Of a stretch of 60,223 nucleotides of DNA, positions 1 through 60,223 are shown one piece after another; the first letter of the stretch is position 1, and every line of letters starts with the position of its first letter. The notes below the pieces were generated by a model. That model saw only the letters and a list, made by a program, of their open reading frames with translations, was not told the DNA's origin and ran no database searches. The stretch comes from Deltaproteobacteria bacterium (lineage in GTDB: Bacteria > Desulfobacterota > GWC2-55-46 > UBA9637): positions 1 to 60,223 of the forward strand of contig JACRNJ010000011.1 in NCBI GenBank assembly GCA_016219285.1, in the 5' to 3' direction. The position numbers were made by a program, and so were the translations under genes.

Positions 1-91
1 CAGAATCTATGCGCCTGACTGCAGCAATTCTCAACTGCTCTTTCGCTTTTCGTGGCAGTCTACGAGCATCAAATATTTTTTTGCATATCAT
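1..91 (-). mobile_element. IS630-type transposase, N-terminal part (runs off window)
   Basis: Reading the minus strand from an ATG at 91, the first thirty codons give 'DARRLPRKAKEQLRIAAVRR', which resembles the N-terminus of IS630-family transposases (an ARxLPxxAxExLRxxAV pattern). A stop lies just upstream, so this is the true 5' end and the gene continues past base 1. A 7-bp hairpin (GCCTCAT/ATGAGGC, 92-116) lies between it and the broken rfbD copy and may belong to the element's end. Not in the ORF track because it is short. Confidence 0.55.
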
Positions 92-123
92 GCCTCATAT
101 TATACACTAATGAGGCTTAGTTT

Positions 124-303
124 GTGAAGATATTAGTAATCTTGCCGGTAAGTTCAGATTATTTTCAGTCATCTGCAAGAAGACCTTATTTTTCTGCAAT
201 GTCTAATGCAAAGATTTCAGACAGATTGGGGTCTGTTATCCCTGATTGGGAAAATGGAATTGACAGGTATGTAGAAAGGCTTAAAAGGGGTATCTTCAAA
301 TGA
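124..303 (+). pseudogene. rfbD: rfbD 3' remnant (dTDP-4-dehydrorhamnose reductase C-terminus)
   Basis: An open frame ends at a TGA that overlaps the rfbB start (ATGA, 300-303). Its product contains 'ILPVSS' and then 'ARRPYFSAMSNAKI', matching the C-terminal ARRPxxSxLxNxK region of RfbD, which reduces dTDP-4-keto-rhamnose in the last step of dTDP-rhamnose synthesis. Only about 60 codons remain, so the catalytic N-terminus is missing; the break falls next to the IS630-like end at 1-91. Translational coupling to rfbB indicates an original rfbD-rfbB operon. Confidence 0.65.
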
Positions 304-1265
304 AAAAACTTTTGGTTACAGGTGAAGCAGGTTTTATAGGGAGTGAATTTGTAAGGGAGGGGGTAAAAAGGGGGGGATACAGGATTGTTTTGATAGATAA
401 ACTGACCTATGCAGGGGATGTGAAGAGGATAAAAGAGACAGATGGAAAAGTTGCTTTTTACGAAACAGATATATGTGATAAGAAATCCGTAAAATCTATA
501 TTTAAGAAAGAAAAACCTGATGCTGTTGTTCACTTTGCGGCAGAGAGCCATGTGGACAGGAGCATAGTAAATGCAGACCCTTTTCTGGATACCAATGTAA
601 AAGGAACTTGGACATTACTTGATGTTTCTCATCAGTATGGGGTTGAAAGATTTATAAACATATCCACTGACGAGGTCTATGGTGAACTTGGCAAAGATGG
701 AAGATTTTCTGAGACAACACCTTTAAATCCAAATTCCCCATATTCTGTCAGTAAGGCTTCTGCTGATATGCTGGGGAGGGCGTATTACAGGACATATGGA
801 CTGCCTGTAGTAACAGTAAGGCCGTCTAATAATTATGGTCCGTGGCAGTATCATGAAAAATTGATTCCTGTAATTATACTAAAAGCGCTGCATAATGAGA
901 AAGTCCCTGTTTACGGAACAGGACAGAACATCAGGGAATGGCTGTTTGTCTCTGATTGCGCAGATGCTGTTTTTACAATACTGGAAAAGGGGAGGGGAGG
1001 GAAGATATATAATGTGGGGAGTGGAGAGGAAAGGAAGAATATAGATGTAGTAAGGATTATTTTAAGTTTATTGGGGAAATCAGAAAAATTGATGGAATTT
1101 GTCCAAGATAGATTAGGGCATGACTTCAGATACTCCCTTAATTCAGACAAGATAAAGGAAGAATTGGGTTTTAATAAGAGAATCTGCTTTGAGAAGGGTA
1201 TTGAGGAAACTGTAAAATGGTATGTAGATAATATTGCATGGGCAAAAGGTAAATTTAATCTTTAA
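300..1265 (+). CDS. rfbB: dTDP-glucose 4,6-dehydratase
   Basis: Extended short-chain dehydrogenase converting dTDP-glucose to dTDP-4-keto-6-deoxyglucose, second step of the dTDP-rhamnose pathway for surface polysaccharide. Visible: the NAD-binding GxxGxxG at residues 8-14 (GEAGFIG), the catalytic TDE at 123-125 (STDEVYGE), the YxxxK pair Y148/K152 (PYSVSK) and the family signature 'RPSNNYGPWQ'. The 321-residue length is close to the family norm. The ATG overlaps the stop of the rfbD remnant, so the gene was translationally coupled to it. The enzyme looks intact although its operon partner is broken. Confidence 0.95.
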   Translation: MKKLLVTGEAGFIGSEFVREGVKRGGYRIVLIDKLTYAGDVKRIKETDGKVAFYETDICDKKSVKSIFKKEKPDAVVHFAAESHVDRSIVNADPFLDTNVKGTWTLLDVSHQYGVERFINISTDEVYGELGKDGRFSETTPLNPNSPYSVSKASADMLGRAYYRTYGLPVVTVRPSNNYGPWQYHEKLIPVIILKALHNEKVPVYGTGQNIREWLFVSDCADAVFTILEKGRGGKIYNVGSGEERKNIDVVRIILSLLGKSEKLMEFVQDRLGHDFRYSLNSDKIKEELGFNKRICFEKGIEETVKWYVDNIAWAKGKFNL

Positions 1266-1305
1266 TAAAAATGGAGTTATATTTTTTGGCAAGTATGCTT
1301 TTCGG

Positions 1306-1698
1306 TTAGAAAACTGTAGTATCGGTTGGCATATCTTTTAAACTCTTTCTTTGAACTTCAAAGAGATATTTTATTATATCCGACCTTTTTTCATCGTCCA
1401 GGTCTGCAAACTTTACTGCAACATTGTAGTAAATTGAACCTGCCTCTTCAAATCTTCCTGCCCTTACGACTTCTCCAACTATACTCAGCAGCATATAAGG
1501 ATAACAGGGAAGGTCAATATTTATTTTCAGTATGTCCCCCTCTTTAAACTCTTCCGTACATCTGAATCTCAAACCAGAGGCGCTTATATTTACTTCTCTC
1601 TTCTTTTGTTCAAAAGGGGTTATATCTGCATGATATTCGTGGGCAATGTATTTTACTATAAAATCAAGTTTCTGCTCCACAGATTTGAGCAGTGTCAA
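1306..1698 (-). CDS. PilZ-domain protein (start uncertain, 5' part probably frameshifted)
   Basis: The product ends in a PilZ-like beta barrel ('NISASGLRF', 'GEVVRAGRF', 'NVAVKFADL'), a fold that usually binds cyclic di-GMP. The tracked start at 1698 is a TTG. The same frame stays open further upstream to about 1836 and there encodes 'RREYFRVDTSLPITYE', a typical PilZ N-terminal stretch, but no ATG, GTG or TTG precedes it before the stop at 1837-1839. The real gene is therefore longer and has either a lesion or an unusual start. It lies just downstream of a frameshifted response regulator on the same strand, suggesting a decayed signalling operon. Confidence 0.6.
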   Translation of the reverse strand: MTLLKSVEQKLDFIVKYIAHEYHADITPFEQKKREVNISASGLRFRCTEEFKEGDILKINIDLPCYPYMLLSIVGEVVRAGRFEEAGSIYYNVAVKFADLDDEKRSDIIKYLFEVQRKSLKDMPTDTTVF

Positions 1699-1836
1699 TA
1701 TCTCTGTATTTGTGTCTTTTATTTCATTTTGGGGCTGGCTTAAATCTGTTGCTGATGGGATGGTTTGTTGAAGGACCTTTTCATAAGTAATAGGTAATGA
1801 GGTATCTACCCGGAAATACTCTCGTCTTTCTATGCC

Positions 1837-2070
1837 TTATGAGAATGCATGCTTATTGCTCATGGAAACACTTTTTTTCAGCAGATTAAACTCTTCCTCT
1901 GTAATCAAGCCGCGTTCTCTGAGACCTGCAAGTCGTTCTAAGTTTACAACTACCGCGCCCATTTCACATGGACCCGCCTTTTCCTCTTCCGTGGCCTTTG
2001 CGTTTTTATTATCGCCGTTTATCCGCCTCAATTCATCCACAAAAACCCTCTGCTGCTTGCGGAGAGGCAT
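1837..2070 (-). CDS. SHOCT-like C-terminal segment of the response regulator
   Basis: A 77-codon frame overlapping the 3' end of the receiver ORF. It contains 'LERLAGLRERGLITEEEF', the pattern of the short SHOCT oligomerisation motif. Its first codons ('LRKQQRVF') continue the receiver sequence naturally if one T is skipped near 2060, because the receiver frame then reads on as 'TVRNA-LRKQQ'. I therefore read it as the C-terminal part of the same gene rather than a separate protein. An extra base, real or from assembly, separates the two. Confidence 0.5.
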   Translation of the reverse strand: MPLRKQQRVFVDELRRINGDNKNAKATEEEKAGPCEMGAVVVNLERLAGLRERGLITEEEFNLLKKSVSMSNKHAFS

Positions 2071-2428
2071 TCCTTACTGTTATATGCATTTCGTCAAGAC
2101 GGAAAGGCTTTATTATATAATCATACGCCCATTCCCTTATTGCCTGTACGGCTGTATCCAAAGAGGCATAACCTGTCATAATTATTACCATCGCATCGGG
2201 GTCCAGAAGTTTAACAGATTTCAGAATATCTATCCCGGTCATTCCTGGCATCTTGAGGTCTACAACGATACAATCGAACCCCTTGTTTTTAATAATCTCT
2301 ATAGCCTTTTTGCCGTCGCCGACAGCCTCAGCATTATAGCCGTTTTCTGCAAGGGAATCTGTCAATAGCTCTCTGATACTGCGATCATCATCAATTGTAA
2401 GGATATTATAAAATCCCTTTTCTGCCAA
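2033..2428 (-). CDS. Response regulator, CheY-like receiver domain
   Basis: Single receiver domain: acidic pocket 'TIDDDRS' near residue 12, phospho-acceptor Asp in 'CIVVDLKMPGMTG' near residue 57, the Thr in 'VIIMTGYAS' and the Lys in 'DYIIKPF'. It would be phosphorylated by a histidine kinase; no intact kinase gene is in the window. The last eight residues (SPQAAEGFCG) look out of frame; the natural continuation is in the overlapping frame (1837-2070). Downstream of a small 'VTIS' gene and upstream of a PilZ gene on the same strand. Confidence 0.8.
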   Translation of the reverse strand: MAEKGFYNILTIDDDRSIRELLTDSLAENGYNAEAVGDGKKAIEIIKNKGFDCIVVDLKMPGMTGIDILKSVKLLDPDAMVIIMTGYASLDTAVQAIREWAYDYIIKPFRLDEMHITVRNASPQAAEGFCG

Positions 2429-2461
2429 AGGGGGGGTACTCCTGTGATTTTAAGCGCTCTA

Positions 2462-2627
2462 TTATCCCGTTTTTAAGTTTCTCATTATCCGTTTTCTGCC
2501 GTCTTCTGAGATGGTGACTGTATCCTGGAACAATTCCTTACCGAAGTTCTCTCTATAGCGGGTTCGTTCATCTAAGATGTGTTTACTGTATGATTTCAGG
2601 ATATTTTCTACATGAGAGTATAGTCAT
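2462..2627 (-). pseudogene. Small 'VTISEDGRKR' protein gene with a frameshift
   Basis: A perfect Shine-Dalgarno (AAAAGGAGG) precedes an ATG at 2627, but that frame stops after 13 codons. Skipping one T after the fifth codon opens a frame reading 'VENILKSYSKHIL' and then 'DTVTISEDGRKRIMRN' to a TAA at 2462-2464. The 'VTIS-E-G-KR' ending is typical of small regulators seen beside flagellar or signalling genes in related phyla; I cannot name it. The single-base lesion resembles the one in the neighbouring response regulator. The rest of the 2430-2715 gap shows nothing else. Confidence 0.4.
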
Positions 2628-2715
2628 ATTGCCTCCTTTTGGATATGTACTGTTGCTGCCATAGGGGCAAACATAGATAAAACAGAGACAGTATTATCCT
2701 GCGAGAAGTTCGGGT

Positions 2716-3738
2716 TTATAGCAGGTCTATCTCTTTATGCGTCTCTTCAATTTGGATATGGGCGTAATGACGGGTCGTTACGTCTACGCTTGAATGCCCA
2801 AGGTATTTACTAATAAGATAAACCGAGACGCCTTTTTTCAGCAGATGACTTCCGAACGTCTCCCGCATGGTCTGGATGCTTATGTGTTTTAACCCTGCTG
2901 CCATGACAACCTTCTGTAATTCCCTGTGGAAGTTATTTTTCCACGGCACACCAGATTTTGTCGGAAATACAAACCGGCCATTGCGGGGCAACCCAATCAA
3001 CACATCCTTAAGTTTTTGATTGAGAGGGATAATTCTTTCTTCACAATCCTTTACTCTGTTTTCTGGTTTAGAGCGCACAAGCACAATGCCCTTGTCAAAA
3101 TCCACATCGTCCCACTCCAAAAAAATGAGTTCGTTCTTTCTCATTCCAAGATAGTACGCTGACAAGATGATAGGGTGTAGGTGAGGGTAATGTGTCTTTG
3201 CGGTTTCTAATAATTTATATACTTCTTTAAAAGACATATCCCTAAAAATCTTTTTTACCGGTTTAACCTTTTTTACTCCTGCGGCTGGGTTTGTTCGGAG
3301 ATAGCCTTTCCTAATGGCGTTATTAAAGAAGGTCTTTACGACTTTTAAATCTTTATTGGCGCCAGCTATGGTCTTTTTGAGGCGCATTTCGTAATAAGCT
3401 TCCATGGTTCGCAGGGTTATGTAATCAAGTCTTTGCTCGCGGCCATCAAGGTATGAGCGGAACCTGTTTAATGCTCCTATCTTCTCCTTTACAGTCTCGG
3501 CAGCTTTGCCAATATTGCCCCGTTCGAGATATTCTTTTATAGCATCGTTGAGATCACGCTTGATTGTCAGCAGCGTTGAATGATGAGTCTCTTTTGCTTC
3601 AAGGGTCTGGTATTCGGACAGGAGTATTCTTGCGGCATCCTTTGCCGTCACCTTCAAGGATTTCTGAACTGGCCTGCTATTCTCTATATAGCCAACCCAC
3701 CAGAAACGGGATTTTGCTCGCTTAAAAATATATGCCAT
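2716..3738 (-). CDS. Tyrosine recombinase / phage-type integrase
   Basis: A 340-residue site-specific recombinase: N-terminal SAM-like DNA-binding region (about 60-150) and C-terminal catalytic domain. Catalytic residues visible are Arg in 'YYLGMRKNELIFLEW', Arg in 'TMRETFGSHLL', His in 'YLGHSSVDVT' and the nucleophile Tyr in 'TRHYAH'. The usual HxxR histidine is replaced by Gln (QTMR). Its gene lies about 150 bp from the 3' end of tRNA-Met, a common attachment site, so it is likely the remnant of an element integrated in that tRNA. No second tRNA 3' copy was noticed, so the element's limits are unknown. Confidence 0.85.
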   Translation of the reverse strand: MAYIFKRAKSRFWWVGYIENSRPVQKSLKVTAKDAARILLSEYQTLEAKETHHSTLLTIKRDLNDAIKEYLERGNIGKAAETVKEKIGALNRFRSYLDGREQRLDYITLRTMEAYYEMRLKKTIAGANKDLKVVKTFFNNAIRKGYLRTNPAAGVKKVKPVKKIFRDMSFKEVYKLLETAKTHYPHLHPIILSAYYLGMRKNELIFLEWDDVDFDKGIVLVRSKPENRVKDCEERIIPLNQKLKDVLIGLPRNGRFVFPTKSGVPWKNNFHRELQKVVMAAGLKHISIQTMRETFGSHLLKKGVSVYLISKYLGHSSVDVTTRHYAHIQIEETHKEIDLL

Positions 3739-3740
3739 AT

Positions 3741-3760
3741 AATGTCAGTAGAATGTCAGT
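3741..3760. promoter_or_regulatory. Tandem 9-bp repeat in front of the integrase gene
   Basis: Two direct copies of AATGTCAGT with an 11-bp period sit immediately upstream of the integrase ATG, where a ribosome binding site would be. One helical turn of spacing suits a regulator or integrase arm site. Function is inferred only. Confidence 0.3.
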
Positions 3761-3836
3761 TATAGAAGTGATTTTAAATGAATTTATGGGAATTATAGGG
3801 AAGTAGCAGGAAGATGTCAAGAATATTTATTTGCAC

Positions 3837-3859
3837 AAAACACCTTGATATTTAAGGTG
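3837..3859 (-). terminator. Terminator-like hairpin downstream of tRNA-Met
   Basis: On the minus strand CACCTT, a 7-nt loop and AAGGTG are followed by TTTT, 29 bp past the tRNA 3' end. The stem is short, so it would be a modest rho-independent terminator. Confidence 0.45.
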
Positions 3860-3887
3860 ATTCCAACGATATTAAGGGGTTATATAT

Positions 3888-3963
3888 TGGTGGCGGTGCG
3901 TGGACTCGAACCACGGACAAAGGGCTTATGAGACCCTTGCTCTGCCACCTGAGCTACACCGCC
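3888..3963 (-). tRNA. tRNA-Met (anticodon CAT), CCA encoded
   Basis: Minus-strand cloverleaf: acceptor GGCGGTG/CACCGCC with a G1-C72 pair, D stem GCTC/GAGC, anticodon loop CTCATAA in an AGGGT/GCCCT stem, T arm CGTGG-TTCGAGT-CCACG, discriminator A and an encoded CCA. The G1-C72 pair argues for elongator Met, or for Ile2 if the wobble C is lysidinylated, rather than initiator Met. An integrase gene follows its 3' end. Confidence 0.95.
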
Positions 3964-3987
3964 ATGTTTGCTCGTTATTATAAAATG

Positions 3988-4051
3988 AAAATTGTAAATT
4001 ATAAATTTTCCTTTTTTATTTTAAAATCTGCAATCTGCAATTTACAATTTC
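3988..4051. repeat. Iterated-word hairpin (AAATTGTAAATT family)
   Basis: Arms made of repeated words (AATTGTAAATTATAAATTTTC ... CTGCAATTTACAATTTC) that pair across a short centre. Located between tRNA-Met and the 3' end of the VCBS gene. Same design as the hairpins at 14231, 49728 and others. Confidence 0.55.
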
Positions 4052-4053
4052 AA

Positions 4054-5817
4054 CTACCTCCCCTTCATCTTATAAACCATAATATAGCTCTTCCCTATTC
4101 CGCCATCCGTAACAACTGCAATTACCAGTTCCTTGCTGCCGTCGCTATCTATATCCTTTACAATATAATCCGCTATATAACCATCAATCTTTTTTGTCCT
4201 CCAGCTTTCTTCAAGGCTGCTTCCTTGCCATGTCAGATTTATAATTTCGCTCTTATCATAAGACCTGGCTCTTTTAAAGTAACGGCCAATGGCGCCAGGA
4301 TCATTCCTGCTGATTATTATTTCTCCAAATCCATTGCCATAGAGGTCAGTATAAACAATCCTGGCCTTTATATCTACAAAGTCGCTTCCCTCATTACTGC
4401 CTGATGATGTTCCAAGCTCAAGACGGTTCAGGCTGCCGCCGTAAAATTCTCCGCTCTTCCATATCTCTTGCCACAAGCCTTGTTTATCTTTATTGTATAT
4501 GCGCAGATAATCTTTTTCATCCATGGCAATAATATCTGCTGTCCCATTTCTATTCAAATCCACTATTTCAAAGTTGTATAAATTTAAACCTTTTGGTATA
4601 TCAACAGCCTTAACCGCCTGCAGTTTCCCATCTTTCCATTCAAGCCTTTGCACAGCGCCAAAGAATCCGGTTGTCTCGTCATATTTCTGCCCTATAAGCA
4701 TAGGAGCAGCTTTTTCTCCTACGGTCTTTATAAACCACTTAAAACCAGATGCTATAGTTTGGAATTCTCCATCCTTATATTCCATTGCATAAGAATCCAA
4801 TCTGTCATTTGTAATCCTTGAAATGTAAATTTCAGGAACGCCATTGTTGTTCATATCTGCAATTGATACGCTGTAATTTTTATGAGCGACATTTCCCTTA
4901 AATTCTTTAACAATTTCCAGCGCCTGCCCATTGAGCCGATAGATAAAAAGGTTGTGGCTGTCAAGCACAATCACTTCATTTTTTTTGTCGCCATCCACAT
5001 CTGCAATCTCAATATATTTTATAACCGTAGAAAATTGAGGGCTTTTCCAGATATGTTTTGTGTTAGATTTTTCCTTGATTATAAAATCGTCGTTTGCCAT
5101 AGTTTCTGCAGGCTTTTCCTTGGATATAAATTTACCTGTGTATTCAGAAGATGCAGGAGGAGCAGCTGGCGCTGTAGTTGTCTTTTCCGCATTCAAGATT
5201 TTAGCTTTTGTATGTTTAGCCATTTCATCAATCATTGATACAAGGTTATCCAGCCCTTTGCTTTGAGAAACAAAAAAGATAGGCGATACAACCTTTTTTA
5301 AGACTGCGGTCTTGGCGTCAATGCTTACACTGTCTGCAATAAGCGTAATACTTCCATAAATCACATAGTCAGCATTAACCTCATTGCCTATATTTTTGGC
5401 TATATCTTCTGTCATCTCCTCCTGACCGTATTTGGACAAGGCTGATTTAATGAAAGATTCCTTTACAATCTCTATGGTTGGTTCAGCGCCAATCCTGGAT
5501 GCAAACATATCATAAACACCGCCTTTGAGATATCCGAATTTTTCTTCAGCATTTATTTTCCATGGGACGATGGCTACCTTGACACTTTCGGCTGCAATAC
5601 TCTCTTTGCCATTTGCAAGGAATAGTGTCAAGGCAAGAGTGAGCAGTAAAATCTTTGAATGGGAGAATAGGTGAATCGGTGAATCGGTGAAAAATAAGAA
5701 ATGAACCGGTGAAGCTATACTTTTTCTCCCTTTCCCGTTTCCTTCCTTCTCCGATTCTATCCTTTTTCCCAGTTTCTCCGTTTCTCCGTTTCTCCGTTTC
5801 GTTATCTTTCTCATCAC
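4054..5817 (-). CDS. Exported VCBS/FG-GAP repeat protein with TolB/FlgO-like N-domain
   Basis: Signal peptide at about residues 55-77 ('KILLLTLALTLFLANG'), then an alpha/beta domain starting 'VKVAIVPWKIN' with 'NADYVIYGSI', similar to FlgO/TolB-type lipoprotein domains, then a C-terminal beta propeller with acidic FG-GAP/VCBS turns ('IADVDGDKKNEVIVLD', 'IADMNNNGVPEIYIS', 'DIDSDGSKELVI'). It is probably periplasmic or surface exposed; its ligand is unknown. The first 54 residues are odd: they come from a dispersed repeat (GAAACGG words and TTCACCGATT words, about 5655-5815) also found in xerC. Its Shine-Dalgarno (GAGGAGAT) lies in a duplicated copy of the argS 3' end. Confidence 0.8.
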   Translation of the reverse strand: MMRKITKRRNGETEKLGKRIESEKEGNGKGRKSIASPVHFLFFTDSPIHLFSHSKILLLTLALTLFLANGKESIAAESVKVAIVPWKINAEEKFGYLKGGVYDMFASRIGAEPTIEIVKESFIKSALSKYGQEEMTEDIAKNIGNEVNADYVIYGSITLIADSVSIDAKTAVLKKVVSPIFFVSQSKGLDNLVSMIDEMAKHTKAKILNAEKTTTAPAAPPASSEYTGKFISKEKPAETMANDDFIIKEKSNTKHIWKSPQFSTVIKYIEIADVDGDKKNEVIVLDSHNLFIYRLNGQALEIVKEFKGNVAHKNYSVSIADMNNNGVPEIYISRITNDRLDSYAMEYKDGEFQTIASGFKWFIKTVGEKAAPMLIGQKYDETTGFFGAVQRLEWKDGKLQAVKAVDIPKGLNLYNFEIVDLNRNGTADIIAMDEKDYLRIYNKDKQGLWQEIWKSGEFYGGSLNRLELGTSSGSNEGSDFVDIKARIVYTDLYGNGFGEIIISRNDPGAIGRYFKRARSYDKSEIINLTWQGSSLEESWRTKKIDGYIADYIVKDIDSDGSKELVIAVVTDGGIGKSYIMVYKMKGR

Positions 5818-5922
5818 ATCTCCTCAGGCGCTGAAACACAAGTAGTCTGCCGATTTATCGGCGTTTTAAGTTCGTCCATCAATGGGCAATTATACGGCTT
5901 ACATCTCTTCAGGCGCTGAAAC
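5816..5922. repeat. Palindromic element (GCCGATTTATCGGC family) between 22-bp direct repeats
   Basis: A 63-bp palindromic insert (5838-5900) lies between two copies of ACATCTCYTCAGGCGCTGAA plus AC (5816-5837 and 5901-5922, one mismatch). The right copy is the end of argS; the left copy carries the ribosome binding site of the VCBS gene. This looks like a target-site duplication that preserved both functions. Relatives of the insert are at 17464, 21526, 23345, 28349 and 47996. Confidence 0.75.
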
Positions 5923-7569
5923 GGCTAAAAGTTTGAGGCCATTCTGCATAACTGTTTGGACAGCTTCGCACAGATACAGCCTTGCATTAGTTAGTTCGCT
6001 GTTTTCTGTTACAACCCTGTTTTTATTGTAGTAGGGGTGAAACATGGCCGCCAGTTCATGCAGGTAGAATGTTATCCTGTGCGGCTCCATAGCTATGGCG
6101 CTCCCCTTAACAATATCCGGAAAAGAGGCAAGTTTTTTTATAATATCCAATTCTTGCTTAAGACTCAAGAGTTTAATATTTATATCCTCTGTCTTTGGGA
6201 TGTTAACCCCTTTTTCTCTGGCATGTTTTATTATGCTGCATATCCTTGCGTGTCCATACTGCACATAAAAAACCGGGTTTTCGGGCGCCTGCCTTTTTGC
6301 AAGCTCCAGGTCAAAATCAAGATGCGCGTCAGATTTTCTTGATAGGAAGAAAAATCTGCAGCCGTCTGTGCCAACTTCATCTATAACCTGTCTTAAGGTG
6401 ACAAACTCACCTTCTCTTTTTCCCATTGGCACGGGCACGCCGTTTCTTGAAAGGGATACGAGTTGAATGAATATGATTTTAAGTATGCTGTCATCGTAAC
6501 CAAAGGCCTTTAAAGCTGCCCTCACCCGTGCTTCATAACCATGATGATCAGCGCCCCAGATATTGATTATTGTTGAAAAGCCGCTTTCTACCTTATTTTT
6601 GTGATAGGCTATATCCGATGTAAAATATGTTAATTCTCCATCGGCTTTACTTAAAACCCGGTCTTTATCGTCCCCAAATTGTGTGGTTCTGAACCACAGA
6701 GCTCCATCATGGTCAAAAATAACCGCCTTTTTTTTGAGTTCATTAATTGCTGTCATTACCAGCCCGCTGTCACGCAATTCTTTGTTCTCGCTGTACCACC
6801 TGTCGAATTCTATGCCAAAATCCTTGAGGTCGTTTTTTATCTGTTCCAGCATCGCCTCGCAGGCAAATTCTTGAAATGTCTCAGTTGATACAGCTTGCGT
6901 GGGGTTGCCGTATTTTTCCCGATAGTTCCGCGCAATCTCCTTTACATAGTCGCCTTTATAGAAATCTTCAGGGAATGGCTCATTCTTGCCGCCGAATTCT
7001 TCATTATAACGTCGCCGGACAGATTCTCCGAGTATATACACCTGTCTGCCGGCGTCATTAACATAATACTCTTTCACAACATCGTATCCGACCGCCTTTA
7101 GAATATTTGCAAGAGAGTCGCCTACAGCAGCCCCTCTTCCATGGCCAATATGCAGAGGTCCTGTTGGATTTGCGCTTACAAATTCCACCTGAACTTTTTT
7201 CCCAGCGCCGATATTGTTTGTTCCGTATCTTTGTTTAAGGGAGTGGACTTCTTTGAGAAGGTTGAGCCAGTAATCATCATGCATAAAGATATTGATAAAT
7301 CCAGGCCCTGCTACTTCTACCTTCTTTACATTTTCAGATAGCCTAATCTCTGCCGCTATCAACTCGGCAATCTGTCTTGGCGGTTTGCCCTCTCTGCCAG
7401 CCAAAAGCATGCCTACATTTGTTGCAAAATCGCCAAATTCATCCTTTTTTGGTTTTTCTATAATGACATCAGGAAGCTCGCCTGCCTTTATAGCCATATT
7501 TTGTTGACAATTTTTGATGGCCTTTTTTATAATATCTGTTACTGTTTCTGTCATTTCTTGTGTCTCCAT
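5899..7569 (-). CDS. argS: Arginyl-tRNA synthetase
   Basis: Class I synthetase charging tRNA-Arg in the cytoplasm. Visible: N-terminal additional domain (about 1-110), the HIGH box at 140-143 inside 'NPTGPLHIGHGRG', the SxNG-type substitute for KMSKS expected in the Rossmann half, and a C-terminal DALR anticodon domain with 'NPVFYVQYGHARICSI'. At 556 residues it is of normal length. The gene ends 'SAPEEM', and this end is duplicated downstream across a palindromic insert. Confidence 0.95.
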   Translation of the reverse strand: METQEMTETVTDIIKKAIKNCQQNMAIKAGELPDVIIEKPKKDEFGDFATNVGMLLAGREGKPPRQIAELIAAEIRLSENVKKVEVAGPGFINIFMHDDYWLNLLKEVHSLKQRYGTNNIGAGKKVQVEFVSANPTGPLHIGHGRGAAVGDSLANILKAVGYDVVKEYYVNDAGRQVYILGESVRRRYNEEFGGKNEPFPEDFYKGDYVKEIARNYREKYGNPTQAVSTETFQEFACEAMLEQIKNDLKDFGIEFDRWYSENKELRDSGLVMTAINELKKKAVIFDHDGALWFRTTQFGDDKDRVLSKADGELTYFTSDIAYHKNKVESGFSTIINIWGADHHGYEARVRAALKAFGYDDSILKIIFIQLVSLSRNGVPVPMGKREGEFVTLRQVIDEVGTDGCRFFFLSRKSDAHLDFDLELAKRQAPENPVFYVQYGHARICSIIKHAREKGVNIPKTEDINIKLLSLKQELDIIKKLASFPDIVKGSAIAMEPHRITFYLHELAAMFHPYYNKNRVVTENSELTNARLYLCEAVQTVMQNGLKLLAVSAPEEM

Positions 7570-7572
7570 AAA

Positions 7573-7846
7573 AAACCGTGTTCGTTATCCATGACCGTGG
7601 AAACACAGGCACGAAATACGGACACGGTTAACTGTTTTTTGGCCGACAACCTGTCAGCCTGATTAAACCCCTCAGGACCCGCCAAAGCCAATGGTTATCT
7701 TAGACCCATCTACAATAACAGGTCTTTTCAGGCATAAAATTCCTCCTGTTGCTGTAGTTTTGTGCATAGTAACATCCGATAAGTTTTAATTCAAGCCCAG
7801 ATTAGCTCCTCTCAAGCCAAAATAGAAATGTCCTTTTTTATTCCGC
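7573..7846. other. Intergenic: GTGTCCGTGACC hairpin and a leader-like stub
   Basis: 7573-7628 is a hairpin with arms ACCGTGTTCG...CCATGACCGTG / CGGACACGGTT, the family also at 47045 and 57926. Further on, the minus strand has a good Shine-Dalgarno (CAGGAGGAATTTT) before an ATG near 7735, but the frame stops after 11 codons; with one base skipped it reads 'KRPVIVDGSKITIGF' to a stop. This may be the tail of a lost thioredoxin/glutaredoxin-like gene; identity not established. Confidence 0.4.
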
Positions 7847-8104
7847 TTATCCCTTGAAGAGTGGGTTTCGTCCTTTTACTCCCCTGTCTTGAAATGTTGC
7901 AAAGAATCTCTCTATCCTGCCTTTGGCCTGCGGTGAATTGGCATGGAGCAGCTTGACTCCGAGTTCTTTTAACGCCCTCCCGAATTCGCTTAACGGCTCG
8001 CTGCCGCTGAGTTCTTGTTCTATGAAGGGCTTGCCGTTTGATTTGTAGGTGGTGTGTCTGTCCGTATATATGAGCAATGGCAGTCCATAGCTCTCTATAG
8101 AGGG
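7847..8104 (-). pseudogene. ISNCY/IS481-like transposase remnant (integrase core)
   Basis: The frame reads 'YGLPLLIYTDRHTTYKS', 'SEFGRALKELGVKL' and 'ANSPQAKGRIERFFATFQDR', the DDE integrase-core pattern of ISNCY-type transposases, including the catalytic Asp (TDRH) and the SPQAKGR(I/V)ER block with its Glu. It lacks the N-terminal helix-turn-helix and everything after 'QDR', so it is inactive. No terminal inverted repeats were recognised. Confidence 0.75.
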
Positions 8105-8137
8105 TCAGAATGGTCTTGCTTTTTGCTGTTGTTGTCC

Positions 8138-9319
8138 TTATTTTGCAACCTTCCTTGCCACAACAAATTTTAGATAATGTGTCTCAGGCATACTGATTAG
8201 AATTGGATGGTCTTTTGACTGGAAGCGATTTTCAACAAGCTGGAGCATACACCCTGCATCACGCGCCGCGTCATTCAATATATCCAGAAATGCGGTTGGA
8301 GAAATATTTTGCGAGCAGGATGATGTAATAAGATAACCGTTGTCGTTTAACAGTTTTAACCCTAAAATATTTATATCTTTATAACCGCGCCATGCGCCGG
8401 CTATTGCCTCCTTGCCCTTTACAAAAGAGGGCGGGTCAAGCATGACGCAGTCAAATCTTTCGCCTTTTTTATATTGCTCGCGAAGCCAATCAAAGTCATC
8501 GCCTTTTTCAGGTTTAATAATATTTTCAAGACCATTGAGTTGGATATTCCTGTTGAGCATTTCAAAAACCTTGCCGGAATCCTCTAATGCCACAACCTCC
8601 TTTGCCCCGTATTTCGTGGCATACATGGCAAATGCCCCTGTATAGGCAAAGCAGTCAAGAACCCGTTTATTTTTTACATACGGCCCTATTATCTTTCTGT
8701 TTTCCTGCTGGTCAAGGTAAAAGCCTGTTTTATGGCCTTCCAGAAGGTCAATCTCAAATCTTAATCCATCAAGGGTTATAATTGTCTTGCTGTTTTCATC
8801 GCCCCATACAAATCTTTTCCTCGGCAGAAGCCCCTCTTTTTTTCTTACATCAACATCGCTTCGTTCAACAATACTCTTGGGCTTGAATACATCTTTCAAT
8901 ATCTCAACAATATCATCTTTCCATTTCTCCATGCCAAGCGTTAATATTTGAAAACATATGACATCCTCATATTTATCAGCTATGAGGCCGGGAAGCAAAT
9001 CCCCTTCACTGAACACAACCCTGAAAGAGCCTTTCATTTGCCAGCCCAGCGAGAGACGATATTCCATGGCTTGTTCAATCCTTTTTTTAAAAAACCCCCT
9101 GTCTATGGGTTCATCCTTAAATGAAAGAACTCTTATGATTATCTTTGAATTGTTATTAATATAGCCACTGGCAATAAACCTGCCCCTGCCGTCTATTATA
9201 GACACGGTATCTCCATTTGAATAAGAGCCGTCAGTTGCCGTTATCTCATTATTAAAGACCCATAAATGACCAGATAAAAGTCTTTCAATGCACCGCTTTG
9301 AAACCTTGATGGCAGCCAA
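8138..9319 (-). CDS. rlmI: Class I SAM-dependent 23S rRNA cytosine methyltransferase (RlmI-like)
   Basis: N-terminal PUA RNA-binding domain ('LLSGHLWVFNNEI', residues about 14-80) followed by an RlmI/RlmK-type Rossmann methyltransferase: SAM loop 'VLDCFAYTGAFAMYATKYGA', acidic 'VVALEDS', and the catalytic motif IV 'CVMLDPPSF'. Such enzymes make m5C in 23S rRNA. At 393 residues the length fits. A Cys in 'TSSCSQ' fits the C5-cytosine mechanism. The exact target base cannot be read from the sequence. Confidence 0.85.
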   Translation of the reverse strand: MAAIKVSKRCIERLLSGHLWVFNNEITATDGSYSNGDTVSIIDGRGRFIASGYINNNSKIIIRVLSFKDEPIDRGFFKKRIEQAMEYRLSLGWQMKGSFRVVFSEGDLLPGLIADKYEDVICFQILTLGMEKWKDDIVEILKDVFKPKSIVERSDVDVRKKEGLLPRKRFVWGDENSKTIITLDGLRFEIDLLEGHKTGFYLDQQENRKIIGPYVKNKRVLDCFAYTGAFAMYATKYGAKEVVALEDSGKVFEMLNRNIQLNGLENIIKPEKGDDFDWLREQYKKGERFDCVMLDPPSFVKGKEAIAGAWRGYKDINILGLKLLNDNGYLITSSCSQNISPTAFLDILNDAARDAGCMLQLVENRFQSKDHPILISMPETHYLKFVVARKVAK

Positions 9320-9381
9320 AAATCCTCCTTCCGTAAAATAGCGATTAAAACACTTGCTATTTTTGGGTCCTTATTACCCCT

Positions 9382-11202
9382 TTACATCTCAATCCTTGTA
9401 ACCACACCATGAAGCTTGTTTGCCGGGAGTTTGTAGAACTTGACGAAGGTAGGGGTAAGTTTTTTAATAACAGAAAATATCTTCCAAACGAAGTTTGAGG
9501 TTGTTATATCTTCAAGGCCATAGAATATTGTCTTTTCATTTATTCCTGCCTTTTTCAATATCTCTTCAAGGTCAAACAATTCCATATATCCTGCCTGAAT
9601 CACAAACGCTCTGAGTCCTGGGGCAAATTCGCCTTTAAAAGAGCCTGAGACGCCAAATGGCTCGTTTGATATAATGAGTGTAAAGAGGATATTGTCCTCG
9701 TATATAATATTATTTCTAAACATCGTATGTATTATATATGGATGGACCACATTTGTGCTTCTTGTAAAAAAAAGCGCAGTGCCTCGTATCCTCCAACATT
9801 CCCGATATATTTGGTTATAGCTTGTAAGGAAGGTATCCATGTCCAGGGGGCGAAGCGCCCTATAGAGCCTTTTCTGCCCTTTTGTGTAAATAATAATCAT
9901 AACAAACGGGACTGCGGCTATGACAATAGACCAGTAGCCGCCGTGTGGAATTTTATACATGTTTGAAATAAGAAATATGATATCAACCAACGTAACGATG
10001 GCTGCAACAGAGGCCTTTACATATCTGTGCTTTAGATAGAATATCCATGTCATCATGATGCCGGTAATGGTCATGGTTCCTGTTACTGCAAGGCCGTATG
10101 CTGCGGCAAGACGCGCAGATTCCTTAAATTCAATCATGATGAAGATAACGGAAATGAGCAGGAACCAGTTGACCGCCGGTATGTATATCTGAGACCTTAT
10201 CTCACGTGATGTGTAATCTACCTTAAACATGGGGAGGATATGGGTTATAATCCCCTGATACACTACCGAGAACATGCCGCTTATCATTGCCTGTGATGCT
10301 ATCACTGTGGCTGTGATGCTTAAGATAAGAAATGGTATGTAGAGTATCTGCGCCTGGCTGAATATCATTTCAAACAGGACATTCTTGGCCTCAGGGTGTC
10401 GGATGAGAAATGCCCCCTGCCCGAGATAGTTGAGCGTGAGGGCGATAAATACAAAATACCACGCCCTTACGATGGGCAGCCTTCCAAGATGCCCCATATC
10501 TGCATATAGCGCCTCGCCGCCTGTGGCGCACAAGATTACCTCTGAAAGGACAAAGAAACCCACAATCCCGTTATGCGTCATAAACTGCACCGCGTAGTAT
10601 GGATTGACAGCCTTGAGCACGGACGGGGCATGGCTTATGGACATTACGCCGGAGATGGTCAAAACTATAAACCAGACCAGCACTATAGGCCCGAACGCCG
10701 ATGCCACCTTTCCTGTCCCTTTTTTCTGAAATGCAAAGAGAATAAAGGCGATGGCGCCTGCAATAAAGATGAGGGTGTCGGGAGTTGTTGATTCAAAACC
10801 CGGTATAAGGAGAACCCCTTCAACTGCGCTTAAAATACTGATTGCAGGGGTGATGACGCCGTCGCCTACAAGAAGTGATATTCCAATAAAGGAAAGGAGC
10901 GAAACAAAGGCCGCCTGTCTGCCTGATTTAAGGAATCTGACGAGCAATTCCTTCAAAACAATAGTTCCCCCCTCCCCCTTTCTGCTGAGGCTTGTGGCAA
11001 GCCATGCATACTCTACGGTTACGAGTATTATAAGCGTCCAGACAATGAGAGAGAGTATGCCTATGATATTGGTTTCTGTAGGTTTTGTAATTAGGAAGAT
11101 GACCGTGAGCGTATAGATTGGGCTTGTGCCTATGTCTCCAAAGACAACGCCGAGGGAATTTATTATTCCTTTGACAGGATGGTTGTTACCTCTATCAGGC
11201 AT
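9382..11202 (-). CDS. kup: Low-affinity potassium uptake protein Kup
   Basis: Proton-coupled K+ importer of the inner membrane (KUP/HAK/KT family). The N-terminus has the family signature 'LGVVFGDIGTSPIYTL', followed by about 12 hydrophobic helices (residues 15-450) and a cytoplasmic C-terminal domain of about 150 residues. Other conserved blocks: 'RKGEGGTIVL', 'GDGVITPAISILSAVEG', 'CATGGEALYADMGH'. At 606 residues it has standard length. Followed 13 bp upstream by ppa on the same strand, so the two may be co-transcribed. Confidence 0.95.
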   Translation of the reverse strand: MPDRGNNHPVKGIINSLGVVFGDIGTSPIYTLTVIFLITKPTETNIIGILSLIVWTLIILVTVEYAWLATSLSRKGEGGTIVLKELLVRFLKSGRQAAFVSLLSFIGISLLVGDGVITPAISILSAVEGVLLIPGFESTTPDTLIFIAGAIAFILFAFQKKGTGKVASAFGPIVLVWFIVLTISGVMSISHAPSVLKAVNPYYAVQFMTHNGIVGFFVLSEVILCATGGEALYADMGHLGRLPIVRAWYFVFIALTLNYLGQGAFLIRHPEAKNVLFEMIFSQAQILYIPFLILSITATVIASQAMISGMFSVVYQGIITHILPMFKVDYTSREIRSQIYIPAVNWFLLISVIFIMIEFKESARLAAAYGLAVTGTMTITGIMMTWIFYLKHRYVKASVAAIVTLVDIIFLISNMYKIPHGGYWSIVIAAVPFVMIIIYTKGQKRLYRALRPLDMDTFLTSYNQIYRECWRIRGTALFFTRSTNVVHPYIIHTMFRNNIIYEDNILFTLIISNEPFGVSGSFKGEFAPGLRAFVIQAGYMELFDLEEILKKAGINEKTIFYGLEDITTSNFVWKIFSVIKKLTPTFVKFYKLPANKLHGVVTRIEM

Positions 11203-11215
11203 GATTTATTATATT

Positions 11216-11743
11216 TTATTTCCTGTATCTTTGTCTGGCCTCTTTAATAATCTTGATGGCTGATTTGCGGTCTTCCCAGCCTTCAACACCAGTTTTTTTC
11301 TTTTCCAAATCCTTGTATACTGAGAAAAAGTGTTCTATTTCCTTGAGTAAATGCGGAGGGACATCCTTGAGGCTGTTTATATGGTTCCAAAATGGGTCAA
11401 AGATCGGCACACATAATATTTTCTCGTCAGGGCCTTTTTCATCCCACATTTTGAAGAGTCCGACAGGTTTTGCCTCTATAAAACAACCGGGGAAAGTAGG
11501 CTCCCAGACAAGCACAAGGGCATCAAGCGGGTCGCCGTCCTTGGCAAGGGTTTTAGGTATAAAACCGTAATCGCTCGGATAATGGACAGCGGAAAATAAC
11601 ATGCGGTCAAATTTGATAACTTTTCGTTTTTTGTCATATTCATACTTATTGCGGCATCCCTTGGGGATTTCTATCATGACTGACACTGTAATAGAGTCAG
11701 CGTGCTTTTTTACTGACAATTTAATCTCCAATACTATAGTCAA
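11216..11743 (-). CDS. ppa: Inorganic pyrophosphatase (family I)
   Basis: Cytoplasmic Mg2+-dependent hydrolysis of pyrophosphate. Active-site blocks: 'IEIPKGCRNKYEYD', 'HYPSDYGFIPKT' and the metal-binding 'DGDPLDALVL' signature, then 'DEKILCVPIFDP' and 'HFFSVYKDLE'. At 175 residues the length is typical of bacterial enzymes. The first 15-20 residues are less typical, and the real start may be the ATG before 'IEIPKG' or nearby. Directly upstream of kup on the same strand. Confidence 0.93.
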   Translation of the reverse strand: MTIVLEIKLSVKKHADSITVSVMIEIPKGCRNKYEYDKKRKVIKFDRMLFSAVHYPSDYGFIPKTLAKDGDPLDALVLVWEPTFPGCFIEAKPVGLFKMWDEKGPDEKILCVPIFDPFWNHINSLKDVPPHLLKEIEHFFSVYKDLEKKKTGVEGWEDRKSAIKIIKEARQRYRK

Positions 11744-11750
11744 CGAATAA

Positions 11751-11849
11751 ATTTCTAATTTCTAAATCCTAATTTCTAATAAATCCTTGACAGATATTCT
11801 TCCTGTCAAGGATTTATTAGAAATTAGACATTAGGATTTAGGATTTCAT
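11751..11849. repeat. Long iterated-word hairpin (CTAATTTCTAA family), copy 1
   Basis: A nearly perfect palindrome: CTAAATCCTAATTTCTAATAAATCC... on the left and GGATTTATTAGAAATTAG...TTAGGATTTAG on the right around the tip TTGACAGatattcttCCTGTCAA. It lies between pntB and ppa. The tip is inverted relative to the copy at 20926. Confidence 0.8.
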
Positions 11850-11920
11850 AGTACCATGTCAACTTATTTAAGCCGTTCGCTATAATTCCCTCCCCCAATA
11901 GGCATTTTTCTTACGGCCAA

Positions 11921-13921
11921 TTAAGAGGCCTTGATCCTCTCTACAACCTTTGAAATAGAATCTTTTGCGTCGCCAAAGAGCATACGGGTATTTTCATACA
12001 AATACAATTCATTATCTATGCCTGCGAATCCTGGTTTCATACTCCTTTTGCAGACAATCACTGTCTTTGCCTTATCAACATCCAATATTGGCATACCATA
12101 AATTGGGCTCTTCTTATCATGTCGCGCAGCCGGATTAGTTATATCATTAGCGCCAATTACCATAGCGACATCAGTCTCTGGAAATTCATGGTTTATTTCT
12201 TCCATCTCTATCAAATCAGTATAAGGCACGCCTGCCTCGGCCAAAAGCACATTCATGTGGCCGGGCATTCTTCCTGCAACAGGATGTATGGCATATTTAA
12301 TTGAGATATTTTTTTCTTTGAGCATTTCGGCAAACTCGCCTACGACATGCTGGGCCTGCGCCGCTGCCATACCATAGCCTGGCACTACAATGACTCTCTT
12401 TGCATTTTTAAATATATTTACGGCTTCCTCAACTGAAACCTTTTTAACCAGAGGCTGTCCGCTTGCTGTCTCTTCCGCAGGCTGTGCTGTAGGAACGGCT
12501 TTAAGGTTTGGGTCTTTAAGCCCGCTTACAACTTTTGCTATGGAATCTTTAGCGTCTCCAAAGAGCATACGGCAGCTTTTATGTAAATACAGATCATTAT
12601 CTATTCCTGCAAATCCGGGCTTCATGCTTCTTTTGCACACTATAATGGTTTTTGCCTTATCTACATTCAGTATCGGCATTCCGTAAATAGGGCTTTTCTG
12701 GTCATGCCGTGCCGCCGGATTTGTGATGTCATTTGCGCCTACAACAAGGGCTATATCAGTTTCTTGAAATTCAGGATTGATTTCATCCATTTCAATAAGG
12801 TCTGTGTAAGGTATGCCGGCCTCGGCCAAAAGCACGTTCATATGCCCTGGCATTCTTCCTGCAACAGGATGTATGGCATATTTAATTGAGATATTTTTTC
12901 CTTTAAGTATTTCGGCAAACTCACCTACGACATGTTGAGCTTGCGCCGCTGCCATACCGTAGCCGGGCACTACAATGACTTTTTTTGCATTCCTGAAAAG
13001 TAGCGCAGCCTCTTCATGGGTAATCTTTTTTACAGCAGGCTTATCATCAACAACTGCTGTTTTTGCCATTGCTGCGGCAGGCGTTTTTAACGGGGCAGTG
13101 GCGGATTCAGCCGGCTGCTGTCCAAAGCCTCCGAAAAATACATTTGCTGCAGAACGGTTCATAGCCTTGCACATAATAAGTGAAAGTATAAGGCCTGAAG
13201 CGCCGTCAAGGGCGCCGGCTATAATCAAGACCTTGTTTGAAAGCACAAAACCGGTAGCTGAAGCAGCAAGGCCGGCATATGCATTTAGAATAGAAATGAC
13301 AACAGGCATATCTGCTGCGCCAATCGGCATAACAAGCATAACGCCGAATGCAAAGGCAAATATCATCATTATATAGAAAAGGATAGATGCCTGCGGCACA
13401 AATGTCAGGTAAATTATAATACCCACTATGCCGGCAAGGAGAGAGAGATTTACAAAATTCTGACCTTTATACATCCAGGGGCCTTTAATAGTGTCGTGAA
13501 GTTTTGCCGACGCAATTAAACTTCCGGTAAAGGTCAGGCAGCCCAGCATTACCTCTGCCCCAAGGGCTACCATGGTTATTGTGTCAAGTTCTCCGGCATG
13601 CCGGTAATATTCTGAAACGCCAACAAGGGCCGCTGCGAGCGCGCCAAAGGCATGGGAGAGAGCTATTCGCTCCGGCATAGCCGTCATAGGAACCCACAGG
13701 CCAAGAGGGATACCGATTATCGTGCCTATGACAAGTCCTGCTACAACCCATTCATAACTTATAATATCGTGGTGTATCAATGTGCCTAATACGGCAATCA
13801 ACATGCCTATTTCGGCCAAAAGCACGCCGCGACGCGCAGTTTCAGGCGAATTCAATAATTTCAAAGACAGGATAAAGGCTATGGATGCCAGAAGGTATGC
13901 AAATTCAATAAAGTGATTCAT
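11921..13921 (-). CDS. pntB: NAD(P) transhydrogenase subunit beta with duplicated NADP-binding domain III
   Basis: Inner-membrane proton-translocating transhydrogenase subunit. Residues 1 to about 265 are the membrane domain II. A normal PntB then has one NADP(H)-binding domain III; this one has two in tandem (about 297-470 and 493-666) joined by a Pro/Ala-rich linker. Each copy retains 'VVPGYGMAAAQAQ', 'AGRMPGHMNVLLAEAG', 'GANDITNPAARHD' and 'KRSMKPGFAG', so both could bind NADP. The 666-residue length compares with about 460 normally. Parts of the two copies are identical in DNA for tens of bases, indicating recent duplication or gene conversion. Its start overlaps the end of pntA2. Confidence 0.95.
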   Translation of the reverse strand: MNHFIEFAYLLASIAFILSLKLLNSPETARRGVLLAEIGMLIAVLGTLIHHDIISYEWVVAGLVIGTIIGIPLGLWVPMTAMPERIALSHAFGALAAALVGVSEYYRHAGELDTITMVALGAEVMLGCLTFTGSLIASAKLHDTIKGPWMYKGQNFVNLSLLAGIVGIIIYLTFVPQASILFYIMMIFAFAFGVMLVMPIGAADMPVVISILNAYAGLAASATGFVLSNKVLIIAGALDGASGLILSLIMCKAMNRSAANVFFGGFGQQPAESATAPLKTPAAAMAKTAVVDDKPAVKKITHEEAALLFRNAKKVIVVPGYGMAAAQAQHVVGEFAEILKGKNISIKYAIHPVAGRMPGHMNVLLAEAGIPYTDLIEMDEINPEFQETDIALVVGANDITNPAARHDQKSPIYGMPILNVDKAKTIIVCKRSMKPGFAGIDNDLYLHKSCRMLFGDAKDSIAKVVSGLKDPNLKAVPTAQPAEETASGQPLVKKVSVEEAVNIFKNAKRVIVVPGYGMAAAQAQHVVGEFAEMLKEKNISIKYAIHPVAGRMPGHMNVLLAEAGVPYTDLIEMEEINHEFPETDVAMVIGANDITNPAARHDKKSPIYGMPILDVDKAKTVIVCKRSMKPGFAGIDNELYLYENTRMLFGDAKDSISKVVERIKAS

Positions 13922-14211
13922 TTTTTCTTACCCCTCTTAAACATTTTTAACATGCGGTCGGTTATCAAAAATCCTCCTACTACATTTATAGTGGCGCATA
14001 TTACTGCCACAAAGCCGAGAATTGTGCTTAGCGGGTTGTAATGCGCGCCAGCGGCAACAAGGGAGCCTACCAAAGAGATGCCTGAAATTGCATTTGTTGC
14101 CGACATGAGAGGTGTGTGGAGGAGCGGCGGAATCCGTGTGATTACCATGTAACCGACAAAGGCCGCCAGTATAAATACATATAGCCCCATAATGAGTGTT
14201 GATGTTTCCAT
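13918..14211 (-). CDS. pntA2: NAD(P) transhydrogenase subunit alpha, part 2 (membrane)
   Basis: A 97-residue membrane protein with three hydrophobic helices ('GLYVFILAAFVGYMVI', 'ISGISLVGSLVAAG', 'ILGFVAVICATINVVGGF') corresponding to the C-terminal membrane part of E. coli PntA, encoded separately as in many non-enteric bacteria. The conserved 'IPPLLHTPLMSATNAISGI' is present. It overlaps pntB by an ATGA-type junction, so coupling is likely. The overlapping ORF at 13937-14227 is a shadow. Confidence 0.93.
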   Translation of the reverse strand: METSTLIMGLYVFILAAFVGYMVITRIPPLLHTPLMSATNAISGISLVGSLVAAGAHYNPLSTILGFVAVICATINVVGGFLITDRMLKMFKRGKKK

Positions 14212-14227
14212 GATGAGTTGCCTCCAT

Positions 14228-14555
14228 TTTTGAATTTACGAATTACGATTTAAAATCTAAAATCGTAAATCTGAAATCATAAACCCGAAAAATGTATTTG
14301 AGTTTTTATTTTTCGGGTGCAAACGCAAGATTTGAGCCAAAGACAAGCCCTTGACAAATTAACTCCTTTGCCTTTGACAAATGAGTTTTGTGTTTTGCTT
14401 CAACAAAATACATAATTTGTCAAGGGCAAGGAAAAGCTGGCTGGATAAAACGGAGCATACTCTTTTAGGTATGTGAGTATTTAGACAGTCAGCTTTGACG
14501 CAGTATTTGGCCAAAGATTGCGTTTGTCAAAAAATGCAATTGCATTTTTTGGGTA
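14228..14555. repeat. Repeat-filled gap inside the pnt operon
   Basis: Four palindromes in a row: the TTACGAATTACGATTT hairpin (14231-14290); perfect 15-bp arms GCCCTTGACAAATTA (14347-14361) / TAATTTGTCAAGGGC (14413-14427); AAAGCTGGCTG / CAGTCAGCTTT (about 14433-14497); and CAAAAAATGCAATTGCATTTTTTG (14528-14551). No gene seen. They separate pntA1 from pntA2 by 351 bp inside an otherwise tight operon. Confidence 0.7.
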
Positions 14556-14562
14556 AATCATA

Positions 14563-15765
14563 TTACCAATGGCTTCTGGTAGTGGGTCCGTTTGGGTAAG
14601 CGGTATCTCCTTTTTTTGCGCCTTCTTTTACGCCCTGATGCATAATCTCGCCGTTATGGGTAATAAGAGAGCCTTTGATTATTTCATCCGAGAGATTCAG
14701 ATTGATGCTCTGTTTGTCCGGCGCAAGCAGGTGATTTAAAAAAGTAAGTATATTATTAGCATATAGCTTGCTTGCGTGTACAGGCAACATACTGGGGAGG
14801 TTTACTGCGCCGATAATGGTTACATTGTTCTTAACTACCTCTTTGCCCAGTTCAGACAAGGCGCAATTGCCTCCCTGTTCAACAACAAGGTCTACGATGA
14901 CTGAGCCGGGTTTCATCTCTTTTACCATTTCTTCAGTTATAAGTGTTGGCGCTGGTTTCCCAGGCACAAGGGCGGTGGTAATAATAATATCAGCATCTTT
15001 GGAATGTTTACGGATTATCTCCTGCTCCTGTTTATAGAAGTCTGATGACAACTCTTTTGCATAACCGCCGGCATCTTCTGCCTGGTCATGAGGAACATCT
15101 AACGGAACAAATTCAGCGCCAAGGCTTCTTATCTGTTCACCCACAGCCGGGCGGGTATCAAATGCCGTTACAACAGCGCCGAGCCTTTTTGCCGTGGCTA
15201 TTGCCTGCAGGCCTGCTACACCGGCGCCAATTATGACAGCCTTTGCCGGATGAACAGTTCCTGCAGCGGTTGAAAGCATTGGAACAAATCTTTTAAGACT
15301 GTTTACCGCCAGCAGTACGCTCTTGTATCCCGCAACAGTGCTCATTGAACTTAAGGCATCCATCATCTGCGCCCTGGATATTCTGGGAATTGCATCCATG
15401 GAAAATGCAGTAATCTTTGTGTCAGCCAGCTTAAGCACTACATCAAGATTGGTCATGGGCTGTAAAAAGGTTATAAGCACAGCCCCTTGTTTCATCATAT
15501 CAGCTTCATGTTTTTTTACCTTGTCGTTTAGATACGGTTTTTGCACCTTAAGTATCACATCAGATTCGCCAAAAATCTTCTCTACATCAGCTACAATATT
15601 TGCCCCGGCCTTTGCATACTCTTCATCATGTATGTATGATGCCAACCCAGCCTCGGCCTCAACGGCCACATTCAAGCCAGCCTTTACCATCTTGGCTACA
15701 GTGTCAGGGACAGCAGCAACACGGCACTCATTTGGAGCGGTCTCTTTAGGAATCCCAATAAACAT
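14563..15765 (-). CDS. pntA1: NAD(P) transhydrogenase subunit alpha, part 1 (NAD-binding)
   Basis: Soluble domain I of the proton-translocating transhydrogenase, related to alanine dehydrogenase. It binds NAD(H) and exchanges hydride with domain III of PntB. Visible: N-terminal 'IGIPKETAPNECRVAAVPDTV', Rossmann loop 'VIIGAGVAGLQAIATAKRLGA', and the mobile-loop region near 'LITHNGEIMH' at the end. At 400 residues its length is normal for the split form. The gene follows a ZTP-riboswitch-like leader and a good Shine-Dalgarno (AAGGAGGTAAATATG). Confidence 0.95.
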   Translation of the reverse strand: MFIGIPKETAPNECRVAAVPDTVAKMVKAGLNVAVEAEAGLASYIHDEEYAKAGANIVADVEKIFGESDVILKVQKPYLNDKVKKHEADMMKQGAVLITFLQPMTNLDVVLKLADTKITAFSMDAIPRISRAQMMDALSSMSTVAGYKSVLLAVNSLKRFVPMLSTAAGTVHPAKAVIIGAGVAGLQAIATAKRLGAVVTAFDTRPAVGEQIRSLGAEFVPLDVPHDQAEDAGGYAKELSSDFYKQEQEIIRKHSKDADIIITTALVPGKPAPTLITEEMVKEMKPGSVIVDLVVEQGGNCALSELGKEVVKNNVTIIGAVNLPSMLPVHASKLYANNILTFLNHLLAPDKQSINLNLSDEIIKGSLITHNGEIMHQGVKEGAKKGDTAYPNGPTTRSHW

Positions 15766-15837
15766 ATTTACCTCCTTGTATTTACAGGTAATAAAAAAAC
15801 CATCTTGGCTTCCAAAAAAGACCTTAAAATCTCTCTT

Positions 15838-15920
15838 TTTTGCCCAGACGGTCGGCTTATATTTATATCTTGCGTTTCCCGGTGGTTGCCACCTTAATTC
15901 CGTCAGTTACGAAAGATTTA
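15838..15920 (-). ncRNA. ZTP (pfl) riboswitch-like leader upstream of pntA1
   Basis: Minus-strand RNA: P1 ATCTTtCGT / ACGcAAGAT, the conserved 'AACTGACGGAA' segment, P2 GGTGG-caa-CCACC directly followed by GGGAAACG, then a variable linker and 'GCCGACCGTCTGGGCA', matching the pfl-motif ending CCGCCTGGGCA with one C-to-T change. The class senses ZTP/ZMP, signals of 10-formyl-THF shortage. A weak A6GA...TCT6 pairing and U-rich runs (15790-15840) lie between it and the pntA1 start and could be the expression platform. Recognition is by eye. Confidence 0.7.
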
Positions 15921-15933
15921 TGTATGTGCATGC

Positions 15934-15962
15934 TTATTACATCATAAGCTTACTAAAGTCAA
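15934..15962 (-). promoter_or_regulatory. Candidate sigma70 promoter of the pnt operon
   Basis: Minus strand TTGACT, 17-bp spacer, TAATAA, placed about 15 bp upstream of the riboswitch-like leader. The -35 is good, the -10 is weak. Confidence 0.4.
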
Positions 15963-16001
15963 GAGAGGATTTATCCCAAAACCCTAAAGCGGATTTTGTG
16001 A

Positions 16002-17432
16002 TTATTCAACCCATTTATTGGCAATATCAGCATAATATCCAGGCGCTTGGTTTTCAAAGGTTGTAAATTCATCTAAAAATGTCAGCTTTACCGGACCGAT
16101 AGGGCCGTTGCGCTGTTTTGCCACAATAATCTCCGCATCTTTTGCAATCCTACTCCTCTCACAACTGCACGGCTGCGTCATTTTCAATTCTTCTGGGCAC
16201 TTGCAAGGCGTATAAACCACTTCCCTGTAAACAAAGGCTACAACATCTGCATCCTGTTCAATGGCTCCGGATTCTCTAAGGTCTGCTAATTGCGGCCTCT
16301 TTTCTTCTCTCCTCTCCGGCATTCTGGAGAGCTGAGCAAGCGCTACCACCGGCACATTAAGCTCCTTTGCCATAGCCTTTAGAGACCTTGAAATATCCGA
16401 AATCTCCTGCTCCCTATTGTCTGCATCGTGTCTGCCCCTCATAAGCTGAAGATAATCCACTATAACCAGTTTTATGCCGTGCTGCTTTGTAAGCCGCCTT
16501 GTCTTTGCCTTTATCTCAAGCACGGATTGCGCAGGTGTATCATCTATAAATAGAGGGGCCTCATGCAGGCTGTCAACCGCTCTGATGAGTCTGCTCCAAT
16601 CCTCATCCCTTAACTTTCCGTTCCTCAACCTATGAAGGTTGACTCTTGCCTTGGAGGCAAGCAGTCTTTGGGCAAGCTGCTCTTTGCTCATCTCAAGCGA
16701 GAACACTGCCACAGGATTGCCTGCATCGGCCGTGCTCTGGGCAATATTCAGACAAAATGCCGTCTTGCCCATGCTGGGTCTTCCGGCAATAATAATAAGG
16801 TCTGCAGGCTGCAAGCCTGATGTAAGCTCATCAAACTTGTCAAAGCCTGTCGGCACGCCTGTAATATTGCTAGTCCTGCCAGAGAGCCCTTCAATGGCCT
16901 TAAAGACGCCTGTAACTAAATCCTTGATAGGATAAAAAGATTGTTTTGTCTTGTCTTCTGCGACATCAAATATTATCTTCTCAGCATCGTCAAGAAAATC
17001 ATCTATTTTTTCTTTGCCGTCATAACACCTTGTTATTATTTCTGTGGAGGCATTTATAAGCTTTCTTAACAGGGCCTTCTCCCTCACTATTTTCGCATAG
17101 TAGGCTATATTCGCAGCAGTAGGTGTGGATTCTATAAGTGCGGCCAGATATGAGCTTCCGCCTATAGATTCAAGCGCGCCCATGTTTTTAAGAGCGGCTG
17201 ACAATGTTACAAAGTCTATGGGCTCGTTTTCTTTCTCCCTGAGAGAGAGCATGGCCTTAAATATTTTTTTGTGGGCATCCCTGTAAAAATCTTCGCCGCT
17301 TTGCTCTAATATGCCGATAACCTTATTAATGGCATCATTTTCGATAAGGATGGCCCCAAGGATAGACTGCTCTGCATCAATATTTTGCGGAGGGAGCTTG
17401 TGAAGGGATAAATCTTGCGCTGGAAGTGCCAT
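16002..17432 (-). CDS. dnaB: Replicative DNA helicase DnaB
   Basis: Hexameric ATP-dependent helicase of the replication fork. Residues about 10-110 are the N-terminal DnaB domain ('LPPQNIDAEQSILGAIL'), followed by the RecA-like domain with Walker A 'IIAGRPSMGKTAFCLN', H2 'VAVFSLEMSKEQLAQRL', Walker B 'KLVIVDYLQLMRG' and 'SRSLKAMAKELNVPVVALAQLSR'. At 476 residues with no intein. It lies downstream of rpsF-rpsR-rplI in the common order, separated from rplI by a palindromic element. Confidence 0.96.
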   Translation of the reverse strand: MALPAQDLSLHKLPPQNIDAEQSILGAILIENDAINKVIGILEQSGEDFYRDAHKKIFKAMLSLREKENEPIDFVTLSAALKNMGALESIGGSSYLAALIESTPTAANIAYYAKIVREKALLRKLINASTEIITRCYDGKEKIDDFLDDAEKIIFDVAEDKTKQSFYPIKDLVTGVFKAIEGLSGRTSNITGVPTGFDKFDELTSGLQPADLIIIAGRPSMGKTAFCLNIAQSTADAGNPVAVFSLEMSKEQLAQRLLASKARVNLHRLRNGKLRDEDWSRLIRAVDSLHEAPLFIDDTPAQSVLEIKAKTRRLTKQHGIKLVIVDYLQLMRGRHDADNREQEISDISRSLKAMAKELNVPVVALAQLSRMPERREEKRPQLADLRESGAIEQDADVVAFVYREVVYTPCKCPEELKMTQPCSCERSRIAKDAEIIVAKQRNGPIGPVKLTFLDEFTTFENQAPGYYADIANKWVE

Positions 17433-17463
17433 AAATTAGAGGCTATAGGCTATGGGGATGTTT

Positions 17464-17567
17464 ACTATAGGCAGCGACATAAATTTGTAGTCTGCCGATT
17501 TATCGGCGGTTTTAAAATACGCCCGTAAATGGACAAACTACGCTACTTATTTTTGTCGTCCACTATA
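17464..17567. repeat. Palindromic element (GCCGATTTATCGGC family), long form
   Basis: 104 bp with outer arms ACTATAGGCAGCGACATAAA... / ...TTATTTTTGTCGTCCACTATA and the core TAGTCTGCCGATTTATCGGC...CGTAAATGGACAAACTA. A further outer pair (GGCTATAGGCTAT at 17442, GATAGCCTATC at 17586) surrounds it. Lies between dnaB and rplI. Near-identical arms are at 23345-23469. Confidence 0.8.
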
Positions 17568-17608
17568 TACCTATTGTCCATTGCCGATAGCCTATCACCT
17601 GCATATGT

Positions 17609-18052
17609 TTATTCTTTTACAACACAAACCTTGAGGTTTGCCGTAACCTCTGGATGAAGTTTTACAGGGACTGTAAAAATACCAAGGGCTTTAATTGGTT
17701 CTTCAAGATGTATCTTTTTGCGGTCTATCTGGATGCCGTTCTCTTTAATTTTTTCTTCAATATCAAGAGAAGTAACTGAACCAAAAATCTTATCCTCTTC
17801 GCCTGATTTACGGGCAAAAATTAAGGAGAGTTTTTCTATGTCCTGGGCTAATTTTTGAGCATCTTCCCTTTGTTTCTCTGCCTTCTTTTGCCAGAGTTTC
17901 ATCTCTTTTTCCAGGAGTTTAAGATTTTTGGGCGTGGCTTCAAGGCCAATTCCATGTGGAATCAAATAATTTCTTGCATAGCCATCAGCAACCTTAACAA
18001 CGTTTCCCAGCTTGCCGAGCGAAGGGGCGTCTTTCTTTAGTATAATTTCCAT
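17609..18052 (-). CDS. rplI: 50S ribosomal protein L9
   Basis: Binds 23S rRNA at the base of the L1 stalk. Visible: N-domain signature 'GKLGNVVKVADGYARNYLIPHGIGLEAT' (residues 13-40), the long connecting helix rich in Lys/Glu (45-80) and the C-domain ('KIFGSVTSLDIEEKIKENGIQIDRKKI'). 147 residues, normal. Preceded by AGGAGGTTTGCAATAATG. Confidence 0.97.
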   Translation of the reverse strand: MEIILKKDAPSLGKLGNVVKVADGYARNYLIPHGIGLEATPKNLKLLEKEMKLWQKKAEKQREDAQKLAQDIEKLSLIFARKSGEEDKIFGSVTSLDIEEKIKENGIQIDRKKIHLEEPIKALGIFTVPVKLHPEVTANLKVCVVKE

Positions 18053-18076
18053 TATTGCAAACCTCCTATTAAAAAC

Positions 18077-18135
18077 AGTTAGAAGTTCGTGGTTGGTAGT
18101 TGCTACAAACTACGAACTCAATACTCAGAACTCAT
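18077..18135. repeat. Iterated-word hairpin (AGTTCGTGGTTGGTAGTTG family)
   Basis: GTTAGAAGTTCGTGGTTGG-TAGTTGC on the left, ACAAACTACGAACTCAATACTCAGAACTC on the right. Fills the rplI-rpsR gap. Confidence 0.55.
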
Positions 18136-18137
18136 AA

Positions 18138-18422
18138 TCACACTACCGCTGTAGTAAACGGAAGAAAGGCAAGTATCCGCGCCCTTTTTATGGCTGTTGC
18201 CACCTCCCTTTGATGTTTGGCGCAATTGCCGGTAATTCGTCGGGGGGTAATTTTCCCGCGCTCGCCTATAAACTGCTTAAGTGTCCTGAAGTCCTTATAA
18301 TCTGCCTTCATATTCTTGTCAGCGCAAAAGCGGCAAACCTTTTTTTTCTGAAAAGAACGTTTGCCGCCAAACTGCTGCCGCCCCCCGGTTGCAGGCGTTC
18401 TTTTACCCCTATTTTCACTCAT
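18138..18422 (-). CDS. rpsR: 30S ribosomal protein S18
   Basis: Small-subunit platform protein partnering S6. Visible: '[27 protein letters not shown]' with a Cys pair, '[19 protein letters not shown]' and '[13 protein letters not shown]'. 94 residues with a short basic N-terminal extension. Start overlaps the rpsF stop (ATGA), so the two are coupled; no ssb gene lies between them. Confidence 0.97.
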
Positions 18423-18772
18423 GGATTTATCTCCTTAGATTCTTTAGCCTCTTTTTTGTTTTTAGCTTTTTTGGTATTCTTTACTTCTATCTTTTTAATT
18501 GTCTGGTAGCGGATAACATCCTCATTTAGCCGCAAAATTCTCTCAACTTCTTTGCAGGCTGATGGGTTGGCTGATAAATTCAGGAGAACATAATAGCCAT
18601 CCAAATGTTTCCTTATCGGATAGACCATTCTTCTCTTACCCCACTCTTCAACTTTTGTAATCTGGCTGTTGAGACTTCCAGCGGCATCTTTTGCCTTTTG
18701 TATGATACCTTTTATGATATCATCCCCAGCATCAGGTCTTGCAATAAAGACCACTTCATAATTATTATTCAT
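18419..18772 (-). CDS. rpsF: 30S ribosomal protein S6
   Basis: Ferredoxin-like RNA-binding protein dimerising with S18. Visible: '[14 protein letters not shown]', '[26 protein letters not shown]' and '[18 protein letters not shown]'-like ending. The last 20 residues are a Lys/Glu-rich tail ('[15 protein letters not shown]') common in S6. First gene of the rpsF-rpsR-rplI-dnaB run, with a good promoter about 105 bp upstream. Confidence 0.97.
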
Positions 18773-18875
18773 CTAGTACGCCACCTCCTTATGGATTCCT
18801 ATCCACAACATTTGTATTGTATATGGATTGGTTAGCCCTGTATTCTCCAAGGGCAAGGATTATTTTAAGTGCAAT

Positions 18876-18904
18876 TTTATACTATATCTTATTGCTAAAA
18901 TCAA
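18876..18904 (-). promoter_or_regulatory. Sigma70-type promoter of the rpsF operon
   Basis: Minus strand TTGATT, 17-bp spacer, TATAAA, about 105 bp upstream of rpsF and correctly oriented. Confidence 0.6.
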
Positions 18905-18959
18905 GGATATTTTGTTATCCCCCAAAAATCAATGTCTATTTTTGGGCGTGCTAAAAGCA

Positions 18960-18987
18960 TTGACATTCAAAAACCTTATTATATAAT
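18960..18987 (+). promoter_or_regulatory. Strong sigma70-type promoter without an intact gene
   Basis: TTGACA, 16-bp spacer, TATAAT on the plus strand, both boxes perfect. Downstream (18990-19200) there is no intact ORF, only a histidine-kinase remnant. It may be the old promoter of a lost gene or may drive a small RNA. Confidence 0.55.
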
Positions 18988-19117
18988 TAGGTCGCTTTTC
19001 TGATTTAACAGGCTGATAAAAAAGGCATCAACTGCCTTGAGATTATTGAGTTTTTCAACAAGCTCTTAACATGTTAATCTTTATGATGATTATTTTGAGG
19101 GGAGATTGAGCTAATAT

Positions 19118-19200
19118 GGATACATTACGGTAGAATCAGAATTTGGCAAAGGGGCTGTATTTATGTGTATTTGCCTGTTTCTGACAAAGAAGCGATGTAA
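19118..19200 (+). pseudogene. Histidine kinase C-terminal remnant
   Basis: The plus strand reads 'ITVESEFGKGAVF', matching the G2 box at the end of HATPase_c domains, and, after inserting one T, continues 'YVYLPVSDKEAM' to a TAA at 19198. Everything before the G2 box is gone. The other part of the 18773-19208 gap holds the two promoters and nothing else recognisable. Confidence 0.55.
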
Positions 19201-19208
19201 GGCTATAG

Positions 19209-19439
19209 CTATTGTTTTTTTGCGCCCTCTTCCTTCTTGGCTGCTGCTGTCAGTTCATTCACAAACATATTGACATCGGTTGAGTGCATTGCGCAGGCCA
19301 TTGAGATAGGTTCGCCTCCGAACGCCGGACATGTAAAACATCCTGTTCCAAAATGTTTTGTAAATACCTCTTTTGTGGACGGCCATCTGGTTGTTACCTC
19401 GCCTGTAGTCATATCGCCGCTTATATTGATATTTGACAT
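19209..19439 (-). CDS. DUF1858-domain small protein
   Basis: 76 residues. The ATG at 19439 is chosen over the upstream 19466 start because AGGAGGAGGATAGC lies right before it. The sequence 'DMTTGEVTTRWPSTKEVFTKHFGTGCFTCPAF' fits the DUF1858 pattern (a helical domain with a CxxC, here C-F-T-C) found in anaerobes and sometimes linked to hybrid-cluster or redox proteins. The two Cys residues could bind a metal or undergo disulfide exchange, which is inference. Ends in a basic tail. Confidence 0.8.
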   Translation of the reverse strand: MSNINISGDMTTGEVTTRWPSTKEVFTKHFGTGCFTCPAFGGEPISMACAMHSTDVNMFVNELTAAAKKEEGAKKQ

Positions 19440-19553
19440 GCTATCCTCCTCCTGTGCTTTAAACACTATTATAGAAACTCTTTATTCTATAGTATATGAT
19501 TTTAGTCATAAAAAAATCAAGCGCTATTAGCTGTTTTACAAAAAATTACTTTT

Positions 19554-19585
19554 AACCCAGAAAATGCAACTGCATTTTCTGGGTT
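19554..19585. repeat. AAATGCA palindrome (family with 14528 and 38429)
   Basis: AACCCAGAAAATGCA / TGCATTTTCTGGGTT, a near-perfect 15-bp-arm hairpin upstream of the TVP38-type gene. Confidence 0.7.
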
Positions 19586-19610
19586 AACGCAAAACCACTA
19601 CTAACATAAT

Positions 19611-20270
19611 ATGAGAAATCTTATTGTCATAAAAGGCGGAATATTTGTTGCATTCTTTATTGCGCTTGCAATTCTTTTAAAATACACAGATACTGCACAA
19701 TACCTCGATCCTGAAGGTTTAAGGAGATGGATTTCTGGATTAGGCCCATGGGGGCCCATTGCATATATTCTCATTTATAGCATCGCCCCGGTCTTCCTTT
19801 TTCCTGGAACTCCCCTTACTATTGCCGGCGGCGTCATTTTCGGCCCGATTGCAGGAAGCGTCTACACTGCTGTTGGCGCAACCATTGGGGCATCTGCTGC
19901 ATTTCTTATATCGCGGTATATGGCGCGTGAATTAGTCGCAAAACTGCTAAAAAACAGAAAATTGAACACCTTGGACAAAGAGGTGGAAAAGCAAGGCTGG
20001 AAGATAGTCGCGTTTAGCAGACTAATCCCTTTATTTCCATTCAACCTGCTGAATTATGCCTTTGGCCTCACAAGTATAAAATTCAGCCACTATGTGCTGG
20101 CATCTTTTATCTTTATGCTTCCTGCCATTATTGCCTTCGTGGTTTTTTCGAGTTCACTGCTGGATTTGATTAGAGGCAAAGTTTCAAGGGAGTTTTTAAT
20201 TGGGTTAATCCTTGTTATTATAATCTCGGCAATTCCCATAGTGTATAAAAGAATCAAAGAAGACGTTTAA
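19611..20270 (+). CDS. TVP38/TMEM64 family (DedA-like) membrane protein
   Basis: Inner-membrane protein of 219 residues with about six hydrophobic segments. The family core is visible: 'LFLFPGTPLTIAGGVIFGPIAGSVYTAVGATIGASAAFLISRY'-type stretch and 'SRLIPLFPFNLLNYAFGLTSIKFSHYVLAS', the conserved R-x-(I/S)-P-x-x-P-x-x-x-x-N-Y motif. Relatives are implicated in lipid scrambling or export; the substrate here is unknown. pncA follows 5 bp after its stop, so they are probably co-transcribed. Confidence 0.88.
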   Translation: MRNLIVIKGGIFVAFFIALAILLKYTDTAQYLDPEGLRRWISGLGPWGPIAYILIYSIAPVFLFPGTPLTIAGGVIFGPIAGSVYTAVGATIGASAAFLISRYMARELVAKLLKNRKLNTLDKEVEKQGWKIVAFSRLIPLFPFNLLNYAFGLTSIKFSHYVLASFIFMLPAIIAFVVFSSSLLDLIRGKVSREFLIGLILVIIISAIPIVYKRIKEDV

Positions 20271-20275
20271 AAAAT

Positions 20276-20863
20276 ATGGAGAAGAAGAGCGCCCTTGTCA
20301 TTATAGATGTTCAAAACGATTTCTGCCCAGGCGGGGCGCTGCCGGTGCCTGAAGGAGACAAGGTGGTGCCTGTTCTGAACAAATATATAAAGATGTTTCA
20401 GAAGGCAGGCCTTGTTATTTATGCATCAAGAGACTGGCATCCAGAAAAAACCCAACACTTCAAACAATTTGGCGGCTTATGGCCGCCGCATTGTATTCAG
20501 GGAACAAAGGGCGCTGAATTTCATCCAGGCCTTAAACTTCCTTTGCATACCGTAATCGTTACTAAGGGTGAAAATCCGAATGAGGATAGCTATTCTGGAT
20601 TTCAAGCCCGCAATTATGAAAAAAAGCCTTTTACAGACAGTTTAAGAGAAAAAGGCATTAAACACGTTTATGTAGGTGGACTAGCAACTGACTACTGTGT
20701 TAGGGCAACGGTGTTAGATGCTTTAAAGCAAGGGTTTAACGTAACCGTCCTAATTGATGCAATAAAAGGGGTAGATATAAAGCCTGGGGATTCAGCAGAG
20801 GCCATAAAAGAGATGGAAGGGGCAGGTGCAAACAAGGCTGTCTTGGCAGATTTAAGGCTGTAA
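20276..20863 (+). CDS. pncA: Nicotinamidase
   Basis: Isochorismatase-fold amidase hydrolysing nicotinamide to nicotinate for NAD salvage. Catalytic triad residues visible: Asp in 'IIDVQNDFCPGG', Lys in 'VVTKGENPNEDSYSGF' and Cys in 'GLATDYCVRATVLDAL'; metal ligands in 'SRDWHPEKTQHF'. The 'WPPHCIQGTKGAEFHP' block is typical of PncA. 195 residues, normal. Complements nadC (de novo NAD) elsewhere in the window. Confidence 0.93.
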   Translation: MEKKSALVIIDVQNDFCPGGALPVPEGDKVVPVLNKYIKMFQKAGLVIYASRDWHPEKTQHFKQFGGLWPPHCIQGTKGAEFHPGLKLPLHTVIVTKGENPNEDSYSGFQARNYEKKPFTDSLREKGIKHVYVGGLATDYCVRATVLDALKQGFNVTVLIDAIKGVDIKPGDSAEAIKEMEGAGANKAVLADLRL

Positions 20864-20925
20864 TACTTTTAAAGACTCTTTCGTAAAAAAGTTGGTGTAT
20901 GGAATTCTTAAGCAGACACTACATT

Positions 20926-21092
20926 AAATTTCCAATTTCTAAATCCTAATTTCTAATAAATCCTTGACAGGAAGAATATCTGTCAAGGATAAAATGTCAA
21001 ATGTAAAAAAATATCAAAAAATATGATTAAGAAGATAGAAATTTAGCCATTGGACATTTCATTGGAAATTAGACATTAGGGTTTAGGAATTG
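20926..21092. repeat. CTAATTTCTAA-family hairpin, copy 2 (interrupted, tip inverted)
   Basis: The left arm and tip match 11751-11849, but the tip reads TTGACAGGAAGAATATCTGTCAA, the reverse complement of copy 1, and about 70 bp separate the tip from the right arm (GGAAATTAGACATTAGG). Fills the gap between pncA and the groESL promoter. Confidence 0.75.
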
Positions 21093-21134
21093 TATTTAGA
21101 GCATTCAACTTAAATACGAAAGAATCCTTTTAAA

Positions 21135-21161
21135 TTAGCACTCTGTATTGACGAGTGCTAA
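21135..21161. promoter_or_regulatory. CIRCE operator (HrcA site)
   Basis: Perfect TTAGCACTC-N9-GAGTGCTAA just upstream of the groES promoter; predicts HrcA-mediated heat-shock repression. Confidence 0.95.
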
Positions 21162-21169
21162 TTTTTCCC

Positions 21170-21198
21170 TTGACAAATAGATTGGCGGTGCATATATT
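21170..21198 (+). promoter_or_regulatory. groESL promoter
   Basis: TTGACA, 17-bp spacer, TATATT, 8 bp after CIRCE and 33 bp before the groES ATG; groES has the Shine-Dalgarno AAAGGAGG. Confidence 0.8.
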
Positions 21199-21230
21199 AA
21201 CGGCAAATATTAATTAAAGGAGGATTTAAA

Positions 21231-21521
21231 ATGAAGATTAAACCACTTCACGACAGGATTTTAGTGAAGAGACTGGAAGAAGAGGAAAAGACAAAGGGAG
21301 GCATTATAATCCCTGACAGCGCAAAGGAAAAACCCATGGAAGGCGAGGTTGTCGCTGTTGGTCCAGGTAAAATGGCCGATGACGGTAAGAGGATTGCTAT
21401 GGATGTTAAAGCTGGCGACAGGGTGCTATACAGCAAGTATGGCGGTACCGAGGTAAAGATTGAAGGTGAGGAACACCTGATTATGAGAGAAGAGGATGTT
21501 CTTGGAATAATAGCAAAGTGA
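21231..21521 (+). CDS. groS: Co-chaperonin GroES
   Basis: Heptameric lid of the GroEL chamber. Visible: '[28 protein letters not shown]' with the mobile loop (residues 16-32), 'AVGPGK', '[18 protein letters not shown]' and C-terminal '[13 protein letters not shown]'. 96 residues. First gene of the CIRCE-controlled groES-groEL operon. Confidence 0.98.
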
Positions 21522-21525
21522 TTGT

Positions 21526-21580
21526 CTGTAGTTGCCGATTCATCGGCTCTTTTAATACATCCATAAATGGGCAAACTACA
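21526..21580. repeat. Palindromic element (GCCGATTTATCGGC family) between groES and groEL
   Basis: TAGTTGCCGATTCATCGGC...CCATAAATGGGCAAACTA; sits within the operon just before the groEL Shine-Dalgarno (AAAGGAGG). Confidence 0.75.
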
Positions 21581-21586
21581 AAATAA

Positions 21587-23257
<1,671 letters not shown>

Positions 23258-23282
23258 TAAGGTAAAGTCTAAATCCTCATGT

Positions 23283-23317
23283 AAAAGGGTGTCCAAATAA
23301 TCTGGACACCCTTTTTT
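23283..23317 (+). terminator. Rho-independent terminator of groESL
   Basis: GGGTGTCCA-aataatc-TGGACACCC followed by TTTTTT, 29 bp past the groEL stop. Confidence 0.9.
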
Positions 23318-23344
23318 ATTTATGGAATAACAGGTATATTATCA

Positions 23345-23469
23345 CCATAGGCAGCGACATAAATTTGTAGTCTGCCGATTTATCGGCGATTTTAAAATAC
23401 GCCCATGGGGCGCCCAACAGAAGGTTAGGTCGGGCAAACTACAGCTACTTATTTTTGTCGTCCACTATA
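23345..23469. repeat. Palindromic element (GCCGATTTATCGGC family), long form with inner insert
   Basis: Shares outer arms and core with 17464-17567 (CATAGGCAGCGACATAAATT...TTATTTTTGTCGTCCACTATA) but has about 24 extra bases (GGGGCGCCCAACAGAAGG...) in the centre of the right half. Confidence 0.8.
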
Positions 23470-23485
23470 AGAGGTGGTTTCTAAA

Positions 23486-24142
23486 ATGCGAGACGCGGAT
23501 ATAGCCTCGGCCATAAAAATACTTAAGGCGGCAAATAAACTGTTTACCATCCCGGCCGTTACCCAAATCTCCCAAACATCCCGTAGCCCTTTTATGGTAT
23601 TGATCTCATGTATCCTAAGCCTGAGAACAAAGGATAACACAACTATGCAGGCATCGGAAAGACTATTCAGCCTCGCAAAAACACCTGAGGCTATGATGGA
23701 TATGCCTATTAAAACAATTGAAAAGACAATCTACCCTGTGGGTTTTTACAGAAACAAAGCTAAGGTTATTAAAAATATCTGCAAGAAATTAGTAGAAACA
23801 TACCATTCAAGGGTGCCTGATAGTATTGATGAACTTTTAGAGTTTAATGGTGTTGGAAGGAAGACAGCAAACCTTGTTGTAACATTAGGCTATGGAAAAC
23901 CGGGCATATGTGTTGATACCCATGTACACAGAATAAGCAACCGATTGGGTTATGTAAAAACAAAAACACCTGATGAGACAGAATTTGCCTTGAGAAAAAA
24001 ACTCCCAAAGAGATATTGGATTATTATAAACGACCTTCTTGTAACCTTTGGGCAGAATATCTGCAAACCTGTTTCGCCCCTGTGCAGCCAATGCAGGCTT
24101 TATAGGTATTGCGAGAGAGTTGGTGTAGTAAAAAGCAGGTAA
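23486..24142 (+). CDS. nth: Endonuclease III
   Basis: Base-excision-repair DNA glycosylase/AP lyase for oxidised pyrimidines. Visible: helix-hairpin-helix '[16 protein letters not shown]' with the catalytic Lys, the catalytic Asp in '[16 protein letters not shown]', and a C-terminal [4Fe-4S] site '[17 protein letters not shown]' with C-x6-C-x2-C-x5-C spacing. The ATG at 23486 has AGAGGTGG 8 bp upstream; the tracked GTG four codons earlier is less likely. Confidence 0.93.
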
Positions 24143-24214
24143 TTGTCCAAATTTCCCATTGCCATGCCTGACAATTTATACTAAACTCATGGAGCGGATA
24201 TTAAATTATTCTTT

Positions 24215-27200
24215 ATGAACCTATCTTCTTTTTTATCCAAAGGCCACATCCTCTTCAATTTCAGGGCAAAAGACCACACAGAGGCATTAAAAAATATGGT
24301 CTGCCTTCTTGGCAGGGCATGTGAAGACCAAAACTCCATCAAGGCATTAAAAGATCACGAGAGTATAGACGGCGTCCTCACTGGTACTGGCTCTGCAATA
24401 TTCCATACCTTTTCAGAGGCAGTGGAGGATATGAAACTTATCCTCGCTATCTCAAAACAGGGGATTCCTCATCCGGCAAAAACAAGGGGTAAAATCCACA
24501 TACTTTTCCTTATCGTCTCGCCTATTAAAGAAAGCGGCACACATTTCCAATTACTTTCGCAGTTGGAAGGCTTTCTTTTAAATAAAATCTTCCGCAATAC
24601 AATCCTCACAGCAAAGACAAAAGAAACTGTTATAGATATAGTAAAAAAAGAGGAAGGATTGGGCAGAGATGCGTATGTTCCGTTAACACGTGACGAGATA
24701 TTCGCAGAGCTTAATACACAGGAGGCAGGGCTTACTGATAAGGAGGCCTTGCACAGGCTTCATACTGTCGGGCTCAATATTCTCAAAAGGGTTGCAGCGA
24801 AATATTTTTTCTACGATTTTCTGCGAAATTTAACAAACCTTTTTGCAATACTTTTGTGGCTCGGAGGCATCTTGTCGTTTGTCGCAGGCATGCCTGAATT
24901 GGGCTGGGCTATATTCCTTGTTGTTATCATCAATGCAGGATTCAGCTTCTGGCAGGAATATAAGGCGGAGCGGGCTGTGGAGGCGCTCCAAAAACTTCTT
25001 CCGCAAAAGGTAAGGGTTGTAAGAGGAGGCAAGGAAAAAGACATAACAAGCAGCGAGCTTGTGCCGGGAGATATTATTCTTTTGAACGAGGGCGATTATA
25101 TACCTGCTGACGGAAGGCTGATACAGGCTGACGATATGCGTGTTGACAACAGCCCTTTAACAGGCGAATCAAGGCCTGTGTATAAGATGGCAGAGTCGTT
25201 GGAGAATGGAAAAAACTTTATCTGGACAGAGATGCCGAACCTTATATTTGCAGGCACAGGCGTTTTATCCGGCATGGGCAAGGCAGTTGTTACAGCAACA
25301 GGCATGGATACAGAGATCGGCAAGGTTGCGTATCTCACCCAGGCCATAAAGACTGAAATGAGCCCTTTGCAAAAGGAGATGGTCAGAGTTACAGAGGTAG
25401 TTACATGGGTTGCATTAAGCCTTGGCATTATATTCTTTTTGCTTGGCTTTAAAATGGCAGGGCTTACACTGACAGAGAGTTTTATTTTTGCAATAGGCAT
25501 TATCGTTGCAAATGTGCCTGAAGGACTGCTTCCCACAGTCAGCCTTTCCCTTGCAATGGGGGTGCAGAGAATGGCAAGGAAAAAAGCAATTGTGAAAAAA
25601 CTCTCTGCCGTCGAAACCCTCGGCTCTGTAAATGTCATATGCACAGACAAGACAGGCACGCTTACCGCAAATGAGATGTGCGTGACACAGCTTTGGATTA
25701 ATGGAAAAACAATAGATATCGCCGGTGAAGGATATGAGCCAAAAGGGGATTTTACATGGAACAACAAAATACTTTCTTCAGATGATTTAAAAAGAGAAGG
25801 GGTTGATGAGCTTCTTAAGGCTGCGAGCCTTTGCAACAATGCACACATTGTTGCCCCTTTGCAGAGGGGTGCAGGGATGGGGTGGTCAATTTCCGGCGAC
25901 CCTACAGAAGGTGCTTTGGTTGTTGCCGCTGAAAAGGCCGGGCTGCATTTGGAGGAGCTGAAAAAACAAAATCCGAGAATCGCTCATCTTGCCTTTGAAA
26001 GAATAAGAAAGAGGATGACGACAATACATAAACATGGGACAGGGGGCGGAGGTCGGGAGTCAGGAGAAATAATGATTGCTTATGTCAAGGGTGCGCCAAA
26101 GGAGATGCTGGATTTATGCACAATGATGTATAGATATGGAACAGCGGTTAAACTAACAAGCGAGGACAGAGAGGCAATCTTAAAACAAAATGACTTAATG
26201 GCGTCACTTGGTTTAAGGGTGTTGGCAGTGGCATATCGGGAGATACAGTCAGGAGTCAGGGGTCAGGGGTCAGGAGATAAAACAAAATACACAGAGGACG
26301 ATGTGGAAAAGGATTTGACCTTCATCGGCCTGATTGCCATGTTTGACCCGCCAAGGCCAGAGGTTGGAAAGGCAATTGAGGAATGCCATTCTGCCGGCAT
26401 ACGGGTGATAATGATAACCGGCGATTATGGTCTTACAGCCGATGCAATTGCAAAAAAGGTTGGCATTGGAGGCAATAATCCAAAAGTGATAAGCGGTATT
26501 GAGCTTTCGAAGCTTTCTCACAGGGAATTAAGAGAGCTGCTCAAGCAAGGAGAAACTATTTTTGCCAGGGTTACGCCAAAGGACAAACTAATGGTTGTTG
26601 CAATGCTTCAGGATCTCGGTGAGATTGTGGCTGTTACTGGCGATGGTGTAAACGATGCGCCTGCGCTAAAGAAGGCTGATATAGGAATTGCGATGGGGCA
26701 ACGTGGAAGCGACGTGGCAAAGGAATCGGCAGAGATAGTGCTTACAGATGACAACTTTGCAACTATTGTGGAAGCGATCAAGGAAGGCAGGGCGGTATAT
26801 GCAAATATCAAAAAATTTGTGACATATATCTTTGCCAGCAACATTCCAGAGATTGTGCCTTTCATTGCTTTTGTCTTATTCAAGATACCTTTGCCGCTTA
26901 CTGTAATGCAGATACTTGCTGTGGATTTAGGCACCGATATTGTGCCTGCCCTCGGCCTCGGTGTGGAGCCGCATGAGAAAGGGATAATGAATCAGCCGCC
27001 CAGACCCAGAACAAAAAGGCTTCTTGATTTTAACCTGCTATCAAGGGCTTATCTATTTCTCGGCCCTATAGAGGCAGCCCTGTGTCTGTCAGGCTTCTTT
27101 TTTATCTATTGGCTAAGCGGATGGCAGTGGGGCGCTCCAATGCCTTCCAGCGGCATCACCTATACAACAGCAACGACCATGAGCCTTGCAGGCATTGTTG

Positions 27201-27454
27201 CATCCCAGATAGGAAATGTGTTTGCATGCAGGACAGAAAAAGAGTCAATATTCAACGTGGGTTTTTTTAACAACAGGCTTGTGCTGTTTGGCATAGCAGT
27301 TGAGATAACACTTGTATTGCTTTTTATATACATGCCTTTCATGCAAAAAATCTTCGGTCTTGCGCCGCTTGGTTTGAAAGAATGGATATTTCTGTTATTG
27401 TTTCCGGTGATAGTATTATCTATGGAGGAGATTAGAAAATGGCGGCAAAGGTAA
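24215..27454 (+). CDS. P-type cation ATPase with N-terminal PTS EIIA (PtsN-like) domain
   Basis: Residues 1 to about 150 form an EIIA-fructose/nitrogen-type domain with the candidate phosphohistidine H64 in 'GSAIFHTFSEAVEDMKLILAIS' and 'KIHILFLIVSP'. The rest is a P2-type ATPase: 'ELVPGDIILLNEGDYIPADGR', 'LTGES', 'IIVANVPEGLLPTVSLSLAMG', phosphorylation site D478 (CTDKTGTLT), 'GDGVNDAPALKKADIGIAMG' and 'ILAVDLGTDIVPALGLG'. M4 and M6 resemble the Na,K-ATPase (IIC) group, so Na+ or K+ transport is likely but unproved. Two repeat-derived inserts lie in the cytoplasmic N domain ('GGGGRESG' and 'QSGVRGQGSGD', 26246-26276). 1079 residues versus about 900 without EIIA. Confidence 0.92.
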   Translation: MNLSSFLSKGHILFNFRAKDHTEALKNMVCLLGRACEDQNSIKALKDHESIDGVLTGTGSAIFHTFSEAVEDMKLILAISKQGIPHPAKTRGKIHILFLIVSPIKESGTHFQLLSQLEGFLLNKIFRNTILTAKTKETVIDIVKKEEGLGRDAYVPLTRDEIFAELNTQEAGLTDKEALHRLHTVGLNILKRVAAKYFFYDFLRNLTNLFAILLWLGGILSFVAGMPELGWAIFLVVIINAGFSFWQEYKAERAVEALQKLLPQKVRVVRGGKEKDITSSELVPGDIILLNEGDYIPADGRLIQADDMRVDNSPLTGESRPVYKMAESLENGKNFIWTEMPNLIFAGTGVLSGMGKAVVTATGMDTEIGKVAYLTQAIKTEMSPLQKEMVRVTEVVTWVALSLGIIFFLLGFKMAGLTLTESFIFAIGIIVANVPEGLLPTVSLSLAMGVQRMARKKAIVKKLSAVETLGSVNVICTDKTGTLTANEMCVTQLWINGKTIDIAGEGYEPKGDFTWNNKILSSDDLKREGVDELLKAASLCNNAHIVAPLQRGAGMGWSISGDPTEGALVVAAEKAGLHLEELKKQNPRIAHLAFERIRKRMTTIHKHGTGGGGRESGEIMIAYVKGAPKEMLDLCTMMYRYGTAVKLTSEDREAILKQNDLMASLGLRVLAVAYREIQSGVRGQGSGDKTKYTEDDVEKDLTFIGLIAMFDPPRPEVGKAIEECHSAGIRVIMITGDYGLTADAIAKKVGIGGNNPKVISGIELSKLSHRELRELLKQGETIFARVTPKDKLMVVAMLQDLGEIVAVTGDGVNDAPALKKADIGIAMGQRGSDVAKESAEIVLTDDNFATIVEAIKEGRAVYANIKKFVTYIFASNIPEIVPFIAFVLFKIPLPLTVMQILAVDLGTDIVPALGLGVEPHEKGIMNQPPRPRTKRLLDFNLLSRAYLFLGPIEAALCLSGFFFIYWLSGWQWGAPMPSSGITYTTATTMSLAGIVASQIGNVFACRTEKESIFNVGFFNNRLVLFGIAVEITLVLLFIYMPFMQKIFGLAPLGLKEWIFLLLFPVIVLSMEEIRKWRQR

Positions 27455-27571
27455 GATAGTATTTATATGATACTACCTCTTACAACGGCGGCCAAAGATG
27501 CTATTCTGGCTAGATATTAAGTTTGGATTGGTTAGGGTTAAAGTTTGCAGCCTAAACTTGCGCTTTTTGAG

Positions 27572-28309
27572 CTAATATTCCACCTCTTTCAAAAACAATC
27601 CATGCGGCGGCGCAGTTATGCCAGCCAATCTCCTGTCTTTGGCATCAATTATCGTTTGAAATTCTTCCACCTTAATCTTTCCTTTGCCAATAGCTGTCAA
27701 AGTTCCAACCATTATCCTTACCATGTGCCTTAAAAATGCCGTGCCTTTGACCTCAAATTCCAAAAAACCATCATCCCTCTTTTCTATTGAAAACGATAAA
27801 ACCTCTCTGACAGAATGCAGGGCATCACATTCAGCAGCCCTGAATGATGTAAAGTCCTTTTTGCCGATAAGGAGACTTGCTGCTGTCCTCATTGCATCTA
27901 TGTCTAATTTCTGAAACACATGCCATGAGAAATTTCTGTAGATGGCTGAGGGATAGGGTCTGTTGAGGATAAGGTATCTGTAGGTTTTTGATTTTGCGTC
28001 TTTCCTTGAATCAAAGTCCAGAAAAACATCTTCCGCATTTTTTATAACAATATCATCAGGAAGGAGGGCATTAAGCCCCATTTGAAAGGAATAGGGCTGG
28101 ATGCGGCTTTCTGTATTGAAATTAGCTGTCTGACCAAGCGCATTGACGCCTGCGTCAGTCCTGCTTGATGCAGTAAGCTCAATATCCTCGCCGGTCATTA
28201 TCTTTAGCTTTTCCTGAATTGTACCCTGAATGGTAGGAAGGTTTTTCTGAATCTGCCAGCCTGCGTAATTAGCGCCTTCATATTCAATGATGAGTTTAAT
28301 ATTGCGCAA
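27572..28309 (-). CDS. truA: tRNA pseudouridine(38-40) synthase
   Basis: Isomerises uridines in the tRNA anticodon arm. Visible: 'IEYEGANYAGWQIQKNLPTIQGTIQ', catalytic Asp in 'ASSRTDAGVNALGQ', and 'FLRHMVRIMVGTL' near the end. I place the start at the TTG at 28309 (after GGAAAGACA), giving 245 residues, the family length. The tracked ATG start at 28429 adds 40 residues encoded by a palindromic repeat ('LGVFKDADLPVHYTQTGKS'), which is unlikely to be native. Confidence 0.88.
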   Translation of the reverse strand: MRNIKLIIEYEGANYAGWQIQKNLPTIQGTIQEKLKIMTGEDIELTASSRTDAGVNALGQTANFNTESRIQPYSFQMGLNALLPDDIVIKNAEDVFLDFDSRKDAKSKTYRYLILNRPYPSAIYRNFSWHVFQKLDIDAMRTAASLLIGKKDFTSFRAAECDALHSVREVLSFSIEKRDDGFLEFEVKGTAFLRHMVRIMVGTLTAIGKGKIKVEEFQTIIDAKDRRLAGITAPPHGLFLKEVEY

Positions 28310-28348
28310 TGTCTTTCCGCACGTTCCCTTCAATTTTATTCCTGCTGT

Positions 28349-28434
28349 ATTTGTATTTGCCGATTTACCTGTCTGCGTGTAATGCACAGGCAGGTCGGCG
28401 TCTTTAAAGACGCCCAATAAATCGGGCAACTACT
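28349..28434. repeat. Palindromic element (GCCGATTTATCGGC family) upstream of truA
   Basis: TTGCCGATTT...AAATCGGGCAA with a second hairpin (ACCTGTCTGCGTG...TGCACAGGCAGGT) inserted in the left half and GGCGTCTTTAAAGACGCC at the tip. Followed by the word CAAGCCAAAGGCTCATGA, repeated at 51096. Confidence 0.65.
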
Positions 28435-28574
28435 GCAAGCCAAAGGCTCATGAATGTTTCATATTAACGGACTTATATCACAGCGAGGAATAAACGGCAA
28501 GGACATGCAGGTTTTTGAATCTTGCATTATGCAAGGAGAATTGGTTATAATCCTTCGCCTGTTTTTTATATCGT

Positions 28575-31457
28575 ATGAAAACAAAAGAACTTGACAAGGT
28601 CTATAATCCAAAGGCAGTAGAAGAGAAGTGGCTGCGGTACTGGCTTGAGACACAGCTTTTCAGGGCGGATGTGGATTCAGCAAAACCTGTATTCTCAATG
28701 GTCATCCCGCCGCCCAATGTGACTGGCTCTCTCCACATGGGACATGCCTTGAACAATACGCTTCAGGATATATTGGCGCGCTACAAAAGGATGAATGGGT
28801 TTGATGTGCTGTGGGTCCCCGGCACAGACCATGCAGGCATTGCCACACAGAATGTGGTGGAGAAAAAGCTCCATGCAGAAAAATTGGACCGGCACAAACT
28901 TGGCAGGGAGAAATTTATAGAACTGGTCTGGCAGTGGAAGGAAGAATCCGGCGGGGCTATCATCAATCAACTGAAAAGGCTTGGCGCATCATGCGACTGG
29001 TCGCGCGAGCAGTTTACCATGAGCCCGGAACTGAGCAAAGCAGTTCGGGAGGTCTTTGTTCGGCTTTATGAAGAAGGATTGATATATCGGGACGAGCGGC
29101 TGATTAACTGGTGTCCGAGGTGCCTGACAGCTCTTTCTGATATAGAGGTTGAGCATGAAGAGGCTGCGGGCAAACTTTATCATATCCGTTATCCAATCGC
29201 AGATGCTGGGACAGATTTAAAATCTGTCCCCGGTTTTTTGACCGTTGCCACAACGCGGCCTGAAACCATGTTCGGCGATACGGCAGTTGCCGTGCATCCT
29301 GACGACGAACGGTATAATAAATTCATAGGCAAAGAGGTTTTGCTTCCGCTCACAAACCGCAAAATTCCTGTAATCGGCGATTCAATCTTGGTTGACTTGG
29401 AATTCGGCACAGGCGCGGTAAAGATTACGCCAGCCCATGATTTTAACGATTTTGAGGCAGGACTGAGACACAGACTTAAACGCATAGCGATATTCAACGA
29501 GAGGGCGCATATAAAACCAAATATCCCTGATGTGGCGGATGAGGTAATGAAAGAGATAGCTGACCTGCATGCGCATAAGGCAAAGGAGAAGGTCATCCAT
29601 ATATTAAAAGAGAGGGGAGCTTTAACAAAGACAGAAGACCATAGGCATGCCATAGGAAAGTGTTATCGGTGCAAAACTGTTATTGAGCCGTATCTCTCAC
29701 CCCAGTGGTATGTGAAGGTTGAGTCCCTTGCAAAGGAGGCTATTAAGGCGGTTGAACAGGGGAGGACAAGGATTATTCCAGAGGGGTGGGAGAATACATA
29801 TTTTGAGTGGATGCGTAATATCAAGGATTGGTGCGTATCAAGGCAGATATGGTGGGGGCATCAGATACCTGCATGGTATTGTTTAAAGTGCAATAAAGAT
29901 GAGATATACGAGATACAGAAGTCAGAAGCCAAAAGCCTGCCCCTGAATGCCTCTATTAGGGGTCAGAAGCCAGAACAAGAGAAAGGACAAAAGCTATATA
30001 TAGAACGGTTTGTTTCTGTAAAGGCAAGACCGATTGTTTCTCGGGATGAACCCACGACATGCCCTTCATGCGGTGGAAGCCATATAATAAGAGACAATGA
30101 TGTGTTGGACACATGGTTTTCATCTGCGTTATGGCCTTTTTCAACATTAGGCTGGCCTGAGAAGACAAAAGAGCTCAAACACTATTATCCTACAGCTGCC
30201 TTAATTACAGGTTTTGACATCATCTTTTTCTGGGTTGCAAGGATGCTCATGATGGGACTCAAATTCATGAATGATGTGCCTTTCAGGGATGTCTACATCC
30301 ATGCCCTTGTAAGGGATGCTGAAGGGCAGAAGATGAGCAAGAGCAAAGGCAATGTCATTGACCCGCTGGTCATCATGGATAAATACGGCACAGATGCATT
30401 CAGGTTTACATTGGCGGCAATGGCAGCTCAGGGCAGGGATGTAAAATTGGCGGAGGAAAGGATTGAAGGATACAGGAACTTCTGCAATAAGATATGGAAT
30501 CTGGCAAGATTTACCCTGATGAATATTGAGGAGCCAGGAGTCAGAAGTCAGAAGTCGGAAGTGAAAGATGCATACTCGCTGGCAGATAAGTGGATACTCA
30601 CAAGATTGAATGCAGCCATTAAAGAAACAACATCGGCTCTGGAAAATTACCGGTTCAACGATGCGGCGAATAGCGCGTATCAGTTTATCTGGCATGAACT
30701 TTGCGATTGGTATGTGGAGCTGATTAAACTGGATTTGCGCGGGGAAAACGGCGAAGAACGAAAGCATACAGCGCAGGATGTTTTACTCACGGTTCTCAGA
30801 GATTTGTTGAAACTCCTTCACCCGATAATACCGTTTATCACTGAGGAGGTTTGGGATGTGCTGTCTGTTGCCGAAGAAGGATCAAGGGTTAAGGGGCAAG
30901 GGGCAGAGGCAGGGTGGGCTGCGCCCACCAGTATCATGCGGCAGGCCTTCCCTCAGACAGGCGAGGATTATCCTGATGCAGAAAGGGATATGCTTACTAT
31001 TACAGATGTAATCAAAGCGCTCAGAAATATCCGAAGCGAGATGAATGTTTCTCCCGCAATTCAGATTGAAGCTATTTGCCGCTGCTCCGATAATTCAACC
31101 GCAAGACTACTGGCAATCGGTGAACAATACATTAAAGGGCTGGCAAAGGTTTCTGTGCTAAAGATTTCAGCAAGCGCTGAAAAACCTAAAGATGCTGCTA
31201 CTGCAATTACCGGCAATATTGAGATATTTGTCCCATTGAAGGGTCTAATAAACTTTGATGACGAAAGGAAAAGAGTTGCAAAGGATATGGAAAAGATTAT
31301 AAAAGAGATTGAGGCAGTTCAGAAAAGATTATCCAGTGCGGATTTTATTGAGAGGGCGCCTAAAGCGGTTGTTGAAAAGGACAGGATTCGGCTTGAGGAG
31401 CTTTCGTATAAAAAGATAAAACTGGAGCAAGGGCTTGAAAAGATGGAAGAACGATAA
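28575..31457 (+). CDS. valS: Valyl-tRNA synthetase (with four repeat-derived inserts)
   Basis: Class Ia synthetase charging tRNA-Val. HIGH-type motif in 'PPNVTGSLHMGHALNNTLQD' (about 47-66), CP1 editing domain with 'ATTRPETMFGDTAVAVHP', WWGHQIP block, KMSKS in 'GQKMSKSKGNVIDP', and a C-terminal coiled-coil arm ('ERKRVAKDMEKIIKEIEAVQ'). 960 residues, longer than usual because four dispersed repeats are read in frame: 'GTDLKSVPG' (29208-29230), 'KSEAKSLPLNASIRGQKPE' (29916-29976), 'EPGVRSQKSEV' (30531-30564) and 'SRVKGQGAEAGWAAPTS' (30881-30930). All catalytic blocks are intact, so the enzyme should be functional. Confidence 0.96.
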   Translation: MKTKELDKVYNPKAVEEKWLRYWLETQLFRADVDSAKPVFSMVIPPPNVTGSLHMGHALNNTLQDILARYKRMNGFDVLWVPGTDHAGIATQNVVEKKLHAEKLDRHKLGREKFIELVWQWKEESGGAIINQLKRLGASCDWSREQFTMSPELSKAVREVFVRLYEEGLIYRDERLINWCPRCLTALSDIEVEHEEAAGKLYHIRYPIADAGTDLKSVPGFLTVATTRPETMFGDTAVAVHPDDERYNKFIGKEVLLPLTNRKIPVIGDSILVDLEFGTGAVKITPAHDFNDFEAGLRHRLKRIAIFNERAHIKPNIPDVADEVMKEIADLHAHKAKEKVIHILKERGALTKTEDHRHAIGKCYRCKTVIEPYLSPQWYVKVESLAKEAIKAVEQGRTRIIPEGWENTYFEWMRNIKDWCVSRQIWWGHQIPAWYCLKCNKDEIYEIQKSEAKSLPLNASIRGQKPEQEKGQKLYIERFVSVKARPIVSRDEPTTCPSCGGSHIIRDNDVLDTWFSSALWPFSTLGWPEKTKELKHYYPTAALITGFDIIFFWVARMLMMGLKFMNDVPFRDVYIHALVRDAEGQKMSKSKGNVIDPLVIMDKYGTDAFRFTLAAMAAQGRDVKLAEERIEGYRNFCNKIWNLARFTLMNIEEPGVRSQKSEVKDAYSLADKWILTRLNAAIKETTSALENYRFNDAANSAYQFIWHELCDWYVELIKLDLRGENGEERKHTAQDVLLTVLRDLLKLLHPIIPFITEEVWDVLSVAEEGSRVKGQGAEAGWAAPTSIMRQAFPQTGEDYPDAERDMLTITDVIKALRNIRSEMNVSPAIQIEAICRCSDNSTARLLAIGEQYIKGLAKVSVLKISASAEKPKDAATAITGNIEIFVPLKGLINFDDERKRVAKDMEKIIKEIEAVQKRLSSADFIERAPKAVVEKDRIRLEELSYKKIKLEQGLEKMEER

Positions 31458-31468
31458 AGGGTATAATT

Positions 31469-32056
31469 ATGGTTAAGGTTTTTATAAAATATATTTTTAT
31501 ATCTTTCCTGTTTATTATACCGACAATATTCTTTACAGGCACAAAAACAGACAGCGCCCTTCCGGCACAAGAAATCAAACAGAGCGTATTCACAGACAAG
31601 CAGATATGGGGATTAAAATATGACAAATATGGCATCATAGACCCCACCCCTGATATGCAAATGCTGCGCTTGCTGCCAAGAGACAGTTATAATTTTATTG
31701 ATTGGGCAAAGGCCCTCAGCGACGATATTATAGCCCCGCTTGATTCCATCCATGAGAGAGAAGATAATACAATCCAGTTTTCAAAAGATATCATTATAAA
31801 GTCAAAGATGGATTTTATGCCTGATGTCCTATTCCCTCATAATGTGCATAACTTCTGGCTAAATTGCAGCGCCTGCCATCCAAAACTATTTGAGACGCAG
31901 GCTGGCGCCACACCGATTAGCATGGCTGCCATATGGAAAGGCCAATTCTGCGGGCGATGCCATGATAAAGTGGCCTTCCCTCTTCGTAATTGCTTCAGAT
32001 GTCATTCCGTTCCAAAGGAGACAAAAAAACAGCCGCCTCAACAAGATGTGAAATAA
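31469..32056 (+). CDS. Triheme c-type cytochrome, exported
   Basis: N-terminal signal/anchor segment ('IKYIFISFLFIIPTIFF', residues 5-22). Three CxxCH heme sites: CSACH (C133), CGRCH (C161) and CFRCH (C175), with distal His candidates in 'LFPHNVHNF'. The block 'QFCGRCHDKVAFPLRNCFRCH' resembles cytochromes common in metal-reducing and sulfate-reducing bacteria. It probably transfers electrons in the periplasm; partners are not evident. Begins 11 bp after valS. Confidence 0.88.
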   Translation: MVKVFIKYIFISFLFIIPTIFFTGTKTDSALPAQEIKQSVFTDKQIWGLKYDKYGIIDPTPDMQMLRLLPRDSYNFIDWAKALSDDIIAPLDSIHEREDNTIQFSKDIIIKSKMDFMPDVLFPHNVHNFWLNCSACHPKLFETQAGATPISMAAIWKGQFCGRCHDKVAFPLRNCFRCHSVPKETKKQPPQQDVK

Positions 32057-32143
32057 TCATGGCTCAAGAATTTTTATGAAGATACAATGTCTGCCCCTGA
32101 ATATTTCTGTCAGTAAAAACATTCATTACGTTCATAATTAATA

Positions 32144-32995
32144 ATGGAAAATATGGCCGTCATTAAAAGCTACAACATACAAGATATTATAGAAACCGCT
32201 TTGCTTGAAGATGTTGGCTCAGGCGATATAACGACAATGGCGGTGGTGGATAGGAATGTAGAGGGCAGCGCCGAGATTATTGCAAAAGAAGATATGGTTG
32301 TTGCGGGCGCTCTGATTGCGGAGGCTGTGTTTAAGACTATTGATGCAAAGATTGAATTTAAGGCCTTCGTAAAAGATGGAGACCGCGTCAAAAAGGGTAA
32401 AATCATTGCTGCGGTCTCCGGTAGGCTGTCTGCCATCTTTATAGGGGAGCGGGTTGCCCTTAATTTTTTACAGAGACTTTCCGGCATTGCGACCCTAACC
32501 AGCCGGTTTGTAAATAATGTAAAAGGTTTAAAGGTCAAAATCCTTGACACCAGAAAAACTACACCGGGCCTGCGTATTCTTGAAAAATATGCGGTAAGGA
32601 TGGGCGGCGGTTTTAATCATAGATTTGGCCTTTGTGACGGTGTATTGATAAAGGACAATCATATTGCGGCGGTCGGCAGGATCGCAGAGGCGGTATGCAG
32701 GGCAAGGGAAAAGGCTCCAAAGAATATGCTGATAGAAGTTGAGGTGAAAAATATGACTGAGGTAAAAGAGGCGATTATCGCAGGCGCTGATGTTATCATG
32801 CTTGACAATATGAAGCCTTCGGTAATGAAACAAGCTGTTAAAACCATCGGCAAAGCGGCTTTGATTGAGGCGTCCGGCGGCGTGAATCTGAAAAATATCA
32901 GGGCGATAGCAAAAACAGGGGTTGATTTCATATCAGTGGGCGCCTTGACACATTCGGCAAGGGCGGTGGATATAAGTTTAGAGGTGGTTAACTAA
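32144..32995 (+). CDS. nadC: Quinolinate phosphoribosyltransferase (nicotinate-nucleotide pyrophosphorylase)
   Basis: Converts quinolinate and PRPP to nicotinate mononucleotide, CO2 and PPi in de novo NAD synthesis. Conserved blocks: 'LLEDVGSGDITT', 'ERVALNFLQRLSGIAT', 'LDTRKTTPGLRILEKYAVRMGGGFNHRFGL', 'DGVLIKDNHI', 'EVEVKNMTEV', 'DVIMLDNM' and 'EASGGVNLKNI'. 283 residues, normal. Start could be the tracked ATG or the one three codons later. Confidence 0.96.
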   Translation: MENMAVIKSYNIQDIIETALLEDVGSGDITTMAVVDRNVEGSAEIIAKEDMVVAGALIAEAVFKTIDAKIEFKAFVKDGDRVKKGKIIAAVSGRLSAIFIGERVALNFLQRLSGIATLTSRFVNNVKGLKVKILDTRKTTPGLRILEKYAVRMGGGFNHRFGLCDGVLIKDNHIAAVGRIAEAVCRAREKAPKNMLIEVEVKNMTEVKEAIIAGADVIMLDNMKPSVMKQAVKTIGKAALIEASGGVNLKNIRAIAKTGVDFISVGALTHSARAVDISLEVVN

Positions 32996-33027
32996 CGGCC
33001 CAAATCAGCGGCGCAGTCTAAGGAGTT

Positions 33028-33894
33028 CTATTCAAAAAATTGAAGATGATCTTTGGCGAACTGTCTGAATGCAATGGGTTGTTTGCCGGTAATCTGCTCC
33101 ACTACAGGGGAAACTGCTGAGGTGTAGCCTGCTTTGATAATAGCGGAAAGTTCCAAGAGGGCTTCTACTATCACATCCGGCATCCCCATACTTTTCATGC
33201 TTTGCCGTGCGGTATCTACCGGAACATCTATATAGCTTATCGAGCGACCTGTTACCTCCGACAAAATTTCCGCTACTTTATAATTAGAGATGGCTTCAGC
33301 ACCCGTGAGATTATATGCCTTGCCTTCATGTCCGCTTTCGCTAAGCAAAATAGAGACAACTACGGCAATATCCCGCACATCTATGAGCGATATTTTACCG
33401 TCTCCCTGTGGAAAATAGAACGCATTCTGGTTTTTTATAGTATGCCCGGCAAAGTTTACATAATTCTGCATAAAAGAACTGGGGCGCACTATTGTGTATG
33501 GAATGCCTGAGGCTTCCACGGCTTTTTCAGCCGCACGGTGCCATTTGCCTAAAGTGATGGCTTGCGGGGAGTCTGCTCCCATGCCCGATGACCAAACAAT
33601 GTGCTTAACTCCGGCTACCTTGGCTGCCTTTACAAAATTGGCGCCTAGTTCGGCAAGGTTAGGAACTAAAGGAAATAGTGAAAACGCTTTTGCCACACCC
33701 TCCAGAGCGGTTTGAATACTTTTGATATTATTCAAGTCGATAAGCGCAACTTCTGCCCCGAGTTTTTTCAGAATTCCAGCTTTTTGTTCTGAATGAACTC
33801 CAGCTCGCACGCGTATCCCCTTTTTAATAAGTTGTTTAACAACTTCCTTCCCAATGTTTCCGGTAGCGCCTGATACGAAAATCATATTTGCCAT
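33028..33894 (-). CDS. NmrA-type NAD(P)-dependent oxidoreductase
   Basis: Atypical short-chain dehydrogenase/NmrA-like protein. The N-terminal dinucleotide loop 'IFVSGATGNIGKEVVKQL' is at residues 4-20; it also has 'AFSLFPLVPN', 'HIVWSSGMGADS' and 'VRPSSFMQNYVNFAG', as in NAD(P)H azoreductase/quinone-reductase relatives. I choose the ATG at 33894 (288 residues): the tracked start (33960) would overlap the toxin gene and adds a nonconserved stretch. Substrate unknown. Confidence 0.82.
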   Translation of the reverse strand: MANMIFVSGATGNIGKEVVKQLIKKGIRVRAGVHSEQKAGILKKLGAEVALIDLNNIKSIQTALEGVAKAFSLFPLVPNLAELGANFVKAAKVAGVKHIVWSSGMGADSPQAITLGKWHRAAEKAVEASGIPYTIVRPSSFMQNYVNFAGHTIKNQNAFYFPQGDGKISLIDVRDIAVVVSILLSESGHEGKAYNLTGAEAISNYKVAEILSEVTGRSISYIDVPVDTARQSMKSMGMPDVIVEALLELSAIIKAGYTSAVSPVVEQITGKQPIAFRQFAKDHLQFFE

Positions 33895-33911
33895 ATTTGT
33901 TCTCTTGTATC

Positions 33912-34211
33912 TCAATCTGTTTTCAATTTCTTTCTTATCCATGCTGGATTTCGACGACAATCAAGAATTGCATGAACAAGCGCTATATCGTTTTCAACGC
34001 GGTAATAAATGGCAAAAGGGAATCGTTTTGAAAGTAAACGATGATATTTGTCATAATATTTGGGATGAATTCCTCCATAAATTGCCAATGAATCAATATC
34101 AGAAAAAAGGGTATCTAAAAAGTATGAACCAAGTCCTTCAGATTGTTTTTCGTAAAACCAGTAACCATCAATCAAATCTTGAGTTGCCGAAGCAAGTATT
34201 TTTATTTTCAC
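33912..34211 (-). CDS. RelE/ParE-family toxin
   Basis: 99 residues with the ParE/RelE fold pattern: 'ILASATQDLIDGYWFYEKQSEGLGSYFLDTLFSDIDSL', then 'KRFPFAIYYRVENDIALVHAILDCRRNPAWI'. The central 'FPFAIYYRV....VHAILDCRRNP' block is characteristic. It overlaps the upstream antitoxin gene by ATGA, the usual toxin-antitoxin arrangement. Such toxins act on DNA gyrase or on mRNA; which applies here cannot be told. Confidence 0.85.
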   Translation of the reverse strand: MKIKILASATQDLIDGYWFYEKQSEGLGSYFLDTLFSDIDSLAIYGGIHPKYYDKYHRLLSKRFPFAIYYRVENDIALVHAILDCRRNPAWIRKKLKTD

Positions 34212-34426
34212 GAAATTTTATCCCGTATGTGTTTTTTAGCACTATTCCAATCTACAAATTCATCATCTCCTTTTTTAATTCTATCCTCTCTTTCTTGTAA
34301 AACCTTTTTATGCCAGGAAGGAGATGGTATGTTATCTGTCTTTCCGCACAAATCATTCCAAATTATTTCCATAGTCTGAATTTTTTCTTCGGTAGACATT
34401 TTCTCTAAAGGTAATGTAATTTCCAT
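34208..34426 (-). CDS. Antitoxin of the addiction-module family
   Basis: 72 residues, first gene of the pair, preceded by AGGAGGCAAAAATGG. 'LPLEKMSTEEKIQTMEIIWNDL' and 'PSWHKKVLQEREDRIKKGDDEFVDWNSAKKHIRDKI' match the short addiction-module (CHP02574-type) antitoxins: helical N-part and a C-terminal toxin-wrapping part with E/D-F-x-D-W-x-x-A-K. Confidence 0.85.
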   Translation of the reverse strand: MEITLPLEKMSTEEKIQTMEIIWNDLCGKTDNIPSPSWHKKVLQEREDRIKKGDDEFVDWNSAKKHIRDKIS

Positions 34427-34524
34427 TTTTGCCTCCTGTTATATTATTACTCACTTTTATTTATTTTTCAAAAGAACGACTGAACTCAGCGGCACGGTTT
34501 TACCGTGTCCGCTGGAGTGATTTG

Positions 34525-35400
34525 TTATATTTCAAGGCGTGCAAGTGCTTTTTTATTTTCTTGTGCAAATAGGTCAAATGTCTGCGTAACTGTCTTACCG
34601 TTTTTTTGCTGTATAAAGTCCAATCGGTATTCGTCTTTTATTTTTCCGTTGTTGTCTAAACGGTCTAAAATCATTTGATAGTAGTCTGGATGGGTTTCGC
34701 AAGAGATGAAATTTCTTTTTAAGTTTTTGCACAAAACTATCTCAGAACCACTGCCACCAAATAGAATAAAAATATCGTCATTCTTTTGTGTGCAAGATTT
34801 AATAAGCATTTCAACGAGAGGCAATGGAATTTGACAAGCGTGAAATGTCTTATCTTTAGAAACATTTTTTACAAGGTCAAAATAAAACCAAGAATAAGGC
34901 ATACGCCCTTTGTGTCCTTCCTCAATTCGTTGTAAAATTCTTTTATCTGTCGGATTAAGATACGGCTGTGCAACATTGTCTTTGTAAAAATGATTGTCTT
35001 TGCTTTTTATTGCATGAAGAATAGAACGGTGTGCAGTAGTAAATCTTTTGGGGCTATGTCCGACATTCGTATTGTATGTCCAAACATAATCTTGCACATC
35101 ATAAGCATTGTCGTCCAAATATTTTACTCTTAAATGAGCGTTTTGCTTTGGGTAGTTGAGCATAAACAAATTTCCAGTCGGCTTTAACACACGCATACTT
35201 TCCTTCGTCAGTTCAATATACCAGTCAATGTATTCGTTCCATTTTGTCGTATAACTTTTCCCAGCGTAATTAATGCCAACATTATAATCGGGGTCACCAT
35301 AAACCATATCCAATGAATTGTCAGGAAGTTGTTTTAGAACTTTCAGTACATCTTCATTCAAAATCTTATTTCTGAAATTATCTATTTTCTGAATGCTCAT
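34525..35400 (-). CDS. Site-specific DNA methyltransferase (beta class, N6-A or N4-C)
   Basis: Catalytic motif IV as 'VYGDPDYNVGINY' (DPxY, with D in place of the second P) lies near residue 35, ahead of the SAM-binding motif I 'ILFGGSGSEIVLCKNL' near residue 225, so the motif order is beta-class. 'VLKPTGNLFMLNYPK' fits motif V. 291 residues. One base after the neighbouring 272-residue gene stop, so they form a two-gene operon; the neighbour is likely the cognate nuclease. AT-rich relative to its surroundings. Confidence 0.88.
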   Translation of the reverse strand: MSIQKIDNFRNKILNEDVLKVLKQLPDNSLDMVYGDPDYNVGINYAGKSYTTKWNEYIDWYIELTKESMRVLKPTGNLFMLNYPKQNAHLRVKYLDDNAYDVQDYVWTYNTNVGHSPKRFTTAHRSILHAIKSKDNHFYKDNVAQPYLNPTDKRILQRIEEGHKGRMPYSWFYFDLVKNVSKDKTFHACQIPLPLVEMLIKSCTQKNDDIFILFGGSGSEIVLCKNLKRNFISCETHPDYYQMILDRLDNNGKIKDEYRLDFIQQKNGKTVTQTFDLFAQENKKALARLEI

Positions 35401-35401
35401 A

Positions 35402-36220
35402 CTAATCCAACCTTTCTAAATATGGGTTTAAATATTTTTGCAGTTCGGTATGGGATAAAACACATATTCCTCTTGACTTACTCAACTTCTGCATTGTAGA
35501 AAGGATAAGTCTTACATTGATTTTTTCAATGTAATTTACATTCTCAATAATGTTTGAAAGGAAATCGTTAATCATCAGCGGAACACTAATTATGCTTATT
35601 ATCGTGTTAGTTCTTCCAACATTTCTCTTACTTCTATCTTCAAAATCGGGTTTTGCATCTTTGATATGACATTTTACATCTTCGTTCCAGCCAAGTAAAT
35701 CAATAAAGTGTAGAAATTCTAATAACCCGATTTCATCTTTTTTGAATTTATCCTTGAACCCTTCTTTCAGTGCAAAATCAATTTTGGCAATGTAATCTAA
35801 AATTTCTTGTGAGGGTAAATATCTGAATCTGCCGTTTTCGATTTCTTGATGGTCAAGTAAGAAACAAAGCCGATAAAGTAGAACTAATACTTTTTTGAAA
35901 GTAAGTTGATTAATAATGGAAATTTTAACAAGGCATTCCCAAACTACTTCAAAAGTATAGCCGTCTGTCTCACTTTTGTTGTTGCTTCCCACATTGGGAA
36001 ACATATCATGAATATTAGGTACTGCTCTTTGAGTTTCTTTACCAGGCTTTAAAAAGTACGACTCTTTGCCATTTGGCAAAGTAGATATTAGATGTTTCTT
36101 TGGATTTGCAATATTACCACCTTCAAATGCAATTGCTTCAGTAATTCTTTGTGCTCTTTTTAAAATAAAGTCCTCACTACTTCTAAAGATTTTTGTTTTT
36201 ATTATATCGTGTTCAGACAT
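35402..36220 (-). CDS. Probable cognate type II restriction endonuclease (unrecognised)
   Basis: 272 residues I cannot assign by motif. It is first in an operon with a DNA methyltransferase 1 bp downstream, the classic R-M layout. 'DAKPDFEDRSKR' could be part of a nuclease core, but no convincing PD-(D/E)xK is visible. Composition is Lys/Ile/Asn-rich like the methylase and unlike the housekeeping genes, consistent with transfer. A regulatory or accessory role remains possible. Confidence 0.55.
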   Translation of the reverse strand: MSEHDIIKTKIFRSSEDFILKRAQRITEAIAFEGGNIANPKKHLISTLPNGKESYFLKPGKETQRAVPNIHDMFPNVGSNNKSETDGYTFEVVWECLVKISIINQLTFKKVLVLLYRLCFLLDHQEIENGRFRYLPSQEILDYIAKIDFALKEGFKDKFKKDEIGLLEFLHFIDLLGWNEDVKCHIKDAKPDFEDRSKRNVGRTNTIISIISVPLMINDFLSNIIENVNYIEKINVRLILSTMQKLSKSRGICVLSHTELQKYLNPYLERLD

Positions 36221-36472
36221 GTTATTTACACTCCTTACACTCGGTTTTTAGTGTCAAAATTATTGCTTCAAAGATAGCCATTTTATTGTTGAACTTTTTC
36301 CCATTGCAGGCAACTTTGGTGTTAGCGACATGCAATATAACATTCTTTTTTATGCCGCATGCATCATTTTTGTTGATTTTAGGTCAAATAAATAAACCTG
36401 TCAAGATTTAAAACTGGTTAGCACCAATTTAACCCCTTGAAAAATAAGGGAAATAATGGAAATAATTTTCCG
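36221..36472. other. Intergenic region between the R-M island and birA
   Basis: AT-rich with no ORF of note. It presumably carries the promoter of the R-M operon on the minus strand. No repeat family of the intergenic hairpin type was seen, unlike most other gaps, which fits a more recent acquisition of the island. Confidence 0.4.
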
Positions 36473-36506
36473 TTGTAAATTATATTGTGTGCGATATAAT
36501 TTACAA
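36473..36506 (+). promoter_or_regulatory. Biotin (BirA) operator overlapping the birA promoter
   Basis: Perfect inverted repeat TTGTAAATTATAT-N8-ATATAATTTACAA (13-bp arms), 20 bp upstream of birA. It resembles the TTGTnAAC-type BirA box and contains a promoter (TTGTAA, 16 bp, TATAAT), so binding would block transcription. This predicts autoregulation of birA. Confidence 0.7.
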
Positions 36507-36526
36507 ATTAGTTATACAGAAATCCA

Positions 36527-37531
36527 ATGAAGGTCAATAAAATATCCATAGAAGAGGAAATCATAAGGCTTTTGAAAAAAGAATCTCATTCTTTCCTCTC
36601 CGGTCAGGCCCTGAGTAAAACCTTCGGCCTGTCAAGGACTGCAATCTGGAAGTATATAAATTCAATCAAGGAGATGGGATACTCTATCGCGGCAAGCCCT
36701 GCCAAAGGGTATAGATTAAATCTTCAGAATTTGCCTTTCACTGTTTTAGAAATTAGCTCTAACCTTAAAACAGCCTTTATCGGTAAAAACATTTCCTTTT
36801 ATAAAGAGATAGACTCTACCAATGAGGCTGCGCGGGAGTTTGCCTCAAAGGGCGCTGCTGAAGGTTTTGCTGTCGTGGCTGATTTTCAGAAAAAAGGCAA
36901 AGGCAGACTTGGCAGAAGATGGGAATCGCCTGCCGGTGTAAATATTTATACATCCATTGTTCTGCGTCCAAACATAATGCCTGTGTTTGCCCCGCAGCTT
37001 ACCCTTGTTGCTGCTGTTGCAGTTGCAGAGACTATTGCAAGGTTTTTGAATAATGGTTCGGGTTACAAACCTGAACCAGCAGTCAAATGGCCGAATGACA
37101 TTCTCATAAACTCAAAAAAGGTTGCAGGTATCCTGACAGAGATGAACTCCGAGATGGACAGGATAAACTTTGTTGTTATCGGGGTAGGTGTGAATGTGAA
37201 TATGACGAAAGAGATGTTTTCGGAAGGGTTGGAATTTATTGCAACATCCTTGAAACAAGAGGGCGGCAAAGAGATTTCAAGAACAGCTTTTATCCAATTA
37301 CTTTATTTGAACATGGAAAAATGGTATGCTCAGTATTTAAAAGGCGGCTTTGAACCTGTGCGTAAGGCATGGACAAGCTTTTTTCATATGGCGGGTAAAA
37401 CAGTAAAGGTTCAGCAGACAGGGAAAATAATGCAAGGCATTGCCGTGGGCATTGATAATGACGGTGCGCTGCTGCTGAGAGAAAAGAGCGGAAATATTGC
37501 AAGAATACTATCAGGGGATGTAGAAATGTGA
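36527..37531 (+). CDS. birA: Bifunctional biotin ligase / biotin operon repressor
   Basis: N-terminal winged helix ('LSGQALSKTFGLSRTAIWKYINSIKEMGY', residues 22-50) followed by the ligase domain: substrate loop 'FQKKGKGRLGRRWESPAGVNIYTSIVLRP', 'AVKWPNDILINSKKVAGILTEM', 'VVIGVGVNVN', and a C-terminal SH3-like part. It makes biotinoyl-AMP and biotinylates carboxyl-carrier proteins; the DNA-binding domain lets it repress biotin genes. 334 residues. A palindromic operator sits over its own promoter. Confidence 0.95.
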   Translation: MKVNKISIEEEIIRLLKKESHSFLSGQALSKTFGLSRTAIWKYINSIKEMGYSIAASPAKGYRLNLQNLPFTVLEISSNLKTAFIGKNISFYKEIDSTNEAAREFASKGAAEGFAVVADFQKKGKGRLGRRWESPAGVNIYTSIVLRPNIMPVFAPQLTLVAAVAVAETIARFLNNGSGYKPEPAVKWPNDILINSKKVAGILTEMNSEMDRINFVVIGVGVNVNMTKEMFSEGLEFIATSLKQEGGKEISRTAFIQLLYLNMEKWYAQYLKGGFEPVRKAWTSFFHMAGKTVKVQQTGKIMQGIAVGIDNDGALLLREKSGNIARILSGDVEM

Positions 37532-37570
37532 AAAGAGTCAAAAGTCAGGAGTCAGGAGTCAGAAGAGCCT
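37532..37570. repeat. GTCAGGAGTCAG repeat tract between birA and dapF
   Basis: AGTCAAAAGTCAGGAGTCAGGAGTCAGAAG, the same word as inside the ATPase, valS, xerC and the 41801 lipoprotein gene. Confidence 0.7.
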
Positions 37571-38458
37571 ATGAAGATTCGCTTTACCAAGATGCACGGC
37601 CTGGGAAATGATTTTATCGTCATTGACTGCCGCAAGAAAAAAATAGCGGAACTTTCTAAGCTGATGAAAAAACTTTCTCACCGTCAATTTGGCATCGGCT
37701 TTGATCAGGCCATTATCCTGCTTCCGTCTAAAAAGGCCGATTTCAGGATGGATATTTACAATGCAGACGGCGGGCGGGTAGAGATGTGCGGTAACGGTAT
37801 ACGATGTATTGCAAAATACATCTGGGACAGGAAGCTATCAAAAAAGGATGTTCTGGACATTGAAACCCTTGCCGGCATCATAAAACCCAAAAAGGCAGGA
37901 AACTTAATAAAAGTGGATATGGGAGCGCCGATACTTGAAGCAAAAGACATACCAATGAAAATCGGTTCGGAGTTCGGAGTTCGGAGTTGGAAGGAAGAAA
38001 ACTCAAAATCTGTCGTTGATTATCCACTGCGGATAGAGAATAAAGAATTTAAGATAACCTGCGTCTCTATGGGAAACCCTCACTGCGTTATATTTGTGGA
38101 TGATGTAAATATATTTCCTGTAACACAATATGGCCCTATAATAGAAAATCATTCTTTATTTCCCAAAAGGACCAATGTGGAGTTTGTAGAAATCGTCAGC
38201 AAAAAAGAACTTAAGATGCGGGTCTGGGAAAGGGGAAGCGGAGAGACCCTTGCATGCGGCACAGGCGCATGCGCCTCGGCTGTGGCTGCACACTTGAATA
38301 AACTTGCTGGTAGAAAGGTGACCGTACACCTTGCAGGCGGCGACCTGAAAATTGACTGGTCTGAAAAAGACAATCATGTTTATATGACAGGCCCGGCAAT
38401 TGAAGTTTTTGAAGGGTTTGTAAAAGTGCCAAAAAATGCATTTGCATTTTTTGGGTAA
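37571..38458 (+). CDS. dapF: Diaminopimelate epimerase
   Basis: Converts LL- to meso-diaminopimelate for lysine and peptidoglycan. Both catalytic Cys are present: 'NADGGRVEMCGNGIRC' (about residue 73) and 'SGETLACGTGACASAV' (about residue 222). 'KMHGLGNDFIVID' begins the protein. Two repeat-derived parts are seen: 'SEFGVRSW' (37965-37990) inside a loop, and the last residues 'PKNAFAFFG', which are translated from an AAAATGCATTT palindrome (38429-38454). Confidence 0.95.
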   Translation: MKIRFTKMHGLGNDFIVIDCRKKKIAELSKLMKKLSHRQFGIGFDQAIILLPSKKADFRMDIYNADGGRVEMCGNGIRCIAKYIWDRKLSKKDVLDIETLAGIIKPKKAGNLIKVDMGAPILEAKDIPMKIGSEFGVRSWKEENSKSVVDYPLRIENKEFKITCVSMGNPHCVIFVDDVNIFPVTQYGPIIENHSLFPKRTNVEFVEIVSKKELKMRVWERGSGETLACGTGACASAVAAHLNKLAGRKVTVHLAGGDLKIDWSEKDNHVYMTGPAIEVFEGFVKVPKNAFAFFG

Positions 38459-38521
38459 ACCACACCTTTACCCTACACACCAAAACCTTGGGAAAGAAAG
38501 CATTGAGGCGGAGAGAGACCA

Positions 38522-40159
38522 ATGGATTCCATTTCTTATGTGCAAAAAAAGAAAAAAGACATAAATAAGGTAGTCGTTGTTTATCCCTTCACATATATTA
38601 ACCCTTATTATGCCCTTCCCCCTATTGCCGCTGAATATATGCAGGCGGGCATTATCCAGACAGGCAGAGAGGCAATTCTCCTGGATATGCGCTATGAAAC
38701 TGATATCAAAGCACATTTGGAAAGCGCAGACCTTGTCTGTCTTTATGGTTATTTTGAGGACTGCTCTATATTTGGCAAATGGCGTATTCATGTTATATCT
38801 GAAGTCCTGGCGCAAATTCCTGATAACACACCTGTTGTTGCAGGAGGCACTGGGTTTAAAGAACCGGACAAGGCATTTCAGATGTATCCTAATATTGATG
38901 TCATTATTCGTGGAAACCCTGAAATTCCTATCATGGAAATCCTTTCTCAAGGAACACCTGAGAATATAAAAAACCTTGTCTATCGCAAGGGCAGCCAAAT
39001 AATCTATACACAAAGGGTCATCCACGACCTTCCTGAAGATATCTATCCGAGAAGAAATCTCAGAAACCCCGGATATAATTATCATATGATGGGAATAAAG
39101 ACTGACCTTATACGAGCTGCCGTAGGATGCAACTACAGATGCAAATTTTGCTTTGAATATGGAAAGGATTTTGACGGCAAATTCATCCGCTGGCAGGGCA
39201 GGTCTGCCAAAAGCCTGTTTAACGAGATGCAAGAGATTGATGCGCCAATTGTAGGATGGGTTGATGATGATATGACTACCAGCATGAAGACATTGGAAGA
39301 GCTTTCAGACCTCTTGCTTCAAAATAAGGTTCGCAAGCTTTATATCGGAACCGGAAGAATAGACCATGTGCTGAGGAGCAATGTGGAAACCCTGAAAAAG
39401 ATGGAAATGGCCGGCTTCCTTGCATTAAGTTTCGGCGTTGAATCGCTTAAAAGGGAAACGCTTAAATTATATGGAAAGGGGCAGACTCCGGAGAGCATAG
39501 AAAAGGCCATGCTCATGATGCAAAAAACAAATATTTTGTTAATATGCAATTTTATCTTTGGCTCTCCTGGTGAAACGGAACAAGACATGATGAATATGCT
39601 CTGGTTTGGACGAAGGTGGAATGCCGACACCCTGGTAACCAACAGATTTCGTATTCAGGAAGATTCTCCAATATACAACCTTGTCTACGACCCGCAAACA
39701 AGCAAGATAAGACCAGGCATGGAACGGATAGAGGGAGATGCTCTCTTAAGGATTAAGCACGCGGTTAAATTTGCTCAAAGGACGCCGCTGCGGATAATGT
39801 TAACAATCTTAAAGCTTTATCGCCATGAGGGCATGTTTATTGACCCGCTTTATCTGCTCTGCTCAGTTTTTGAAACCGTAACCAAACATACATGGTTTGA
39901 AAAGACTGTGGTTTTTCCGACGCTGCTGAACATGACAAAAAAAATTCTTATGTTTTCTTTTGTTCGTCAGTTCTTCAGATTAGCCGCCGCTATAGCCACG
40001 CCGCCATTGAAAGCAATCAATTGGGTGGTTGAGTTTATAGACAAACATCTTGGTATTTCTACGGTTATCCTTCCAAGGTTATTTCTGTATCTTGACAAAA
40101 AGGTGTTTAGAAAACAGAAAATAAGGTCACAGGTGGCAGAGGGAAAGCGCATAGGCTAA
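38522..40159 (+). CDS. B12-binding radical SAM enzyme
   Basis: Residues 10-150 look like a cobalamin-binding Rossmann domain ('PIAAEYMQAGIIQTGREAILLDMRY', 'TPVVAGGTGFK', 'DVIIRGNPE'). A radical SAM barrel follows with the [4Fe-4S] motif C-x3-C-x2-C in 'AVGCNYRCKFCFEYG' near residue 203, then 'SFGVESLKRETLKLYGKGQTPE' and 'NFIFGSPGETEQDM'. The C-terminal 130 residues are hydrophobic and basic, as in membrane-associated lipid-modifying members. The reaction is unknown. It starts a run of surface-protein genes on the same strand. Confidence 0.85.
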   Translation: MDSISYVQKKKKDINKVVVVYPFTYINPYYALPPIAAEYMQAGIIQTGREAILLDMRYETDIKAHLESADLVCLYGYFEDCSIFGKWRIHVISEVLAQIPDNTPVVAGGTGFKEPDKAFQMYPNIDVIIRGNPEIPIMEILSQGTPENIKNLVYRKGSQIIYTQRVIHDLPEDIYPRRNLRNPGYNYHMMGIKTDLIRAAVGCNYRCKFCFEYGKDFDGKFIRWQGRSAKSLFNEMQEIDAPIVGWVDDDMTTSMKTLEELSDLLLQNKVRKLYIGTGRIDHVLRSNVETLKKMEMAGFLALSFGVESLKRETLKLYGKGQTPESIEKAMLMMQKTNILLICNFIFGSPGETEQDMMNMLWFGRRWNADTLVTNRFRIQEDSPIYNLVYDPQTSKIRPGMERIEGDALLRIKHAVKFAQRTPLRIMLTILKLYRHEGMFIDPLYLLCSVFETVTKHTWFEKTVVFPTLLNMTKKILMFSFVRQFFRLAAAIATPPLKAINWVVEFIDKHLGISTVILPRLFLYLDKKVFRKQKIRSQVAEGKRIG

Positions 40160-40196
40160 AACGAATTTTGTTAACCCAATCAGGAGGAGGGGTGTT

Positions 40197-41429
40197 ATGA
40201 CACAGAAAATTGTCAATTTTTTTATTCCACTATTATTGGTTTTTATGATTCAACAACTTGCCAATGCAGAATCACAGGTTGTTAATGCTGCCGGCGTTGC
40301 GCCGTTTAGTCCTGGCGGCGAGGCAAAGGCAAAGGAGATGGCCATTCATGACGCCTTGCGGCAGGCCGTTGAGCAGGCAGTTGGAACTATGGTTGCATCA
40401 GAGACAGTGGCAGAAAATTATCAAATAATAAGGGATAATATTGTTACAAAGACGCAGGGATATATCCAAAAATACGATGTGGTAAGCGCTGGGGTTAAAG
40501 GAAATCTCTATGAAGTTACCATATCTGCGACTGTGGCGGTTGAAAATCTGCAAAATGACCTTGCTGCCATTGGGCTTTTGCACTCAAGGGTAGAAAAGCC
40601 GAGGGTTTTATTTATGATCGCAGAGCAAAATGTAGGCCAGGAATATTATCTGTTCTGGTGGTACGGAAAGAGCGAGTTTAAGGGCCAGCATTTTGATATG
40701 TCAGCGTCCGAGACTGCCATGAAGCAAGAGTTTATAAGCAAGGGCTTTAATATTGTTGACATTTCAGCTGCTACGGGTAAAACTGAAATATCAAATGCAT
40801 ATCGCATCGCTGATTTGACAGATACAGGGGCAAAAGAAATAGGAAGTAAGCTTGGCGCAGAGGTTGTTATAAAGGGTAAGGCTCTGGCAAAGGCTGGCCC
40901 GAGAATGCCTGGCAGCAGCGTTGGCTCGTATATTGCCGATATTACCGCATCGGCCATTCGTGTGGATAATGGCGCTGTGCTTGCATCGGCAATGGGTCAT
41001 GGTGTGAGCAGAAATATTTCAGAAGTAACAGGTGGAACAGAGGCATTGGAAAGGGCTTCAAAAGAGCTTTCCGGCAAGCTCATAGAACAGATTACTGCCA
41101 AGTGGAGCCAGGAGGTTCAGGGTGGCGGCCTAATTCAGATAACAGTGCGTGGCATTGAAGAATATTCCGACCTGTCGATTTTCAAAGATGTGGTAAAGGC
41201 GCAAATAAGGGGCGTTAATGCAGTTTATCAAAGGGATGTGGAAGGCGTGGAGGCTACAATTGAGGTGGATTATAAGGGGAATGCCCAGCAGCTCGCAGAT
41301 GAGATTTCAAAAAAGAAACTTAAGGAAATTCCAAAACTTAAGGTGACAGGCGCAACAGCAAATACAATAGAAGTAAGTTTTGGAGGGTCTGCAGCGCCGC
41401 CTTCAAAACTGCCTGAAGCGCTGCATTAG
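40197..41429 (+). CDS. Exported protein with FlgT/CsgG-like N-domain
   Basis: Signal peptide ('IVNFFIPLLLVFMIQQLANA', about residues 5-24). After it, 'AAGVAPFSPGGEAKAKEMAIHDALRQAVEQAVGTMV' matches the N-terminal domain of flagellar FlgT and related surface proteins, and 'GAEVVIKGKALAKA' to 'AIRVDNGAVLASAMG' a CsgG/FlgO-like middle domain. The last 100 residues repeat an 'IQITVRGIEEYSDLSIFKD' module. No flagellar genes are nearby, so it probably works at the outer membrane with the following lipoproteins. Good Shine-Dalgarno (AGGAGGAGGGGTGTT). Confidence 0.75.
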   Translation: MTQKIVNFFIPLLLVFMIQQLANAESQVVNAAGVAPFSPGGEAKAKEMAIHDALRQAVEQAVGTMVASETVAENYQIIRDNIVTKTQGYIQKYDVVSAGVKGNLYEVTISATVAVENLQNDLAAIGLLHSRVEKPRVLFMIAEQNVGQEYYLFWWYGKSEFKGQHFDMSASETAMKQEFISKGFNIVDISAATGKTEISNAYRIADLTDTGAKEIGSKLGAEVVIKGKALAKAGPRMPGSSVGSYIADITASAIRVDNGAVLASAMGHGVSRNISEVTGGTEALERASKELSGKLIEQITAKWSQEVQGGGLIQITVRGIEEYSDLSIFKDVVKAQIRGVNAVYQRDVEGVEATIEVDYKGNAQQLADEISKKKLKEIPKLKVTGATANTIEVSFGGSAAPPSKLPEALH

Positions 41430-41770
41430 CCGTCTTATGGCTGTTCCACCCCTCAACAGCTAAAACTAAGGGTGAGGCGCAATTCTTCCGTCTCCATGAT
41501 TCAAAAGAGTTATGGGTCAAGTATTTCTGGAAAACGAGATATGCTGAGGAGATGGATATACGGATATGCAGGTAGGCGCTCTCGCGATTTGTTTTGAAGG
41601 CAACGGCAAAAGCGACAATATCTATCATGCGCCTGAAAATAAAAATTAGTGAACGTGCCGCTAACTGGTTTATGGGGCGGGTGACAGACACATCAGATAT
41701 TAACAAGGGTGCGGTGCGTATTGACACATACAATTGTTCGCCGGAAGCTATACGAATCTCCATACAGTAG
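41423..41770 (+). pseudogene. Degenerate small secreted-protein gene (several frameshifts)
   Basis: Three overlapping frames each read like protein and join in order: 'ALAVLWLFHPSTAKTKGEAQ' and 'ELWVKYFWKTRYAEEMDI' (frame ending near 41575), 'MQVGALAICFEGNGKSDN' (to 41649), then 'NWFMGRVTDTSDINKGAV' ending at TAG 41768-41770. The N-terminus resembles a signal peptide. I know no family. Its place between two surface-protein genes suggests a lost operon member. Confidence 0.5.
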
Positions 41771-41800
41771 AACAGGCGGGACAAAAGGCATGGTGTTTGT

Positions 41801-42805
41801 ATGAAAGAAGTCAGGAGTCAGGAGTCAGAAGTCAGAAGCAAGAAGCAAGAAACAAGAAGTCAGAAGCAAGAAAAAATCTTATCTCTTGCCGCTTACCTCT
41901 TACCTCTTGTTCTGCTGCTACTTCTCTTTTCTGGTTGTGTTATGCCGCGGCCATATATACCGCCTAACCCTGCCAATCCCATAAAGATAGTGGCCGTGCT
42001 TCCCATGGTAAATCAAACTAATGATGTGGAGGGCCCTGAAAAAGTGAGGGAGATATTTGCCGCTAAATTGACGGAGAGGTGTTATCTCTACAAGCCTATA
42101 CAAGAGGTAAATCAGATACTCAAGCATGAGTTTGGTGTCACGCTTGGTTCACAGCTTGATATGACCAATCATCAGGAATTGGGCAAGAAGCTCGGGGTGG
42201 ATGGTGTTATATATGGCACACTCTTCAATTTTGAAGAAAAGACTACCGGTATCCTGAATATCAGAAGGGTAAGAGCAGGCTTCAAGCTGGTTGATACCAA
42301 GACAGGAACGGTGGTATGGGGAAGAGGACAGGGTATCAAAGGCGAAACAAGGATGACCGAGGGGGATGCAGGCACAGTGGCAGGCGCTGCCTCCGGGATC
42401 AGCAAATATCAGGATATAAAAGAGGGAACAGATAATAAGGATGTCGGCGACTATGCCGGGGTGCAGGATTGGCACTATCTGCCGCCGGAAAGGGCCATGA
42501 GCGAAGAGCTTGGGCAGGGCGGGATTATTGCAGGTTTTGTTAGCGGTCTTGCAGAGAAGGCCGTTAAAAAGGCAACAGGCACGTTCCTTAAACGTGAGTC
42601 GGAAGTTATGATAGACAGGATGCTCCGTACCCTGCCTGTCGGCCCCGGCTCAGCCTTGTGCGGCAGAGCTAAGGTTGCGGCTGTTGTTATACCTATGCCT
42701 GCAATACCTGAGCCGAAAATGCCTGAATTCAGCATGCCAGGCTATTTTGAATTCGGCAAAAGGGATTTTACCGATGATTATAACGTCTATAGTCAAGTCA
42801 AATAA
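41801..42805 (+). CDS. GNA1162/DUF799-type outer-membrane lipoprotein
   Basis: Lipobox 'LLLLFSGC' near residue 46, then 'IKIVAVLPMVNQTNDVEGPEKVREIFAAKLTERCYLYKPIQEVNQIL' and 'GKKLGVDGVIYGTLFNFEEKTTGILNIRRVRAGFKLVDTKTGTVVWG', the pattern of DUF799/GNA1162 lipoproteins with a TolB-N-like fold. The first 25 residues ('EVRSQESEVRSKKQETRSQ') come from the GTCAGGAGTCAG repeat placed before the signal sequence. Co-directional with neighbours of the surface operon. Confidence 0.8.
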   Translation: MKEVRSQESEVRSKKQETRSQKQEKILSLAAYLLPLVLLLLLFSGCVMPRPYIPPNPANPIKIVAVLPMVNQTNDVEGPEKVREIFAAKLTERCYLYKPIQEVNQILKHEFGVTLGSQLDMTNHQELGKKLGVDGVIYGTLFNFEEKTTGILNIRRVRAGFKLVDTKTGTVVWGRGQGIKGETRMTEGDAGTVAGAASGISKYQDIKEGTDNKDVGDYAGVQDWHYLPPERAMSEELGQGGIIAGFVSGLAEKAVKKATGTFLKRESEVMIDRMLRTLPVGPGSALCGRAKVAAVVIPMPAIPEPKMPEFSMPGYFEFGKRDFTDDYNVYSQVK

Positions 42806-43002
42806 TGAAAATATGACATTTGATGCGGAGATTGTAAAACTTGGAGAAGGGTTTCATGGGAGGACGACCTTCTGAATAAGTGAAAATTATAAATGATGAA
42901 GTTTTTTACAAGTTGAGTCTTTGTTGGTTGCCTTTTGGGTGGGGATAATATCGTCCAGCAAATAATAACTGGATTAGAAAAACAAGAAAGGAGGGATGGG
43001 AG

Positions 43003-43956
43003 ATGAAGCATGTAATGGAGATGGTTGGCCGCGCGTTGTTATCACTGGTTGTCCTGTATGTATTTACAGGTTGTACACCAACTATGACAGGCGTGGTGAA
43101 ACAAGATACTACTTTGAGCGGTGAGGGTAAAAAACTTGAGGAGGCCGGGCTAAACTATTCAGGGCCTGAGTACACAATAGGTATTATCACATTTAAAAAT
43201 AAGAGCAGGACGCCTGGTCTTGAACAGCCGACAACAGACACATTGGCTACAATTATAAAATCAGCAGGCCTTGAGCCAATCATGCTTACCGAAGATGAGA
43301 TGAGAGAGCAGGAAGAGATGATTAAGCTGCAGCAGACAGGCGCGGTAAAAAAAGGCAAGAAAGATGCCGCAGAGGATTTTGAATCTATAGATTTCCGCAT
43401 ATCAGGCTCTATCACTGCGTATTCAGAGGTGGAAGAGGGATCTGATGTTCTAATTGCGCAGTCAAAGACACAGGTGGCAAGGGTTCAGGTTGATTATGGT
43501 TTGGTTGATATAGCTACTGGAAAGAGGCTTTTGCAGAAATCCGGCGCAGGTGAATACAGGAAAAAGACAGGCGGCATATTGGGATTTGGTTCAAAATCCA
43601 GCGCAGATGTTGGACTTAGAGACGGCGCTTTGAGGGATGCTCTTACTAAGGCGATGAGCGAGATGATTGATGAGTTGAATAAGAGGCCATTCCAGAGTAA
43701 AATAATGCTCGTTGATGGTAAGACAATAATATTCAGGGGCGGAACAAAATCTAAATTGGAGGCTGGCACAAAGCTTGGAGTATACAGGCCAGGGGCAGAT
43801 TTGGTTGACCCGGACACAGGCAGGGTTATCGGCAAAAGAGAGAAACAAGTCGGCGAGATAATGCTGACCAGCCATCAAAGTGAAAAGGTTTCAGAAGGCG
43901 CTATTTCCTCAGGTATGGGTTTCCAGGCAGGAGATATTGTAAAGGCGATAAAATAA
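43003..43956 (+). CDS. CsgG-family lipoprotein
   Basis: Lipobox 'VLYVFTGC' near residue 25. The body ('YTIGIITFKNKSRTPGLEQPTTDTLATIIKSAGLEPIMLTEDEM', 'DFRISGSITAYSEVEEGSDV', 'VARVQVDYGLVDIATGKRLLQKSGAGEY') fits the CsgG fold, which in curli systems forms an outer-membrane export pore. The C-terminal 80 residues resemble a FlgT C-terminal domain ('GTKLGVYRPGADLVDPDTGRVIG'). Strong Shine-Dalgarno (AAAGGAGGGATGGGAG). It may be a structural lipoprotein rather than a pore. Confidence 0.8.
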   Translation: MKHVMEMVGRALLSLVVLYVFTGCTPTMTGVVKQDTTLSGEGKKLEEAGLNYSGPEYTIGIITFKNKSRTPGLEQPTTDTLATIIKSAGLEPIMLTEDEMREQEEMIKLQQTGAVKKGKKDAAEDFESIDFRISGSITAYSEVEEGSDVLIAQSKTQVARVQVDYGLVDIATGKRLLQKSGAGEYRKKTGGILGFGSKSSADVGLRDGALRDALTKAMSEMIDELNKRPFQSKIMLVDGKTIIFRGGTKSKLEAGTKLGVYRPGADLVDPDTGRVIGKREKQVGEIMLTSHQSEKVSEGAISSGMGFQAGDIVKAIK

Positions 43957-44011
43957 AGACAGGTTAAGGTTGAGCAAAAAATTTGTCTCTGCTTAACCTC
44001 AGCCTAAACTT
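43957..44011. repeat. GGTTAAGGTTGAG hairpin, copy 1
   Basis: AGACAGGTTAAGGTTGAGC ... GCTTAACCTCAGCCTAAAC; precedes the SLH gene ribosome binding site. Related copies at 45249 and 46206. Confidence 0.65.
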
Positions 44012-44040
44012 CAAGCTATGTTTTATAAGGAGGTATAATT

Positions 44041-45249
44041 ATGAAAAGGTTCAGTGCAGTTTGGTTGTTATTTTTAGGTCTTTTAGTGGCGTATGGCTGT
44101 GCAAAGCCTATTGCTAAATGTACGACTCCGGAGGATAACCCGCCGCATCATTATGCCAGGGGTATGGAGCTTCTGGAGCAGGGTAAGATTGGCGATGCGG
44201 AGACAAAGTTTGAGAGGGCATTGTATTGTGATGCAGGGTATAGTCCGGCGCATGGTGGTCTGGCTATGGTCAACGCTGAAAAGGCAAAGACTCAAAAGGA
44301 ACCAGGCTATCGTCAGACAGATACCGGCAAGGCAATGGATCACCTAAAACATGCGAAAAAACTTGCAAATACAAAAGAGGATGAGTTTGCATATCATGTT
44401 GCAGGCCTGAGAGTTGCTACAGGGTTGAAGACCAAAGCATGGCTCTATGACGCAGAAGACCACGTTAAAGATGCAATAAAGCTCACTGTGGATGAACGCA
44501 AGCTTATCTATTATGAAGGCAAGGAGGCTGCCCAGTATTTTATGGGTGTTGCCTATCTTGAGGCAAGAGAGTTTCAAAAGGCAAGAGATAAGTTCAGTGA
44601 AACCATTAGCATGAAGAGGGAAGGCAAGTGGAACGAGAAGGCAGACAAAGGGTGGAAGCGGGTAGATAAGATAGTCAGGGCAATGGGCGGGATTACGCTT
44701 GGCCATGTCGGTAAGGAGATAGCCATGAGGGAATCTGTCAATAGGGGCGATATGGCTGCGCTTCTGGCAGATGAGCTAAAGATAAATAAGCTATTTGCTG
44801 GAAGGCTTCCTGTAAAAAGCGAGATAGATAAACTTAAGGCGGAGTTTACACCGGCAGATGTGCTAAACCACCACTTTAAAGAAGAGGTGCTTACTATGAT
44901 GAAGTGGGGGATAAGGGGGCTTGAGCCGCAATATGATCAGACAACAAAGGCAAATCTTTTTAAACCGGATAACGGCGTAACAAGAAAGGAATTTGCCCTG
45001 GTATTGGAGGATATACTGGTAAAACTTACCGGTGATGAAAAGATTACTACTGCCTATTTTGGCCATGAGAGGTCGCCGTTCCCGGATGTGCCGGCCACAG
45101 CGCCATGGTATAATGCGGTGATGAATATGACCACAAGGGGGCTTATGGAGACGGAGCTTTCAGGCGAATTCAGGGTTAATGAGCTTGTGGATGGCGCTGA
45201 AGCTATTCTGGCGATTCGGGTATTGAGACAGAGGATGAATATATATTAA
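44041..45249 (+). CDS. TPR and SLH-domain outer-membrane lipoprotein
   Basis: Lipobox 'LGLLVAYGC' (Cys about residue 20). Residues 40-210 contain tetratricopeptide-like repeats ('HYARGMELLEQGKIGDAETKFERALY', 'YFMGVAYLEAREFQKARDKFSE'). The C-terminal part has S-layer-homology modules ('VNRGDMAALLADEL', 'VTRKEFALVLEDILVKL', 'FPDVPATAPWYNAVMNMTTRGLM'). It probably links the outer membrane to peptidoglycan or a surface layer and scaffolds the neighbouring proteins. Confidence 0.82.
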   Translation: MKRFSAVWLLFLGLLVAYGCAKPIAKCTTPEDNPPHHYARGMELLEQGKIGDAETKFERALYCDAGYSPAHGGLAMVNAEKAKTQKEPGYRQTDTGKAMDHLKHAKKLANTKEDEFAYHVAGLRVATGLKTKAWLYDAEDHVKDAIKLTVDERKLIYYEGKEAAQYFMGVAYLEAREFQKARDKFSETISMKREGKWNEKADKGWKRVDKIVRAMGGITLGHVGKEIAMRESVNRGDMAALLADELKINKLFAGRLPVKSEIDKLKAEFTPADVLNHHFKEEVLTMMKWGIRGLEPQYDQTTKANLFKPDNGVTRKEFALVLEDILVKLTGDEKITTAYFGHERSPFPDVPATAPWYNAVMNMTTRGLMETELSGEFRVNELVDGAEAILAIRVLRQRMNIY

Positions 45250-45332
45250 AAACAGGTTAAGGTTGAGGTCAAGGTTAAGGAAAGACAAATAATAGGTTTT
45301 TCTCAACCTCAACCTTAACCTCAACCTGTATT
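45249..45332. repeat. GGTTAAGGTTGAG hairpin, copy 2
   Basis: Arms ACAGGTTAAGGTTGAGGTC... and ...CTCAACCTTAACCTCAACCTGT around a 20-base centre; ends just before AAAGGAGG of the next gene. Confidence 0.8.
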
Positions 45333-45348
45333 CAAAAGGAGGTTTCTT

Positions 45349-46197
45349 ATGGAGAGATTTATATTTATGCTTTCATTTTTGTTTTTGGCAATGCCTGTTA
45401 TTGTAAAGGCACAACAGCCGCCTCAGCTTGTAACAGACCAAACCCAAGCCTTTATAAAAGGAGGGTTTGTGGTAAAAGGCGAAGGGGTGCCTAAAGAAGG
45501 CATTACACACCCTGGTCAAAAAGAATTGACTGCTAAAAGGGCAGCGACGGTAGTTGCACAAAGAAATCTGGCAGAGATTTTAAATGGTATCAGGATTTCC
45601 GGCCAGACTACGGTAAAGGATGCGGCATTGGAGTCTGAGTTGATAAGGAGTTCGGTTGAAGGGATGATAAAAGATATAAAACCTATTTATGAGGCATACG
45701 ACTCTTTAAAAGAGGTTGCCATTGTTTATATTTCCGTGGGTGTTGACGGACCTAACGGTCTTACAGGCCATCTCTTGCCTCAGATGCTGTCCACACTTCC
45801 ACAGCCTACAGCGCCTGCCTATGCTCCGCCTGCAACTCCGCCGCCAGCGCCGCAGCAGCCTTATGATGCCCTTATATTGGACATAAAAGAGCATCCATTC
45901 AAACCGGCGCTTATAAACAGGATATTGGCTCAGAACGGTGAGATGCTTTATGATCCGACCAAGATTGCCCAGAATATTCTGGTAGAAAGAGGCGCTGGCG
46001 ACTATACAAATGATGTTGGCAAGGCAAAGGCGATACTATCTGAAAGAGGCGCTAAAAACCCACTGGTAGTCAAGGCGTCTGGTGTTGTGAAGTTTACCGA
46101 TGTTCAGGTAACCGGAGACGATGCGGCAAATATATTTACCGCCAACCAAAAGTCTAACTTTCTGGAAGGCGCAAAGGTTGTATTTGTGCTGAAGTGA
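45349..46197 (+). CDS. LPP20-like exported protein
   Basis: Signal peptide residues 1-22 ('FIFMLSFLFLAMPVIVKA'). The N-domain 'VVKGEGVPKEGI', 'ELTAKRAATVVAQRNLAEILNGIRI', 'SSVEGMIKDIKPIY' fits the LPP20 family. After a Pro/Ala linker ('PTAPAYAPPATPPPAPQQP') the C-domain 'DALILDIKEHPFKPALINRILAQNGEMLYDP' and 'VVKFTDVQVTGDDAANIF' follows. LPP20 relatives are surface or outer-membrane proteins. No clear lipobox Cys is seen. Confidence 0.78.
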   Translation: MERFIFMLSFLFLAMPVIVKAQQPPQLVTDQTQAFIKGGFVVKGEGVPKEGITHPGQKELTAKRAATVVAQRNLAEILNGIRISGQTTVKDAALESELIRSSVEGMIKDIKPIYEAYDSLKEVAIVYISVGVDGPNGLTGHLLPQMLSTLPQPTAPAYAPPATPPPAPQQPYDALILDIKEHPFKPALINRILAQNGEMLYDPTKIAQNILVERGAGDYTNDVGKAKAILSERGAKNPLVVKASGVVKFTDVQVTGDDAANIFTANQKSNFLEGAKVVFVLK

Positions 46198-46205
46198 AGG
46201 TTCTA

Positions 46206-46275
46206 AAAACAGATTAAGGTTGAGGTCAAGGTTAAGGAAAGACAAATAATAGGTTTTTCTCAACCTCAACCTGTA
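46206..46275. repeat. GGTTAAGGTTGAG hairpin, copy 3
   Basis: Nearly identical to copy 2 (AGATTAAGGTTGAGGTCAAG ... TTTTCTCAACCTCAACCTG) with a shorter right arm, just upstream of AAAGGAGGTAACTG of the beta-barrel gene. Confidence 0.8.
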
Positions 46276-46294
46276 TTCAAAAGGAGGTAACTGT

Positions 46295-47041
46295 ATGAGA
46301 AAGACTTTACTATCGCTCGCTGTTTTTGCAGTATCAATTTTCTTTTATTCTAGCGCCGAGGCCATTGTTCATGTAGAGGGCAGATATTGGTTTACAAGCC
46401 TTAATTCAAAGGTAAAAGCAACAGAAACCAGTCTTATAGGCACGGAGATTGATTTGGCAGATACCCTTGGAATGAGCAAGTCTAAGGATTTCTGGGAGGC
46501 AAGAATTGATTTAAATCTTGGCGACCATCACCTTATGTACAGCTATATGCCATTATCCTGGAGTGGGCAGAAGACTATAACCCAATCTGTAAACTTTGCC
46601 GGCACAACTTATGCTGCCAATGCGCAGGTTGATTCTAAATTAGATATAATTTATCAAAGGGTAGGATACAGATATAATATAATTGATAGAATTGGCAACC
46701 AACTTGGCGTTATCTTTGACGTGAAAATACTTGATATAAAAACAAATCTCAAAACAACAGCCGTTGACGAATCTTATTCGGTTACTGTGCCTATTCCAAC
46801 TATAGGGCTGGGCGCTCAGGTTGGATTGCCATTTTTATTATCTTTTGGCGGAGAGATAACTGGCATTGCATATGGCGGCAATCAACTGATAGACTGGGAG
46901 GCCTATATAAATTTCAATCCTGTTCCTTTTACTACCATATCAGGCGGCTATAGGACTTTTGGCTTGAATGTAAAGGATAAGGACAATAAAGTGGATTTTT
47001 CATTGGCAGGGCCGTTTTTAATGGTAAATGTAGGATTTTAA
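46295..47041 (+). CDS. Outer-membrane beta-barrel protein
   Basis: Signal peptide ('LLSLAVFAVSIFFYSSAEA', residues 4-22). The rest shows alternating hydrophobic/polar strands ending 'FSLAGPFLMVNVGF' with a C-terminal Phe, the usual BAM signal. 248 residues would give a small 8-10-strand barrel. Function unknown; it ends the run of surface-protein genes before mlaE. No homologue recognised. Confidence 0.75.
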   Translation: MRKTLLSLAVFAVSIFFYSSAEAIVHVEGRYWFTSLNSKVKATETSLIGTEIDLADTLGMSKSKDFWEARIDLNLGDHHLMYSYMPLSWSGQKTITQSVNFAGTTYAANAQVDSKLDIIYQRVGYRYNIIDRIGNQLGVIFDVKILDIKTNLKTTAVDESYSVTVPIPTIGLGAQVGLPFLLSFGGEITGIAYGGNQLIDWEAYINFNPVPFTTISGGYRTFGLNVKDKDNKVDFSLAGPFLMVNVGF

Positions 47042-47044
47042 TAT

Positions 47045-47202
47045 TACCGTGTCCGTGACCATGTTTCGTGTCTGCAGATTTAACCACACACCAGGAAAGC
47101 TCTGGTCTTCAGACCAGAGATAAAATCAGATCATTATAAAAGCGCTGCTTTTTAAGACTGGGTGTAATGGTTTACGGTCACGGATAACGGACACGGACAA
47201 CG
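47045..47202. repeat. GTGTCCGTGACC repeat with inner hairpin
   Basis: Outer arms CCGTGTCCGTGACCATG / TTTACGGTCACGGATAACGGACACGG, with an inner 9-bp hairpin CTCTGGTCT-tc-AGACCAGAG (about 47100-47119). Fills the gap before mlaE. Confidence 0.65.
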
Positions 47203-47212
47203 GTATTTTAAA

Positions 47213-47998
47213 ATGTCTATATTCAGATACCTTGGCAGGATAGTTTTATCATTTCTTTATGACCTCTATGAGATAGGGGACTTTGTAATATCTTCCGTAA
47301 GTTCACTTCTATTTAACTTCACTACAGGCAGAAGGGCCATATCCAGCATTATATATAAACAGGTATATTTTACCGGTATTGAGGCCTTTTCCATCATTTC
47401 ATGGATTGCTGCAATACTTGGCATTATCATTGTTACGCAGGTTATCAGCATACTTCCATTCTTCGGCGGTGAGAGACTTATAGGTGAAATACTAGTATGG
47501 GTAGTTATAAGGGAGCTTGGTCCTGTGTTTGCAGGAATAATTGTCATAGCCAGAAGCGGGACTGCTATGGCTGCAGAACTTGGTTCTATGCGGGTGAATG
47601 ATGAGATTACTGCGCTTGAGGCTATGGGGATAGAACCAAAGAGATACCTTGTTGCGCCAAGGGTCGTAGGGACTGCGATTTCTGTTTTTGTTTTAACCTT
47701 TTATTTTGAAGTCATAACAATACTTGGCGGCTATCTGTTGGCCGGTTTTGGCAAACGGATAACATTTGGCGTATATATATCCAGTGTGCTGGAGACTATT
47801 GGATTTATGGACATTGCCGCATCGCTTTTGAAAAGTGTAGTATTTGGTCTTATAATAGGCGCTGTAGCTACACTTCACGGCCTAAGGGTTGGGAAGTCAA
47901 TAACGCAAATTCCACAACAGACTACAAAGGCAGTAATAAGCAGCCTCTTTCTTGTATTTGTAGTGGATGGTATAATAACAGCAATGTTTTTCATGTAG
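47213..47998 (+). CDS. mlaE: MlaE-family lipid ABC transporter permease
   Basis: Inner-membrane permease of the MCE lipid-transport system between inner and outer membranes. Visible family blocks: 'VIREL GPVFAGIIVIARSGTAMAAELGSMRVNDEITALEAMGIEP'-type stretch around residues 100-145 and 'YLVAPRVVGTAISVFVLTFYFEVITILGGYL'. About five hydrophobic helices, 261 residues. Followed by mlaF-like and mlaD genes, so the operon core E-F-D is complete. Confidence 0.93.
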   Translation: MSIFRYLGRIVLSFLYDLYEIGDFVISSVSSLLFNFTTGRRAISSIIYKQVYFTGIEAFSIISWIAAILGIIIVTQVISILPFFGGERLIGEILVWVVIRELGPVFAGIIVIARSGTAMAAELGSMRVNDEITALEAMGIEPKRYLVAPRVVGTAISVFVLTFYFEVITILGGYLLAGFGKRITFGVYISSVLETIGFMDIAASLLKSVVFGLIIGAVATLHGLRVGKSITQIPQQTTKAVISSLFLVFVVDGIITAMFFM

Positions 47999-48050
47999 CC
48001 TGCCGATTTATCGGCGTCTTTTAAAGCGTCCATAAATCGGCAAGCTGCAA
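47996..48050. repeat. Palindromic element (GCCGATTTATCGGC family) between mlaE and mlaF
   Basis: GTAGCCTGCCGATTTATCGGC-GTCTTTTAAAGC-GTCCATAAATCGGCAAGC, starting at the mlaE stop codon. Confidence 0.75.
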
Positions 48051-48082
48051 ATACGTTGATAAAGCAGCTGCAATCTTTCAAA

Positions 48083-48754
48083 ATGTCCAAACTAATAGAG
48101 ATAAAAAATCTTTGTTATACAGCAGAGAACGGCATCGCAATATTTGAAAATGTTGATGCGGCATTTTATGAAGGTGAAAAAGTTGGTATAATAGGGGCGC
48201 TTGGTTCTGGTAAAGCTACGCTAACGAGGCTGTTGCTCGGACTTGAAAAACCTCAAATGGGCAGGGTTTACTTATTTGATAAGGATATAGAGTCACTTAA
48301 GCGGCCAGAACTTGACAGGATGAGGCAGGAGATAGGTGTTGTCTTTGAAAACGCTGCAGTGATAAGCAACCTCAAGGTGATTGAAAATGTTATGCTTCCA
48401 CTCCAATACCATGCCAATTTGGCTTCTGATAGTATAATGGAACGGGCATTTTTTTTGCTCAGCCGTATGGGATATGAGGGCGATATATGGACCCTTCCAG
48501 GGCCTTTGCCGTCTCGCACTAAAAAGATTATTGTTTTGGCCAGGGCAATGGCATTAGACCCTGTAATAATGATATATGACAGGCTCTTGCAAGGGTTTGA
48601 CAGCTATCAAAGTTTGCAACTGCTTGGGTTTATAGATGAATTTCATAAAAGCAGGAATGACAGGTTAAGCATTATGTTAGCCAACGATGAAAGAGATTTA
48701 AAAGATGTGAGGTTGGACAGGATATTAAGGATAGAAAACAGGAGAATTGTTTAA
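48083..48754 (+). CDS. mlaF: MlaF-like ABC protein with degenerate ATPase motifs
   Basis: ABC nucleotide-binding fold in the mlaE-F-D position, yet catalytic motifs are changed: Walker A 'GALGSGKAT' has Ala after Lys; the Q-loop Gln is Glu ('VVFENAA'); the LSGGQ signature reads 'PLPSRTKK'; the Walker B Glu is Arg ('VIMIYDRLLQGFD'); the switch His is Asn ('IMLANDERD'). Surrounding framework ('IVLARAMALDPVIMIYD') is well kept, so the protein folds but is unlikely to hydrolyse ATP. Start set at the ATG 'MSKLIEIKNL'; a TTG nine codons earlier is possible, and neither has a clear Shine-Dalgarno. Confidence 0.82.
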   Translation: MSKLIEIKNLCYTAENGIAIFENVDAAFYEGEKVGIIGALGSGKATLTRLLLGLEKPQMGRVYLFDKDIESLKRPELDRMRQEIGVVFENAAVISNLKVIENVMLPLQYHANLASDSIMERAFFLLSRMGYEGDIWTLPGPLPSRTKKIIVLARAMALDPVIMIYDRLLQGFDSYQSLQLLGFIDEFHKSRNDRLSIMLANDERDLKDVRLDRILRIENRRIV

Positions 48755-49717
48755 ATGGCAGCAACGATGGCAGAACAAAAGGATCCTCGGTTTAGAAATC
48801 TGGAAAAAAAGGTGGGCATATTTGTTTCTATTGTTTTTGTGATGTTATTGGCTATCTTCTTTTTAATGGGAAAGGAGCGGGGCATATTCACACAAAAATA
48901 TATTCTATTTTTTACCGTTGACAGCGGGAGCGGTTTTATTGAGGGAATGCCGGTGAAATTATCAGGATTTAAAATTGGTAAGGTGAAGACTATGTCTTTG
49001 ATTTCCGATGCGAGGGTAAAGGTGGTTCTTGAGATAAATAAGGAATATCAAAAATGGATAAGACAAGGTTCTGTTGCAAAGATGCTAAAAGAAGGGGTTA
49101 TAGGAGAGACTATTATAGATATTACGGTAGGACCTGCTTCTTCCCAACTGATAAAAGACCAAGGCGAGCTTCCCTATGAAAAGGTGATGGGCATAGAAGA
49201 GCTTATTGCAAAAGAGGTAAAGCCAGTCCTTCAAGAAGTGAAGGAAACTATAAGCTATATAAATAATCCTGATAGTGACATAAAAAAAGCTATTGCCAAT
49301 GTCAAAAAATTGTCCGAAGGTTTGTTAAAAACAAAGGACCGCCTGGATGAGGTTTTGAAAGATGCGAAGGGCGCTGTTAAGGAAGCAACCTCTATATTTT
49401 CTAACCTTGGTGAAAAGGCCTTGCCTGTGGTGGATAAATTTAATAATGTCGCAGAAGATGCAGAAAAGGCATCAAAAAAAATTCCAGAGATTGTAGACAA
49501 GGTTGATAAAGCCATGGATGATGTGAAGCAGTTTTCTGATGTTCTTTCCAAAAAAAGCGGCAATATAAAAGATATGCTGGAAAATGCAGAAGACACATTG
49601 AATGATACAAAAGAGATTATAAAAGGGGCAAAGGATACATGGCCAATAAATACGATGGTGCCTCCTAAAGAAGAGATGAAACTTATTCCGTTAGATGGTG
49701 CTGGGAAAGGGCAATAA
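48755..49717 (+). CDS. mlaD: MlaD-family MCE-domain protein
   Basis: One N-terminal transmembrane helix ('VGIFVSIVFVMLLAIFFLMG', residues 20-40), then the MCE domain ('FFTVDSGSGFIEGMPVKLSGFKIGKVKTMSL', to 'VIGETIIDITVG', residues 50-130), then a long heptad-rich coiled coil (150-290) that may extend into the periplasm. It forms the lipid-binding ring of the transport system. The start is 1 bp after the mlaF stop. Confidence 0.92.
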   Translation: MAATMAEQKDPRFRNLEKKVGIFVSIVFVMLLAIFFLMGKERGIFTQKYILFFTVDSGSGFIEGMPVKLSGFKIGKVKTMSLISDARVKVVLEINKEYQKWIRQGSVAKMLKEGVIGETIIDITVGPASSQLIKDQGELPYEKVMGIEELIAKEVKPVLQEVKETISYINNPDSDIKKAIANVKKLSEGLLKTKDRLDEVLKDAKGAVKEATSIFSNLGEKALPVVDKFNNVAEDAEKASKKIPEIVDKVDKAMDDVKQFSDVLSKKSGNIKDMLENAEDTLNDTKEIIKGAKDTWPINTMVPPKEEMKLIPLDGAGKGQ

Positions 49718-50724
49718 TGCAAAAGGAAATTACGAATTACGAATTACGAATTACGAATTTAAAATCTAAAATCGTAAATCTTAAATCTCAAATCCTTTTG
49801 CTGCTTGCTGTTTACTGCATACTGCTTACTGTCTTCACAGGTTGCGCTTCCACAAAAAAATCTGAACTGCCGAAGGTTCAGATTGAGGCGGTTGAATATA
49901 ATCAGAGAGGGGTTGATGCAGTTGCAGCAGGAAGCTATGACAAGGCATTGATTGAATTTCAGAAGTCTCTTAGATTGAATACGAGCATTGACAATCAGAA
50001 GGGGATTGCTGTAAATCTTTTGAATTTAGGAAGGCTTTATCTTCTTATGAATAGGTTTGATGATGCCAGTGTGGTATTTGATAGAGCAATAAAAACAGGT
50101 AGTAGTCTTAACGACCAAATTATTCTTTCTGAAGGTTATGCAAGCATGGGGAGGTACTATTATCTAACCGGCAATAATAAAGATGCTATAGATGTTTTGG
50201 AAAAGGCCCTGAATATAGACCGCAAGGAAGGCTATCATGGGATAGGCAGCAGACTTAACATCATGGGGATGCTGTACATGGATAGCAACAGACTGGAAGA
50301 TGCTGAAAAGGTATTTGGTGAGGCCTTGAAATTAAACAAGGATTATGGAATGGAAGCAGATACAGCGGATTCATTCAGAGGATTAGGAGATGTTTCAGCC
50401 AAAAAGGAAGATTATAAAAAGGCTATGGAGTTATATGAAAACGCCCTTGTGATAGATAAAAAAAGCGGCCGAGGCGCTCATATTGCCATTGACTTGTATG
50501 CTCTTGGAAACGTAAGCCTCAAGGAGAATGCTGCGGAAAAGGCGCTGGATTTTTTTCTAAGGGCATATGCAGTTAACTTAAGCCGGGGCGATGTCAAGAT
50601 GGCATTGAAAAATCTTGACATTATAATTGAGATATATACGCGGTCGAAGGATAAGAATAGTGTGGAGATATATTCTTCGGAAAGAGAAAAAGTCTTGAGC
50701 AAAGAAATGGATTACAAAAAGTGA
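49717..50724 (+). CDS. TPR lipoprotein
   Basis: Lipobox 'LLTVFTGC' near residue 42. Residues 55-320 contain at least six TPR units ('AVAAGSYDKALIEFQKSLRLN', 'NLGRLYLLMNRFDDASVVFDRAIK', 'YYLTGNNKDAIDVLEKALNID'). The first 25 residues ('EITNYELRITNLKSKIVN') come from an AATTACGAATTACG repeat (49728-49794) in front of the signal sequence. The start overlaps the mlaD stop. It is likely an outer-membrane scaffold for the transport system. Confidence 0.83.
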   Translation: MQKEITNYELRITNLKSKIVNLKSQILLLLAVYCILLTVFTGCASTKKSELPKVQIEAVEYNQRGVDAVAAGSYDKALIEFQKSLRLNTSIDNQKGIAVNLLNLGRLYLLMNRFDDASVVFDRAIKTGSSLNDQIILSEGYASMGRYYYLTGNNKDAIDVLEKALNIDRKEGYHGIGSRLNIMGMLYMDSNRLEDAEKVFGEALKLNKDYGMEADTADSFRGLGDVSAKKEDYKKAMELYENALVIDKKSGRGAHIAIDLYALGNVSLKENAAEKALDFFLRAYAVNLSRGDVKMALKNLDIIIEIYTRSKDKNSVEIYSSEREKVLSKEMDYKK

Positions 50725-50783
50725 GAAAGGTTAGGATACCGGTTGTTGATGATGAAAGGAATATAAATTCTAATTTCCAATGA
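50721..50783 (+). pseudogene. Response regulator N-terminal stub
   Basis: GTGA overlap with the TPR gene stop, then 'MRKVRIPVVDDERNI', the first strand and acidic pair of a receiver domain, followed at once by repeat sequence and a stop. The rest of the gene is gone. Confidence 0.55.
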
Positions 50784-51152
50784 AATATCAAATATCAAAA
50801 ACATGAGAAATTTGGTCATTGGACATTTGCTCCGAAAATGCATTTATAACCTATTGATTTGTATAGACTTGTAGGGTGGGCTGCGCCCACCGCAAACATT
50901 AGTCCTTTGTAATGGCGGGCAAAGCCACCCTGCTATTTTCATGCCCCTTTGTGAGCCGAAGGCTCATCGGGGTTTCACCTGAAAATCCCAATAATGGCAG
51001 CCGCAGAGTCTGCCCCTGAATGCTTTTATCAGGGGCTTTATGCCTGCGCAAACGCACCCATAAATAGCGCGGCTGCCGATTTTTATTGCCTTTTGCAAGC
51101 CAAAGGCTCATGATGTTTCATTAGCAATTAGACATTAGGACTTAGGATTTCA
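50769..51152. repeat. Nested repeat cluster between the TPR gene and lepB
   Basis: Outer CTAATTTCC...CATTAGCAATTAGACATTAGG pair (CTAATTTCTAA family, 50769 and 51118), enclosing GGTGGGCTGCGCCCACC (50875-50891), GCCCCTGAATGCTTTTATCAGGGGC (about 51015-51040) inside GGCAGCCGC/GCGGCTGCC, and the word CAAGCCAAAGGCTCATGA. No gene; the ORF at 50899-51111 is repeat-derived. Confidence 0.7.
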
Positions 51153-51175
51153 TTTTATTATGAAGGAGAATATAG

Positions 51176-51874
51176 ATGCAGAAGAAAAAAGTCATTAGAG
51201 AAACTATTGAGGCGATTGTCATTGCGTTGGTGCTGGCTCTTATAATAAGGACATTTGTTATTCAGGCGTTTAAGATACCATCCAGTTCTATGGAGCCTAC
51301 CCTTTTGATAGGCGACCATCTGCTTGTCACAAAATTTATCTATGGTGTGCCTGTTCCATTTACCGACCTCAAGATTTTATCATTTAAAAAACCAAAATCA
51401 GGGGATGTGATTGTGTTTGAATTCCCAAACAATCCGGCATATTGCAGGGGTTTTGGAAGCACTATCAGGCAAAGGATTGCAAATACTATAGAGAGAAAAG
51501 ATGTTTGGCAGTTAATTACCGATGATTGCAAGGATTTTATAAAAAGGGTTGTTGCGGTTGAAGGAGATACTGTTGAGGTGAAGGATAAACAGGTTTATGT
51601 AAACGGCAAACCGCTTGAGAATAACCGCGGAGTTAATATTGACCCCACCGTATATCCAAGGGAGACTGAGGTCAGAGATAACTTTGGGCCTTATATAGTT
51701 CCCAGGGAATCTGTGTTCGCAATGGGAGACAACCGCGACAGAAGTTTTGACAGCCGCTACTGGGGCAGTGTAAAACTTGAAGAGATAAAGGGCAGGGCAT
51801 TTATTATCTATTGGTCATGGGACGGCAGTGAACAGTGGGTTAGGTGGAGAAGGTTTGCGAATATTATAAGATAG
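51176..51874 (+). CDS. lepB: Signal peptidase I
   Basis: Membrane protease removing signal peptides from exported proteins. One N-terminal membrane anchor ('AIVIALVLALIIRTFVIQAF', residues 13-32), then the catalytic Ser box 'KIPSSSMEPTLLIGDHLLV', the catalytic Lys in 'FIKRVVAVEGD', and 'GPYIVPRESVFAMGDNRDRSFDSRYWG'. 232 residues, a short form with a single anchor. The IIG/Fic gene starts 22 bp downstream. Confidence 0.95.
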   Translation: MQKKKVIRETIEAIVIALVLALIIRTFVIQAFKIPSSSMEPTLLIGDHLLVTKFIYGVPVPFTDLKILSFKKPKSGDVIVFEFPNNPAYCRGFGSTIRQRIANTIERKDVWQLITDDCKDFIKRVVAVEGDTVEVKDKQVYVNGKPLENNRGVNIDPTVYPRETEVRDNFGPYIVPRESVFAMGDNRDRSFDSRYWGSVKLEEIKGRAFIIYWSWDGSEQWVRWRRFANIIR

Positions 51875-51896
51875 GCAAGAGCGAAGAGGCTAAAAA

Positions 51897-54800
51897 ATGC
51901 CTGAACAAAAACAGTTATTTTTCCTGAACAATCAAAATCTTTTCTCAAACAATTATCTTGAGCATCGCCTGCCCGCAGCCTCTTTGTGGAAAGAACAGGG
52001 AGAAAAGGCCGGCGGCGTTTTTGATAACATAAAAAAGTTGTATGAGGCGATAAAACCGTTAAAACTCGGTTCCGGTGAAGAGGCAGGCATTGAAGAAAAA
52101 TTCATTCGGCCTGTTCTCAAAACCCTTGGCTATGAATTTGACGTTCAGCCGAGAACCCAAAGGGGCTATAAGAAAAAGCGGCCTGATTATGCGCTTTTCA
52201 AAGACAACGTATCTTATGAAGAAGCCCGCAAGGAAAAAGATAACATCCCGCGTTTTTTCACGCAAGCGCTCACCATATTAGAGGCCAAATCATGGGGAAG
52301 GCGGCTGAACGACACAGACCCCAAAGACGCCCTTGATACCCGCGACCCTACAGCACAAACCGTAAAATATCTTGACGATGTCTATCATGCCTCGCAAGGC
52401 CGCATCCAATGGGCGATTCTCACGAACGGCAAAGAGTGGCGGCTCTTTTATTACCGGGCAGCATCCCGCTCAGGAAATTTCTTTGAAGTAAGTCTTGAAA
52501 ATATCATCAGAGAAAACGACAGGGAAAAATTTCTATATTTTTATCTTTTTTTCTCAAGAGACGCCTTTATCCCTGATTTGGCAACCGGCAAGACCTGGCT
52601 TGACCTGCATCTTGACGGCAGCGAGGCTTATGCAAAGGCTGTCAGCGACAGACTAAAGGAACTCATCTTTGACGAGGCGTTTGAAGGGCTTGCAGAGGGG
52701 TTTATCCATTACCGGAGGACTGAACTTTCCATTTCGGAAGAAAGCGATGAAAGCAAAAAGGAAATCTTCAAAGGCTGCCTGACGCTCCTTTACCGCCTGC
52801 TTTTTCTGCTGTATGCCGAAAGCAGAAATCTCCTCCCTGTTGAAGAAGAGGGTTACCGCAGGGTAAGCCTTAAAAAACTCAAAGAGGATATTTACCGCGA
52901 CCTCCCCCTATCTCCCTCCAGAGGGGGACAAGGGGAGGCGCCGGATAAAACTTGTCCCCGAACGTATCTATCGGGGATGAGCAAAAGGTCTTATGCCTGC
53001 TATGCAAGGCTGGAAGGGCTTTTTGAGATTATTGCCAAAGGCGACCCTGCGCTCAATGTTCCCATCTATAACGGAGGATTATTTGAAAATAATCCCCCCA
53101 TTCCCCCTTTAGCAAAGGGGGGCAAGGGGGGATTTCTTGCAGCCCATAAAATACCCGACCCGTATCTTGCAAAAGTTGTTAATCTGCTGACCGTTGACCA
53201 TGAAGATACACACATGCCTCGTGCAATTCCGTTTATAGATTATTCCTCTCTCAATGTCCGCCATCTTGGCGATATTTACGAAGGTCTGCTGGAGTTTCAT
53301 ATTCAGATTGCAGATGAGGATATGGTTGAAGTCAGAGAAGGCGGCAGGGCAATATGGAAAAAACTATCCCCCGATAGAGACGTTCGAGGGCAGGCAGAGG
53401 TAAAAACCGGCGCAAAGACCGGCAGAAGAAAAATAAAAGGCGAAATCTATATCGAGAATTCAAAGCATGAGCGCAAGGCAACAGGCTCATATTACACGCC
53501 GCATTACATCGTGGAATATATCGTCCGAAACACCGTAAATCCTGCGCTGGAGAAAGGGTTTGAAACTGTCGTAGGACTTCTGGCGCAGCTTGAACAGACC
53601 GTAAAGGCGTCAAGCAAACAGAATTTATCAACGGATAGGATAAGGAGTTACCGCGCAAAAATATTGGAGATTGAAGAAGCGATATTCAATGTCATCTTTG
53701 ACATAAAAGTCCTTGACCCTGCTATGGGAAGCGGACACTTCCTTGTGCATACGGTTGATTTTATATCAGACAAAATTATCTCCTTTCTTGCCGGTTATCC
53801 CGGAAATCCTGTCATAAAAAAGATAGCAGGTTTAAAACAGGAAATTATCGGCGAAATCAACCGGCAGGGAGTCAGAATTGATGAAAGCAAACTCACGGAG
53901 GTCAACCTCATAAAGCGAATGGTGATGAAACGGTGCATCTACGGCGTTGACCTCAATGAAATGGCGGTTGAACTTGCAAAACTTTCGCTGTGGCTTGATT
54001 CGTTTACCCTCGGTGCGCCCTTGAGTTTTCTTGACCATCACTTGAAATGCGGGAATAGCCTGATAGGCGCAAATCTTGAGGCTCTTGAAAAGGCTACGGA
54101 AGGCCAGCTCTTTAAAATAAATATCGAACCGCTGAAAAGGGCTATACGGGATATGCTTTTCATATCCAGCCTGTCCGACGCCACATATCAGCAGGTAAAG
54201 GACTCGGCAAGCAAATACAGGGAAGCGGATACAAGCGTTGAAGGATACAGGATGCTCCTTGATATGCTTGTATCGGAACACTTTGGAATCAAAGAGGCAA
54301 AGAGTTTTCTTCTGGACAAGGGGACAAAGATAGACCTGAATAACCTCAAAAAATCCATTGATTCAATGTCTGCTAAAGATAAAAAAGTTATAGAGGATAT
54401 TGAAAAGGCTGCCGCAAGAAAACAGTTCTTCCACTGGGAAATAGAGTTTCCAGAGGTTTTCTACGAGCGGGTTGGCGAGCATGAACAAAAAGTGGAGAAA
54501 AAAGAAAATGCCGGATTTGACTGTGTCATAGGAAATCCGCCGTATGATGTTTTGTCCGAACTTGAACAAGGAAAAGAGGTTGCATTGGAAAAAGAGTTTT
54601 TCTCACAAAGTGAAACATATAAACATGCTGTCGGAAGTAAACTGAATTTTTACCGTCTCTTTAGCGGGTTATCTTTGAACTTACTCCAAAACAAAGGTGT
54701 GCATGGATTTATTGTTCCGATGGCGCTGCTGGCCGATAAACAGGCTAAACCCCTCCGCGAGAATATGCTGAAAAAATATTCTTTTCAGAAAATAGAAGCC

Positions 54801-56423
54801 TTTCCGCAAAAAGACGATCCAACAAACAGGATATTTTTTGAGGCCAAGCTTTCCACATGTATTTACATCCTTAAAAAAGACAAGCCTTCATTGTTTTCAG
54901 TGAGAATACATCCGGGCAAAGACATACTTGAGACTTCAAATTCTTTATTGATTACACCGCACCAGATTGAAGAATTTGACAAAGAAAACCTGAGTATTCC
55001 AAGTTATCCCGATATGACCGGAGAGGATTTTAAACTTGCCTTGCAGTTGAACGGAACCTCTAACGGAATTACTCTCGGACACTTTGCACCATCTCAGCAA
55101 GGCGAGGTTAATCTTACAGGGCATTGCGATTTTTTGACAGACGAAAAAAAAGGGCAAGTTGTTTTAAGAGGCGGCCACATAAACCGTTATGAATTTCAAG
55201 AAGAGCCAAAGCAGGGCGAGCCCATGTATCTCGATGTTAAAAGATTTCTTGATGCACATGGCAAAAATACAAAGGCGTATGATTACAGGCACACCCGCAT
55301 TGGTTATCAGAGAGGAGCGGCAATAGACAACTGGCGGAGAATAATAGCGACCATAGTTGAAAAAGATAATTTTTGCTCCGACACAATAAACTACATAATT
55401 ACGCCTAAAGAATATAATCTCTTTGCCATTCTTGCTCTCTTGAACTCCTCGTTGTGGGAGTGGAGATTCAGACTTACAAGCACAAACAACCATGTAAATT
55501 CCTATGAGATTGACTCTATGCCCATGCCTCCAATCTCCTTTACCACCCCTGAAAAAGAGAGGAAGGAGAAAGTTTTTGAGGCGATTGGACTTTATGAGAA
55601 ATATATGTTAGAGTTAAACAAAGGAACCAAGTATGCAGAAACAGAAGCCCAAAAAGAACATAGTAGAGCAGTGGAGGATGACCCTCACAACGGAAGAAAA
55701 ACTGAGAAAATATCTGGAAAGCATTCCGGCGCAGGTAAGCGCATCTATGGCATTCGAGGGCGAGTATGTAAGCCTGAAGATGTTGAAAGAGTATCTGAAA
55801 AGCCTGAAGAATATCGCACAACCGCACGACACACACGTTTCATAGAGTCCAGCCTCGGCATCAAATCATACTCTGAACTTGCCCCTCACCTTGCAAAAGG
55901 GGTGGAGCGCGTCATGACTTCTCTCCTTGAACACCCTGCCAATGAGTTGAGGATAATCCCTGAATTTATCTGCAAGCTTCATAAGAATGCATTTGTAGAG
56001 TTTTTCCCTTCCTGGGCGGGGTGTTACAGGGATAGGGATGTAACCGTTGGCACATACAATCCTCCGCCATATTATGAAGTGCCTGTTTTAATGCGGCAAT
56101 ACTGCGATGATGTTGAATTTCGCCTCTCTTCTCTTGGAATCAAGCCGCAGGTTAATGATATACTTTTTGAAGCCTTTGCGTTTGTCGAAGGCAGGTTGTT
56201 GAGCATACATCCCTTTGTTGATTTCAATGGCAGAATTGCGAGGATGCTTCTTTTCGGTTTGCTTTACAGATTAGACCTTCCGCCAGTGCAGCTTGTCCCT
56301 GATGAGAAAGATGAAAAGGGAAAAAAGGAATATTTTGATGCCCTTGCAAAAGCCGACACAATGGACTGGCAGCCGCTAATTGAGGTCTGGAGGAAAAGAT
56401 TCGGGAGCGGCAAGCAAATATGA
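51897..56423 (+). CDS. Type IIG restriction-methylation enzyme with fused Fic domain
   Basis: N-terminal nuclease with RPDY...(x)EAK (D97, E129xK131; 'KKRPDYALF', 'ILEAKSW'); methylase motif I 'LDPAMGSGHFLVHT' (about 606) and motif IV 'GNPPYDV' (about 879); TaqI-like specificity region ending 'SYEIDSMPMPPISF' near residue 1210. Beyond this the frame crosses the overlapping antitoxin-like ORF and enters a Fic domain with 'HPFVDFNGRIAR' (from H1438), where the usual G after D/E is Phe. Three dispersed repeats are read in frame ('PLSPSRGGQGEAPDK', 'PPIPPLAKGGKGGF', 'LSPDRDVRGQAE'). The missing C-terminus is in the next ORF. 1508 residues. Confidence 0.85.
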   Translation: MPEQKQLFFLNNQNLFSNNYLEHRLPAASLWKEQGEKAGGVFDNIKKLYEAIKPLKLGSGEEAGIEEKFIRPVLKTLGYEFDVQPRTQRGYKKKRPDYALFKDNVSYEEARKEKDNIPRFFTQALTILEAKSWGRRLNDTDPKDALDTRDPTAQTVKYLDDVYHASQGRIQWAILTNGKEWRLFYYRAASRSGNFFEVSLENIIRENDREKFLYFYLFFSRDAFIPDLATGKTWLDLHLDGSEAYAKAVSDRLKELIFDEAFEGLAEGFIHYRRTELSISEESDESKKEIFKGCLTLLYRLLFLLYAESRNLLPVEEEGYRRVSLKKLKEDIYRDLPLSPSRGGQGEAPDKTCPRTYLSGMSKRSYACYARLEGLFEIIAKGDPALNVPIYNGGLFENNPPIPPLAKGGKGGFLAAHKIPDPYLAKVVNLLTVDHEDTHMPRAIPFIDYSSLNVRHLGDIYEGLLEFHIQIADEDMVEVREGGRAIWKKLSPDRDVRGQAEVKTGAKTGRRKIKGEIYIENSKHERKATGSYYTPHYIVEYIVRNTVNPALEKGFETVVGLLAQLEQTVKASSKQNLSTDRIRSYRAKILEIEEAIFNVIFDIKVLDPAMGSGHFLVHTVDFISDKIISFLAGYPGNPVIKKIAGLKQEIIGEINRQGVRIDESKLTEVNLIKRMVMKRCIYGVDLNEMAVELAKLSLWLDSFTLGAPLSFLDHHLKCGNSLIGANLEALEKATEGQLFKINIEPLKRAIRDMLFISSLSDATYQQVKDSASKYREADTSVEGYRMLLDMLVSEHFGIKEAKSFLLDKGTKIDLNNLKKSIDSMSAKDKKVIEDIEKAAARKQFFHWEIEFPEVFYERVGEHEQKVEKKENAGFDCVIGNPPYDVLSELEQGKEVALEKEFFSQSETYKHAVGSKLNFYRLFSGLSLNLLQNKGVHGFIVPMALLADKQAKPLRENMLKKYSFQKIEAFPQKDDPTNRIFFEAKLSTCIYILKKDKPSLFSVRIHPGKDILETSNSLLITPHQIEEFDKENLSIPSYPDMTGEDFKLALQLNGTSNGITLGHFAPSQQGEVNLTGHCDFLTDEKKGQVVLRGGHINRYEFQEEPKQGEPMYLDVKRFLDAHGKNTKAYDYRHTRIGYQRGAAIDNWRRIIATIVEKDNFCSDTINYIITPKEYNLFAILALLNSSLWEWRFRLTSTNNHVNSYEIDSMPMPPISFTTPEKERKEKVFEAIGLYEKYMLELNKGTKYAETEAQKEHSRAVEDDPHNGRKTEKISGKHSGAGKRIYGIRGRVCKPEDVERVSEKPEEYRTTARHTRFIESSLGIKSYSELAPHLAKGVERVMTSLLEHPANELRIIPEFICKLHKNAFVEFFPSWAGCYRDRDVTVGTYNPPPYYEVPVLMRQYCDDVEFRLSSLGIKPQVNDILFEAFAFVEGRLLSIHPFVDFNGRIARMLLFGLLYRLDLPPVQLVPDEKDEKGKKEYFDALAKADTMDWQPLIEVWRKRFGSGKQI
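55633..55845 (+). CDS. FicA/VbhA-like antitoxin ORF overlapping the IIG-Fic gene
   Basis: 70 codons in another frame than the host ORF, with its own Shine-Dalgarno (AAAGGA, 7 bp before the ATG). It contains 'SASMAFEG', matching the Fic-inhibiting (S/T)xxxE(G/N) motif (S38, E42, G43), and ends just where the Fic domain begins in the host frame. In that host frame the same DNA gives a low-complexity Lys/Glu/Arg stretch, so this frame is the real coding one. It is either a separate antitoxin or the N-terminus of a Fic gene split by a frameshift. Confidence 0.7.
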   Translation: MQKQKPKKNIVEQWRMTLTTEEKLRKYLESIPAQVSASMAFEGEYVSLKMLKEYLKSLKNIAQPHDTHVS

Positions 56424-56869
56424 GCCATCATATTGATATTCTGAAGTGGATTGATAAAGAAATTAGGGACGGGAGAAATGACACTATCCACGACATCCTT
56501 GCCTTTCTCGCAGAGCAGATGATTGAAATGAACAAGGCAAAAAATGAGGAAATTAAAGGCTTCCTTAAATGGCTTGAAAGGGAAATCGGCGCAGAGATTG
56601 ACGCCTTAACAAATAAAACTGCAATCAAGGAATACCACGAGCACAGCTTTGAGGAGTTCCTTGTTCTTCTCAAAAAGAACAAAAACAAAATCTCAATTGA
56701 CCCCTCAGACCGCAAAAAACAAGAACTCCTTGAAAAGGATTTTACAAAAAGCATTGCAGCGCTTGAGCCGTTGAAAGAAAAAATTAAAGCTACTGATGAG
56801 TTGATAGATGAGATTGTTTATAAACTATATGGATTGAATGAGGAGGAGGTTGGGGTGGTGGAGGCTTGA
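56420..56869 (+). CDS. C-terminal fragment of the type IIG enzyme
   Basis: 149 residues with 'TIHDILAFLAEQMIEMNKAKNEEIKGFLKWLEREIGAEIDAL', 'ISIDPSDRKKQELLEKDF' and 'DELIDEIVYKLYGLNEEEV', the typical helical C-terminus of Eco57I-like IIG methylases. Here it is separate from the enzyme body because a Fic module lies between; it starts with an ATGA overlap at the end of the Fic frame. It may act as a separate subunit or be a relic. Confidence 0.8.
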   Translation: MSHHIDILKWIDKEIRDGRNDTIHDILAFLAEQMIEMNKAKNEEIKGFLKWLEREIGAEIDALTNKTAIKEYHEHSFEEFLVLLKKNKNKISIDPSDRKKQELLEKDFTKSIAALEPLKEKIKATDELIDEIVYKLYGLNEEEVGVVEA

Positions 56870-56936
56870 CCCGTTTTGCCGTTACCGGCAGCCTTTTTAT
56901 TGTATTGTCCGTTTACCTATGCTATAAAACTTTTCT

Positions 56937-57932
56937 ATGGAAGAATATAAAAGGGCGTTTGAACAGTATCTGTCCGTAGAAAAAAATGCCTCAAAATATA
57001 CGCGGGAGAATTATCTAAGAGATGTAACGCAGCTGGAGTTTTTTTTTAAAGATAGAGGATTTTGTCTTAATAATAATGGCGATGTAAATGCAGACAAGAT
57101 AGGTGAAAATGAGATAAAGCTGTTTTTAGGCCACCTGTATAAAAGCCATAAAAAAGCATCTATTTCAAGGAAGCTTGCATCCATAAAGGCGTTTTTCAGA
57201 TTTTTGGTTAAAAAAATGGGTTCGCTGAAAAATCCTGCTGAGCTTATTTCCAGTCCTAAAATAGAAAAATATCTTCCCACAGTTTTAACCGTGGATGAGG
57301 CAAAGACGCTGGTAGAGGCAGGGCAAACGATAGCAGAGAAACGGGGAAACGAGGAAATGGGGAAACGGAGAAAAACACTAACCCATTCACCGATTCGCCG
57401 ATTCGCCGATTCACTCACAATTTTAAGAGACAGGGCAATATTGGAGGTTCTATATTCATCAGGCATACGTGTTGGTGAGCTTGTAGGACTTAACATGAGG
57501 GATATTGACATTGATTCTGGAATAATCAAGGTCATTGGAAAAGGGAATAAAGAAAGAATTGCCATTATTGGAGAAAAGGCCAGAGAGGCTTTAAAGGCTT
57601 ACATGGAAGAAGGGTTAAGGGTTAGGGGTCAAGGGTCAGGGAATGCTCCTGTTTTCCTAGGGGCAAGAGGAAAAGGGATTACACCAAGGGTTGTGCAGAG
57701 GCTTGTAAAGGATGCTGCTTATAGAAGCGGTGTCTCAAAACATCCCACGCCTCATTCATTAAGGCATACATTTGCAACCCACCTGTTGGATGCAGACGTT
57801 GATCTAAGGACGATACAGGAGATGCTTGGTCACGTAAGTTTGTCAACAACCCAGAGATATACAAAGGTAAGTGTTCAGAGGCTTTTGGAAGTTTATGACA
57901 AGGCGCACCCGAGGGCGAAGAAAGACCGTTAA
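56937..57932 (+). CDS. xerC: Tyrosine recombinase XerC
   Basis: Resolves chromosome dimers at dif with XerD. N-terminal SAM-like domain ('YKRAFEQYLSVEKNASKYTRENYLRDV', 1-105) and catalytic domain with Arg in 'LYSSGIRVGELVGLN', Lys in the beta hairpin, 'PHSLRHTFATHLLDADVDL' (HxxR), 'MLGHVSLSTTQRYTKV' (His and Tyr nucleophile). 331 residues, longer than the usual 300 because two repeats are read in frame: 'KRGNEEMGKRRKTLTHSPIR' (57335-57418) and 'LRVRGQGSGN' (57611-57643). First of the xerC-hslV-hslU run. Confidence 0.93.
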   Translation: MEEYKRAFEQYLSVEKNASKYTRENYLRDVTQLEFFFKDRGFCLNNNGDVNADKIGENEIKLFLGHLYKSHKKASISRKLASIKAFFRFLVKKMGSLKNPAELISSPKIEKYLPTVLTVDEAKTLVEAGQTIAEKRGNEEMGKRRKTLTHSPIRRFADSLTILRDRAILEVLYSSGIRVGELVGLNMRDIDIDSGIIKVIGKGNKERIAIIGEKAREALKAYMEEGLRVRGQGSGNAPVFLGARGKGITPRVVQRLVKDAAYRSGVSKHPTPHSLRHTFATHLLDADVDLRTIQEMLGHVSLSTTQRYTKVSVQRLLEVYDKAHPRAKKDR

Positions 57933-58000
57933 CCATGACCGTTTTCCGTGTCCGTAGTTTTTTTACGGTCACGGTCACGGTTCACGGACACGGAGGTTAA
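57926..58000. repeat. GTGTCCGTGACC hairpin between xerC and hslV
   Basis: CCGTTAACCATGACCGTTTTCC...GTGTCCG / CGGACACGGAGGTTAACC; a T-run at the tip. The right arm supplies the hslV Shine-Dalgarno (GGAGG). Confidence 0.75.
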
Positions 58001-58002
58001 CC

Positions 58003-58530
58003 ATGTTTCACGGAACAACAATATTGGCAGTTCGCAAAGACGGCAAGGTGACAATTGCGGGCGACGGGCAGGTAACGCTTGGCAATACGGTTATGAAGAA
58101 GGGGGCTGTCAAGGTGAGGCGTATGGGCGATGGCAAGGCGCTGGCGGGCTTTGCAGGCTCTACTGCGGATGCCTTTACCCTCTTTGAAAAGTTTGAGTCA
58201 AAACTGGAGAAGTATCGCGGAAACCTTCCGAAGGCTGCTGTTGAGCTTGCAAAAGACTGGCGCACAGATAAGATACTAAGAAGACTTGAGGCTCTTTTGC
58301 TTGTTGTTGATAAAGAACACTCATTTGTATTGTCAGGCAGCGGGGATGTTATAGAGCCGGAGGGTGGCGCTGCGGCAATAGGCTCTGGCGGGCCGTTTGC
58401 CCTGTCAGCGGCGAGGGCATTATTGCAATATTCTAATCTTGATGCAAAGACAATCGCTCAAGAGGCAATGAAGATAGCATCGGAGATTTGCATATATACA
58501 AATGAAAATATAACAGTGGAGGAATTGTAA
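58003..58530 (+). CDS. hslV: ATP-dependent protease subunit HslV
   Basis: Proteasome-like threonine protease of the HslUV complex. The start '[32 protein letters not shown]' carries the nucleophile Thr after the short propeptide MFHG, as in many deltaproteobacterial homologues. '[17 protein letters not shown]' and '[16 protein letters not shown]' are conserved. 175 residues, normal. Co-directional with hslU. Confidence 0.96.
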
Positions 58531-58535
58531 AGAAT

Positions 58536-58613
58536 AGTTACAAGTTACAAGTTGCATATTGCAAGTAAAAAAGCTACAACTTGAATCTTGAAACTTGAAC
58601 CTTGCAGCTTAAA
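58536..58613. repeat. Iterated-word hairpin (AAGTTACAAGTT family)
   Basis: TTACAAGTTACAAGTTGCA...TTGCAAG on the left and CTACAACTTGAATCTTGAAACTTGAACCTTGCAGC on the right. Fills the hslV-hslU gap. Confidence 0.65.
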
Positions 58614-58616
58614 TCT

Positions 58617-59981
58617 ATGAAAACATTTACCCCAAAAGAAATAGTCGCAGAGCTTGACAAATACATTATAGGCCAGAAAGAGGCGAAGAGGGCGGTTGCC
58701 ATTGCCCTGAGAAACCGGTGGCGGCGTCAGCAGGTAGCGCCTGAACTTCGGGATGAGATTGCCCCAAAGAATATAATAATGATTGGGCCTACCGGTGTAG
58801 GAAAGACAGAGATATCCCGAAGGCTTGCCAAACTTGCCCAGGCGCCGTTTATAAAAGTGGAGGCGTCAAAATTTACAGAGGTTGGCTATGTGGGCCGTGA
58901 TGTGGAGAGCATCATCCGTGATTTAACTGACCTTGCAGTTAAGATGGCCAAAGATGAGGAGAGGGCTAAGGTTCAGGAGAAAGCGCAAGAGATGGCAGAG
59001 GAAAGGCTTTTGGATTTACTCCTGCCGCCGGCAACCTCTGTCGGGCAGCAGCAAGACCCTGCAAGGATTTTGCAGGAAAGGGAACTGCAGAAAACCACGA
59101 GGGAAAAACTTCGTGTGCTTTTAAAGGAAGGGAAACTGGATGACAGAGTTGTGGAGATAGAAACAATTGAGCAAAAGACGCCGGTAGTAGAGATATTTTC
59201 CGCAAGCGGCATGGAAGAAATGGATTTAAATATAAAGGATATGTTTGCAAATATGTTTCCGAAGAAGAGCAAGAGGCGGAGCGTGAAAATTCCTGAGGCT
59301 CAAAAGATTTTGAACCAGGAAGAGGCCCAGAGGCTGGTTGACATGGATAAGGTTGTTAAGCAGGCCGTAGAAAGAGTTGAGCAGTCAGGCATTGTATTCA
59401 TAGACGAGATAGACAAGATTGCAGGCAGAGAATCCGGCCACGGGCCTGATGTTTCCAGAGAAGGAGTGCAAAGGGATTTGCTGCCCATTGTTGAGGGTTC
59501 AACAATAAACACCAAATACGGAATGATAAAGACAGACCACATCCTATTTATAGCATCAGGCGCATTTCATGTTGCAAAGCCGTCTGATTTGATTCCTGAG
59601 TTTCAAGGCAGATTTCCCATCCGCGTTGAGCTTAAATCTCTTGGCAAAGAAGATTTTATCAGGATTTTGCAAGAACCTGAGAATGCGCTTACAAAACAAT
59701 ACGTGGCGCTTATGGAGACAGAAGGGATGAAACTTAACTTCACAAACGATGCAATTGCAGAGATTTCAGAAATGGCAACCATCGTCAATGACAGGATGGA
59801 AAATATAGGTGCAAGGCGCCTTCATACCATTATGGAGAGGATATTAGATGACATCTCCTTTGATGCGCCTGACATTGTGGCGGCAGAACAGGAGACAGAG
59901 ATTATAATAGATGCAAAATATGTGAGAGAAAAACTGTCTGATATTATAAAGGACGAGGATTTGAGCAGGTATATACTGTAA
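58617..59981 (+). CDS. hslU: ATP-dependent protease ATPase subunit HslU
   Basis: AAA+ unfoldase feeding HslV. Walker A '[21 protein letters not shown]' (about residue 60), '[22 protein letters not shown]', inserted I domain (about 110-240), Walker B '[13 protein letters not shown]', sensor '[29 protein letters not shown]' and C-terminal '[14 protein letters not shown]'. The ATG at 58617 ('[20 protein letters not shown]') is preferred over the tracked TTG at 58602. 454 residues, normal. Confidence 0.96.
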
Positions 59982-59989
59982 AGACAAGC

Positions 59990-60223
<234 letters not shown>

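Follow-up and report, generated by a model that had tools for sequence, protein, structure and literature searches.

The argS junction of this deltaproteobacterial contig raises the question of how a palindromic insert came to lie between two neighboring genes within a long direct repeat, and whether that repeat was made by the insertion itself. In the window (the whole stretch of DNA that was analyzed, 60,223 bp), argS is followed on the minus strand by a gene for an FG-GAP/VCBS-type repeat protein. The two are separated by a palindromic stretch of 63 bp, flanked by two copies of a 22-bp direct repeat (ACATCTCYTCAGGCGCTGAAAC) which are 21/22 identical and offset by 85 bp. This is the sole pair with at least 21/22 identity at offsets of 22-149 in the 60-kb window, and none of 100 shuffled controls gave even one match to it. 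The features of the junction are as follows.

5899..7569, minus strand: argS (arginyl-tRNA synthetase, 556 aa; open reading frame with Pfam DALR_1, tRNA-synt_1d and Arg_tRNA_synt_N)
4054..5814, minus strand: FG-GAP/VCBS-type repeat protein gene, ATG at 5814 (open reading frame and Pfam search)
5820..5825, minus strand: Shine-Dalgarno sequence GAGGAG of the FG-GAP gene, within copy 2 of the repeat, 5 nt before the ATG (GAGGAG in all relatives)
5901..5922, no strand: 22-bp repeat, argS-side copy, ACATCTCTTCAGGCGCTGAAAC (direct-repeat comparison)
5816..5837, no strand: 22-bp repeat, copy beside the FG-GAP gene, ACATCTCCTCAGGCGCTGAAAC (direct-repeat comparison)

The empty site and the sister species

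A sequence-only reading of the locus had proposed that the ancestral argS end overlapped the next start, and this was borne out by the comparison with relatives. A single copy of the repeat, without insert, is present at the argS junction of five of them (G001, G003, G005, G006 and G007). In four of these five argS ends with GAGGAGATG followed by TGATG (GAG GAG ATG TGATG in G001, G005 and G006) or TAATG (GAG GAG ATG TAATG in G007), so that its stop codon overlaps the next ATG and the downstream gene uses a GAGGAG within argS as its ribosome site. The junction of G003 also has one copy, with TGAATG and, downstream of the stop, some low-complexity sequence. These empty sites support the view that the palindrome, which is real and lies between two near-identical copies, is a mobile insertion at a junction of overlapping genes. 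In no relative were both copies seen where the palindrome was absent, and a bare 27-bp duplication (see below) without insert was seen in none of the six same-family relatives inspected (G001, G003-G007), the assemblies of G000 (the genome that contains the window) and its relatives being drafts, some of them incomplete.

The present argS product ends ...LAVSAPEEM, followed by TAA. Within copy 1 (the argS side) GAGGAG has changed to GAAGAG, a synonymous substitution, while copy 2 retains GAGGAG; this contrast, which is a single substitution, is expected if only copy 2 still serves as a ribosome site. Copy 1 would now be coding only, with copy 2 supplying the Shine-Dalgarno sequence for the FG-GAP gene, in agreement with the roles first assigned to the two copies. 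The N-terminal part of the FG-GAP gene (window 5587-5811) consists of short tandem repeats, AAACGGAG and GAATCGGTGAA; at the same place G004 and others carry different short repeats (GTTTACA, AGTCAGA), and the remainder of the gene is approx. 91% identical between G000 and G004.

The argS genes of the sister species G004 and of G000 differ by 2.3% at the DNA level and by 7% at fourfold sites. The argS junction of G004 contains no REPIN-like palindrome of the kind described below; instead, an unrelated 107-bp repeat lies between two copies of AGGAGATGTGAT, a duplication of 12 bp that covers the ribosome site.

The palindrome and its family

The insert has the anatomy of a REPIN, and its parts are located as follows.

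5842..5895, no strand: REPIN-like inverted GTAG doublet (GTAT...CTAC on the minus strand; family alignment)
5849..5862, no strand: REP hairpin 1, GCCGATTTATCGGC, with GTAG (5842-5845, plus strand) in front of it
5874..5887, no strand: REP hairpin 2, GTCCATCAATGGGC, imperfect and degenerate (family consensus GCCCATTTATGGGC)

The aligned family copies form an inverted doublet, GTAGTTTGCCCATTTATGGGCG...CGCCGATAAATCGGCAGACTAC, in which two inverted REP hairpins are enclosed by GTAG tags; the end that reads GTAT at the argS junction is GTAG in the family. The core of the insert has 40 scored matching places in the same genome, and the REP-hairpin pattern, with at most one mismatch, was found 115 times in forward and 114 times in reverse orientation in G000 (reversed control, 0). 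Exact REP-hairpin places listed in G000 number 90, which puts the family at approx. 90-115 hairpins in a draft genome of 2.28 Mb. Judged by its sequence, the insert is a member of a common, putatively mobile family of GTAG-tagged inverted REP doublets; the mobility of REPINs in this lineage is suggested by the dispersed copies together with the presence or absence of individual ones. Y1 transposases are present in G000 and its relatives, and REPs of like design (GTAG, palindrome, TTTA or TTCA loop) border the RAYT genes at L036, L278, L282 and L286. The exact REP (TGCCGATNNATCGGC) occurred within approx. 1.5 kb of none of the 38 Y1_Tnp loci of G000-G007, G009 and G010, and we therefore use the label REPIN-like. 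An exact search of viral contigs for the REP pattern was negative.

Strong RNA structure was considered as the reason for the insert and was rejected, since the junction folds no better than its shuffles (z 0.02); as single-stranded DNA, the insert folds weakly better than shuffles (z -1.29). Many family copies sit within larger inverted-repeat elements starting with CTATAG. One such element, of approx. 119 bp, with CTATAG ends and the REP doublet inside, occupies positions 23348-23466 of the window and is absent from G004. REPINs may thus also travel inside a DDE-type MITE. On contig C3 of G000 (L031, L034, L035), an IS605-like element encoding TnpA and TnpB is accompanied by two truncated copies of the start of this TnpA.

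Origin of the direct repeat

The repeat had been read as a duplication generated by the insertion, and flanks of this kind would then be expected at other members of the family. For 81 family copies we compared the best direct repeat between the flanks with that of randomly paired flanks, and in 79 of them the flanking repeats stayed within the range of random pairing. The two outliers were the argS junction (22 bp) and L138 (18 bp); the latter was discarded as a target duplication, its motif recurring at L117, L326, L009 and L016 as a dispersed repeat. Most copies thus lack the target duplication of constant length that marks a DDE-type MITE. The sites that could be compared with relatives agree: (i) the insertion at 23.35 kb of the window, absent from the sister species, duplicated at most a few bases, (ii) the L029 junction (G000:C51:1688-1728), with a REPIN in G000 and a compact form in G001, G002 and G007, shows no long duplication, and (iii) neither does the groES/groEL junction, with a REPIN in G000 and other sequences in seven relatives. 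For the IS200/IS605-type Y1 transposases, to which RAYTs are related, no larger target duplications are known (PMC2817692). The idea that the family as a whole makes long target duplications was rejected on the strength of the 81 flank pairs and the compared sites; together with the chemistry of the IS200/IS605 enzymes, these results indicate that the repeat is peculiar to the argS locus.

The repeat also extends into the presumed insert. On the minus strand the order is TTAGCC GTTTCAGCGCCTGAAGAGATG / TAAGCC, the REPIN GTATAATTGCC...GACTACTTGT, then GTTTCAGCGCCTGAGGAGATG TGATG. The TAAGCC, counted until now as part of the 63-bp stretch, lies outside the REPIN, which starts at its own GTA(G) end, and matches the TTAGCC preceding the argS-side copy at five of six positions, exactly beside the repeat; approx. 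0.5% of the hexamers in the window match as well, a figure that ignores other ways of looking. Since the two hexamers pair in this way, the true length of the repeat is probably 27 bp rather than 22 bp. Once the 58-bp REPIN is excised in silico, two adjacent tandem units of 27 bp remain, 25/27 identical and comprising nine codons in frame (LAVSAPEEM/*AVSAPEEM).

5902..5928, minus strand: copy 1 of the proposed 27-bp tandem duplication, TTA GCC GTT TCA GCG CCT GAA GAG ATG (LAVSAPEEM)
5896..5901, minus strand: first 6 bp of copy 2, TAAGCC, in which TTA->TAA forms the current argS stop (5899-5901)
5838..5841, minus strand: TTGT, four bases separating the REPIN from the remainder of copy 2
5817..5837, minus strand: other 21 bp of copy 2 (GTTTCAGCGCCTGAGGAGATG), now the non-coding leader of the FG-GAP gene

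The history that we favor, with moderate confidence, has two steps: first a tandem duplication of 27 bp at the argS end, then the entry of a REPIN into the second copy. The ancestor, in the state shown by the relatives, would have had an argS ending GAG GAG ATG TGATG, whose last codons doubled as ribosome site for the FG-GAP gene. In the G000 lineage an in-frame tandem duplication of nine codons, probably by replication slippage, would have left both genes functional, with ArgS nine residues longer and the second copy carrying the Shine-Dalgarno sequence and the TGATG overlap. Neither gene would be harmed by an in-frame duplication of 27 bp, and the second copy, being redundant, would be a safe site for a REPIN, which may have entered after TAAGCC without a long target duplication. 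A change of TTA to TAA, before or after this entry, would have restored the argS end; the REPIN itself also contributes an in-frame TAA. The other insertion mechanism that the sequence-only reading had thought possible is thereby recast as a history in two steps. Against the two steps stand the absence of the bare 27-bp duplication from the relatives inspected, the brevity of the extra match (six bases beyond the 22 bp), the TTGT beside the REPIN, which they do not account for, and the duplication at the argS junction of the sister species as well, which a special mechanism would also fit.

The first alternative is a single repair or replication accident that made duplication and palindrome together: a polymerase would have switched from the argS end to a REPIN hairpin at another place, copied it and resumed 22-27 bp upstream, or a staggered break would have captured a REPIN hairpin. 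We consider this unlikely, while granting that the four filler bases adjoining the REPIN favor it and that a duplication length differing between sister species (22-27 versus 12 bp) suits variable repair better than a transposase. However, no donor copy of more than 88% identity was found, nor any match in which a shared flank continues beyond the REPIN boundary, and the TAAGCC match places the palindrome within the duplicated unit, which a single jump does not need.

Insertions at other operon junctions

In G004 the 107-bp repeat recurs as a family of at least seven near-full copies, which directly precede a gene's Shine-Dalgarno sequence, most with GGAG-like sequence on both sides. Its members (L300, L302, L304, L306, L308, L310, L312 and L301) start like a Shine-Dalgarno sequence, an ATG and a short open frame, MKDYTDYKGGLHRLRQNSSF, and end just before the AGGAG of the next gene.

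The groES/groEL junction (window 21494-21604; L155, L320-L323, L329, L330) contains different palindromes or short repeats in nearly every species that was compared. Besides the REPIN of G000 and a palindrome of G004, AATCTGTGTAATC, further palindromic or short-repeat inserts were seen in G001, G003, G005, G006, G008 and G009; all of these lie after the groES stop and before the Shine-Dalgarno sequence of groEL. The inserts of G003 (L329) and G009 (L330), two genomes of different families, are near-identical within differing groES surroundings, which may reflect transfer or assembly or binning contamination. At the L029 junction (L247-L252), different palindromes or short repeats are present in G000, G004, G005 and G006, and none in G001, G002 and G007. 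Both junctions were chosen for the REPIN of G000, so the evidence for a pattern comes from the relatives and G000 is not counted. The findings point to a broader pattern in which operon junctions of this lineage carry palindromes that differ between species, with the ribosome site always intact. A literature search for palindromes associated with overlapping genes returned nothing relevant.

Unrelated mobile palindromes might enter between stop and Shine-Dalgarno sequence in such a way that the ribosome site is copied and the operon genes survive. The different palindromes filling this space at three junctions point in this direction, as do the GGAG-like edges of most full 107-bp copies before a start codon and, at L301, a left ribosome site that is native in the orthologous region of G004. 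We nevertheless regard this as improbable: within the 107-bp family the agreement between left and right sites is mainly in AGGAG, which would be shared by any pair of Shine-Dalgarno sites, the REPINs at L029 and groES/groEL left the ribosome site unduplicated, and selection against insertions elsewhere could yield an equal distribution. Two independent insertions at the argS junction, with different duplications that each preserve the end of argS and the ribosome site downstream, suggest survivorship, since an insertion without duplication would break one of the two overlapping genes; selection for keeping both intact probably explains the duplications at surviving insertions.

Least probable, and to us very doubtful, is the original proposal of a true 22-bp target-site duplication by a palindrome-moving transposase, which gains from near-perfect repeats exactly flanking the insert and from the single-copy empty sites, but not from the other family members, the compared sites or RAYT-type chemistry (PMC2817692).

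With REPINs (Bertels and Rainey 2011, PMC3116915) the family shares inverted short hairpins, GTAG...CTAC ends and dispersed, intergenic copies; it differs in that none of the 38 loci examined had a RAYT gene with this exact REP at its flank, and in that the argS-junction copy, with one GTAG degraded to GTAT, lies in a duplicated gene end. With the superfamily of GTAG-tagged REPs (Di Nocera et al. 2013, PMC3733652) it shares the GTAG followed by a palindrome, whereas the host here is an uncultivated deltaproteobacterial lineage; the text of that paper, as far as it was searched, gave no match for 'delta' or duplicated flanks. The TTTA or TTCA loop of the argS-junction family is also found in the RAYT-linked REPs of these genomes. 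Like tandem duplications produced by replication slippage, the argS end shows a direct repeat of 27 bp, 25/27 identical and a multiple of three in length; unlike a plain slippage duplication, it is split by a mobile palindrome and hence resembles a target-site duplication. The locus illustrates how repeats enclosing a mobile element may pass for a target-site duplication though they stem from an older duplication of a gene end, which in this case would have made the insertion of the REPIN tolerable.

Follow-up and report, generated by a model that had tools for sequence, protein, structure and literature searches.

A ZTP riboswitch before a proton-translocating transhydrogenase operon, and its apparent place among lineage-wide leaders of reductant and reductive-carbon genes

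ZTP riboswitches are commonly regarded as sensors of folate stress that control purine and one-carbon genes. The published targets of the class (RF01750, the pfl motif) are of these two kinds, with moeA as one exception (PMC2864571, PMC7266159, PMC9481103). In the ZMP-binding riboswitch of F. ulcerans, a pseudoknot pair is occupied by A18 and U68, and G17, G63, C69 and G71 contact the ligand (PMC11419147); a terminator formed from the P3 strand is the published ON-switch design (PMC7337938). A literature search that excluded the class-defining paper of Kim et al. 2015 returned no ZTP/ZMP riboswitch tied to transhydrogenase, Rnf or isocitrate dehydrogenase.

Here we describe a leader in a 60,223-nucleotide stretch of deltaproteobacterial DNA, analysed as a whole and called the window below. 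It resembles the RF01750 representatives of F. ulcerans and T. carboxydivorans in its fold, pseudoknot, contact residues, P3-strand terminator and predicted ON switching, but differs from them in its target, which is a proton-translocating transhydrogenase operon that also encodes a pyrophosphatase and potassium uptake. Within its known riboswitch class the element is ordinary apart from an unusual target, and what appears to be new is the pnt target together with the lineage-wide target set.

The original prediction of a ZTP-riboswitch-like leader was borne out by an Infernal search, in which RF01750 matched over its full length (1-86) at 15835-15920 on the minus strand, scoring 62.6 bits where the gathering score is 39 (E = 8.5e-8 for the whole window and all 4227 Rfam families). 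A model built from the host class, which includes the window sequence, gives 95.7 bits. The aptamer is the sole RF01750 match above threshold in this 99%-complete genome. The pfl-type motifs follow one another on the minus strand as predicted (P1, AACTGACGGAA, GGTGG/CCACC, GCCGACCGTCTGGGCA). The span proposed for the element, 15790-15962, does cover the leader, but is wider than the aptamer and came without a strand.

The structural elements of RF01750, namely P1, P2, P3 and a pseudoknot from J1/2 to the P3 loop, are all present on the minus strand, as is the ACTGACGG junction. P1 spans 15869-15915 (15915-15909 pairing with 15875-15869), P2 is the GGTGG/CCACC helix at 15881-15893, assigned from the Rfam match and the class alignment, and P3 is the hairpin GCCGACCGTCTGGGC at 15842-15856. 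The P3 loop CCGUC (15851-15847) pairs with GACGG (15904-15900). In an alignment of 42 distinct host-class members, with helices and pseudoknot written out, all five GACGG/CCGUC pairs are kept and identical in 42/42 members, and all seven pairs of P1 change on both sides. Across the alignment, 98.2% of cells are paired, changes on both sides are observed at 9 pairs (4.2 expected in shuffles), and sliding the partner positions reduces pairing to below 50%. By every available sequence and structure test, the window element is a ZTP riboswitch.

Letters corresponding to U16, G17, A18, G63, U68, C69 and G71 of the F. ulcerans riboswitch (PMC11419147) are found in the window, the correspondence being set by motif reading rather than by structural alignment. 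The ZMP-contact residues among them (U16, G17, G63, C69 and G71) are invariant across the 42-member alignment, and we infer that ZMP/ZTP is the ligand. The Rfam consensus pseudoknot is GGCGG/CCGCC, whereas the host class has an A-U pair where the consensus has G-C. This class-wide difference, and the distance of host-class leader genes from purine and folate genes, could be explained by a specificity variant, in which a ZTP-like fold senses another metabolite, such as a redox or energy nucleotide. Such a variant is very improbable, since the ZMP-binding F. ulcerans riboswitch has the same A18-U68 arrangement (PMC11419147) and shares the ligand residues, the contact residues are invariant, and two leaders with the same A-U pair (L158 and L160) precede fhs, a canonical ZTP target.

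The gene dnaB (stop at 16002) precedes the leader and pntAA (ATG at 15765) follows it, all on the same strand. Its expression platform, missing from the original prediction, is an intrinsic terminator at 15793-15852 (minus; -23.4 kcal/mol, z -3.73, the fold energy computed on segment 15855-15788), whose 5' arm consists of the P3 loop and 3' strand (ACCGUCUGGGC) and whose 3' arm, GCCAAGAUGGU, is followed by a U run. The platform competes with P3, as the terminator reuses the P3 strand. In a pseudoknot-free folding program, the 157-nt full leader without ligand favours the terminator. The ribosome-binding site of pntAA, AAGGAGG (15771-15777, minus, by sequence reading), is downstream of the terminator. 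Six other pnt leaders have a terminator of the same type, whose 3' arm varies in sequence yet remains able to pair with P3, and the energies range from -20.7 to -30.4 kcal/mol.

A promoter had also been predicted before the leader. A -35-like hexamer, TTGACT, is indeed read at its 5' end (15957-15962, minus), but no good -10 follows at 16-18 nt, and a promoter scan reported no site at 15962-15957. In four relatives (G006, G024, G042 and G043), TTGACA is read at the matching place with -10-like sequences, which makes a promoter at the 5' end of the window leader plausible. An antisense open reading frame at 15323-16066 (plus) runs opposite to pntAA, the leader and dnaB, all of which it overlaps, and was rejected as mechanical.

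The predicted position before a transhydrogenase operon holds, and the gene order, all on the minus strand, is pntAA-pntAB-pntB-ppa-kup. The transhydrogenase alpha subunit is encoded in two parts, pntAA (14563-15765; NF006942, 440 bits, above cut-off) and pntAB (13918-14211; C-terminal part of NF006942, 1.2e-30), and the beta subunit by pntB (11921-13921; PF02233 in two matched stretches, and NF006974). These are followed by the inorganic pyrophosphatase gene ppa (11216-11743; NF002317, 1.1e-50) and the potassium uptake gene kup (9382-11202; NF008015, 1.9e-118), presumably the last gene of the operon, whose extent is predicted. In G001, from the same genus, kup itself directly follows a leader that is orthologous to the window leader from the -35-like box through the terminator, in support of kup as the final gene; G001 yielded no true PntAA. 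In window PntB the C-terminal NADP-binding domain occurs twice, and PntB proteins of 666-675 aa with this duplication are encoded in the window and also at L124, L125 and L182. None of the five genes is the purine or one-carbon target that is usual for RF01750 without defining it, and a published exception (moeA, PMC9481103) means that such genes are no argument against membership.

True PntAA is encoded in 15/63 host-class genomes, and the leader precedes pnt in five of these 15 (G000, the window genome, and G006, G024, G042 and G043), with ppa between leader and pntAA in G024 and G042. The group-wide assignment excluded PntAA-like matches of about 100 bits and about 33% identity as probable alanine dehydrogenases; the NCBIfam alaDH model also matches PntAA weakly. 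A relic before pntAA was sought in eight leaderless genomes, and none was found. A wider search with the class-built leader model, covering 80 named genome records retrieved with a PntAA alignment, re-found the leaders in the G024 and G043 records and added two Nitrospirota records with a leader before pntAA (L182 and L183), giving seven genomes, five host-class and two Nitrospirota. In the PntAA tree the seven leader-bearing sequences fall into two groups; three changes of state are needed, and strongly supported branches force at least two. Recurrence in seven genomes shows that the link between ZTP leader and transhydrogenase is real and no chance placement. In L182 (Nitrospirae nzgw272), consecutive ZTP leaders (336-421 and 2832-2916) lie about 2.5 kb apart, one before an NfnA/NfnB-like pair and the next before pntAA-AB-B, placing two transhydrogenases behind the same sensor.

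In three ZTP leaders (L122, L124 and L125) 110-181 nt separate J1/2 from P3. With P3 at this distance, the long-linker pnt leaders of G024, G042 and G043 score below the Rfam cut-off, and their P3 and terminator were found by sequence reading. Long-linker ZTP leaders are likely to be under-annotated.

Elsewhere in the window genome, a ZTP relic lies before icd-acl (L256; G000:C7:84011-84097, minus), where the P1 5' strand and TTGCAACTGACGGAATCAAGGTG are kept, decay follows, and P3 and the terminator are lost. Its 18.5 bits (genome-wide E 0.36) are weak alone, but relatives have an intact leader exactly at this position, which makes the relic credible. As read from these remains, the window genome has retained its pnt switch while its icd switch has eroded. 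The erosion, together with rearrangements of leader and neighbours such as the G001 leader directly before kup, could also suit a non-regulating ZTP leader, orphaned or rearranged, that gene shuffling left before pnt. That account has very little going for it, as the pnt leader, unlike the eroded icd leader, is intact throughout and has kept its terminator and ribosome-binding site, and leader and pnt occur together in two pntAA clades.

To survey the targets of the lineage, the sequence following 95 ZTP matches from relatives was taken, which with the window makes 96 host-class leaders; first genes were identified with NCBIfam and Pfam. The largest group, 34/96, begins with isocitrate dehydrogenase or ATP-citrate lyase (monomeric NADP-isocitrate dehydrogenase 32, dimeric isocitrate dehydrogenase 1, ATP-citrate lyase subunit 1), followed by rnfC (27/96) and a BhcA-like class V aminotransferase with serA behind it (19/96). 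Smaller groups precede pnt (5/96; pntAA 3, ppa-pnt 2), a CPA2 cation/H+ antiporter (5/96) and sucC (4/96, two of these loci continuing into 2-oxoacid:ferredoxin oxidoreductase), and the remaining two lead to kup (1/96) and to a contig end (1/96). Neither purH, fhs, folD nor glyA is the first gene behind any of the 96. The icd-acl and rnf leaders have an aptamer nearly identical to that of the window and the same invariant pseudoknot, but serve reductive-carbon and ferredoxin/NAD targets, and it is the icd leader that the window genome has lost. The leaders before the CPA2 monovalent cation:H+ antiporter (L046, L078, L087, L092 and L094) belong to one genus; with kup, they make cation transport a recurring ZTP target.

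Outside the host class, leaders of the same phylum precede fhs and glyA (by sequence reading), and also aminotransferase and serA genes. They have the same aptamer, and the fhs leaders share the A-U pseudoknot pair, but their targets are canonical one-carbon or serine genes. Nitrospirota leaders precede pnt, nfn and HdrC-like, EtfB-like, NuoE/HoxE-like and formate-dehydrogenase-like genes; the NuoE-like ones may just as well encode subunits of formate dehydrogenase, which would be a canonical one-carbon link. A formate-dehydrogenase-like gene has its start codon close to a ZTP aptamer (L267 1500-1604, G471) with no obvious terminator, where control may be translational.

The window leader is apparently part of a regulon, shared across the lineage, that serves the supply of reductant and reductive carbon. 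This regulon is not fixed, as a single leader is intact in the window genome and that of icd is decayed. The original prediction had instead connected the transhydrogenase, through NADPH, to FolD-type reactions, with the same leader to be looked for before folD and fhs. A genome-wide search, purH included, found no such leader in the window genome. PurH (C23) and formate-THF ligase (C22) are both encoded there without a leader, and a search for a leader or relic at purH and fhs gave at best 11.1 bits, which is chance level. Supply of NADPH to folate reactions, with pnt as an accessory one-carbon gene, would suit a ligand class that reports 10-formyl-THF shortage (PMC7266159), and would fit the fhs, glyA and serine-gene leaders elsewhere in the phylum and the common aminotransferase-serA leaders of the host class. 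It is nevertheless unlikely, given that the window genome has no folD, fhs or purH leader and that icd/acl and rnf dominate a host-class target set completed by aminotransferase-serA, antiporter, sucC and pnt. In addition, more NADPH pushes FolD away from 10-formyl-THF, so that, if Pnt makes NADPH, the effect would run in the wrong direction to relieve the shortage signalled by ZTP. The data are better read as a wider ZTP regulon that serves reductant and reductive carbon metabolism.

With the aptamer, pseudoknot, terminator overlap, gene order and recurrence established by computation, the leader is very probably a ZMP/ZTP-sensing transcriptional ON switch for pntAA-pntAB-pntB-ppa-kup and part of this lineage-wide regulon. 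Because the terminator reuses the P3 strand, ligand binding should turn the operon ON by preventing termination, and we infer the same direction in the cell. Without ligand, the P3 3' half (CCGUCUGGGC) would pair with GCCAAGAUGG, and transcription would end at the next U run. PurH, the enzyme that consumes ZMP, is present in 58/62 host-class genomes, and ZMP/ZTP would be expected to rise when 10-formyl-THF limits it. The accumulated ligand would lock the GACGG/CCGUC pseudoknot and block the terminator, so that the operon is transcribed and Pnt, pyrophosphatase and potassium uptake are most likely raised.

On the reductive-carbon side, the regulon would comprise NADP-isocitrate dehydrogenase with ATP-citrate lyase, and succinyl-CoA ligase with 2-oxoacid:ferredoxin oxidoreductase; on the electron-carrier side, Rnf, Pnt and, in Nitrospirota, also Nfn; serine synthesis would be a further branch. 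The co-regulation of NADP-dependent Icd beside ATP-citrate lyase and of serine genes suggests that cells respond to a lack of one-carbon units or purines by raising the supply of reductant and fixed carbon. It is an even bet whether, in these uncultured lineages, ZMP/ZTP acts more broadly as a global signal for reductant and carbon-fixation capacity that ties purine and one-carbon status to NADPH and ferredoxin supply, with one riboswitch class in direct control of icd-acl (reductive TCA), Rnf, Pnt, Nfn and serine synthesis. With 96 class-wide leaders that mostly serve isocitrate dehydrogenase/ATP-citrate lyase, Rnf and transhydrogenase, ZTP would have a part in carbon fixation and redox supply as well. 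This gives a prediction that can be tested directly in lineages represented here mostly by metagenome-assembled genomes, namely that readthrough ahead of pnt, rnf and icd depends on ZMP.

Separately, a tyrosine-recombinase-like integrase is encoded next to a tRNA gene in the window (2716-3963, minus), and the two likely mark the integration site of a mobile element.

Follow-up and report, generated by a model that had tools for sequence, protein, structure and literature searches.

In one group of uncultured "Deltaproteobacteria," an Mla-type transporter probably moves lipids between membranes without an ATP-driven motor of its own, because its motor subunit has lost every ATP-burning residue and yet has been kept by selection. 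We favor, with moderate confidence, the reading that this subunit, termed MlaF* here, is a fixed and functional pseudo-ATPase, most likely serving as a scaffold in a lipid conduit that runs on a gradient and not on ATP; the transport mechanism is inferred, and neither ATPase activity nor transport was measured. The direction of Mla transport (inward versus outward) and the role of ATP have been argued for years, and a natural Mla system whose ATPase was removed by evolution while the rest was conserved provides a test case for both. If MlaE2F*D2 still moves lipids, ATP is dispensable for passage through MlaE and MlaD, and the direction of flow becomes readable without a pump. If the reading is true, this would also be an ABC transporter without a functional nucleotide site in either half. 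No description of an Mla nucleotide-binding domain (NBD) lacking catalytic motifs, or of a fully degenerate homodimeric ABC NBD, was found in the literature searched, which included few subscription papers and does not amount to proof.

The core of an MCE/Mla operon is present in the window (the whole stretch of DNA analyzed, 60,223 nucleotides), with mlaF* located between the gene for an MlaE permease and the gene for an MlaD MCE protein (Table 1). A PqiA/LetA-type inner-membrane protein is not the permease at this locus.

Table 1. Features of the mlaE2-mlaF*-mlaD2 locus, in window coordinates
Feature	Position	Strand	Description and basis
Small outer-membrane beta-barrel-like protein	46295..47041	+	Upstream of mlaE2; weak Pfam OMP_b-brl match
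mlaE2	47213..47998	+	Divergent MlaE-type permease, 261 aa, partner of the pseudo-ATPase; Pfam MlaE (PF02405) 211 bits
mlaF*	48083..48754	+	Predicted pseudo-ATPase NBD of MlaF type, 223-aa open frame; hydrolysis residues replaced, MlaF C-terminal extension absent
Degenerate Walker A	48194..48217	+	GALGSGKA, Ser/Thr to Ala; alignment with intact paralogue and orthologues
Q-loop and following stretch	48347..48412	+	Gln to Glu, then ENAAVISNLKVIENVMLPLQYH, highly conserved and expected to form the helical subdomain that faces MlaE
Signature	48506..48526	+	LSGGxKK to LPSRTKK; alignment with intact paralogue and orthologues
Walker B	48566..48583	+	IMIYDR, Asp kept, catalytic Glu to Arg; alignment
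mlaD2	48755..49717	+	N-terminal TM helix, one MCE domain; Pfam MlaD 45.5 bits
TPR lipoprotein	49717..50724	+	Start overlaps the mlaD2 stop

MlaF* matches Pfam ABC_tran with 66.5 bits (cut-off 25), a sequence search of solved structures places MlaF of P. aeruginosa (1.1e-29) and then of A. baumannii first, and its AlphaFold2 model is an NBD (pLDDT 92.8) for which Foldseek ranks E. coli MlaF highest (6xgz and 6xbd, TM 0.86-0.93). The fold and operon position, which the preliminary description took to be kept, are those of an MlaF. Alignment with the intact MlaF encoded on contig C23 of this genome also bears out every loss that the description listed: the Walker A Ser/Thr is replaced by A, the Q-loop Gln by E, LSGG of the LSGGQ signature by LPSR, the catalytic Glu by R, and the switch His by D, while the Walker A Lys and Walker B Asp are retained. 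The chain, at 223 residues against 248 in the intact paralogue, stops directly past the last strand and lacks the C-terminal extension, which forms the MlaF handshake (PMC7367683). In a large Mla survey, MlaF was identified by profile and synteny and its annotation was called uncertain (PMC10665443); here, MlaF* falls below the NCBIfam MlaF equivalog cut-off (85 of 441 bits), and because it does not have the full set of hydrolysis motifs (GK[S/T] in Walker A, the Q-loop Gln, LSGG, the catalytic Glu, and the switch His), it was not filed as an active MlaF ATPase. As far as residues alone can establish it, MlaF* has an MlaF-type NBD fold that cannot form a standard ABC hydrolysis site, and the case for a non-ATPase, made from sequence, is strong.

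The losses extend across the orthologue family. With the window MlaF* as the query, 28 full-length family members (including itself, and down to 34% identity) were found in 28 genomes of the class, all of them open frames with 0 internal stops and all beside MlaE2 and MlaD2; a class-wide match at 1e-45 was obtained in 29 of the 63 genomes, and three genomes (G007, G014, and G045) carry fragments or have partners cut by contig ends. Elsewhere in the phylum, scores fall sharply (next 168 bits). Weak matches in Desulfobacterales, Omnitrophota, Chloroflexi, and Ezakiella (21-30% identity) were left out, and a match in G124 was dropped, having no MlaE or MlaD in its context. Named records matching MlaF* are metagenome-assembled genomes (MAGs) mostly labelled Deltaproteobacteria; the labels Nitrospirae, Proteobacteria, and plain bacterium occur on single records. 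All genomes that have the second MlaE type encode MlaF* nearby, except where a contig ends, and the mlaE2-F*-D2 order is identical in all loci examined.

Among the 28 orthologues, LSGG, the catalytic Glu, and the switch His are each retained in none, the Q-loop Gln in six, the Walker A Ser/Thr in 17, and the Walker A Lys in 25, such that the Ser/Thr change seen in the window is limited to some members. The catalytic Glu position has no consistent replacement (N in 15, R in eight, K in two, and S, G, and A in one each), while the Walker B acidic residue is always present (D in nine, E in 19). The glycines of the Walker A loop are eroded, the first being Ala in 14/28, and three members from family f10 lack both the Walker A Lys and Ser/Thr (AAN). 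Under the same analysis, none of the nine scored residues is lost in any of the 13 canonical MlaFs of the phylum, and the MlaF* losses are therefore not due to chance or alignment artefact. The preliminary description had proposed that intact motifs in orthologues, together with relaxed decay of this copy, would refute its reading; this was sought and not found, and the loss of signature, Glu, and His proved fixed in 28/28.

The same description had suggested dN/dS as a check, and the values obtained for MlaF* are well below 1. Pairwise estimates (NG86 and LWL85) were made for 13 species pairs, several of which have high dS. By NG86, MlaF* ranges from 0.04 to 0.29 (mostly 0.13-0.19), compared with 0.02-0.18 for MlaE2 and 0.04-0.06 for the canonical MlaF of the second Mla operon, of which the MlaF* value is about three times. 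In the f10 pair G021/G035, where the Walker A Lys is also gone, MlaF* gives 0.062 versus 0.060 for canonical MlaF with a high dS (1.7), and the AAN members of this family give 0.04-0.06. These codon comparisons show purifying selection on MlaF*. The focus of conservation is no longer the ATP site but the post-Q-loop stretch expected to face MlaE: the 13 catalytic columns have an entropy of 0.00 in canonical MlaF versus 1.56 in MlaF*, where they are not more conserved than the rest (p=0.28), while the 21 post-Q-loop columns of MlaF* are strongly conserved (entropy 0.62 versus 1.71, p=5.5e-7). This region of an ABC NBD presumably faces the permease coupling helix, and the coupling-helix region of MlaE2 (ELGSM..NDEITALEAMGIEP) is retained and conserved among MlaE2s in the alignment. 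Catalytic loss, fixation in the lineage, purifying selection, and a conserved partner surface, taken as criteria for a pseudoenzyme, are thus all met by sequence data, with the lack of activity itself not measured.

Loss of the ATPase motifs looks stepwise when MlaFs are compared, because other families of the phylum have sister operons with intermediate MlaFs, found with a profile mixing MlaF* and two intermediate relatives. All 13 intermediate MlaFs retain the Walker A residues, the Gln, the signature Ser, and the Walker B Asp, and all lack the first signature Gly (replaced by Leu) and the switch His (S, G, or N); the catalytic Glu is present in 11, with Gln in the other two. The nearest relatives of MlaF* outside the class are MlaFs without the signature Gly and switch His. 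In the MlaF tree, MlaF* forms one clade (100/100) on a long stem (1.24) and groups with the intermediates (100/100) apart from canonical MlaF, with I94-S95-N96 and Y109 as markers common to MlaF* and the intermediates. The MlaE tree contains the same three groups, MlaE2 being one group of 28 that is sister to the intermediate MlaEs and apart from canonical MlaE. Some intermediate operons share the order mlaE-mlaF-mlaD-TPR lipoprotein. The intermediates suggest an order of ATPase loss, which remains an inference because the tree root was placed on canonical MlaF. In four loci of one family of the phylum (L100, L131, L132, and L140), a metallo-beta-lactamase-fold gene (PF12706) separates mlaE from the intermediate mlaF.

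The genome of the window contains two PF02405 proteins, namely MlaE2 (211 bits) and an MlaE on contig C23 (283 bits), where an mlaEFD operon encodes an intact MlaF (GRSGEGKS, Q, LSGG, DE, H) and its own MlaD. A search of the genome with the C23 MlaF (530 bits, next 131) revealed no second true MlaF, and the search for paralogues advised in the preliminary description thus yielded only an ordinary intact MlaF in a separate mlaEFD operon; such paralogue counts rest on sequence searches of genomes. No PF05494 (MlaC) match was found in the genome, with a positive E. coli control. MlaC is also absent from other minimal Mla systems. Canonical MlaE is present in 27 of the 30 genomes with MlaE2. In G032 (97% complete), MlaE2/F*/D2 is the only detectable MlaE system (locus L051, contig G032:C68), and canonical MlaE and MlaF were not detected. 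This genome would serve as a natural test for ATPase sharing if it can be closed; it is a MAG in ~110 contigs, and the absence of canonical MlaF is for that reason not proof. Canonical MlaE and MlaF were likewise not found in G004 and G045, but these genomes are less complete.

The distribution of the locus further connects the three genes. Both the closed genome G018 and G022 keep the flanks (FlgT-N-like, GNA1162-like, CsgG-like, SLH-TPR, outer-membrane barrel, and TPR lipoprotein), but between their barrel and TPR lipoprotein genes the whole mlaE2-F*-D2 block is absent; G041 also lacks the block. The absence of the block with its flanks in place indicates that mlaE2, mlaF*, and mlaD2 travel together, and the persistence of the barrel and TPR genes without it indicates that these have a separate life. 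We infer loss rather than a block never gained, because these genomes lie in family f7, in which most other genera have the block. The barrel-like gene is accordingly a conserved neighbor that is kept in genomes without mlaE2-F*-D2, and a TPR lipoprotein gene also adjoins mlaD in several intermediate operons of other families. Past the MCE domain, the mlaD2 product continues with long helices predicted over ~150 residues, followed by a C-terminal tail, DTWPINTMVPPKEEMKLIPLDG in the window, that is conserved in the alignment. In the AlphaFold2 monomer model of MlaD2, a TM helix spans residues 11-41, the MCE domain reaches ~125, and helices span 147-293; the MCE domain is confident, and the helices are of low confidence.

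Four other readings of MlaF* were weighed against this evidence. That mlaF* is simply becoming a pseudogene is hardly tenable: the gene is less constrained than canonical mlaF, but the 28 intact frames, one old clade, a specific surface under strong constraint, and an absence that occurs only together with mlaE2 and mlaD2 all argue against decay, which was rejected on the orthologue survey, dN/dS, and trees. Slow ATP hydrolysis by an unorthodox mechanism could draw on the ever-present Walker B Asp/Glu (D9, E19) and the mostly kept Lys, and is made very unlikely by the joint absence of signature, Glu, and His in every orthologue and by the inconsistent replacement at the Glu site. A nucleotide-sensing gate, in which binding without hydrolysis opens or closes the MlaE2 conduit, appears improbable. 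The Walker A Lys (25/28) and Ser/Thr (17/28) suggest that many members may still need nucleotide binding, and the intermediates have an entire Walker A and Q-loop Gln; against a gate, the window MlaF* lacks the Mg-binding Ser/Thr, the loop glycines are eroded (first Gly is Ala in 14/28), and the three AAN members have neither Lys nor Ser/Thr, yet show dN/dS of 0.04-0.06.

The reading in which another ATPase (the canonical C23 MlaF or some other NBD) drives MlaE2, alone or as a heterodimer with a regulatory MlaF*, is unlikely in our judgment. One intact MlaF is available in the genome (530 bits), canonical MlaE accompanies MlaE2 in 27/30 genomes, MceG is common to all Mce systems in mycobacteria (PMC10517005), and there are well-known ABC heterodimers in which one site is degenerate (PMC7756269). 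However, G032 lacks detectable canonical MlaE and MlaF (as do the less complete G004 and G045), and the geometry of a mixed dimer is unfavorable: the Walker A/B and Glu of MlaF would lie opposite the absent MlaF* signature, while the other site would be without Glu and His, and the mixed dimer therefore has no complete ATP site. MlaF* moreover retains the surface presumed to face MlaE, and canonical MlaF could take that place only by displacing MlaF*. The preliminary description had left a choice between passive or bidirectional transport and another ATPase serving MlaE; passive or gradient-driven transport is now the better-supported inference, with its direction not shown, and the second option is weakened without being excluded, owing to G032 and the mixed-dimer geometry.

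Under the favored pseudo-ATPase reading, two MlaF* subunits would dock on the MlaE2 coupling helices via the conserved post-Q-loop face, and this pair would hold the MlaE2 dimer and an MlaD2 hexamer in one assembled conducting state with no ATP-driven cycle. The absent C-terminal extension fits an NBD pair that no longer cycles. Lipid would pass through MlaE2, the MlaD2 ring, and a helical tube, following a gradient of concentration or affinity toward an acceptor in the outer membrane; the MlaC shuttle, for which no gene was found in the genome, would not take part. The tube is proposed by analogy, with helices modeled at low confidence. ATP hydrolysis in ordinary Mla blocks spontaneous MlaD-to-MlaC transfer (review PMC10212509). 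Because hydrolysis is reported to prevent spontaneous outward transfer there, the direction here would most likely be outward, again by analogy. Active, ATP-driven transport would be left to a separate system, the ordinary MlaEFD of this genome. A larger proposal, on which we find the evidence close to balanced and which we put forward only tentatively, is that a whole ABC transporter lineage was converted stepwise to an ATP-independent conduit, where the NBD dimer is only a structural clamp and lipid flows by gradient, probably outward, via an MCE bridge, beside a separate ATP-driven Mla pump.

The system shares its core gene set with MlaFEDB of E. coli, A. baumannii, and P. aeruginosa (MlaE-type permease, MlaF-type NBD fold, and MCE MlaD). 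It differs from MlaFEDB in an NBD without hydrolysis residues and "handshake" extension, in the lack of MlaC in the genome, in ~150 extra helical residues of MlaD2, and in the TPR lipoprotein and outer-membrane barrel-like genes next door. Minimal Mla systems such as Veillonella parvula MlaEFD and Brucella MpcEFDA are similar, as their long MlaD has been proposed to bridge the periplasm without MlaC (PMC10665443, PMC12436622); in the accessible parts of these sources, however, V. parvula MlaF and Brucella MpcF are described as conserved with ordinary MlaF, and no motif loss is reported. Pqi and Let also form MCE bridges, and their inner-membrane part contains no ATPase (PMC12436622), but they use PqiA/LetA instead of MlaE and lack any NBD-like subunit. 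Mycobacterial Mce systems have MlaE-like permeases, and their shared MceG is a precedent for one ATPase serving several systems (PMC10517005), whereas the operon described here has an NBD-like gene of its own, whose product lacks the catalytic residues. Heterodimeric ABC exporters with a degenerate site, such as TM287/288, likewise show catalytic residue loss in an ABC NBD; those keep one complete consensus site, while an MlaF* homodimer would have none.

Several further observations concern the surroundings of the locus. Upstream of the Mla genes (window 40197-46197) lies a conserved set of genes for FlgT-N-like, GNA1162-like lipoprotein, CsgG-like, and SLH-TPR lipoprotein products and for one protein that no Pfam family matches. 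This cluster, which may serve secretion or the envelope, also occurs in genomes without mlaE2-F*-D2. The mlaE2-mlaF* gap (window 47998-48083) holds an inverted repeat, gccgatttatcggc / ccataaatcggc, which is possibly a REP-like hairpin. In one other genome (G001, L034 4573-8179), the same gap is filled by a 3.6-kb stretch encoding an 852-aa protein that by eye only appears caspase-like with a formylglycine-enzyme-like end, together with a REP-associated transposase-like gene, also identified by eye only. Downstream (window 51897-56423), a 1508-aa protein has, again by eye only, the look of a DNA methylase/restriction enzyme whose C-terminal end carries a Fic-like motif, HPFVDFNGRIAR.
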